From positions 204,876 to 237,851 of the forward strand of contig WQXN01000001.1 of the NCBI GenBank assembly GCA_009784815.1: 32,976 nucleotides of DNA. The letters are read 5' to 3'. Below are positions 1 to 32,976 of the stretch, piece by piece (positions within the stretch are counted from its first letter, which is position 1; every line of letters starts with the position of its first letter). This stretch comes from Alphaproteobacteria bacterium (GTDB lineage: Bacteria; Pseudomonadota; Alphaproteobacteria; Rs-D84). The notes beneath the pieces were generated by a model. That model did not search any database and was not told the DNA's origin. It saw only the letters and a program-made list of their open reading frames with translations. The position numbers and the translations under genes are program-made.

Positions 1-1
1 C

Positions 2-85
2 GCGATGTTTGGCATGATTTATTTAACAGCATCGGAAAATGCCGAGCAAGCGAAAATTAAGTTTATATTCTTATCAATACAATAG
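2..85 (+). CDS. Possible C-terminal end of an upstream gene (partial)
   Basis: The first open frame runs from the window edge to a TAG at 83-85 and gives 27 residues with a hydrophobic, well-mixed composition that ends in FLSIQ. It could be the tail of a gene that begins outside the window. The piece is too short to identify and another frame is also open for about 60 bases, so this is a weak call. The rest of 86-189 is AT-rich and holds no gene I can support apart from the AAAGG ribosome-binding site at 176-180 for the next gene. Confidence 0.25.
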   Translation, partial: AMFGMIYLTASENAEQAKIKFIFLSIQ

Positions 86-189
86 GAAGACGGTCCTATG
101 AGAGTTAAAAGGTATATTTCTTAAAATACTCGGTAGATTGGGATTTAATATATCTTGATCGTAATTATGTCAACCAAAGGATATGGAAT

Positions 190-1062
190 ATGTCAGTTCA
201 GCAATATAATGTGGGCAATCATACTTTAATACTTATGCCGGGTTCGTATAAACTTATCGCAATTGGACCGGGCGGAGACGGCGCAAGGGGAGGGACTTCC
301 CTGCCTAATGGAACCAATCAGAGTACATCGGGCGTAATTAATGGCGCAAGGGGTGGTGGCGGCGGAGCAGCCGGAAAGGTTTGGATCGAGGAATTTAATC
401 TTGCATCTCCCATTGCTCTTGCGGTAATAGTTGATACGTCTGAAACAAAAATTTTCAGCAGCATGGTGCCGATAGATGTAACTCTGGACAAGGCGGGATC
501 AGGGTCCAATGTCGGCGGAGTGGATGATTCGGTTCCGGTGCCCGGAAGTTCTGTCGGAGTTGCGCCCGTTTCAGGCTCTCGTGGCGGCGGTGCAGGCGGA
601 ACCCGTGGATCAAGAGGAACCGGTGGACCTGTTGATGTGCCAAGCCAAGGCGGCGCCGGCGATTACGGCAATGGGGCCGATGCGGTTCTTGGTGTGCTAA
701 CGGGAGAGCATAGAACTGGTGGAAACGGCGCAGCGGGAGGCGGAGGCAATCCGGTTACCAACCCTGGCGGTGCCGGCGACGGCGGCAAGGGTGCGGAAGA
801 AAACGGCCTGGTGGTAGACGATAACACCACGTTGGCAGAAGTTGCGGCGGCAATAAATGGCGGCAGCGGCGGAAACGGAACGGCGCCTTCTATAAGGCCC
901 GCTCAGACGGGTATGCTTGGCGGTAATGGAGGAGGTGGCGGCGGAGCATGGACTTCCGGTGCGAAAGGTGGTACCTCGGGTTCGCCAAGCGCGGGAGTTA
1001 ATGGTATAGGCGGCCCGGGCGGAGCTGGCGGAGTGGGAACATTCTGGGTCATAACAAGATAA
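190..1062 (+). CDS. Glycine-rich protein, possibly surface-exposed
   Basis: This 290-residue protein is unusually glycine-rich, with many GGxGG and GAGG runs from residue 28 to the end. There is no cysteine, no signal peptide and no membrane segment. The first 30 residues (NHTLILMPGSYKLIAIGPGG) form short beta-like strands leading into the glycine-rich part. That layout is seen in glycine-rich surface and phage-tail-type proteins, where an opening strand is followed by a GGGG-type domain. AAAGG at 176-180, nine bases before the ATG, supports the start. Only 16 bases separate it from the beta-barrel gene downstream, so the two are probably co-transcribed. How it would leave the cell without a signal peptide is not clear. 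The function is unknown. Confidence 0.6.
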   Translation: MSVQQYNVGNHTLILMPGSYKLIAIGPGGDGARGGTSLPNGTNQSTSGVINGARGGGGGAAGKVWIEEFNLASPIALAVIVDTSETKIFSSMVPIDVTLDKAGSGSNVGGVDDSVPVPGSSVGVAPVSGSRGGGAGGTRGSRGTGGPVDVPSQGGAGDYGNGADAVLGVLTGEHRTGGNGAAGGGGNPVTNPGGAGDGGKGAEENGLVVDDNTTLAEVAAAINGGSGGNGTAPSIRPAQTGMLGGNGGGGGGAWTSGAKGGTSGSPSAGVNGIGGPGGAGGVGTFWVITR

Positions 1063-1117
1063 ACTTAAGGTTTGGGCTATGGTAATAAAAATGGACAAAG
1101 CAGGAAACAATTTCGGA

Positions 1118-2164
1118 ATGCGTAAGTTGAAAGGGTTGTTTTCTGCGTCCATTTTTTTGTCTTTGCTGACCGCTGTTCCTTCCTATGCGAACAATTGGTG
1201 CCAAAGGCACGGAGCCAATATCGAGCCGTGTCTTAACAATATCGTTCCAAAGGATTGGGTCTGGTGTGGAAATTTCAACCGGGATTCCATATGGTGTCAT
1301 CCGTCTTCGCATAATCATGTCTATGAAAATAATGATGCAAATACGGATGGCTGGCCTTTCAAATTTTATATCGGGGCTTCGATAGCAAAAAATTTATGGA
1401 TCGGCGACGGAATTAAGGCCGATTACGCGAACGAATCCGACGCGTGGCGCGCTCCGGGTTCTTTTAATCGGTCAAAGTTTAACGACAATAACGCACCTGT
1501 GTTTCAATTGTCGTTCGGAGGGGCGGTTAATGAAAATCTTCGTTTTGATCTTTCATACGCCAGCCGTTCCAATATATCGGTTAAATTCAATCCTGATAGG
1601 AATTTTTTGTATATGGGCGGTATTGAAGGCAGGGACCCGAATGTTTCAAGCAACGCCATGATGTTGAATGTTTATTATAATTTGGACGACATTATCGGTC
1701 GGTTTAAGTTGCGTCCTTATGTCGGCGCGGGAATCGGTTTGGCAAACAATACGATTTCAGATTATACGGTTACGGATTGGAATCTTTATTATCTTCCGGG
1801 AATGGTGGGAACAAATCAGCCGGCGGGGACCATTGTCGCTTGGAATTATCTTCGGACTAATCACAGTGGAAAGACTAATAAAAACAATTTTGCTTATGCG
1901 CTTGAAGCCGGAGCTACGCAGGATTTGATCAAAGGGTTCTTTTTGGATTTTTTAATTCGCTGGACATATTTGGGGCGCGTGGAAAGCGACGGCGTACTGG
2001 TAGTATATGATGTTTATGCGTCCAACGGAGTTGGTCTGGTCGGAGAGCAGCCAATTAATAACGGAAGCCCGTTATCCACGCTTAGCTCTTATTTTCCGGG
2101 TAGAAAGGAAAGCGGAAATTTATCCGCGTTGGATATCGGTATGCGGCTTAGATTTCAATTCTAG
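1118..2164 (+). CDS. Outer-membrane beta-barrel protein
   Basis: The 348-residue product starts with a clear signal peptide (MRKLKGLFSASIFLSLL, cut after PSYA). After a short segment with four cysteines (WCQRH, EPCLN, VWCGN, IWCHP) comes a series of amphipathic strands such as FKFYIGASIAKN, NLRFDLSYASRSN and RPYVGAGIGLAN. It ends in a terminal Phe (LRLRFQF), the usual outer-membrane insertion signal. The pattern fits small barrels of the OmpW/Opa or Rickettsiales surface-antigen type, where the strand-turn GAGIGLA is typical. The frame is open to an ATG at 1079 with AAGG at 1068-1071, so translation could start there. I prefer 1118 because it puts the signal peptide at the N terminus and has AGGAAA at 1102-1107. 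The cargo or ligand is unknown. Confidence 0.75.
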   Translation: MRKLKGLFSASIFLSLLTAVPSYANNWCQRHGANIEPCLNNIVPKDWVWCGNFNRDSIWCHPSSHNHVYENNDANTDGWPFKFYIGASIAKNLWIGDGIKADYANESDAWRAPGSFNRSKFNDNNAPVFQLSFGGAVNENLRFDLSYASRSNISVKFNPDRNFLYMGGIEGRDPNVSSNAMMLNVYYNLDDIIGRFKLRPYVGAGIGLANNTISDYTVTDWNLYYLPGMVGTNQPAGTIVAWNYLRTNHSGKTNKNNFAYALEAGATQDLIKGFFLDFLIRWTYLGRVESDGVLVVYDVYASNGVGLVGEQPINNGSPLSTLSSYFPGRKESGNLSALDIGMRLRFQF

Positions 2165-2175
2165 GCAAATGGTTG

Positions 2176-2910
2176 CTATCTGTAACGGGCGATTTCTTCT
2201 TTGGCGAAAGTCTCTACTCTTAGCGGCCGGCCGGCTGGACCGAAAGCCGTCGTATAGACGTAATTATCGTCGCCTATGTAATAATATTTTTGTATGTGCT
2301 GGGACAAATTCTCTATTTCTTTGAACGAATAATATCCGGCTCCTTTTTCAAGGGCCCAGAACAGCCACTCGGGCAGGCCCGTCTTTTTGCTTTCCGCTTT
2401 TACGGCGTCGATTTTCTGTTGCAGGTACAGCGCGAAAAACCCTTCGTACTGGCGGTGGAGTCTTGGAAGATGCCAGTCGCTTCCGCGTATCACGCCGCGG
2501 CAGTTCGTGCTGCCGCATTTGCATTCCATCGCATAGGGAGTGTTGTTGTCGATCGTCGCGTAGTCTTGTGTTATTTCTTCGCCGGCCGCTATGTCGCGCA
2601 TTGCTATAAAGGCTACTTGTCCGGATACTCCGGTATTCGCATCGCAGGAATGGTTGATGCGAACCCGGATGTCTTTAATCTGCGAGTCTTCCATAGGTCC
2701 CAAAAAAAGATCGTCCGAGATCGGCCATACCGCGCCGTTTAGCATAGGGTCGTTGCGGTTTTCGATTTCTTGAATCGTTAAGATGTATCCGGCTTTGATC
2801 GCGACTATCTCGCCTTTTAATATGGGTTCGATGGCGAACGAGCCCAGGCCCTGGACATCGCTTTTGCATATCTTGATCTTTGGGTTGTGATATGATCTTA
2901 GCGTGTACAT
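2176..2910 (-). CDS. SET-domain protein (putative protein lysine methyltransferase)
   Basis: The 244-residue protein has the ordered motifs of a SET domain: GLGSFA at residues 21-26, RINHSCDAN at 84-92 (the NHSC pseudoknot motif that contacts S-adenosylmethionine), and GEEITQDY at 110-117. A post-SET-like cysteine cluster, CKCGSTNCRG, lies at 130-139 and would hold zinc together with the NHSC cysteine. SET proteins transfer a methyl group from SAM to lysine side chains. In bacteria the substrates are mostly unknown, and some are secreted into hosts; no signal peptide is visible here. The last 90 residues are a helical extension of unknown role. The start codon lies inside the end of the upstream gene (13-base overlap), so the two are translationally coupled. 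Confidence 0.85.
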   Translation of the reverse strand: MYTLRSYHNPKIKICKSDVQGLGSFAIEPILKGEIVAIKAGYILTIQEIENRNDPMLNGAVWPISDDLFLGPMEDSQIKDIRVRINHSCDANTGVSGQVAFIAMRDIAAGEEITQDYATIDNNTPYAMECKCGSTNCRGVIRGSDWHLPRLHRQYEGFFALYLQQKIDAVKAESKKTGLPEWLFWALEKGAGYYSFKEIENLSQHIQKYYYIGDDNYVYTTAFGPAGRPLRVETFAKEEIARYR

Positions 2911-3902
2911 TGCAGCCTAGCCTCCAACAGTTTATTTTCCATAATGGAAACATCATCGACTTGGCGGAACACTCCGGCCTTGTCCTTGTAAAGATAGATT
3001 CGGCCCGCGACGGTGGCGCGGACGCTGACTTGCGCTTGATTTGTGCGCGGATCGAATTTTGTGGCAAGCGTCGCGCCGAATTCGCCGGTGTCGGAAACCC
3101 GGTGCGGATGTATGATTTCAAAATTATGGTGACCGTTTTTATCCACTTCGGGAAGTATGCCGAATTCGTTCATCATCTGTCCGATTTGAAGACCTATGTT
3201 CGAACAGGTAATGCAGGGTTCGCCCATCGAGGACAAGGTCGTTTCGACTCTCTTGCCGTCCTTGGTCAAAGCCATGACAAGAAGTCCGAACGCGTTCGGG
3301 TCTTGGGCGTGTATCTGATCGTAAACGTCGTTAAACTTTTCGGTCGAAGCGCGCAGCTTATCGATATTATTAGTTTCGTAAAAGCACATATAGTCGCCCA
3401 AGCTGGATCGGTATATCGTGCCTGGAATTATATCTGGAAGCATGGAGGCCAGGGCGATTCCCGCTTTGTCGTTTTTTGCGACTTTCGATATGCCGACCCG
3501 GCCCAGCATAGAAATTACCGTGTCGCCGTAAACTTGCAGATGGAATTTTTCCGGCGCCGCGCCCGGACCGAACCTTTGGTCGGGAAGTAGGGTGATAATA
3601 TAGCCGTCCGGGACATTGTATTTATGCTTGATCGCGCGTGCGGCCATTTTTACGCCTTGTCCGCAGAGAGGTCCCTGTTTGCCCAGCGGCCAGTAAAATT
3701 TCGCGTCAAAGCTATTGTTCTTTATATTGTTTGGTTTCAACAGCACGACCGAAGGCACTACGTTGTCACCGCGCTCCTTGAATCTTACTATCGGCGCAAG
3801 AAGCGCCATGTCCGCGTCGGAAATATCGCCGAAAAATACCGCCCCCGGATTGCCATGGGTTTTTTCTTGGACTGAAACGCTGATCTTATATCCTTGGTAC
3901 AT
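2898..3902 (-). CDS. PhzF/DapF-fold isomerase-like protein
   Basis: The 334-residue product begins with an N-terminal HGNPGAVFF stretch that resembles the GNPAAV motif of PhzF-type proteins. It also has GPLCGQGVKMAARA at residues 77-90, placed like the MCGNGxR motif of diaminopimelate epimerase, and EPCITCSNIG at 228-237, placed like the second catalytic cysteine motif. Enzymes of this two-domain fold move protons or double bonds on small amino-acid-like molecules, using paired cysteines or an acid. The substrate cannot be read from the sequence, and neither motif is canonical. The stop overlaps the SET gene start by 13 bases, so the pair forms one operon. The -10 box ends only seven bases before the ATG, so the mRNA is probably leaderless. 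It could also be a divergent family of its own. Confidence 0.5.
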   Translation of the reverse strand: MYQGYKISVSVQEKTHGNPGAVFFGDISDADMALLAPIVRFKERGDNVVPSVVLLKPNNIKNNSFDAKFYWPLGKQGPLCGQGVKMAARAIKHKYNVPDGYIITLLPDQRFGPGAAPEKFHLQVYGDTVISMLGRVGISKVAKNDKAGIALASMLPDIIPGTIYRSSLGDYMCFYETNNIDKLRASTEKFNDVYDQIHAQDPNAFGLLVMALTKDGKRVETTLSSMGEPCITCSNIGLQIGQMMNEFGILPEVDKNGHHNFEIIHPHRVSDTGEFGATLATKFDPRTNQAQVSVRATVAGRIYLYKDKAGVFRQVDDVSIMENKLLEARLQCTR

Positions 3903-3907
3903 ACCTA

Positions 3908-3936
3908 ATATTATAAGATGGTATTAGTTTTGTCAA
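3908..3936 (-). promoter_or_regulatory. Promoter of the PhzF-like/SET operon, leaderless type
   Basis: On the minus strand TTGACA (3931-3936) is followed by TATAATAT (3908-3915). Taking TAATAT as the -10 gives a 17-base spacer; taking TATAAT gives 15. The -10 lies 5 to 7 bases before the ATG at 3902, leaving no room for a Shine-Dalgarno sequence. Confidence 0.65.
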
Positions 3937-3965
3937 TAGTTTAGTTCTTTGATTTTTTAATCTTC

Positions 3966-3994
3966 TTGAAGTCGGCGGATTAGTCGTTTATAAT
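3966..3994 (+). promoter_or_regulatory. Promoter of tRNA-Pro
   Basis: TTGAAG (3966-3971) and TATAAT (3989-3994) are separated by 17 bases and sit 8 bases upstream of the tRNA 5' end. Confidence 0.7.
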
Positions 3995-4002
3995 ACCGCG
4001 TT

Positions 4003-4079
4003 CGGGGCGTAGCTCAGTCTGGTAGAGTGTCTGCTTTGGGAGCAGAAAGTCGCATGTTCAAATCATGTCGCCCCGACCA
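4003..4079 (+). tRNA. tRNA-Pro, anticodon TGG, CCA encoded
   Basis: The 77-base sequence folds as a cloverleaf. The acceptor stem pairs CGGGGCG (4003-4009) with CGCCCCG (4069-4075). The anticodon stem TCTGC/GCAGA encloses the loop TTTGGGA with anticodon TGG, which reads CCA-type proline codons. The T arm is GCATG-TTCAAAT-CATGT (4052-4068). The discriminator A at 4076 is followed by a genomically encoded CCA (4077-4079). Its 3' half is the likely integration site of the island that starts immediately downstream. A weak hairpin with AATCAG/CTGATT arms lies at 4088-4112. Confidence 0.95.
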
Positions 4080-5471
4080 TTTAAGGCAATCAGTTGTTTT
4101 TAATAGCTGATTCCAAGGCGGAAGTATTGAAAATCTAAGCTTTTTTCCTTCCAGACACGGGTTCGCAAGTATCAGTCCCAACAATTCGCGTTTTTGATTA
4201 ACATTCGAACTCGCCATTAGATTTCTAGCACTCCCAGCTATTTCAACGATATTTTCAAGTGTCTTATCTATATCATCACCAACCTCAGTATATTTTGCTT
4301 CTGTCTCTTGTAATTCTGTCCTTTCCTTTTCAATAAGTGCTTTCTTAGATTCATAGGTGGTTTTATCTATATCACCTTCCAAGAACATATCAAACAAACG
4401 ATTTTCTTTATCTTTTAATCCATTTATTCTAAGCGTGATTCCTCTTTTGGTAGTTGCTGTGATATTCTCTTCATTTTTAATAAGATTCCTCACATCTGAT
4501 TTAATCCTATCTATCATTGATTCAGGAACATTGAGTTTATGAAAGACTTCGTGTTCGAGTTGATCTAAAATAACATTTTCATTCACTAAACCTTGATTAC
4601 AATCCCCTTTCTGGTGGCTGCATTTCAGATACATATATTTCTTGCCGCTTTTCTTTTTATGAGGTTCTGGTGAAATAGTACAACCACAAGAACATTTAAC
4701 AAGTCCACGAAATACAAAAGGAATAGTGCCATAAGAGTTTTTGAGAGGTGGTCTACTTCTCCCCTTTAATACATCTTGGACTATATCAAACAAGGTTTTA
4801 TCTATAATAGGTTCGTAAATATGCTGTATCAAGTTTCCCTTGATTCTCATAACTCCATAATAGAATGGGTTTTGCAGTAGATTCCATATATCATTTCTTC
4901 CAAGTGGTTTATCTTTTTTGACTCTCTTATTATATAAACCTATTTCTTTCGATAAATCTTCTAAACCTTGCAAAGAGTAAAGTCCAGTTGCATATTCTTC
5001 AAATAATCTTTTAACAAGGGGATAACGAACTGGATCTAATTCAATAGTCGCTTTATTGTCTTCGTCTCTTTTATTCAAATAGCCTATTGGTGCTAGACCC
5101 TGCCATTTTCCTTTATTCCAGTTGAAATTCATACTTCTTATAACATTGTCTCTAAGATTTCCAACATACATTTTTGCAGATAGAATCCCCATATCCCACC
5201 TCATAATATCAGTACTTGGACTATCCTTGTGTAATATAAAACCTTCTTTATAAAAATGAACTTCTATTCGGTCTGTTATTCTCAGATGATCAATTTCCAC
5301 ACATTCAGCATATCCTCTTTGTAATCTATCAACACAATTAACAACGATTGCCGTTTTCTTGTTCTGCTTCTTTACAAAGTCCAGCATTTCATAAAAACGT
5401 TTTCTTTCACCTCTTGTTGAACTCTCAGTTATTTTATAAGTTTTGATAACTGATATACTCTTTTGTTTTAG
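4014..5471 (-). pseudogene. 5'-truncated large serine recombinase reading into tRNA-Pro
   Basis: The open frame from the ATG at 5387 encodes 457 residues typical of a large serine recombinase after the catalytic domain. Visible parts are IVVNCVDRLQRG, a recombinase domain (GYLNKR through LLQNPFYYGVM), a zinc-ribbon CSCGC plus C-x8-C region, and a coiled coil rich in Lys/Glu. Recognisable sequence (YKITESSTRGERKRFYE) continues in frame upstream to about 5471. There it hits TAA (5472-5474) and TGA (5478-5480). The N-terminal Y-x-R-x-S block with the nucleophilic serine is not in this frame, so the enzyme should be dead. The C terminus is also odd: its last roughly 20 residues (SGRHDLNMRLSAPKADTLPD) are the antisense of tRNA-Pro. 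The gene is AT-rich, unlike the flanks. Confidence 0.75.
4051..4080 (+). other. Left attachment site (tRNA-Pro 3' end)
   Basis: The T arm and acceptor 3' strand of tRNA-Pro, ending in CCCCGACCAT, are the sequence that recurs in degraded form at 7544-7553, 8172-8214 and 9502-9544, and as an exact 14-mer (AATCATGTCGCCCC) at 8385-8398. Base composition drops sharply just after this point. I read it as the left junction of the island; the exact crossover bases cannot be fixed by eye. Confidence 0.6.
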
Positions 5472-5474
5472 TTA

Positions 5475-5641
5475 TATTCAAGACGCCTTGTCCTGAACTA
5501 AAATCATATTGTCGCGATACTTGTGAAATGTAAAACCAGTTTTTTACTATTTGGAAAATAGGAGCACAGACATCTATTTATAGATTGGTCTGGATTTTTG
5601 GATATATGTAATATATAATGGTGCAGAATAAAGGATATAAA
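5475..5641. other. Decayed recombinase 5' region and acetyltransferase leader
   Basis: On the minus strand, another frame across about 5420-5530 reads QYDFSSGQGVLN, which may be a frame-shifted remnant of the recombinase N terminus, but it cannot be assigned securely. On the plus strand, TATAAT at 5614-5619 and AAGGA at 5631-5635 serve the acetyltransferase that follows. No other gene is visible. Confidence 0.4.
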
Positions 5642-6205
5642 ATGGCAGAATTTCCATTGATCTTAAAAGGTGCTCGTATTGAGTTAAGGACTCTTGAACC
5701 AACCTTTGAAAATGCAAAAATGATATTTGATGTAGTTGTTGCAAATAGAGATTATTTGCTTCAATGGCTTCCTTGGGCTAGCACAGAAATAACAGGCAAG
5801 CCAGAAGACTCTTTTGATTTTTTGCTTAAAATGCAGAGAAATCGTAAAGATAATATTGAATATGGTTTTGGAATTTTCCTTGATAATAAATATATTGGGA
5901 ATATCAGTATCTTTGATGTATCAGAAAAAAGAAAGTCTGGTGAGATTGGTTATTGGTTGGTTAAAGACGCTATGGGAAAAGGATATATGACAGAAGCCGT
6001 AAAGTTGATAGAAAATGCTTTCTTTGAGTCTTTTGGTAATAGGATTCAGATTAAATGTGATACTCGTAATATTCCATCTCAAAATGTTCCAAAGAGATTA
6101 AACTATCACTTGGACGGGGAAATTCGTCAGGATAATACGGATACGAGTGGCAAATTTAGAAATACACTTATCTTTTCAAAATTAAAATCAGAATGGGAAA
6201 AATGA
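5642..6205 (+). CDS. GNAT-family N-acetyltransferase (RimJ/RimL type)
   Basis: The 187-residue protein has the RimJ/RimL layout: a start with LKGARIELRTLEP, the middle motif LLQWLPW, the strand YIGNISIFDV, then GEIGYWLVKDAMGKGYMTEA. This last stretch carries the acetyl-CoA pyrophosphate loop, here in the variant form GKGYMTEA. It ends in NVPKRLNYHLDGEIR, matching the usual AEKLGFxxEG block. Such enzymes acetylate amines on protein N termini or on small molecules, including some antibiotics; the substrate here is unknown. AAGGA at 5631-5635 favours the ATG at 5642 over an upstream in-frame ATG at 5618. It overlaps the MFS gene by four bases (ATGA). The gene is AT-rich and belongs to the island cargo. 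Confidence 0.85.
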   Translation: MAEFPLILKGARIELRTLEPTFENAKMIFDVVVANRDYLLQWLPWASTEITGKPEDSFDFLLKMQRNRKDNIEYGFGIFLDNKYIGNISIFDVSEKRKSGEIGYWLVKDAMGKGYMTEAVKLIENAFFESFGNRIQIKCDTRNIPSQNVPKRLNYHLDGEIRQDNTDTSGKFRNTLIFSKLKSEWEK

Positions 6206-7407
6206 AAATGTTTGCTGTATCAGACAAAACAGCATTATCACTTTTGAAGTGGGGTGAGTTTTGCATTCTCTTTTTGTTGGCTTTACCTGTTATTGTAATA
6301 TTGTATCAAGACAAAGGAATTACACTTGGAGACTTCTTTTTAATTCAAGGGCTTTTTGGCCTAATGAATTTATTATTTCAAATTCCTTCTGGCTATATGT
6401 CAGATATATTTAGTCGTAAAAAAGTGATGCTTGTCGGTGCTATATTATGGTTTTGTGCTTTGACTTGGTTGTTCTTTGCTTATGGATTTTGGCAAATTCT
6501 TTTAGCAGAAGCAACAATGGGTATATCTACCGCTATGTTTAATGGAACAAAAGAATCTTATGCTTATGATTTGTTAAAACGAATGAAACGACAAGATCAC
6601 TTTCTAAAAGAATATGGAAGCATTACTGTATATGGAACATTCTCAACCTTTCTTGCTGTTTTGTTAGGTGGTTGGCTTTATGCTGGAATGGGGGATTGGA
6701 TACTAATATTGAGTGCTGTAGTTGCATTCTTAGGAATTCTGTGTGTTTTGTTTTTACCAGAACTTCGAGAAGTACATAATAAACTCAAAAATGCAAACCC
6801 ACTTAAAGACCTTGCAAATGTGGTTAAGTCAGCAGTCAAGCACCCGGAATTAAAATGGCTTATGCTTTTTCCTGCAATGTTCGGAGCTTTTACCTTAGTG
6901 ATGATGTGGATATTGCAACCAACAATGGAAACAGCAGGTGTGCCTGTTTCATTATTTGGAATCTTTGTTGGTATAAATATGTTTATGAGAATTTTATTTG
7001 CAAAATATGCACATAAGATTCAAGACATTTTCGGATTAAAAAATGTAATTTATATGTGTGTCTTTGCTGTTGTTTTAGCAGTTGCTATGGTGTTCGGTGC
7101 ACTCTTAGCAGGCGCAGAGAATTTATGGATTGTATATATCTGCTGTGCTATCCTTGCAATAATCCCAGCAAGTATAAAATTAAATCAGTTAATGTTTAAT
7201 ACACTTATGCACCATAAAATCAAATCACAAGAAAGAGCAACTGTTTTATCTGTTAGTGCAATGTATGGAAGATTCTTTTCCGCTGGAATGATGATGTTAA
7301 TGAAGCCACTTCTTGATGGGTGGGGTATAGAATGGACTATGGCAATCGTGCTTATGATGTTTACAATGATTTTATATCCGTTGAGAAAAGTATTAAGCAT
7401 GCGATAG
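6202..7407 (+). CDS. MFS transporter (putative efflux)
   Basis: The product is about 401 residues with roughly 12 hydrophobic segments and a basic cytoplasmic loop (SGYMSDIFSRKKVMLVG) matching the MFS signature between segments 2 and 3. A longer loop follows segment 6 (PELREVHNKLKNANPL). Major facilitator proteins exchange small molecules across the inner membrane, and family members in this size range are commonly drug exporters. Linkage to an acetyltransferase suggests a detoxification or resistance pair, but that is inference. The start at 6202 overlaps the acetyltransferase stop (ATGA), giving direct translational coupling; ATGs at 6193 and 6208 are also in frame. No terminator follows directly. 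The next hairpin is at 7559-7588. Confidence 0.85.
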   Translation: MKMFAVSDKTALSLLKWGEFCILFLLALPVIVILYQDKGITLGDFFLIQGLFGLMNLLFQIPSGYMSDIFSRKKVMLVGAILWFCALTWLFFAYGFWQILLAEATMGISTAMFNGTKESYAYDLLKRMKRQDHFLKEYGSITVYGTFSTFLAVLLGGWLYAGMGDWILILSAVVAFLGILCVLFLPELREVHNKLKNANPLKDLANVVKSAVKHPELKWLMLFPAMFGAFTLVMMWILQPTMETAGVPVSLFGIFVGINMFMRILFAKYAHKIQDIFGLKNVIYMCVFAVVLAVAMVFGALLAGAENLWIVYICCAILAIIPASIKLNQLMFNTLMHHKIKSQERATVLSVSAMYGRFFSAGMMMLMKPLLDGWGIEWTMAIVLMMFTMILYPLRKVLSMR

Positions 7408-7519
7408 GACATCAGCCGGCTGCTATCCCTGGACTGTCCGGGTGGGCTTGTCTAATCGCTTCCATATTATCCTTGAATGTCTGAATCTTCTTCGCTAGAC
7501 TTATGAAGTCGGTTAAGTT

Positions 7520-7553
7520 ATTAGTTCGATAGGCGCTAATCAATCCCGACCAT
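7520..7553 (+). repeat. att-like copy A of the tRNA-Pro 3' end
   Basis: TTAGTTCG followed 16 bases later by TCCCGACCAT recalls the tRNA-Pro T arm and 3' terminus. It is the most diverged of the three long copies. Like the others it is followed at once by a terminator-type hairpin. On the minus strand it reads WSGLISAYRTNN, parallel to WSGLLCNLRTNH at copy B. Confidence 0.45.
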
Positions 7554-7558
7554 ATTTG

Positions 7559-7588
7559 ACAGACGGTTCAAAAACGTCTGTTTTTATT
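7559..7588 (+). terminator. Rho-independent terminator
   Basis: ACAGACG (7559-7565) pairs with CGTCTGT (7575-7581) and is followed by a T run. It could end MFS transcription, or be the terminator that once followed a tRNA copy. Confidence 0.65.
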
Positions 7589-7740
7589 TGGAATTCCAAT
7601 CTTTCTGCGAGTTCGAGAGTAAGCATCTCCAAAAAGGCGGCTTTTAACTAACATTCGAACCAATCCTTGGAAATCTAAGCTCCTTTCAAGTTCGAATCCA
7701 GTTAGGTTGTTTGTTCTTGTTTTAAGAAAACAATCAGATT

Positions 7741-8139
7741 ATGATGCTAAAAAATAAAAGGAGTTATTATGGAAATGGTAATTATTCCATATTGTTCAAA
7801 GGTGAACTGGCGGGTGCAGCTGGTTTTAACTGGATTGATGAAAAAAATAAAATTGGTGAAATAAGATATTGGATAGCAAAAGACTTTTCAGGCGTTGGCA
7901 TAATGACGCGATCAGTCAAGATGCTAGAAAACTTATTTTTCAAAGAATTTGGGTTTAATCGGATTGTAATTCGTGCAGATGAAAGAAATATAAAATCTAA
8001 AGGTGTTCCTGAACGACTAAAATATCATTTAGATGGCATAATGCGTGAAGATGCGATTTTGCCAGATGGCTGTGTAAGAAGCACGCCTGTCTATTCAAAA
8101 CTTAAATCAGAATGGGATTCGGAACATAAAGATTTGTAA
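7741..8139 (+). pseudogene. N-terminally truncated GNAT acetyltransferase
   Basis: The 132 residues align with the C-terminal two-thirds of the acetyltransferase at 5642-6205. GEIRYWIAKDFSGVGIM parallels GEIGYWLVKDAMGKGYM, and VPERLKYHLDGIMRED parallels VPKRLNYHLDGEIRQD. Both end in KLKSEW. About 65 N-terminal residues are missing, and an in-frame TAA lies 18 bases before the first ATG. No Shine-Dalgarno sits at a useful distance. It is best read as a decayed second acetyltransferase, the paralog or donor of a repeated cargo module. A short expressed domain cannot be excluded. Confidence 0.65.
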
Positions 8140-8171
8140 GTATCAATCTTCTTTGCAAGTTCAACAAGTTC

Positions 8172-8214
8172 CTTGAAATGATTAGTTCGCAGATTGCAAA
8201 GTAACCCCGACCAT
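8172..8214 (+). repeat. att-like copy B of the tRNA-Pro 3' end
   Basis: These 43 bases match 9502-9544 at 36 of 43 positions by hand alignment. Shared blocks are CTTGA, TCGCA, CAAAGTA and CCCCGACCAT. The right part resembles the T arm and acceptor of tRNA-Pro with about three bases missing. A terminator hairpin follows immediately. Confidence 0.6.
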
Positions 8215-8249
8215 TAAATAAAATTGGCCCGCAGGGCTGATTTTATTTA
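8215..8249 (+). terminator. Terminator hairpin after att copy B
   Basis: TAAATAAAAT (8215-8224) pairs with ATTTTATTTA (8240-8249) around an inner GCCC/GGGC stem. It is nearly symmetrical and could stop transcription from either side. Confidence 0.6.
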
Positions 8250-8259
8250 ATGTTTGAGA

Positions 8260-8398
8260 GTTCATGTTTGAACATGCGAAGAAGCATGTTCAACCGTAGC
8301 GGTTAGGCGGGCGCCAGCACGCCGGTTCGCTTTAAGCGAAAACCGCAAGGTCAACCGACGGCGGCCCCAGCCGCCGGAAGGTACAATCATGTCGCCCC
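8260..8398. other. GC-rich hairpin cluster ending in a 14-base tRNA-Pro match
   Basis: Several perfect inverted repeats are packed together: GTTCA/TGAAC at 8260-8273, TTGAACATGC/GCATGTTCAA at 8268-8293, TTCGCT/AGCGAA at 8326-8340 and GGCGGC/GCCGCC at 8360-8375. The block is GC-rich inside an AT-rich island and contains no gene. It ends with AATCATGTCGCCCC (8385-8398), identical to tRNA-Pro positions 4061-4074. It may be an element end or attachment region. I cannot name it. Confidence 0.45.
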
Positions 8399-8476
8399 TA
8401 TAGTAGACAAGTCTATTTTTAGCTTTATTTTCGTATTTTTAATAAGTACAATTCTAAGCAAATGAAAGGAATAAAA

Positions 8477-9232
8477 ATGAAGCCGGCAACAATTGAAACA
8501 ACAAAAAAATATTATGAAACCGATAAAAATATAGCGCACTATGGTGAAGCAATTGAAAAAGTCGGCCTGTGGGAATCCGAAAAAATTATGTTTGAAAAAC
8601 ATATAGACAAATCCGACCGGATTCTTGATTTGGGTTGTGGCACAGGGCGGACAACCATAAACCTATTTCGCATTGGGTATACAAACATACTTGGGTTTGA
8701 TTTATCTGAAAAGTTTATTGAATTCGCAAAAAATTATTCGCATAAGCATAATTTTGCCATTGAATTTATGCAAGGCGATGGACGGCGCTTGCCATTTGAA
8801 GACAATTCTTTTGATAAAGTTATTTTCTCGTTCAATGGGCTTATGTGTATTCCAGAACAAAAAAATCGCGATATGGTCTTAGCAGAGGTTTATAGAGTAT
8901 TAAAAATAGGCGGAAAATTTATATTCACTGCGCATAATCGTGACTATGGTGACAAATACGCTCGGTTTTGGATTGAGGAAAAAGAACGCTGGGATAGTGG
9001 CACACAAGATTCGCGTCTAGAAAAATTTGGTGACACAAATTTTCCAAAAGATACACCGGATGAAATACAAAATATAGTTCACATTACAAATATTGATGGG
9101 ATAAAAGAATTCATTGCAAAGACAAATTTTAAGATAATTGAATATGCAGTACGTCCAGATATAGCTGATGAAAATGATATCGTGAAAGATTTTTCAAGCT
9201 GCTCGACTACATTTTGGGTTGTCGAGAAATAG
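8477..9232 (+). CDS. Class I SAM-dependent methyltransferase
   Basis: The 251-residue protein has the standard class I order: motif I ILDLGCGTGRTT near residue 52, the acidic motif II ILGFDLS, motif III QGDGRRLPFEDNSFDKV, and KIGGKFIFTAHNRD after it. It is a Methyltransf_11/25-type enzyme. These proteins methylate small molecules, lipids, RNA or protein, and the acceptor cannot be deduced. AAAGGA at 8465-8470 is six bases before the ATG at 8477, so I choose that start over the in-frame ATG at 8462. The low GC marks it as island cargo. It stands alone between the hairpin cluster and the terminator at 9303-9341. Confidence 0.85.
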   Translation: MKPATIETTKKYYETDKNIAHYGEAIEKVGLWESEKIMFEKHIDKSDRILDLGCGTGRTTINLFRIGYTNILGFDLSEKFIEFAKNYSHKHNFAIEFMQGDGRRLPFEDNSFDKVIFSFNGLMCIPEQKNRDMVLAEVYRVLKIGGKFIFTAHNRDYGDKYARFWIEEKERWDSGTQDSRLEKFGDTNFPKDTPDEIQNIVHITNIDGIKEFIAKTNFKIIEYAVRPDIADENDIVKDFSSCSTTFWVVEK

Positions 9233-9233
9233 T

Positions 9234-9253
9234 TTGTCCACTGTAGTGGACAA
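9234..9253. repeat. Inverted repeat after the methyltransferase gene
   Basis: TTGTCCACT and AGTGGACAA are separated by two bases, directly after the stop codon. A related but diverged sequence, TAGTAGACAA, lies just before the gene at 8401-8410, so the methyltransferase unit has similar sequence at both ends. Confidence 0.4.
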
Positions 9254-9302
9254 CGAATTTACAGACATATTCACGACATGGAAAATCGGTGCAAATAAAA
9301 AA

Positions 9303-9341
9303 CGGCCCGCAATGCTATATACACCGCGGGTTTTGATTTTT
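9303..9341 (+). terminator. Probable terminator downstream of the methyltransferase
   Basis: CCCGC (9306-9310) pairs with GCGGG (9326-9330), followed by TTTTGATTTTT. Confidence 0.5.
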
Positions 9342-9501
9342 GCGTGGAACTATTTTTTAATAATTATCGAACTCGAGGTTGGATTTCCAAGCATTTTTCA
9401 AGTTCGCGTTCAATCTGCTATCTACGCTCTTTTTTCCAATGGTTTGAAAATTGTTTTCTTCTGCGATGTTTCGGATTGATTTCGAATCTCCGTTTCATGC
9501 G
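9342..9501. other. Gene remnant on the minus strand near the island's right edge
   Basis: No intact gene is present. A minus-strand frame starting near 9518 reads MRANNIKRMKRRFEINPKH and continues through an internal TAG to ERELEKCLEIQPRVR, ending near 9370. It looks like a broken small basic protein, unidentified. Confidence 0.3.
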
Positions 9502-9544
9502 CTTGATATTATTGGCTCGCATATTTCAAAGTATCCCCGACCAT
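9502..9544 (+). repeat. att-like copy C: probable right end of the island
   Basis: This is the partner of the 8172-8214 copy, ending in CCCCGACCAT. GCTCGCATATTTCAAAGTAT aligns with the tRNA-Pro T-arm region GTCGCATGTTCAAATCATGT. Host-like composition resumes just after it, with the first cysteine-rich gene starting at 9600. Confidence 0.6.
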
Positions 9545-9563
9545 ATTTTCGGACATTATTCTC

Positions 9564-9593
9564 TTGTTCTAGTAGCGATAAATTTATTATGAT
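9564..9593 (+). promoter_or_regulatory. Promoter of the first cysteine-rich operon, leaderless type
   Basis: TTGTTC (9564-9569) and TATGAT (9588-9593) are separated by 18 bases. The ATG at 9600 follows the -10 by six bases, the expected transcription start, so the mRNA would begin at the start codon. Confidence 0.55.
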
Positions 9594-9599
9594 ATGAAA

Positions 9600-10547
9600 A
9601 TGAGGAAGGTTTTAATAGTCTTAGCCGCTGTTTTTGTGCCGCTGGCCGCGCGCGCGGACTATGGTAATTTTATGGCCGGATACACCCAGTATCTGCCTCA
9701 GCCCGCGACTACCGCGGACTTTGTGTCCATCAACAACTTCCAGTATATGCGCCCGTATATGACGCCAAACATGGCGCGCGAGCTTTCGCCTACGAACAGG
9801 GCGGCGTCGCAGGCCGCGGGGCAGGCCGGTCAGCGCCGCGTATCTCAGCGTCCTGGCAATCCCAACATAGCGCGGAGTGCGGCGGTGGCGCCGAATAATC
9901 ATCCGCAGACTGTAAACCGCCGCGTGAATGCCCGGCCAAACAATCCGAATTTGAACGCCGCGCGCGCGGCGACAAACAATGCTTCGGTTGCTATGAACCA
10001 AGCAAGGTCCGGAGTTATGCAGCCCACGCATCAGACCGGAAGGGCAAGAGAAACCCCCGCGCGCGCCGCTGTAAACACCGCTCCGGCCGAGCCGGTTGCC
10101 ACCGTATCAATGGCCCAGTGCATGTCTGAATACCGGACCTGCATGGATTCATATTGCCTGCGCCAAAACACTCAGTGGGGAAGATGTTTCTGTTCCGCGC
10201 GCCTGTCGCAGCTTGAAGCCGAATTCCAGCCGCAGATCGAACGCGCTCAGCGAACTTTGATAGCCGTATCGATCAGTGGCAAAAACGCCGACCTGTCGGA
10301 TGCCGCTTTGACCGCCGGAATGAGCATACAGTTCGACTGGGCCGGAAACGCCAACGCTATACGCGGACAGGACGCTTTCATTATGGGAAGCCAGGTTTGC
10401 TCGGCCCGTCTTAGGGCTTGTTCGACTGTGGCGAACCAGCTTGTTAATCTATACCGGTCCGAGATGAACCGCGACTGCCAAAGGTATGAAAATATTCTTC
10501 GCGCGCATTTGCAGTCGTTGGAACAACAAATAGCTTCATTTAAGTGA
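9600..10547 (+). CDS. Cysteine-rich secreted protein, family member 1 (minimal form)
   Basis: The protein is 315 residues. It has a signal peptide (MRKVLIVLAAVFVPLAARA) and an Ala/Arg/Asn/Gln-rich disordered region to about residue 165. Then comes the family core CMSEYRTCMDSYC, nine residues, CFCS, with spacing identical in all six family members. A second module has QVCSARLRAC and a NRDCQRYENIL helix. By hand it has eight cysteines after the signal peptide, the smallest set in the family, so it may show the minimal fold. I choose 9600 over the ATG at 9594 because of promoter spacing; 9594 lies right at the -10. It heads a cluster with the next two family genes. The function is unknown; an extracytoplasmic disulfide-bonded protein is the likely type. 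Confidence 0.75.
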   Translation: MRKVLIVLAAVFVPLAARADYGNFMAGYTQYLPQPATTADFVSINNFQYMRPYMTPNMARELSPTNRAASQAAGQAGQRRVSQRPGNPNIARSAAVAPNNHPQTVNRRVNARPNNPNLNAARAATNNASVAMNQARSGVMQPTHQTGRARETPARAAVNTAPAEPVATVSMAQCMSEYRTCMDSYCLRQNTQWGRCFCSARLSQLEAEFQPQIERAQRTLIAVSISGKNADLSDAALTAGMSIQFDWAGNANAIRGQDAFIMGSQVCSARLRACSTVANQLVNLYRSEMNRDCQRYENILRAHLQSLEQQIASFK

Positions 10548-10563
10548 AGGTATATGGTATAAT
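10535..10563 (+). promoter_or_regulatory. Promoter of cysteine-rich gene 2
   Basis: TTCATT (10535-10540) and TATAAT (10558-10563) are 17 bases apart; the -35 overlaps the end of the previous gene. A short leader carries AAGGAG at 10577-10582. Confidence 0.55.
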
Positions 10564-10588
10564 AAGGTGATAATTGAAGGAGATACTA

Positions 10589-12865
10589 ATGATTAAATTA
10601 GTACGGCTTATGGCGTTTGTTGCCGTCGGAATATTCAGCATAACGCAAGTTTCGGCTGATCCGATAGTGTATGACTATTGGTATGATGCGGCGGCCCCGC
10701 GGGGCCAGCAGGCTACGCGCGGTCAGGCGCAGCAGTCGGGACGCGGCATGGACACGCGCCAAGGCGGAAATATTCGCGAAGAAATCGAAGATAGGATAAG
10801 CGGCAATCCGGCGCGGGGCCGCCAGGCTGTGAACGTCGGACAGCGCACCGCCCAGCAAGGGCGCACTGCGGTTCGCACTACGGAAGTGAATGTGGCGCAG
10901 CAAGCTATTGCGGACGGACAGATGCCGACAAGGGCGACGCCGGCGCGCGGTCAGGCGCAAACCAGGGGGCAGCCCGCGGCGCGCGGTCAGGCGCAGCCTT
11001 CAAGGGCAGTGCCAACGGCGGGAACGCCGCAGGCGCGCACGGTTCAGGCGCGCAATGCCAGCGCGCGTTCGGCCATGGTGCCCGGCGCTATGCAGGGCCG
11101 CAACGTTCAGGCGCGAAGCGGAACTGTCGCAAGGGCTTCGTTGCAGGGTAATCCCATTGCGGCGCAGAGTGGTGTGGCGCGAAGCGGAACCAACATGATC
11201 GGCAACACCGTAATGAACATAATAGATGAAAGCACCGGAGGACTGTCGGCGGAAGCATACAACAACTGTATGGCCAGCTATTTCTCGTGCATGGATGAAA
11301 TATGCGCGGCGCGTTCTCCGGGTATGCGCAGGTGCGCCTGTTCAAACCGGGTCAATATGTACAGCACTTTAGAGCAAGAGCTGATGACGCGCCGCGAGGA
11401 TCTGCTTAGATTATCCAGCCAGCTGCAGCTGCTTGAAACTACGCGCGGCGGCGACATAAGCGCGGCGTTTATATTGACCGACGCCGAGCTGACTTTGAAT
11501 TGCGTCGCATTCCGCGAGGCCAGGCTTAGGAACACCGCGACCGCCAGAGAGGCCTGGTGCGATAATCACAACGACGGAAATTCCGGCGCGACGCTGGCAA
11601 GTGGAGGTATTTTGGATAGGGCTGCCTGCTTGAACCTGTTCCAAGGCACGACGGGTCCGCAGTATTGCGTGCGCGTTCTGGGCGACGCCCGCGGAGCGGC
11701 GGCGCTGGACGGAGCGGACAGCACGATCGTGGGTCAGCTTAGGGATTTTTCGGATTCCATAAATACGGCCAACTGGCTTGTCAGCGAAAATCCGAATCAA
11801 TGGTTCGCAAATCTTTGGGGCAATAACGCTTTGTGGGGCCCGACGTTTAATAATACTTCGTCGATAGAAAGAGATGACTGTAACGGAAATATGCTGCAGT
11901 GGGATACGGGTTCCAGCACTTGCAAGCCTATGACCGACGTGCTTGACCTGTGGGGCGAGCAGCTGTTCAACTTTGGACACTACAGTGTTTGCAAGCGCGT
12001 TCTTGATAACTGTTTCAACGGCATCTGCGGCTGGTCTTTGACCAACGCGACGGTCACGCATACGGGCGGCTTGGTTCTGCCGTCGGATCCCGCGCAGTTA
12101 AGCATAGATCAGGACTGCTGGGACAAGCAGATCAGGCTTACCACGGGACATAATCTAAGCGGCGTCAGGCAGCAGACTCCGGTCAATCCCAATCTGAATC
12201 AGCACAGGTACGATCGCGGTAGGGATCAGTTCTTTGCGCTGCGCTCTCCGATCACTCAGGCCCGGTTCAGCATCAGGCAAAAGTATCACTTTGACGCGAA
12301 CGCCGACTGCGACGTGTTCGGTGAAGAATTAAGACGCCAGGTGCAGAACATGAATCTGCAGATGGTCGCGGCCGAGGAAACTTTGAAACATCGCAGGCTT
12401 GAATACGCAGAGGAACGCGCGCAGAGCAATGCGGCCGCGTTGACCGCCGCAAGAAGCAATTTCCACGCGTGCCTTGATCAGATTACGTCGTGCCAGCTGC
12501 GCAACGAATGCGACCATAGGGGACGCAATCCGGAAGGTTTATGCCATGGAAAGAATTCCAGGCAGTCGATACGTACGGCTTGCAGCACTATGACCCAGAT
12601 ACCGGCCTGCTATCAGCAGATGGTTTGCGACCGTGATGCGGGCACCGCTGGCGTAAGGGTTGCCGATAACGCTTCGCTGGGCGTAATAAGGAACGTCGTA
12701 ACCTTGCAGGAAATACTTAGCGGTGTTACGGGGGCAACGCCTGGCAATCCGCAGCACGCGGTCGAAGGTTGCATGGTGTTAGAGCCTATGGTAACGGACA
12801 TCAGGTGTACGCCTATGGCCGCCCCGCCGCTTGTTCCTTCGGTGGGCGCGACCAGCTGTTCGTAA
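10589..12865 (+). CDS. Cysteine-rich secreted protein, family member 2
   Basis: The 758-residue product begins with a signal peptide (LVRLMAFVAVGIFSITQ, cut after VSA). About 190 residues of Arg/Ala/Gln/Gly low complexity follow, with repeated RGQAQ and ARSGT words. The family motif CMASYFSCMDEIC, nine residues, CACS lies near residue 225. Later come SVCKRVLDNC and a DCDVFGEELRRQ helix like the second family module, and HACLDQITSC like the third. The long middle part (residues about 300-520) is specific to this member and has Trp-rich, Asn-rich stretches. I count 26 cysteines. AAGGAG six bases before the ATG at 10589 fixes the start. The next gene starts eight bases after its stop. The function is unknown. 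Confidence 0.75.
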   Translation: MIKLVRLMAFVAVGIFSITQVSADPIVYDYWYDAAAPRGQQATRGQAQQSGRGMDTRQGGNIREEIEDRISGNPARGRQAVNVGQRTAQQGRTAVRTTEVNVAQQAIADGQMPTRATPARGQAQTRGQPAARGQAQPSRAVPTAGTPQARTVQARNASARSAMVPGAMQGRNVQARSGTVARASLQGNPIAAQSGVARSGTNMIGNTVMNIIDESTGGLSAEAYNNCMASYFSCMDEICAARSPGMRRCACSNRVNMYSTLEQELMTRREDLLRLSSQLQLLETTRGGDISAAFILTDAELTLNCVAFREARLRNTATAREAWCDNHNDGNSGATLASGGILDRAACLNLFQGTTGPQYCVRVLGDARGAAALDGADSTIVGQLRDFSDSINTANWLVSENPNQWFANLWGNNALWGPTFNNTSSIERDDCNGNMLQWDTGSSTCKPMTDVLDLWGEQLFNFGHYSVCKRVLDNCFNGICGWSLTNATVTHTGGLVLPSDPAQLSIDQDCWDKQIRLTTGHNLSGVRQQTPVNPNLNQHRYDRGRDQFFALRSPITQARFSIRQKYHFDANADCDVFGEELRRQVQNMNLQMVAAEETLKHRRLEYAEERAQSNAAALTAARSNFHACLDQITSCQLRNECDHRGRNPEGLCHGKNSRQSIRTACSTMTQIPACYQQMVCDRDAGTAGVRVADNASLGVIRNVVTLQEILSGVTGATPGNPQHAVEGCMVLEPMVTDIRCTPMAAPPLVPSVGATSCS

Positions 12866-12873
12866 AATGAAAT

Positions 12874-15105
12874 ATGAAGTTAAGATGGCTTATCTTTGCT
12901 GCTTTAAGTGTCGCGCTTCCGGTAACTCTGGAAGCGGACACTTCCGTTGATGCGGCGCGCGCCGCATCAAGCCGCGGGCAGGTTGTGGTATTGCCTCAAC
13001 CGGTCCCGGTTTCCATCCCCCAAGATGATAATGAAATTGAAAGCAGGGCCGCGACGCGTCAGCAAGTTGTGGCGCCTCTGCCGGTTGGAAGGACTGCGCC
13101 CGCCGCTGCCGGGCGGACTATGCCGCAAACGCAATCTCGCACCGCTGTGCCTGCGCAGGCTGTTGAATCCGCCCGCGCTGTTCAGCGTCGCCAAGCCGGG
13201 GCTGCGACCGATAACCGGGCCGAGGGATCGCGCGCGGTGCGTGCGGCTGCGACCGACTTTACCGAAACGCGCAACGTTAATGTTCGCGATAATAATGTCG
13301 CCGCGCGTCGCGCCACTGCGATCGGTCGCGAACGCGACGCCAATGCGCGTCAAAGCATTGCCGAAGTCGGCGGCCGCGCCGTCATAGCGCGCACCGGAGA
13401 ATACACCGGAACCAATGTGGACTTCCGCGCCGCTACCCGCAACCGCGTGTCGCGCGGACGCGCCGCCGAGGATATTCAGCAGGTCGAAGTAGCCGCCGCC
13501 GCGGCAAGTCCGCTTAATGCGTGCGTCGCCCGTTACGAAGAATGCATGGATCAGTTCTGCAACATAATTGACGATAGGCAGCAGCGATGCTCGTGTTCCG
13601 CGAATATTCAAAATTATCAGGCCGCTGAAGAACAGCTTAAGCGCGCCAATCAGGAACTGAACAATGTGGCTCAGAACATTCGTTACATAGGGCTAAGCGC
13701 GGAAGAAATTCACACTCTGTTCACCGAGACCGAGGCCGAGCTTGCAATGCGCAACGTCACTGACACTACGATCAATAGGTCACTGCTGCAGGAAATAGAA
13801 GACATGATCATGGGGGCGACGACAAATCTTGCGGGCAACGTTCAGCGGGGCCAAGGCGGAGTCTTCGACATAACTTTTGATTTCGACAGCGACATGGATC
13901 TTACAGAAATGTTCGGTGGATTCGGCACTACGAACATAGCCAATCTTCGCGGGCAGAAACTTCGCGATGCGGCCGCGAAAAAATGCAAGCCCATACTTGA
14001 CGATTGCCAAAGGCAGAACGTCAGATCCGAACAGGTCATTGCAAGCTTTGACCTTCGCGTGGAAAAGGATTGCATCGAGTACGAGCAGACTCTGCGTCGC
14101 ATGAACGATTCGGTTGCGAACAACATACGCGCCGCGCAGACCATGTTGCAGCGAGCGCGCCTTACCGTGCTTCACGATCAGAACGAGCTGGACTTCAAAG
14201 GCTGCGTTCAGGCGCTTGATCATTGCGTCTTGGAAGACACCGCTTGCGGGCGCAATTACATAAGGTGCCTTGATCCAAGCCGCCGATTCTTGGACGAAAC
14301 GGGTAAGGTTATATTTGGCAGCAATCTGCCGTTGATAAGAAATAACTTCATCGGAGCTGTCGACGCCGGAGGTACTATTATACCCATGAACGAATGGCGC
14401 AATCAACCGATCATAAATAACCTGAAAGAAAACAAAGTCGGAGTTCCGGGACAATCGGGAATGTGCGCCGATGTAATGAAGCGCTGCCGTCGCCTAACTT
14501 TCCCAGGGCCAAGCGGCGGAACCTACCGCGAGGATAACGAAGTCATCAAGGCGTTCATGGCGCGCGCTATAAATCAGATGAATGTATCCGCAAGCCGCGT
14601 GGTGTCCGACTTCGCAAGCCGCTGTTTGCAGGAAGTGGGAACCTGCTATAACACTCAGGTTACAAATATGTCGGCGTGGACTTCCGGCTGGAGCGCAGTC
14701 AGCGCCGCAAGCGTGAAAAACGTCATGATCGGAGCCTGCCGTTCCGTCGCCATAACCTGCGCCGCAAGCATCTTTATGAACAATGACGATTTATGTCCGG
14801 TGACCAATCCGAATCCGCCCGCCGGTCAGACGGGATTGGACGAACCGGAATGTATCGAAAACTTGTCGAACCTATTTTATAATTCCTTGCTTTGCGGGCC
14901 AAACATGATATTTAACGGCGCGGATCAAAAATGCTATTGCATGGAGGGTTTCGAGCTTGTCGGCGGATTCTGCCGCCAGTGTCAGGGGGTAAGGCTTGAT
15001 GGCGCGACTTGTCCGACTACTCCAAGTCCGTTGGGCTGGGTGTCGACTGGCGCCGGCACTGCGGTTAGTACCGTTTGCTGTGCTGCGGTTGCTGGCACTC
15101 CCTAA
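12874..15105 (+). CDS. Cysteine-rich secreted protein, family member 3, with EGF-like tail
   Basis: The protein has 743 residues. A signal peptide (MKLRWLIFAALSVALPVTLEA) is followed by an Ala/Arg-rich stretch to residue 205. The motif CVARYEECMDQFC, nine residues, CSCS lies near 215. The second module is KKCKPILDDC with EKDCIEYEQTL. The third is GCVQALDHC with ACGRNYIRC, then MCADVMKRC and RCLQEVGTC. The C terminus differs from its relatives: CYCMEGFELVGGFCRQC resembles an EGF-type or growth-factor-receptor-type cysteine loop. I count 28 cysteines. There is no Shine-Dalgarno and only eight bases separate it from the preceding stop, so translation is probably coupled. Gene order suggests co-expression with members 1 and 2. 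Confidence 0.75.
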   Translation: MKLRWLIFAALSVALPVTLEADTSVDAARAASSRGQVVVLPQPVPVSIPQDDNEIESRAATRQQVVAPLPVGRTAPAAAGRTMPQTQSRTAVPAQAVESARAVQRRQAGAATDNRAEGSRAVRAAATDFTETRNVNVRDNNVAARRATAIGRERDANARQSIAEVGGRAVIARTGEYTGTNVDFRAATRNRVSRGRAAEDIQQVEVAAAAASPLNACVARYEECMDQFCNIIDDRQQRCSCSANIQNYQAAEEQLKRANQELNNVAQNIRYIGLSAEEIHTLFTETEAELAMRNVTDTTINRSLLQEIEDMIMGATTNLAGNVQRGQGGVFDITFDFDSDMDLTEMFGGFGTTNIANLRGQKLRDAAAKKCKPILDDCQRQNVRSEQVIASFDLRVEKDCIEYEQTLRRMNDSVANNIRAAQTMLQRARLTVLHDQNELDFKGCVQALDHCVLEDTACGRNYIRCLDPSRRFLDETGKVIFGSNLPLIRNNFIGAVDAGGTIIPMNEWRNQPIINNLKENKVGVPGQSGMCADVMKRCRRLTFPGPSGGTYREDNEVIKAFMARAINQMNVSASRVVSDFASRCLQEVGTCYNTQVTNMSAWTSGWSAVSAASVKNVMIGACRSVAITCAASIFMNNDDLCPVTNPNPPAGQTGLDEPECIENLSNLFYNSLLCGPNMIFNGADQKCYCMEGFELVGGFCRQCQGVRLDGATCPTTPSPLGWVSTGAGTAVSTVCCAAVAGTP

Positions 15106-15130
15106 CTATTCAAATACATTAATATTTTTG

Positions 15131-15158
15131 TTGCGCGGGGCCGAATTTAGGCTATAAT
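15131..15158 (+). promoter_or_regulatory. Promoter of infA
   Basis: TTGCGC (15131-15136) and a perfect TATAAT (15153-15158) lie 16 bases apart, 20 bases before the infA start codon. Confidence 0.7.
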
Positions 15159-15178
15159 TCCGGAAAATAAGGGTGAAA

Positions 15179-15427
15179 ATGGCAAAAGATGACGTAATAG
15201 TTATGAACGGCGAAATATCGGAAAAACTTCCGAACGCGATGTTTCGCGTCAAGTTGGACAACGGACACGAAATCCTTGGTACCATATCCGGAAAGATGAG
15301 AAAGTTCAATGTCTGGGTCGCCGTAGGCGATAAGGTGCAGGTCGAGATGACTCCGTACGACTTGAACCGCGGCCGCATAATATTCCGCGAAAAAGCTGTG
15401 AAAACTCCGGTCCCGGAAAAGAAATAA
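15179..15427 (+). CDS. infA: Translation initiation factor IF-1
   Basis: The 82-residue protein matches IF-1 throughout. It begins [20 protein letters not shown], followed by [38 protein letters not shown] and a short basic tail. IF-1 is a single OB-fold that binds the 30S A site and helps IF-2 and IF-3 select the initiator tRNA. The usual length is about 72 residues, so this one carries roughly ten extra C-terminal residues ending PVPEKK. AAGGG at 15169-15173 supports the ATG at 15179; a GTG six bases upstream is in frame but less likely. It has its own promoter and is followed 14 bases later by secG. Confidence 0.96.
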
Positions 15428-15441
15428 TAAAAGGATAAAAA

Positions 15442-15825
15442 ATGTTTTCGATACTTCTTGCCGCTTTGATCATCGTAGCGCTGCTTATGATCACCGTGAT
15501 ACTTCTTCAAAAATCCGAAGGGTCCGGAATGTCGGGATCCAGCGCGGCAAGTATGTTCGCCGGAGTGTTGACCGGGGCCGCGGCGGGTAACTTCCTGACC
15601 AAGCTTACCGCTATATTGGCGGCGTTGTTCTTTATACTTTGCGCGGCGCTTGCGGTGGTCGTGTCTAATTCCGGCAACACGCGTCCCATGTCTGAAATCC
15701 GGCGCGAGCTTGCGGCGTCCTTGGTCGCGGACGAAGCCCCGGCCAAAACTGTACAAGTCATCGAACAACCAGCTGACGAAGATGTCGTCGAAGTCGTGGA
15801 ATCTTTGCATATTCCAGAGGACTGA
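15442..15825 (+). CDS. secG: Preprotein translocase subunit SecG
   Basis: SecG is a small two-helix membrane protein that joins SecY and SecE and eases SecA cycling during export. The 127-residue sequence shows helix 1 (residues 2-21), the hallmark VILLQKSEGSGMSGSS loop, AGNFLTKLTAILAALFFILC forming helix 2, and a typical acidic, variable C-terminal tail. AAGGA at 15431-15435, six bases before the ATG, supports the start. The position directly after infA suggests a shared transcript. A working Sec system is needed by the six exported cysteine-rich proteins nearby, though secG itself is universal. Confidence 0.95.
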   Translation: MFSILLAALIIVALLMITVILLQKSEGSGMSGSSAASMFAGVLTGAAAGNFLTKLTAILAALFFILCAALAVVVSNSGNTRPMSEIRRELAASLVADEAPAKTVQVIEQPADEDVVEVVESLHIPED

Positions 15826-15888
15826 TTTTATAATTAGGGAGGGAGGAATAGCAGATCGTTGAACCTAATATTAAAAAGGGAAGCGAGT

Positions 15889-16638
15889 ATGTTGTTTCAA
15901 AAAGACCGTAATGATTCCGGTATTATTACGCCGAATTACAGAGAGACGGTCGTTCATGTGCGAACTTACACCGAAACGGTCCCGGAATCCGAGGTGCCGA
16001 CCCTATGGTTCGCCGCGGCGCATTGCGAAGCCGGAGTGGCCAAGAAAGTAATTAGTTGTTTGGATTCCGATATATCGCGAAGATTCCGCATAATGGACAT
16101 AGGCGCGCAGGTCGAATACGGCGAGGAATACAACCGCGCCAATTTTAATGAAAAGATCGGCGATCTTATGGCTTTGCGTGTTGGCGAGTTCGATGATAAT
16201 TTAGGCATAGTATTTTCCACTTCCGGCTGGTCGGATATGTTTGTCAGCGGCTGGGATAATCTTAGGCCGCGCGAAGTGCATAACGTGAACCTTGCCGCCA
16301 AGGCCAGGGGCAGGCCGATAATAAGCAACGTCATAGTTATACAAGTGGAAAACCGCCGCGATGAAGATTTCCTGCAGAATGCCGCCCGCATGGTCGAAGC
16401 TTTTGTAAATGTCGATCTTTCGGACATATCGGCCGAGGACCTTGTAAGATATATAAAAATCCAGACCAACCGGCATCAGAATAGGCACGAGATTAGGGAT
16501 ATGTGGCTGAATAAACCGGGAGTGCTAATGCCTTATTCGGAACTTTATAAACAGATCGCCTTATCTGGAAAATACAAAACCAATGATCCCAAGCTTTATG
16601 AGTGGGTTTTGAAATCTAAACAATATAAAGATAGATAA
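15889..16638 (+). CDS. Hypothetical cytoplasmic protein
   Basis: I do not recognise this 249-residue protein. It has no signal peptide or membrane segment and a mixed, globular-looking composition. The order is ETVVHVRTYTETVPESEVPT, a mid-part with GIVFSTSGWSDMFVSGWDN, the strand-like PIISNVIVIQVENRRDEDF, and a helical C terminus ending WVLKSKQYKDR. AGGGA at 15877-15881 favours the ATG at 15889 over an upstream in-frame TTG at 15859. It follows secG by 63 bases without a visible terminator, so it may belong to the infA-secG transcript. The next gene converges on it, with only one base between the stops. Confidence 0.6.
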   Translation: MLFQKDRNDSGIITPNYRETVVHVRTYTETVPESEVPTLWFAAAHCEAGVAKKVISCLDSDISRRFRIMDIGAQVEYGEEYNRANFNEKIGDLMALRVGEFDDNLGIVFSTSGWSDMFVSGWDNLRPREVHNVNLAAKARGRPIISNVIVIQVENRRDEDFLQNAARMVEAFVNVDLSDISAEDLVRYIKIQTNRHQNRHEIRDMWLNKPGVLMPYSELYKQIALSGKYKTNDPKLYEWVLKSKQYKDR

Positions 16639-16639
16639 G

Positions 16640-16963
16640 TTATCTTAGGCCGTGTGCGCGGCAGCAGGCGTTCGCCGCTTCCTGCCAGGTGCCGAAAGTG
16701 CGGCCGGGATTTCTTACGTCCGTCCAAGGCTGCCAACCGGTGCAGTTCTGTCCTCCGCTTTGAGTGCGCGTGCATTTCGCATAGCGGCGCAGGCTGCAGG
16801 TCTGGTGCGAAGCTTGCCCCGTTGCGGTAGTGCAGCGGACAAGGACGTTTTGATTTTTTCCCTCGCCGTTTCCAAGCGTTCTTTGCGTTTCAAGTTTCCA
16901 CGCGTTTGCCGCAGCGGTCGCCGCGCAGGTCAAAATAATTGCAAGCAGAATTTTTTTGATCAT
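16640..16963 (-). CDS. Small secreted cysteine-containing protein
   Basis: The 107-residue product has a signal peptide (MIKKILLAIILTCAATAAANA) and a mature part of about 86 residues with six cysteines (RCTT, TCSL, KCTR, NCTG, ACCR). It is therefore probably exported and disulfide-bonded. The KKILLAII start is almost the same as in the two giant cysteine-rich proteins at 18870 and 22236, but the C-x6-C-MD core motif is absent, so it is not a clear family member. AGAGGA sits eight bases before the ATG. It is last in a minus-strand run with the two genes at 17019-18725. The function is unknown. Confidence 0.65.
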   Translation of the reverse strand: MIKKILLAIILTCAATAAANAWKLETQRTLGNGEGKNQNVLVRCTTATGQASHQTCSLRRYAKCTRTQSGGQNCTGWQPWTDVRNPGRTFGTWQEAANACCRAHGLR

Positions 16964-17018
16964 GATTTTATCCTCTTGAACAATTCTATCATATATCGTT
17001 GCGCCCGGGCAACGGAAT

Positions 17019-17663
17019 TTATTCTTGCGTGCTTAAGGTTTCTTTTAATCTGTTCAAAAGTTCCATACCGCTTGCGCCGAACAGTGGAAGAAAATTTTCA
17101 TAGCCCAGCATGTCCGCTTGAATTTCGGCCCTGGATCTATCGGATGGAATTTCCGCCAGTATGCGCCCGGCCTTGAACCAAAGCTGCGTCGCTGAATCAA
17201 ACTTAAGCACCAGTTCCCACTTGGCGGCAAGTTCGGGATGTTTTGCGATGGCGCCGCCGATCGTGTCGCGCCATCCTTCCCCCATGTCCGCGACAAAGGG
17301 CAGGGATTTTATCTTTTCCAAATGCTGCGCGTCCGGCATGAATTCTTTTAAAGCCGCCGCAAGCTGGGCCATATCGCTGTTCGATATTTTTTCGGCGTTC
17401 GCGTGGAACTCCATCGCGCCGTTGTAGGGAAGCAGGTCCGGGTCTATGGAATCTTTTGCGGTAAGATTGTGTTGAAGGTTTTTGATGTGTTTTACAAGAT
17501 TTTTTCCTGTCGGAAGCAATTCCAGTTCGCCCTGGACTTCCGGCGTGTCGCCTTCCTTCAGAAACACCGGATTCAACGCCGCCCATTTTCCGTTTATGGC
17601 GTGGTATTGCCGATAAAGGTTTAGCAGCCTTTGCGCGGTGACGTATGGCTTTTGGTCTTTCAT
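17019..17663 (-). CDS. Hypothetical protein downstream of the double-HTH regulator
   Basis: I do not recognise this 214-residue protein. It is mostly helical in character, without signal peptide or membrane segments, and has no cysteine. It starts MKDQKPYVTAQRLLNLYRQY and contains MGEGWRDTIGGAIAKHPELA near residue 125. A GGGAG Shine-Dalgarno lies six bases before the ATG. The gene begins 24 bases after the stop of the regulator gene, so the two form an operon. A role linked to the regulator is plausible, but nothing in the sequence shows it. Confidence 0.6.
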   Translation of the reverse strand: MKDQKPYVTAQRLLNLYRQYHAINGKWAALNPVFLKEGDTPEVQGELELLPTGKNLVKHIKNLQHNLTAKDSIDPDLLPYNGAMEFHANAEKISNSDMAQLAAALKEFMPDAQHLEKIKSLPFVADMGEGWRDTIGGAIAKHPELAAKWELVLKFDSATQLWFKAGRILAEIPSDRSRAEIQADMLGYENFLPLFGASGMELLNRLKETLSTQE

Positions 17664-17687
17664 GCTTTCTCCCTCTCGTGATCCCGG

Positions 17688-18725
17688 TTATTCGATTATT
17701 ACCTGTATGACCTTGTGAAGTTTGCCCTTGTGGTTCGGGCCTATCGCGATCTTTTCGTCCGGGTTGTACAGATGTCCCGAAAGTTTTCCGCTGTCGGGGT
17801 CCTCGCGCACTATGACTATCTGTCCGGTCACCTTGTCGCTTTCCTTTATATCGTCGAAGTTTTTGGATAGCAGGATCGCAAGGTCTCCGGCTTGGACCGC
17901 CGATGTCGGATTGACCAGCGCGTACGAACGCGGAGGCAGCACGTTGTTCATACGGCGCGAGTTCGGGATTATGGCGTAAATATCCTGCTGGCCTTCAAGC
18001 GAGGACGGCGCGATGATCATTTTCTCGTCCGATTTCTTGAATGCGATGCCGTCGTTGGACGGAGTGCCGAATATCGGAATCATGCGGTTCCTTGTCAGCT
18101 CGTACATCTTCGCCCCGTAAAGAACTCCGGCTATGTTGATTCCGCCCATGCCCAAATTGCCGCCCGGCATGGTGATTGATTTCGGAGCGTCAGTTTCGGT
18201 GGCGTCGGTGGCTTTTTTCAACTTGCCCTGTTCGTGAAGCTGGTAGATTTCTTTGACTAATGCTTCGGGCGTGCGGCCTGTCATGTTGGCAAGGTTTTTG
18301 ATCTCGTCCTCGTACACGTCGCGCTGGCCCACTTCGATATGATGATAAACTGAAAGAGTCATCTTGGCTTCTTTGGCCGCTTGTACGATAGTTTTTCCGA
18401 TCGACTTTCTGATATGGCGAAGTCCGGCGCCGAATATCTTCAGGCCCGAGCTTTCGTTTTCCTTGAACCTGCGCGAAATTTCAGTCTGCCAGTGCTTGAT
18501 CGCGTCCGAGTCGTTTTCTTTGATGAATAAGTCGGATACCTTGCAGTTCAGCACGCCGCAGAGTTTCAGCATGACTTTTTGATTTATACGGCGGTAGCCT
18601 TTTTCGATTTTGGACATTGCGGAAAGGGATAGTCCGGTCTTGCGGGCCACCTCGGTCATCTTTATGCCGCGTTCCATACGGATTTTGCGAAGGTTATTAG
18701 CAAAACAGATTTCTTCAAAAGCCAT
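17688..18725 (-). CDS. Double-HTH transcriptional regulator with S24/LexA-like C-terminal domain
   Basis: The 345-residue protein has two XRE/Cro-type helix-turn-helix units. The first spans residues 9-66 (NNLRKIRMERG, MTEVARKTGLSLSAMSKIEK). The second is weaker and spans about 99-160 (GAGLRHIRKSIGKTIVQAAK, LSVYHHIEVGQ). After a linker, residues 216-345 resemble the S24 peptidase/CI repressor domain: IPIFGTP, then YAIIPNSRRMNNVLPPRSYA, then AGDLAILL. In LexA-type proteins the GDSM serine is the autocleavage nucleophile; here the corresponding block is NSRRM, so cleavage is uncertain. A strong AGGAGG lies at 18732-18737. It is divergent from the giant cysteine-rich gene at 18870, with repeated TGTCAA-type half-sites between them. 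Self-regulation and control of that neighbour are inference. Confidence 0.75.
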   Translation of the reverse strand: MAFEEICFANNLRKIRMERGIKMTEVARKTGLSLSAMSKIEKGYRRINQKVMLKLCGVLNCKVSDLFIKENDSDAIKHWQTEISRRFKENESSGLKIFGAGLRHIRKSIGKTIVQAAKEAKMTLSVYHHIEVGQRDVYEDEIKNLANMTGRTPEALVKEIYQLHEQGKLKKATDATETDAPKSITMPGGNLGMGGINIAGVLYGAKMYELTRNRMIPIFGTPSNDGIAFKKSDEKMIIAPSSLEGQQDIYAIIPNSRRMNNVLPPRSYALVNPTSAVQAGDLAILLSKNFDDIKESDKVTGQIVIVREDPDSGKLSGHLYNPDEKIAIGPNHKGKLHKVIQVIIE

Positions 18726-18749
18726 AAGGCGCCTCCTATTTATTGAAAC

Positions 18750-18790
18750 TTGACTGTCAACATGCTAAAAGTTGTCACGAACTTTGTCAA
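18750..18790. promoter_or_regulatory. Candidate operators in the divergent promoter region
   Basis: TTGACTGTCAA (18750-18760) is a perfect palindrome with a single central base. AGTT/AACT arms at 18770-18783 and direct TTGTCA repeats at 18772 and 18784 follow. These overlap the regulator gene's promoter, as expected for an autoregulated XRE-type repressor. Confidence 0.4.
18762..18790 (-). promoter_or_regulatory. Promoter of the regulator operon
   Basis: On the minus strand TTGACA (18785-18790) and TAGCAT (18762-18767) are 17 bases apart. A short leader with AGGAGG follows. Confidence 0.6.
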
Positions 18791-18832
18791 GCAGATTTGT
18801 TGCCAAGGCATTGAAACAGGCAAATTTTCACC

Positions 18833-18862
18833 TTGTTACAGCAGGCCTTTTTGTGATACAAT
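18833..18862 (+). promoter_or_regulatory. Promoter of cysteine-rich gene 4, leaderless type
   Basis: TTGTTA (18833-18838) and TACAAT (18857-18862) are 18 bases apart. Seven bases separate the -10 from the ATG at 18870, so transcription should start at or beside the A of the ATG. Confidence 0.55.
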
Positions 18863-18869
18863 GTGTGCG

Positions 18870-21800
18870 ATGAAGAAAATATTGCTTGCAATTATTTGCG
18901 GCTCGGCTTTATTGACATTGGTTGCGGATGCTAATCCGCAGACCGCGCGCGGTCGGCCCGGTGCTGGTACGCCTCAAGCGGGTGCGCAGCAGGCAACGGC
19001 AGCTACAGCGGGACAGGCGGCGGTCGGTGCGCGTCAGCGTCCGGGCGCGGGTGCACAACCGGCGGCGGGTGCGGGGCAAGCGACCGCCGGCGCTCCGGCG
19101 GTACGCGCAAGGGCTGGCACAGGACAAGCGGCGCAGCAGCCGACGGCGCAGCGCGCGCGTGCGGCTACGGCCCCGGCGGCGGGTGCTCCGGTTACGGCGC
19201 GTTCCGGCACAACTCCGGTTCAAGGTGCGCCGGGCGCGAATGTTGCGCGCTCGGGCACTATGCAGCGTCCTACCGGAATATTGACGCAGGGCGTTCAAGT
19301 GCAGGCCGCGGCCGAGGCTACGGGACTTGTTAATGAAGAGTGTCGCAACATGTGGTTCGGATGCATGGATACCCTTTGCATATTGGGGAACGAGCATGGA
19401 ATGCGTTGTTCCTGCTCGGACGAGCGTAAAAGATTCGATACGATACTTGCCGAAATAGAAACCATGAACGACAATATAAGACGTCATGGAGCGGCCGCGT
19501 TAGAACGTATAAACATGACCGAGGCCGAGCGCGCTAATGTAGACGAAATCATGCGTCAGGTCGGCGCGTATATGGATATAACCGATAATCCGGCCGCTGC
19601 TCGGACTTCGGTCCAGGCTAGGCCGCGCCCAAGAACTAATTTTGTCGACGCGTTTGCCAATCTTAATCTTGACGGCACCGTCGGATTCGAAGAATTCGGC
19701 GCAGGCGAAGATTTGTCCAAACTGCAGGGCGCCGCGCTGTTCAGCCGCGCAAGCAATATATGCCGCGTGCAGATAAGGGACAGGCTTGGACAGGCTTGCA
19801 CAAGCCGCGAGATGGAAATGATTCAGACCATGTACAACCAGATGATTACTTCAGATTGCCGCGCTTATGAAACCGAAATCAGGCAGCGCCGTCAGCGCGC
19901 AGTGCAGAATCTGGAAGTGGTCAACGCCGCGGCGCGCGAAGCCATCGTGGATCAGTACCGTGAAAGAAACCGTCTTGACCTGGGCGGGTGCGTCGGCGAA
20001 TTCCGTAGTTGCATGACCGGACCGGAAGTCTGCGGCGACGGATGGATCAGATGCGCCACAAACCTTTTCGATCAGCATGAACTTACCGGAGCCAGCCAGA
20101 CCGGGGAACGTATTAGGCAGCAGAATGCTCCGTCTTTTACCCGCGGCGGCATAACGGTCACGGCGGCAACTATGGAGCGCATGGAAAGCAAAAGAATAAT
20201 GTGCGACCGCGTTCTTGATTCCTGTCAGGATGTGCGCGATCAGGTTTGGGATAGATTCCTTGGCATAGTCATGCCCGAACTTCGCAGCGGAGAGCTTATG
20301 ACGGGTGCGCTGGCGCGTACGGCCTGCATACCCGATGTCGTCAATTGCATAATGACTACCTGCAACGTCAAGTTCGGAAGCGACGAGGCAAGCATGGAGG
20401 CATGCTTTACCGACAGAGATCTTGCGCGTGAAAGCTGCGCGTCTGGAATGGCGGACAAAACTACCGGACAGCGCGGACTGGGCATCGACAAGTGCGAGGG
20501 CATACTGGGCCAGGGATTATGGTTTTATATAGACGACAAGCTTGCGAGTATGAGAATTAACGCATGCTCGACAGCGGTGCGCGCGGCGGTGGAAAACCCG
20601 AACGTTTGCGGACCTACTCTTAGCCTTTGTGGGGGTATGTCCGTCGATCAAGTGTTGAACATGATAGTCAGATTTGACAGTAATGATACTGCGCGCGGAC
20701 AGACGGATAGTGTCCTTACGGCTTGCCGCGAGGTGCAAACCCTTACCGCCGCGCAGCGTGCGGCAGGGCAGCAGGCGGATTATTCCGACGTAGGTCCGTC
20801 GGTCGTGAAAATCAGACCGATCATTCAGGGCTTGCTGCTTGGTATGGATACCGCTTTGACGTTGGCTTGCACGAATGCGGCGCAAACCAGAATGATGGAA
20901 GTCTGCGGCAGTCTTGAAAATTGCGACAAAGTATTCGGCGCAGGCGTCAGCGCCGGCTTGGTTCCTACGCATCCATATGTGATAAACATCCAACCGGCTT
21001 GCAGAAAACTTGATAATTCGCAAGATATTGCCGAGCAAATAAAAACCGGATTACAAAGGATGATCGATAGAATGAACCATGAAGGCGGAAGTTATTGGAG
21101 AGAGCACAGGATATCGGATTGGACGAATCTTAGAAGTCTTCTTGATCCGGCAAAAGACAAGATTGCGTACGACGCTTTCACGGACATGATAAACTGGGCC
21201 AATCATCATGCCAATAGTTGGAACGTCGCCAGGCGCACCGAATCGAGAAGAATGTCAGAAACCTTAAGGAATAATATTGCGAACGTAATCGTTGTTGGTG
21301 GTAATTTCAGCTCGTTCTCGACTAATCCAAACGCCGAAGTCTGTACCTATTCAGTATGCAATCTATTCGAAGACTTGGGCAGGGGAGCTATTGAGAATCG
21401 CATAAGCTTTGTGACTCCGCAGGCTTTTGCGGATGATGCTAAAATAGGTTCGAATGCTGGCAGGCAATTTGCGGCCGCAGGTAATCCCGCGTCCTTGTCC
21501 ATGTCGCAGTTCGTCATAAATTGCGGAGATGAAAGATTTAGAATATCTTCGCCTTCGAATGAACGGCATCAAAGGCGGAATCCGCATGAAACCGCCCGGC
21601 CAAGAAATGCCGCTGGTGCGCTTGACGCTTGTCCAAGCGGCACGGCTTCGGATCATGCAACCGGTCATTCCTGCTTTAGGAATTGTGAAGGCGGCGCGAT
21701 CACTTCCGGTTTTGCTCCGCTGCATTGTCCTTTCGCGCAGCCTGGATGCGGCGGTACGGGTGACGCCGTTGGCAATGGCGGTTGGGGTGGTCACATGCCC

Positions 21801-22154
21801 GACGCGCAGAATATAATGAACCGCGTTAACGCAGTCTTAGATCTAATGGCCAACGAAAGTCTGGAAGCCTGTTTCCAAGGCAAGGATATGAATGCTCTTA
21901 CCGGAGCGCAGACCGCCGGCCCGAAACAAGTTACGAACCCAAGCTTGCTGGCCCAGTTCGCGCCGATAATCATGAAGTCTGCGGTAGCGAATTACGAAGC
22001 CGAGGTGGACAGATATGTCGCCGGTCGCTTTACGGCGCCGCGCACAGGATGCCGCCCGCTGAATCCGGCCCAAACCACAAGCGCTTTGATTATGCGCGGA
22101 GTGCATATCACGCCGCAGTGGTGCCGCGCCGCCGCATTTGTCTGCGAGCCTTGA
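18870..22154 (+). CDS. Giant cysteine-rich secreted protein, family member 4
   Basis: At 1094 residues this is the longest member. It has a signal peptide (MKKILLAIICGSALLTLVADA) and about 125 residues of Ala/Gly/Arg/Gln/Pro with ARSGT words. The motif CRNMWFGCMDTLC, nine residues, CSCS lies near 156. Shared modules follow: NICRVQIRDRLGQAC with TSDCRAYETEI, GGCVGEFRSC with VCGDGWIRC, IMCDRVLDSC, ACIPDVVNCIMTTC, and RMMEVCGSLENC. A region of about 250 residues after residue 690 is unique to it, with several Trp and a Gly-rich HCPFAQPGCGGTG stretch. The tail EACFQGKDM is shared with member 5. I count 40 mature cysteines. The long open frame begins at 18750, but the signal peptide and promoter place the start at 18870. 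It stands divergent from the double-HTH regulator and ends at a strong terminator. Confidence 0.8.
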   Translation: MKKILLAIICGSALLTLVADANPQTARGRPGAGTPQAGAQQATAATAGQAAVGARQRPGAGAQPAAGAGQATAGAPAVRARAGTGQAAQQPTAQRARAATAPAAGAPVTARSGTTPVQGAPGANVARSGTMQRPTGILTQGVQVQAAAEATGLVNEECRNMWFGCMDTLCILGNEHGMRCSCSDERKRFDTILAEIETMNDNIRRHGAAALERINMTEAERANVDEIMRQVGAYMDITDNPAAARTSVQARPRPRTNFVDAFANLNLDGTVGFEEFGAGEDLSKLQGAALFSRASNICRVQIRDRLGQACTSREMEMIQTMYNQMITSDCRAYETEIRQRRQRAVQNLEVVNAAAREAIVDQYRERNRLDLGGCVGEFRSCMTGPEVCGDGWIRCATNLFDQHELTGASQTGERIRQQNAPSFTRGGITVTAATMERMESKRIMCDRVLDSCQDVRDQVWDRFLGIVMPELRSGELMTGALARTACIPDVVNCIMTTCNVKFGSDEASMEACFTDRDLARESCASGMADKTTGQRGLGIDKCEGILGQGLWFYIDDKLASMRINACSTAVRAAVENPNVCGPTLSLCGGMSVDQVLNMIVRFDSNDTARGQTDSVLTACREVQTLTAAQRAAGQQADYSDVGPSVVKIRPIIQGLLLGMDTALTLACTNAAQTRMMEVCGSLENCDKVFGAGVSAGLVPTHPYVINIQPACRKLDNSQDIAEQIKTGLQRMIDRMNHEGGSYWREHRISDWTNLRSLLDPAKDKIAYDAFTDMINWANHHANSWNVARRTESRRMSETLRNNIANVIVVGGNFSSFSTNPNAEVCTYSVCNLFEDLGRGAIENRISFVTPQAFADDAKIGSNAGRQFAAAGNPASLSMSQFVINCGDERFRISSPSNERHQRRNPHETARPRNAAGALDACPSGTASDHATGHSCFRNCEGGAITSGFAPLHCPFAQPGCGGTGDAVGNGGWGGHMPDAQNIMNRVNAVLDLMANESLEACFQGKDMNALTGAQTAGPKQVTNPSLLAQFAPIIMKSAVANYEAEVDRYVAGRFTAPRTGCRPLNPAQTTSALIMRGVHITPQWCRAAAFVCEP

Positions 22155-22166
22155 TAATAAACCGTC

Positions 22167-22193
22167 ACCCCGATGAAAATCGGGGTCTTTTTT
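22167..22193 (+). terminator. Strong Rho-independent terminator
   Basis: ACCCCGAT (22167-22174) pairs with ATCGGGGT (22179-22186) around GAAA, followed by CTTTTTT. It separates the two giant cysteine-rich genes into independent transcripts. Confidence 0.92.
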
Positions 22194-22197
22194 AACC

Positions 22198-22227
22198 TTG
22201 TCGGCGCATACACTTATATGATATAAT
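22198..22227 (+). promoter_or_regulatory. Promoter of cysteine-rich gene 5, leaderless type
   Basis: TTGTCG (22198-22203) and TATAAT (22222-22227) are 18 bases apart; the ATG at 22236 follows by eight bases, with no Shine-Dalgarno. Confidence 0.6.
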
Positions 22228-22235
22228 ATCGTGAT

Positions 22236-25070
22236 ATGAAAAAAATATTGCTTGCAATTATTTGCTGCGCCTCATTGCTGACTTTGAATGCCGACGGTAA
22301 TCCGCAGCCGCGCGGACGCGCCGGGCAGCAAGCCGCGCCGCAACCTCAGCAACAGCAAGGTAATGTAGAAGTCGGTCGCGCCGCGACCGGTCGCGGACAA
22401 CAGGCCGTAGTTCAACAGCAAGCCGCGCAGCCAGTTGCGGCTCGCGCTGGCGTTACTCGGGGACAAGCCGCCGCGCCGCAACCTGCGCCCGCTAGTGTAA
22501 ACGCTGCGCGTTCCGCCGTTCCGACGGCCCGCGCCGCCGCGCCTGCCGCTACAGCTTCGACCGCGCCCGCTAATGCCGCGCGCGCCGCGCAAAGGCAGAC
22601 TACTATCAACCGCAATGTTCAGATTCAGGCCGCAGTTCAGGCCACCGGGCTTTTCCAGGAAGAATGCCGCGTCGCGTTCTTCGGATGTCTTGATCAGTTT
22701 TGTTTCTTGGGCAATGAAGACGGAGCGCGCTGCGCCTGTTCCGACGACCGCGCGGACATAGATAAAATTTCCGACGAAGTCGCAAGGCTTGAAGCTTTGG
22801 CGCGCTATCTTTCCACCGTCGGAGTCGAACGCGCGGCGCTTGGCGCTAATGTCGATATAATCTTTGGCGACGGCACAAGGCAGTATGACGCCCGCGGAAA
22901 CGTTGTAAACGACCCGCTTGCGCAGATCGCCGCGCAAAGGCAGACTCATGCTCAGCTTATCGCAAATCTTTTCCCCGATGACGAGGAAGACATGTGGGAT
23001 GAATTCGCCGCCTTTGACGCATTCGCCGGCACTACCGAAATAGCCGCCAAAACCGGAAGGGCTTTGTTCAACAATGCGCTTGCCATGTGCCGCGAGAATA
23101 TCAAAAGGACAGCGCCGCAATGCGTAAAAGACGAAAGCATGCTGCTGCAGCTTTATTCGACTACGATTCGGTCGGACTGCGCCGCGTACCGCATAGAATT
23201 GGAAGCGCGAAAAAAGACTATGGAATTGAAAGTCGCCGAGGCGGAAAAGATGGTGCGCGAAACCGCGCTTGAAGTTTTCGGCGAGCAGAACCGTTACAAC
23301 CGCGGCGAGTGCATGTTGGAATTCCGCCGCTGTATGTCGGACGCTGATCGCGGCGGATGCGGTCCCGATTTCTCGAACTGCGCCGGAGAGGCCGCGCGCG
23401 CGGCGCTTGGCGGAACGCGCGAACAGCACATGACTATCGCGATTCCCGATCGCGACGTCACTATTCGTTTCGCCGCTTCCACCATGGAGGTTTTGGATTC
23501 GAAAAGATTTATCTGCGAACGCGTTTTGGATTCATGCGTCGCGGTGCGTCAGTTCGTGTGGGGAGATTTCCTGCGCGAAATTGCGCCGACCATGCGCCAG
23601 GCCGAGCTTAACGCGGAAAGCAACCTAAGGACAAACTGCATGGCCAGTGTCACCAACTGCGCGCTGGAAGCTTGCAAGGCCGGCGATCTTACCGGCGAAG
23701 GCAACTTGGACGCCTGCCTTGCCAATCCGAACATGGTCAGGCATATGTGCAAAGTTCAGCTTGATACGTGCGGCACAATGCAGGAAGGCATTTGGGAATG
23801 GGTGTCCACAAAGCTTGGCGCGATGCGCGTCGATGCCTGCACTAAAGAAGTCGACGACTGCTTCCGCAATTCGCTAAGATGCGGAAAAGATCTGTCGGGC
23901 TGCTTGGGATTGGATTTGGAATCGTTGCAGGCGGTGTGTCCGCTGGCGGCTTTGCCGATTTGCACGCGCGCCGGCAGTATAACGACTTGGGATCCGATCG
24001 CGCAGATCACTATGGGTATATTCCTTAACGTGGACAACGCTATGCTTGATCAGTGCCAAAATCTGGTGGATTCCAAGATGATGGAAATCTGCGGAAGCAC
24101 GACCGATTGCAACGTCTTCACGGACGAAAGGCTTGGCGCCGGATCGCTTAGGGGACAAAAGATGAGCAACGGCGACTATCTGTTGTCCGGCTTGATACAA
24201 TTCGGACGAATCAATATGGAGCCCACGACCATAGGTCCGCGCGGAGTAAACAGGATCGGAGCCAGCGTCACAGCGGTGACCGACGGGGACGGCAATATGG
24301 CCGGAGGCATAGACTGCACTCCGACAAGAAGAAATCCAAACGCCGCCACAGGCCCCGAGGTCTTTAATATAGACGTGTGCCAGTACATAAACTATCTGCA
24401 AAACGAACAGCTGACAAGTCGCAACTTTGGCGTCGGCGGCATGACTCCGGCTCAGATAATAGAAACCATCACGTCCGAACTTCTGAATATGCAAGGGCAG
24501 ATAAACAGGATCATGGAATTGTTTGTGAACGATCCGCAAATTTCGATGTGCGTGCACGGCAGGGATATGCGTAACGTTACGAGTTCGCAGACTGCGACTA
24601 CGGCGCGCTTCCCGAATCTTTTGATGTCGACCAGCGCCATTATTACGGGATCGGCCATCACGAACGCTTCGAACAATTTCCAAAGGGCGTTCCAGGAAGA
24701 GATGAGAAAGGCCAGCGCCGCCGCTTCGGCTGAAATAGCGAACTTCAAATGTATACAGCTTGCCGAGGGCGGCGGCGTACCAAGCGGCGGTGGCGACGAA
24801 TTCATATCTCCGATCGCGATATTCATTCCGGCGTCGGGAATCAAAACGGAAGATCTTAGGACCGTATCCGAACGCATGGTGCAAAACCCTGCCAACAACA
24901 CGACGGTTACGACTTGGACTACTTGGAACGAAACCGAAAGGGTATGCACGCTGCATCGCGAAACCATAAGATGCGAGAGATTCCTGGTCTCGAAGCGCTG
25001 GTTCGGCAAGAGAAAGCACGACACAAGATGCGAAGAGCCCGAGCTTATGACCACCGAGCTTAGATTCTGA
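22236..25070 (+). CDS. Giant cysteine-rich secreted protein, family member 5
   Basis: The 944-residue protein begins MKKILLAIICCASLLTLNADG, nearly the same signal peptide as member 4. An Ala/Gln/Pro/Arg-rich stretch runs to about residue 125. The motif CRVAFFGCLDQFC, nine residues, CACS lies near 142. Then come MCRENIKRTAPQC with RSDCAAYRIEL, ECMLEFRRC with GCGPDFSNC, ICERVLDSC, NCMASVTNCALEAC, ACTKEVDDC and MMEICGSTTDC. SMCVHGRDM near the end matches member 4. Members 4 and 5 are therefore close paralogs apart from the extra segment in member 4. The C terminus is basic and ends KRWFGKRKHDTRC plus an acidic tail. I count 36 mature cysteines. The DsbA-like gene follows 81 bases downstream under its own promoter. 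Confidence 0.8.
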   Translation: MKKILLAIICCASLLTLNADGNPQPRGRAGQQAAPQPQQQQGNVEVGRAATGRGQQAVVQQQAAQPVAARAGVTRGQAAAPQPAPASVNAARSAVPTARAAAPAATASTAPANAARAAQRQTTINRNVQIQAAVQATGLFQEECRVAFFGCLDQFCFLGNEDGARCACSDDRADIDKISDEVARLEALARYLSTVGVERAALGANVDIIFGDGTRQYDARGNVVNDPLAQIAAQRQTHAQLIANLFPDDEEDMWDEFAAFDAFAGTTEIAAKTGRALFNNALAMCRENIKRTAPQCVKDESMLLQLYSTTIRSDCAAYRIELEARKKTMELKVAEAEKMVRETALEVFGEQNRYNRGECMLEFRRCMSDADRGGCGPDFSNCAGEAARAALGGTREQHMTIAIPDRDVTIRFAASTMEVLDSKRFICERVLDSCVAVRQFVWGDFLREIAPTMRQAELNAESNLRTNCMASVTNCALEACKAGDLTGEGNLDACLANPNMVRHMCKVQLDTCGTMQEGIWEWVSTKLGAMRVDACTKEVDDCFRNSLRCGKDLSGCLGLDLESLQAVCPLAALPICTRAGSITTWDPIAQITMGIFLNVDNAMLDQCQNLVDSKMMEICGSTTDCNVFTDERLGAGSLRGQKMSNGDYLLSGLIQFGRINMEPTTIGPRGVNRIGASVTAVTDGDGNMAGGIDCTPTRRNPNAATGPEVFNIDVCQYINYLQNEQLTSRNFGVGGMTPAQIIETITSELLNMQGQINRIMELFVNDPQISMCVHGRDMRNVTSSQTATTARFPNLLMSTSAIITGSAITNASNNFQRAFQEEMRKASAAASAEIANFKCIQLAEGGGVPSGGGDEFISPIAIFIPASGIKTEDLRTVSERMVQNPANNTTVTTWTTWNETERVCTLHRETIRCERFLVSKRWFGKRKHDTRCEEPELMTTELRF

Positions 25071-25089
25071 TCATAGATAAATTTTCCGC

Positions 25090-25118
25090 TTGCGCCGATC
25101 CGCAATAACTCCTATACT
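25090..25118 (+). promoter_or_regulatory. Promoter of the DsbA-like gene
   Basis: TTGCGC (25090-25095) and TATACT (25113-25118) are 17 bases apart. The -35 hexamer is the same as at infA. Confidence 0.6.
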
Positions 25119-25151
25119 TGGTCCGTTAAACGCAAAGAAAAGGAGAACCCA

Positions 25152-25991
25152 ATGTTGTTTACAATACTGATTCTTGTCGTCGCGGTTACTATGTATCTTT
25201 TATCGGGTATGTTGTTCCTCGGAAACAAGAAACAAAGCAACGCGACGCTTTACGCGATCGCGAAAAGGGCCGTCAGGCTTGTCGCGCTTGTCCTTGTGAT
25301 CTGGGGCGTCAACCGCACCGGACTTGGAACCAGCAACTATCTTGTCAACCAGAATCCTATGATTCTGCAGGACATGGTGGAAAGCATGCGCGATCAGCAG
25401 ACAAAGCAGTCAAGCCGCGAGCTTACAAGGTATATCGCCCGCAACGCTCCGATGCTTGAAATCAACGCGCCGATCGCGGGAAACGTCGACGGGTCCAAAG
25501 TCATATACTTGTTCACCGCCGCCACCTGTCCGTTCTGCCACAGGGTTGCTTCGGAACTTAACCGCGTGATCGCGGACGATTCGGAAGTGAAGCTTGTGAT
25601 CAAGAACTTCTCGGTCCACGGCATATTGTCCGACATACCGTCGAAAGCCACCATCGCCGCGAAACTTCAAAGCAATGAAAAGGCCGTCGCGCTGGACAAG
25701 CTGTTGATGTCTTCGACCAAATGGTATGAAGACGCCCGCAGCGCCGGAGATCAGACCAAAGCCGGAGCGATCGTTCTTAAAAACGTTTTGAACTTGGCCA
25801 AGGAAGTAGGGCTTGATGTCAAACGTCTTGAAAAGGACATGAACGAAGCCCCCGAGGTTGCTCGTGAAATGAACCAGGTTCGCGAACTTAGCCAAAGGTT
25901 CAACATCACCGGCACGCCGTTCTTGATCATCAATGGTCAGGCGTTCCCGGGTGCGATTCCGTACGACCAGATAAGGGCCGCGCTGAAGTAA
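25152..25991 (+). CDS. Membrane-anchored DsbA/thioredoxin-fold thiol oxidoreductase
   Basis: The 279-residue protein has two N-terminal hydrophobic segments (residues 2-23 and 41-54). A thioredoxin-like domain follows, with the redox pair C126-P-F-C129 in TAATCPFCHRV. An inserted helical region precedes the cis-proline loop TGTPFLIINGQAFPGA near residue 253. This is the arrangement of DsbA- and DsbG-like proteins, which form or reshuffle disulfides in exported proteins. The TM segments would hold it at the inner membrane, with the active site probably periplasmic. AAGGAG lies seven bases before the ATG. Its position right after a 36-cysteine exported protein makes the family a likely substrate, though that link is inference. 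Transcription ends at the terminator shared with prmC. Confidence 0.87.
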   Translation: MLFTILILVVAVTMYLLSGMLFLGNKKQSNATLYAIAKRAVRLVALVLVIWGVNRTGLGTSNYLVNQNPMILQDMVESMRDQQTKQSSRELTRYIARNAPMLEINAPIAGNVDGSKVIYLFTAATCPFCHRVASELNRVIADDSEVKLVIKNFSVHGILSDIPSKATIAAKLQSNEKAVALDKLLMSSTKWYEDARSAGDQTKAGAIVLKNVLNLAKEVGLDVKRLEKDMNEAPEVAREMNQVRELSQRFNITGTPFLIINGQAFPGAIPYDQIRAALK

Positions 25992-26012
25992 AAGATTAGC
26001 GTAAGGCAAATC

Positions 26013-26042
26013 AAAATCCCCGGTTATGCCGGGGATTTTTTA
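26013..26042. terminator. Bidirectional terminator holding the prmC stop codon
   Basis: AATCCCCGG (26015-26023) pairs with CCGGGGATT (26029-26037), flanked by T runs on both strands. The prmC stop codon (26024-26026, minus strand) is in the loop. Confidence 0.9.
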
Positions 26043-26839
26043 TTCAAAACCAAAACCCTGATGATTCCTGATAAATCTCTGAACGAATCGACGTGCTTTA
26101 ATCCGGCGGCGGAAAATATTTTTTCCACTTCCTTTTCCTGTCCTTCGCCGATTTCAAGAAAAACTTTGCCGTCCGCGTTCAACATTTCCGGTATTGACTT
26201 GGCCAGCGCGCGGTATGCGGCCAGCCCGTCCGCGCCCGCGTACAGCGCGACATAAGGATCGTGTCTGGCGCAGTCGTTAACTCGCGGATCGTTGTCGGCG
26301 ACGTATGGGGGATTGCTTATTATAGCGTCGAATTTTCCCGGCAGCGCGCGGCCGAAATTTCTGCGCTTGATTTCCGCGCGGCCGAATAATTTCAGTTTCA
26401 GCATATTGCGCGCAGCGCAGCGCACCGCCGAATGCGATAGGTCTATTCCGACGCCCGTCGCGTTTGGAAATACGCGTAGGCTTGCTCCGATCAGGCAGCC
26501 GGTGCCGGTCCCGCAGTCCAGGATTTTTATCCGCGCGTCTAGCGGAAAATATTTTTGCAACGCTTCGATGATAGTTTCCGATTCGGGGCGCGGGTCCAGC
26601 GTTGCGCGGCCGGTCTCGAACGCCAATCCGTAAAATTCCTTGTGCCCCGTTATTTTCGCGACCGGAGTTTTCAGCCGCAGCTTTCGCGCCGCGTTCCATA
26701 CTTTGAATGATTGAAGTGCGGATAATCTTACGTCGGGCAGTATTGCGTCACGGCTACGCATGATATGGCGCAGGACTATTTTGGCGTCCCGTGCGTTCGA
26801 TGAAGATTTCAGCAGGTCAAAAGCGGCGGTTGTGTTCAT
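26024..26839 (-). CDS. prmC: Release-factor glutamine methyltransferase PrmC (HemK)
   Basis: PrmC methylates the glutamine of the GGQ motif in release factors RF1 and RF2, improving termination. The 271-residue protein shows the family landmarks: the helical N-terminal domain, ITGHKEFYGLAF, DPRPESE at residues 82-88, the SAM site ILDCGTGTGCLIG at 106-118, the catalytic SNPPYV at 175-180, then DPYVALYAGADGLAAYR and RDLSGIIRVLV near the end. The length is normal. Its last codons lie within the stem of the terminator it shares with the DsbA-like gene. It is divergent from the M23 peptidase gene, with 46 bases between start codons. In many bacteria prmC follows prfA; prfA is not adjacent here. 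Confidence 0.93.
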   Translation of the reverse strand: MNTTAAFDLLKSSSNARDAKIVLRHIMRSRDAILPDVRLSALQSFKVWNAARKLRLKTPVAKITGHKEFYGLAFETGRATLDPRPESETIIEALQKYFPLDARIKILDCGTGTGCLIGASLRVFPNATGVGIDLSHSAVRCAARNMLKLKLFGRAEIKRRNFGRALPGKFDAIISNPPYVADNDPRVNDCARHDPYVALYAGADGLAAYRALAKSIPEMLNADGKVFLEIGEGQEKEVEKIFSAAGLKHVDSFRDLSGIIRVLVLNKKSPA

Positions 26840-26850
26840 TGCTTTTATTA

Positions 26851-26879
26851 TTGCACGTTTGAAGAAAAAATGCTAGTCT
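26851..26879 (+). promoter_or_regulatory. Promoter of the M23 peptidase gene, leaderless type
   Basis: TTGCAC (26851-26856) and TAGTCT (26874-26879) are 17 bases apart, and the ATG at 26886 comes six bases after the -10. Confidence 0.55.
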
Positions 26880-26885
26880 TCCCGC

Positions 26886-28202
26886 ATGAATAATATAATT
26901 GGTAAAACAAAGAAATATTGGAAGAGTTTTCGCGCCCAAACCGAGGGTTTTTTACATCGTCAGTCGCGCCGCCGCATTGCGGTTGTATCTGCCGCGATTG
27001 CGGTGTTGGTGATTGCTTCCGCAGCCTTTATGACCCGGTCGATTATGAATACGGCGGCCCAGGTGGACATAGTGCCGGAATTTCGAATCCCTGTTAAATC
27101 CGGCGATACTTTGTCTTCTTTGCTTCGCAATTTCGATATGTCCGCCGTTCAGATTACCGAGATTGACCGCACGCTGCGCCGCGATGTCAAGATCAGAAAC
27201 CTTGTGGCCAACCGCGACATTCTGCGCGTCTTCAAGCGCGACGACGAACCGGTCGAACGTATAATATTAAACCAAGGCCCATGGCGCCACGTGCATATAA
27301 CTCGCGATGCCGACACGGGCAGCTGGCGGGCAGAATTAAAAGAGCTGAAGCCGGAAATCCGCCTTGTCCGTAAGCAGGGCGTGATAAGGGACGGCGACAG
27401 TTTTTATCTTGCCGGGCACCGTGCGAACATTCCGGTCGGAATCATTACCGAGGCTTATGACTTGTTCAGTTTCGAAATAGACTTTCAACGCGACGTGCGC
27501 GCGGGCCAGCAGTTCATAGTCATATACGAGGAATTTTTTCTGGACGGAAAATTCGTTACCAATGGATCTATCGTGTTCGCCGAGTTCGACACCCTTCGCG
27601 GCCAGACCAAAATGTACCGGTTCAGAAAACCGTCCGACGGACGCACAGGATACTATGACTGGGACGGCAAGGGCGCGATCAAGTCCATAAAGCGCACTCC
27701 GATAAACAATGCGCGCGTCACCTCGTCCTTTTCGATGAACCGCCGTCATCCTGTGCTTGGGTTCAATCGCGCCCATCGCGGAGTCGACTTTCGCGCCGCT
27801 CATGGCACTCCGATCCCGGCGGCCGGCGCGGGCAGGGTGGTGCGCCGCGGATATGACGCGTCAGGCTATGGCAACTTTATACAGATAAGGCACGGCGGAA
27901 GTTTCGAAACTTTGTACGCGCATATGTCGCGCTTCGCGCCCGGTGTTAACGTCGGAACTTATGTGCGGCAGGGGCAGATCGTGGGCTTTGTCGGATCGAC
28001 CGGCGTGTCCAGCGGCCCGCACCTTCATTACGAGATCATACAGAACGGCGTGCGCGTCAATCCCATGACCGTGAAGCTTCCTGCGATCGATAACTTGAAA
28101 CCGTCGGACCTGGAGGCGTTTTATCCCGAGCGCGACAGGATAGACGGCTTGCTTAAAACCTTGGTTGCGGGCGATCCCAAGTCTTATTACAAGGTTCAAT
28201 AG
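26886..28202 (+). CDS. Membrane-anchored M23 peptidoglycan endopeptidase
   Basis: The 438-residue protein has a short basic cytoplasmic start, one membrane segment (residues 31-50) and a LysM/OapA-like stretch (VKSGDTLSSLLRNFDMS, 70-86). The C-terminal LytM domain carries a complete zinc site: H297 and D301 in HRGVD, and H381 in GPHLHYE, with H346 and H379 as the other active-site histidines. Such MepM-type enzymes cut peptide cross-links in peptidoglycan so the wall can expand or divide. The architecture matches that group. It is followed 66 bases later by the OmpA-type lipoprotein gene under its own promoter. No Shine-Dalgarno is visible, in line with a leaderless mRNA. Confidence 0.9.
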   Translation: MNNIIGKTKKYWKSFRAQTEGFLHRQSRRRIAVVSAAIAVLVIASAAFMTRSIMNTAAQVDIVPEFRIPVKSGDTLSSLLRNFDMSAVQITEIDRTLRRDVKIRNLVANRDILRVFKRDDEPVERIILNQGPWRHVHITRDADTGSWRAELKELKPEIRLVRKQGVIRDGDSFYLAGHRANIPVGIITEAYDLFSFEIDFQRDVRAGQQFIVIYEEFFLDGKFVTNGSIVFAEFDTLRGQTKMYRFRKPSDGRTGYYDWDGKGAIKSIKRTPINNARVTSSFSMNRRHPVLGFNRAHRGVDFRAAHGTPIPAAGAGRVVRRGYDASGYGNFIQIRHGGSFETLYAHMSRFAPGVNVGTYVRQGQIVGFVGSTGVSSGPHLHYEIIQNGVRVNPMTVKLPAIDNLKPSDLEAFYPERDRIDGLLKTLVAGDPKSYYKVQ

Positions 28203-28205
28203 CCC

Positions 28206-28234
28206 TTGACCCGCGCCGCCATTTCCGATATAAT
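28206..28234 (+). promoter_or_regulatory. Promoter of the OmpA-type lipoprotein gene
   Basis: TTGACC (28206-28211) and TATAAT (28229-28234) are 17 bases apart. AAGGACGGG lies shortly before the ATG at 28269. Confidence 0.75.
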
Positions 28235-28268
28235 TAAGCAATAAGTCAAAGTATCTAAGGACGGGAAA

Positions 28269-29765
28269 ATGTTTAAGAAAATAGGATTGTTGGCTGTCGT
28301 CGTAGCGTTGTCCGCTTGCGCTGGGAATTTCGGCAGCGGCGGCAATGGAAATTCCATGAATACTCCGACCGTCGATTATATCGAAGGGCTTGACGTGCGC
28401 CGGGCCGAGCATAACGACTCGTTCCTTTCGCGCCTTGCGCTGAACTATCGCTCGTTCGCCATATTTAACGCAAGGACTGTGGGAGATCCCGCAGGCGGAG
28501 AGCTGTTCGCTCAAAAAGCCGTGGCCGCTTTTTCCGGCGATTTGCCGCATCCAGAAAGCCCGGTCACTTGGAATATGATGGGACACCGCGAGCTGAACGC
28601 GGGATATGATCTTTTAATGAACTTGCTTCGCGCGGGTGGCCCGATCGCTCACCCCGAGCTTAGCGCCCAAGCGCAAGTGCAGTTCGACTGCTGGATCTTC
28701 GGGGCCGCGACTGGCATGAACGCTGCGGCGCGCGACTGCCATGCGAAATTTAATCGTAGCATATCGCGGCTTGCCGACGGCATGGAGGGTATGGACAGAA
28801 ACAGAATCCAGCAGATCGCAGCCCAGCGCAGACAAGGCGCGGCGCCTGTGCGCGGTAGCACGGATATGGATGAATTCATAAGCCGCGGCGATACCGTGAC
28901 GGACGGCTTTGACGATCAGGGAAGACCGACGCGGACTCACTCGACCAGGTCTGGACACACTACTTTCTCGAGTTCCAGTAAAGAAGACGATGGCAGGGTG
29001 ATAGTTATAAACAACATAAACATCCCAGAAAATCTGATAAGGCCGGTGCCGGTGTCCCAGCCGGTTGTGTTCAACCAAAAAATATTCCATAACGGAGAAC
29101 AGATTTCGGAAAGCGACGAAGAATTGGAATTTAGACCTGAACCCGGACGCGCGCGTGATCCCGGCATGGTCAGTCGCGATGAATTCATTAACATAATGCT
29201 TGCCCTAAGAGAAGAGCTGGCCGAGATTAATTCCCGCCTGGATAACGCAGGCGGCGGATTTGGAGACGGTGATGCCGAGGTCGAGCTTGCGATTAAGATT
29301 CAACAGATACCGCTTAGCCCGCAGCAAAGCATAATGGAAGAAATCTTTGAAGTCCGGTTCGATTTCAACAAGTCCGATATAACTCCGGAATACAGGGAAG
29401 TCATACGCAAGCTTGCTCGGACGGCCCAGGCTAATCAAAACGTCAAGATTTCGGTAGTGGGACATACGGATACGGTCGGAACTCAGGACTTTAACTTTGC
29501 GTTGGGCGGCCGCAGAGCCAAGGCAGTTCGTGACTTATTGATCAGCTATGGCATACCGGCCAATCAGATTGTTGCGACCAGCAGTGGTAAAAACGATCTT
29601 AAAGTCCCGACCGGAGACCAGGTAAGAAATGCCCAAAACCGCCGCGTTCGCGTGGTAAAAGAAACCCCGGGAACTGAAATCGCTCCCCATGCCCAAGGCA
29701 CGAATAACATACGGGTCACGGTGGACGGCGATGCCGAGGTTCGGATAGAACATTTGGAAGAATAA
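28269..29765 (+). CDS. OmpA-family peptidoglycan-associated lipoprotein
   Basis: The 498-residue product has a lipoprotein signal peptide with lipobox LSAC (cysteine at residue 17). The N-terminal half (residues 35-180) is alpha-helical and of unknown function. A polar linker follows, and then a C-terminal OmpA/Pal domain: FEVRFDFNKSDITPEYRE, VVGHTDTVGTQDFNFALGGR, and RNAQNRRVRVVKE. That domain binds the diaminopimelate of peptidoglycan through the conserved Asp and Arg. The protein probably ties the outer membrane to the wall. It is longer than Pal (about 170 residues) because of the added N-terminal domain, which recalls envelope proteins dedicated to other complexes. Next to the M23 peptidase it suggests a small wall-remodelling locus. 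Confidence 0.88.
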   Translation: MFKKIGLLAVVVALSACAGNFGSGGNGNSMNTPTVDYIEGLDVRRAEHNDSFLSRLALNYRSFAIFNARTVGDPAGGELFAQKAVAAFSGDLPHPESPVTWNMMGHRELNAGYDLLMNLLRAGGPIAHPELSAQAQVQFDCWIFGAATGMNAAARDCHAKFNRSISRLADGMEGMDRNRIQQIAAQRRQGAAPVRGSTDMDEFISRGDTVTDGFDDQGRPTRTHSTRSGHTTFSSSSKEDDGRVIVINNINIPENLIRPVPVSQPVVFNQKIFHNGEQISESDEELEFRPEPGRARDPGMVSRDEFINIMLALREELAEINSRLDNAGGGFGDGDAEVELAIKIQQIPLSPQQSIMEEIFEVRFDFNKSDITPEYREVIRKLARTAQANQNVKISVVGHTDTVGTQDFNFALGGRRAKAVRDLLISYGIPANQIVATSSGKNDLKVPTGDQVRNAQNRRVRVVKETPGTEIAPHAQGTNNIRVTVDGDAEVRIEHLEE

Positions 29766-29770
29766 GCAGG

Positions 29771-29791
29771 AAAAAGGCAGAAGGCTTTTTT
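29771..29791 (+). terminator. Weak terminator after the OmpA-type gene
   Basis: AAAAAG (29771-29776) can pair with CTTTTT (29785-29790) followed by T. The stem is A/T-rich, so it may be inefficient. Confidence 0.35.
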
Positions 29792-29793
29792 GC

Positions 29794-29821
29794 TTGACAA
29801 AACTTTGTAATATGGTATAAA
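29794..29821 (+). promoter_or_regulatory. Strong promoter of the small basic protein gene
   Basis: A consensus TTGACA (29794-29799) and TATAAA (29816-29821) are 16 bases apart, followed by AGGTGA at 29832-29837. It is among the most consensus-like promoters in the window. Confidence 0.75.
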
Positions 29822-29841
29822 GTAAGCGAATAGGTGACGAT

Positions 29842-30108
29842 ATGACCAATAACAAGAAAAACTTTTCAGACGCTACCAAGGCAGTTGCCAAGGTGGCCAC
29901 CTTGCGCAGAGGCAAGGAGCTATTGAAAAACGCCAAGCATAAGAAGGCCGATGCAGTTCCTCAGTATGAAAACAGGGGCCCTGGTATGGCTAGGGCGCGG
30001 GCTGGCATAAAAACCTTGAATGTGACGGCCGCCTTTGAGGCTGCCAGCAAAGGTCAGATGGATGACATAGTCAATTTTGTAGTAGATGGTAAGCAGCAGG
30101 CCGCTTAA
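29842..30108 (+). CDS. Small basic protein of unknown function
   Basis: The 88-residue protein is Lys/Arg/Ala-rich in its first half (KAVAKVATLRRGKELLKNAK) and less charged in its second. It has no signal peptide, membrane segment or cysteine. AGGTGA four bases before the ATG, a near-consensus promoter and a perfect terminator directly after it support a real, well-transcribed single gene. The basic composition could mean nucleic-acid or ribosome binding, but no known fold is recognisable. Confidence 0.65.
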   Translation: MTNNKKNFSDATKAVAKVATLRRGKELLKNAKHKKADAVPQYENRGPGMARARAGIKTLNVTAAFEAASKGQMDDIVNFVVDGKQQAA

Positions 30109-30129
30109 TTATTTAAAACAGTTAATTGT

Positions 30130-30164
30130 AAATATCGCCGCGGTTTGCGGCGATATTTCTTTTT
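30130..30164 (+). terminator. Strong Rho-independent terminator
   Basis: AAATATCGCCGC (30130-30141) pairs perfectly with GCGGCGATATTT (30147-30158), followed by CTTTTTC. Confidence 0.92.
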
Positions 30165-30184
30165 CATTTTATGATTTTTTATGG

Positions 30185-30190
30185 TATAAT
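30185..30190 (+). promoter_or_regulatory. -10 box of cysteine-rich gene 6
   Basis: A perfect TATAAT lies 28 bases before the ATG at 30219; the -35 is poor. The leader contains GGAAAGAG as a possible ribosome-binding site, so this member would have a short leader. Confidence 0.5.
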
Positions 30191-30218
30191 ATTCCATAGA
30201 ACACAGTATGGAAAGAGA

Positions 30219-32417
30219 ATGCCGATGCCAGTTTTAAATTACGCCAAAATTTTGGCCGCAGTTTTAATCGCGGTCGTGTTTTCAGCGGAATACGTTTCCG
30301 CTAATCCAAATCCGCCAAGCCGCGCTGGCCGCACCGTCGCTGCCGGTCGCGCAGCTCCGGCTTCGGCAACGCAGCCCGCCGAATCCGCAAACCAGGAAGT
30401 AATGATTCAATTCGTCGACGAAGCGCCAAGCGCCGAGCGAGTCAGCATGCGTATGGCTCCGGGCGCCCGGACCGCTCCGGCCGCCGCACGCGGAGGAACC
30501 GATACGATAACAAACACGCCGGGGTCAGGTGCGGGAATTATCGCCGCGCAGTCCGCCGGGATTAATGCAGCCGCCGTATCTTCCGGAAACCCCGCCGAAG
30601 ACTGTCGCAAAAGTTATTTTGACTGCATGGATCAGTTCTGCATGACGGATGACACTAATGCCGAGCGTTGCGTATGCTCGGCCCGCATAGTTGAATTCGA
30701 CAAGACCATGGATGCAATCCGCAAAATTCAGGCGGACGCCGAGAAACTTATGAACGAAGGCGTCGAACGCGAGATGCTTGGCGCGCGCGCGAATCATGTC
30801 TTTGGTGCGAACCAGGTGTCTCCAAGAAACCGCGTCCTGAACCTGTCGTTCGACGACGATGAATTTTTTGAAGATGTAGGAATAGACTCTGCTGCCGTCA
30901 CAAGACGCGGAGCGCTGCTGTTCGAACATGCGGCGCAGTTGTGCAAAAGCAGGCTTGATAATTGCGACGGTAACGATGCCGAGATGGCCCGCAGCCTTTA
31001 CGCGCAGCAGGTTAGGAACGATTGCAATGCTTTCAACAGTTTCCTTAATGAACAAAAACGCACCGCCGAAAACAACAAGCTTGCCGCCGAACGCGAAGTG
31101 CGTCGCGCAAGAACCGAGATGCTTGACGTTACAAACAGATTCAATCGCGGAGAATGTCTGATACAGATGAGGGACTGCGTCGCCACCAAGGGCGGATGCG
31201 GAGCGAATTTTGAAAACTGTTTGGACGCCTCGTTATTGCGTCGCCGCACTATGGCCTGCGAAAACATTCTTGATCAGTGCATGGCCGTGCGCCGCGATGT
31301 CGAGCGCGACTGGCGCGAAGAAGAAAGATCTATACTTGCCGAAGCCGCAAGACACGCCGACAGAAACCGCCGCGGAACCTGCCTTGCGCGGATCGACGCG
31401 TGCTTGGAAGAATCCTGCGCGCCATCGGTCAACGACCAATGTCTGACCGACATTCGGATCGCGCGCGGAGTATGCCCGGTCATGGACGAATGCGACCGCC
31501 TGGTGCCCGGCATAGCCGCCGTGTTTAACGCGCGTCTTGCTTCGGTCCGCGTAAGATTCTGCCAGACCGACCTGACCGGATGTTTCCGTGATCGCTGCGG
31601 AGTGAATTTCAATAACCCGGCCTGCGTCGGGAAAACGGCCGAAGAAATAAGCGGTATGTGCCCGCAGCAAATGTTCCCAAGCTGCGCCGGCATGAGGGAC
31701 TTTGCCGCGATACAGGGCGGCGTCATGATGAACGTCGACTTCGCGCTTATGCAGGGATGCGTGAACCTGTTCTCGGAAAGGCTGAACCAGCTTTGTGGAA
31801 TGGACATGACTTGCTTGGATGAAAACATGGGCGCGCCGCGCAATCTTAATACCGTAGCGGAATTGGAAAATTATGATTTCAGACCCGCGGTCGAAGCTGC
31901 GGTGAACAGATTCTTTGTCACCTTCGAACAGGATCCGACTTTGGCTTCGTGCAGCGGCAATCTTGGCACGGCTATGTTCACTTCGACGAAAATGGTCGCG
32001 CAATTATTGGCCGAACAACGCGCAAGCCGGAATAACTTTAGGCGCATTGCGGAATTTACCCGCCGCGAGGATGTGGCCGCCGCGCGCGCCGCTTGCGAGA
32101 GCATGTACGAGCGCGGACGTAATGACAGCTCGCCCGTTGTGTCGGCTACCTTCGAGCCTAACTTAAGAAACTGCCGCGTATGCCGCAACCAAACCGTAAT
32201 TGCGCGCGGCGGAGAAAGCAAAGGCGAAACCGCGATGAAAGTAGGTGCGGGCGGACTTGCCGCGGGCGCGGGTGTCGGTGCGATGTTCGGGCCGCTTGGC
32301 GCCGCGATCGGCGGAGGAGTGGGCTTGATCGGAGGTATGATCGGCGGAGCCGTCATGGGTAAGGGCATACAGACGGACGAAAGCGAGTTAACCTCGTGTG
32401 AGGACGTGAATATGTAG
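30219..32417 (+). CDS. Cysteine-rich secreted protein, family member 6, with glycine-zipper tail
   Basis: The 732-residue product has a signal peptide (LNYAKILAAVLIAVVFSAEY, cut after VSA) and an Ala/Pro/Arg-rich stretch. The family motif CRKSYFDCMDQFC, nine residues, CVCS lies near residue 127. Modules shared with members 4 and 5 follow: LCKSRLDNC with RNDCNAFNSFL, ECLIQMRDC with GCGANFENC, ACENILDQC, TCLARIDACLEESC, and FCQTDLTGCFRDRC. Unlike its relatives, it ends in a glycine-zipper-type hydrophobic stretch (GAGVGAMFGPLGAAIGGGVG and on through GGMIGGAVMG) that could insert into a membrane. I count 34 mature cysteines, the last after that stretch. The stop codon lies within the repeat at 32402-32512. 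The function is unknown. Confidence 0.78.
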   Translation: MPMPVLNYAKILAAVLIAVVFSAEYVSANPNPPSRAGRTVAAGRAAPASATQPAESANQEVMIQFVDEAPSAERVSMRMAPGARTAPAAARGGTDTITNTPGSGAGIIAAQSAGINAAAVSSGNPAEDCRKSYFDCMDQFCMTDDTNAERCVCSARIVEFDKTMDAIRKIQADAEKLMNEGVEREMLGARANHVFGANQVSPRNRVLNLSFDDDEFFEDVGIDSAAVTRRGALLFEHAAQLCKSRLDNCDGNDAEMARSLYAQQVRNDCNAFNSFLNEQKRTAENNKLAAEREVRRARTEMLDVTNRFNRGECLIQMRDCVATKGGCGANFENCLDASLLRRRTMACENILDQCMAVRRDVERDWREEERSILAEAARHADRNRRGTCLARIDACLEESCAPSVNDQCLTDIRIARGVCPVMDECDRLVPGIAAVFNARLASVRVRFCQTDLTGCFRDRCGVNFNNPACVGKTAEEISGMCPQQMFPSCAGMRDFAAIQGGVMMNVDFALMQGCVNLFSERLNQLCGMDMTCLDENMGAPRNLNTVAELENYDFRPAVEAAVNRFFVTFEQDPTLASCSGNLGTAMFTSTKMVAQLLAEQRASRNNFRRIAEFTRREDVAAARAACESMYERGRNDSSPVVSATFEPNLRNCRVCRNQTVIARGGESKGETAMKVGAGGLAAGAGVGAMFGPLGAAIGGGVGLIGGMIGGAVMGKGIQTDESELTSCEDVNM

Positions 32418-32512
32418 AAAACATGACCGACGTCATGTTTTCTCACGTCCGAGCAGAAATCCAAAATCTTTGATTTTGTGAATTCGTCGTGGACGTGAAT
32501 ATGTAGAAAACA
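32402..32512 (+). repeat. Double-hairpin repeat, copy 1, with 22-base flanking direct repeats
   Basis: A 22-base sequence starting GGACGTGAATATG and holding the TAG stop of the preceding gene occurs at 32402-32423 and again at 32491-32512. Between the copies are hairpin 1 (AAAACATGAC/GTCATGTTTT, 32418-32441), the complement TCACGTCC (32443-32450), and hairpin 2 (32456-32485, AAAATC/GATTTT core). Removing one copy plus the core rebuilds a normal short gap with the next gene's ribosome-binding site. Confidence 0.75.
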
Positions 32513-32528
32513 AAAAGGAGAGAACTAA

Positions 32529-32864
32529 ATGATAAAGAAAAGTCTTATTGTAATAATGGCGGCGACCGCGTTGGGCGCTTGCAGAATGGACAAGCCGACG
32601 AACCTTGCCTGCGGCGATCATAACATAAAAATATTCCAAAAGGGCGAGAACGCGATCACCGCGGTGGTGAACGATAGATTCAGCGTCAAGATGGACCGCG
32701 TGGTCGCAGGTTCCGGCGCTATGTACCTTGCCGAGAACGTCTGGGGCGAGCAGGGCGATCTGACCTACATCTGGCAGCTGATCATCTGGAACCGCGGAGA
32801 CGAATGGTTGGTATCGGTCGATACTGGATATGATCTTTCGTGTGAAGTGGTGGTCGGAAATTAA
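32529..32864 (+). CDS. Small lipoprotein, possibly MliC-like
   Basis: The 111-residue protein has a lipoprotein signal with lipobox LGAC (cysteine at residue 18). The mature domain of about 90 residues has a cysteine at each end (LACGDH and LSCEVV), the SGAMYLAENVWGE stretch, and alternating strands. MliC, the membrane-bound lysozyme inhibitor, has a similar size, paired terminal cysteines and an SGA motif, so I suggest that fold with low confidence. It could be another small beta-sandwich lipoprotein. AAGGAG lies nine bases before the ATG. Its stop codon is part of the second double-hairpin repeat, like that of the gene before it. Confidence 0.65.
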   Translation: MIKKSLIVIMAATALGACRMDKPTNLACGDHNIKIFQKGENAITAVVNDRFSVKMDRVVAGSGAMYLAENVWGEQGDLTYIWQLIIWNRGDEWLVSVDTGYDLSCEVVVGN

Positions 32865-32976
32865 TTTTTAATTTCCGATAAAACATGACGGGTGTCATGT
32901 TTTAAACCACGGAATAGAATCCCCAAATCTATGATTTGGTGGATTCGCTGCGGAAGCTTGGAACTCGGAAATTAAT
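32854..32976 (+). repeat. Double-hairpin repeat, copy 2, running to the window edge
   Basis: TCGGAAATTAAT, which includes the stop codon of the lipoprotein gene, is at 32854-32865 and again at 32965-32976. Between them are the complement TTAATTTCCG (32868-32877), hairpin 1 (AAAACATGAC/GTCATGTTTT, 32880-32903, same arms as copy 1) and hairpin 2 (GAATCC-c-CAAATC / GATTTG-gt-GGATTC, 32917-32946). The second direct repeat may continue beyond the window. Confidence 0.7.

Follow-up and report, generated by a model that had tools for sequence, protein, structure and literature searches.

The two double-hairpin sequences at the end of the DNA analysed here are copies of a small non-autonomous palindromic repeat of about 84 bp that has spread within a single genus of uncultured, small-genome alphaproteobacteria. 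We put the probability that this is a mobile palindromic element of the kind known as Rickettsia palindromic elements (RPEs) at about 0.9. "The window" is the whole stretch of 32,976 nucleotides that was analysed (G000:C1:204876-237851), and its end coincides with the end of contig C1. An earlier note, made from the window's sequence, had suggested a small mobile palindromic element, and dispersed copies, empty sites in orthologues and in-frame insertions bear this out. The note had staked its proposal on other copies in the genome and on orthologous sites that lack the element; both exist. The element was without prior description in the literature searched, and no Rfam family matched the end of the window.

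Distribution of the element

The window's genome (G000) was compared with three relatives of the same genus (G001, G002 and G003), four genomes in total. A covariance model (R1), trained on the first five copies with one base omitted from one training row to ease alignment, finds 24 copies in three of the four genomes: five in G000 (two on contig C1 and one each on C9, C5 and C2), seven in G002 and 12 in G001, where one element may have been counted twice among three identical copies at the ends of contigs. Contig ends hold several of the copies, which is usual for a repeat at which assemblies break. The same search found no copy in G003 and nothing convincing in the remaining 197 genomes of the order; weak matches in G098, G165 and G003 were set aside because the element's sequence is absent from them. 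Matches to the core with one mismatch in the family turned out to be a single homologous coding stretch and not the element, while the one match to the hairpin 1 pattern among viral contigs has no hairpin 2.

The two copies in the window

Copy 1 (32399..32489, + strand; G000:C1:237274-237364, 82.3 bits) has as its target the 3' end of an open frame of 748 amino acids (30171..32417, +) for which no Pfam family was matched. Hairpin 1, AAAACATGAC-CGAC-GTCATGTTTT, occupies 32418..32441 (+) and hairpin 2 occupies 32456..32485 (+). Between them lies the 3' arm of an outer stem, TCACGTCC (32443..32450, +), which, as read from the sequence, is an inverted copy of the gene end and pairs with GGACGTGA there. 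An exact direct repeat of 22 bases flanks the copy: the first unit (32402..32423, +) lends its first 8 bases to the 5' arm of the outer stem, and the second (32491..32512, +) adjoins the ribosome-binding site of the next gene.

That next gene (32529..32864, +; 111 amino acids), with a weak MliC-like match below the cut-off in the Pfam search, bears copy 2 at its 3' end (32869..32950, +; G000:C1:237744-237825, 61.8 bits). Here hairpin 1 (32880..32903, +) reads AAAACATGAC-GGGT-GTCATGTTTT, the 3' arm of the outer stem is ACCAC (32906..32910, +), which pairs with GTGGT in the gene end, and hairpin 2 follows at 32917..32946 (+). The gene end and its inverted copy form an extra hairpin (32854..32878, +), and TTAATTTCCGA (32868-32878) together with ACCAC makes up the reverse complement of the gene end GTGGTCGGAAATTAA (32850-32864). 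The order is thus a gene end and then its own reverse complement, split by hairpin 1, and the copy at the gene in G000 that we take to be lptB is built alike. The identical hairpin 1 arms and the inverted copies of both gene ends had been described correctly in the earlier note; the paired change that it had seen between the two second hairpins is likewise present, as one of several paired differences.

Chance is excluded as the source of these features. The 22-base core pattern, with at most three mismatches, matches twice in the window against 0.02 expected, and the longest direct repeat found by chance in shuffled flanks is 12 bases against the 22 seen. Measured against shuffled sequence, the folding of the two copies has z scores of -4.6 and -6.9. 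As a separate observation on the window's proteins, stretches from a single cysteine-rich type of protein, such as CMDQFC, recur in several of its large genes (9949-14007, 20202-20225 and 30621-30965), and the last large gene with stretches of this type has no Pfam match.

Anatomy and paired changes

Across the genus the element measures 84-91 bp and consists of an outer stem enclosing hairpin 1, followed by hairpin 2. Its consensus runs TGAGGACGG, linker, hairpin 1, CCGTCC, GAGCAG, hairpin 2 and CGTTG. Pairing is kept while the sequence changes. Changes on both sides are seen at 14 of the 27 base pairs, a number reached in none of 500 shuffles and counted on an alignment that had been fitted to the model and is for that reason biased towards pairing. 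The same pairing signal appears on a MAFFT alignment of the first five copies. Among 16 distinct rows, 97.7% of cells are paired, and the covariation score is 0.29 as against 0.10 in shuffles and collapses when the structure is slid along the alignment. Hairpin 1, too, shows paired changes between copies of the genus (AAATCATGCC/GGCATGATTT), and the orthologous lptB copies of G000 and G001 differ in the same way (GAACGG/CCGTTC versus GGACGG/CCGTCC).

Insertion sites and empty sites

The copies fall at gene ends, between genes, in frame within conserved genes and in the loops of older palindromic repeats. Gene ends are occupied by the two window copies and by the copies at lptB in G000 and G001, where the element starts at the stop codon. 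Six copies lie inside conserved genes with the frame intact, namely murG, xseA, proS and a large ORF in G001 and tsaD and gpmI in G002 (these names, like lptB, we assigned from the sequences). They encode peptides such as EDGQRNHAGRHDFPSEQNPRIFNSVDSLS, and orthologues of murG, xseA, proS, tsaD and gpmI are without the insert.

An empty site for copy 1 is found in G003, where the window's gene pair stands in the same order and uninterrupted; in G002 the gene end TSCEDVNM is present without the element and is followed by other sequence. The C-terminus TSCEDVNM of the upstream protein is identical in these two genomes, neither of which has the element there. Since their gene ends match without it, GACGTGAATATGTA is host sequence, and copy 1 entered the G000 lineage where the host DNA already looked like the 5' end of the element. 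The idea that copy 1 had supplied the C-terminus of the upstream protein was rejected, as the element-free relatives end in the same residues.

Nesting in other palindromic repeats

The loops in which many copies of the element have landed belong to a repeat of the form CTCCCCCCTTGCGGGGGAG..GGTGGGGGG and to repeats of the form GTCATTCC..GGAATCC. At one site in proS, G002 carries the outer palindrome alone and G001 carries the palindrome plus the element. This suggests that the outer repeat, common to G001 and G002, came first and that the element was added later in G001; loss of the element from the G002 gene would be a less simple alternative. With the outer palindrome, itself an independent repeat, the element comes to near 130 bp. 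A third level is formed by a repeat of 105-109 bp starting with GAGCGCATAAGCGC, which several copies carry within hairpin 2 and which is itself a dispersed family in G001, G002 and G003 (for example G001:C7:579-687 and G001:C5:3470-3576).

The outer repeat, CTCCCCCCTTGCGGGGGAG-TC-[hairpin]-GGTGGGGGG, occurs in G001, G002 and G003 with constant flanks. Among 43 copies its middle hairpin takes 39 distinct sequences, in which 89% of positions are mirror-paired as against 31% in shuffles.

Flanking direct repeats

The earlier note had read the flanking repeats as a target duplication. Both repeats that it named are present, the 22-base one exactly (32402-32423 and 32491-32512) and the 12-base one (32854-32865 and 32965-32976) cut by the window edge. 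The second unit of the latter (32965..32976, +) is the start of a further unit in a 111-bp tandem array and is cut by the contig end. The first 23 bases of contig C9 are the last 23 of C1 and lead into one complete and one partial 111-bp unit, and the two contigs probably abut at this array. A third locus (G000:C2:149904-149989), upstream of a gene that we take, from its sequence only, to be glyceraldehyde-3-phosphate dehydrogenase-like, has an exact flanking direct repeat of 41 bp. All three loci with flanking direct repeats (22 bp, 41 bp and the tandem array) are in G000. Of 15 copies tested, 13 (12 from G001 and G002, plus the one at lptB) have no flanking duplication that exceeds chance. 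Duplication is seen at the G000 loci and, being absent from the 12 copies tested in the two relatives, is not a general signature of the element. For the direct repeats in G000, local tandem duplication is a better reading than the footprint of a transposase.

Orientation along the chromosome

Copies of the outer repeat, 53 of which lie in G001, tend to point one way along a contig: neighbouring pairs share a direction in 37 of 40 cases (p = 2e-8). Wherever that direction is uniform along a contig of G001, the element's copies there share it, and on C3, C4, C5, C7, C8, C9 and C14 outer and inner repeats all run one way irrespective of gene strand. Because ORFs that span the outer repeat occur on either strand (29 versus 19), gene direction is not the main cause of this polarity. 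Replication direction is the likely cause, and GC skew agrees only weakly with that reading.

How the element may move

Taken together, the element is best explained as a mobile RPE-like sequence that has no function for its host and spreads in step with replication, and we regard this fuller account as probable, with a confidence somewhat below that for mobility itself. The element would be tolerated much as RPEs are. Its spread and repair would take place during replication, when single-stranded hairpins would let the polymerase switch templates. Such switching would explain at once the landing in hairpins, the inverted copies of gene ends, the complementary arms, the tandem duplications and the orientation along the chromosome. 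Hairpin stems are known to arise and to be repaired through template switching (PMC8794818). We propose it here from pattern only and hold it tentatively, at a little under even odds. Selection on structure could also be the cause of the paired changes, and the mover could be a transposase of an unfamiliar type or one encoded in the 8-13% of the carrier genomes that is missing.

Among competing explanations the strongest, though in our judgement unlikely, is a classical MITE, in which a full-length insertion sequence mobilises a truncated transposon in trans and the target site is duplicated. In its favour are the small size and defined ends (TGAGGACGG...CGTTG), the dispersed copies and empty sites, and the 22-bp and 41-bp flanking repeats at two G000 loci. 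However, the duplications are of unequal length, none exceeds chance at the lptB copy or at the 12 copies tested in the two relatives, and a partner enzyme was not found among the two transposase families searched. Y1 transposases (RAYT, PF01797) are absent from the carriers G000-G002 and IS110 transposases were not found in them, these genomes being 8-13% incomplete. A single PF01797 match occurs in G003, which is without the element, and the REP-type transposase for which the earlier note proposed a search was not found in any of the three carriers. SbcD, which is part of a hairpin nuclease, had no match above the cut-off in 40 relatives of the order, non-carriers included. Its absence may let palindromes persist, but does not explain why the element is restricted to one genus, because the non-carriers also lack a match.

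The strong folding and the covariation, together with the position of the window and lptB copies at stop codons, would also fit a selected RNA, in which hairpins behind genes act as transcription stops or shield the 3' ends of mRNAs and selection keeps the pairing. We consider this improbable. No terminator-like site (a G+C-rich stem followed by a T run) was found on the + strand at either window copy, and many copies lie in frame within conserved genes, where termination would harm and where they cannot be terminators, so the effect on termination that the earlier note had raised found no support. Nor was any Rfam family matched, and orthologues manage without the element. Least probable of all is that hairpin 1 is a protein-binding operator whose fixed sequence reflects a regulator. 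The palindrome AAACATGAC-N4-GTCATGTTTT does occur in 97 stretches of a species-genome collection, mostly from unrelated bacteria, but these lack the outer stem and hairpin 2, and within the genus hairpin 1 varies by paired changes and has copies inside genes. Except for two, which are G002 itself, the 97 matches were rejected as unrelated palindromes; they are frequent in Nitrospira and Flavobacteriia and occur also in Bacillales and others, and in unrelated bacteria the palindrome may be the operator of some regulator.

Relation to known repeats

The closest known kind is the RPE, described by Ogata et al. (2000) and covered in a later summary (PMC2229807), where its length is given as 105-146 bp. 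RPEs, like the present element, are small, hairpin-forming and dispersed in many copies in an alphaproteobacterial host, lie between genes as well as in frame inside conserved genes, and have no known transposase (PMC2229807). Unlike RPEs, the element is 84-91 bp long, belongs to another lineage and is nested in the loops of other palindromes; its arms are kept paired by double changes, whereas those of RPEs reportedly lose identity over time (PMC6649704). It works in the manner of RPEs but falls outside their size range, and on this comparison, which covered structure, length and placement, we do not class it as an RPE.

Other families share single traits with it. The CGTC- and GTAG-tagged REPs are also palindromic and sometimes lie inside genes, and the CGTC families are common in Alphaproteobacteria without a dedicated transposase; REPs, however, are single hairpins of 20-40 bp, whereas the element has two hairpins and an outer stem in about 84 bp (PMC3733652). 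REP-like palindromes (GTCATTCC..GGAATCC) serve the element as landing sites. With bacterial MITEs such as Correia, ERIC and RUP it shares size class, stem-loop structure and non-autonomous spread (PMC2229807), but it lacks their target duplication of constant length, and a partner transposase was not found in the searches for Y1 and IS110. Coding palindromes in the mitochondria of Nematomorpha are inverted repeats in host genes for which template switching or arm conversion has been proposed (PMC6649704). They too keep paired arms inside coding sequence, although they lie within mitochondrial host genes and the element is a dispersed bacterial repeat family.

Implications

A wider and more doubtful possibility is that there is a class of repeats that moves and renews itself free of any transposase, through template switching between hairpins at the replication fork. 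Hairpins would then take in other hairpins, host sequence would be copied in inverted form on the spot, and arms would be re-copied and so stay paired even within essential genes. If this is true, the clearest trace of such renewal would be the outer repeat, with its constant flanks around a variable and well-paired middle hairpin (39 of 43). The copies counsel caution in any case: some of them sit within coding genes, and paired changes in a hairpin are therefore no sure sign of an RNA under selection. To our knowledge, the way in which RPEs move is still unsettled. The four related genomes offer filled and empty sites, nested layers that can be ordered by age, paired changes between orthologous copies and a strong orientation bias, and with these four kinds of data together the mechanism can be tested by comparing sequences alone. 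The copies may thereby show how elements of this sort move, and how they keep their hairpins, without a known transposase.
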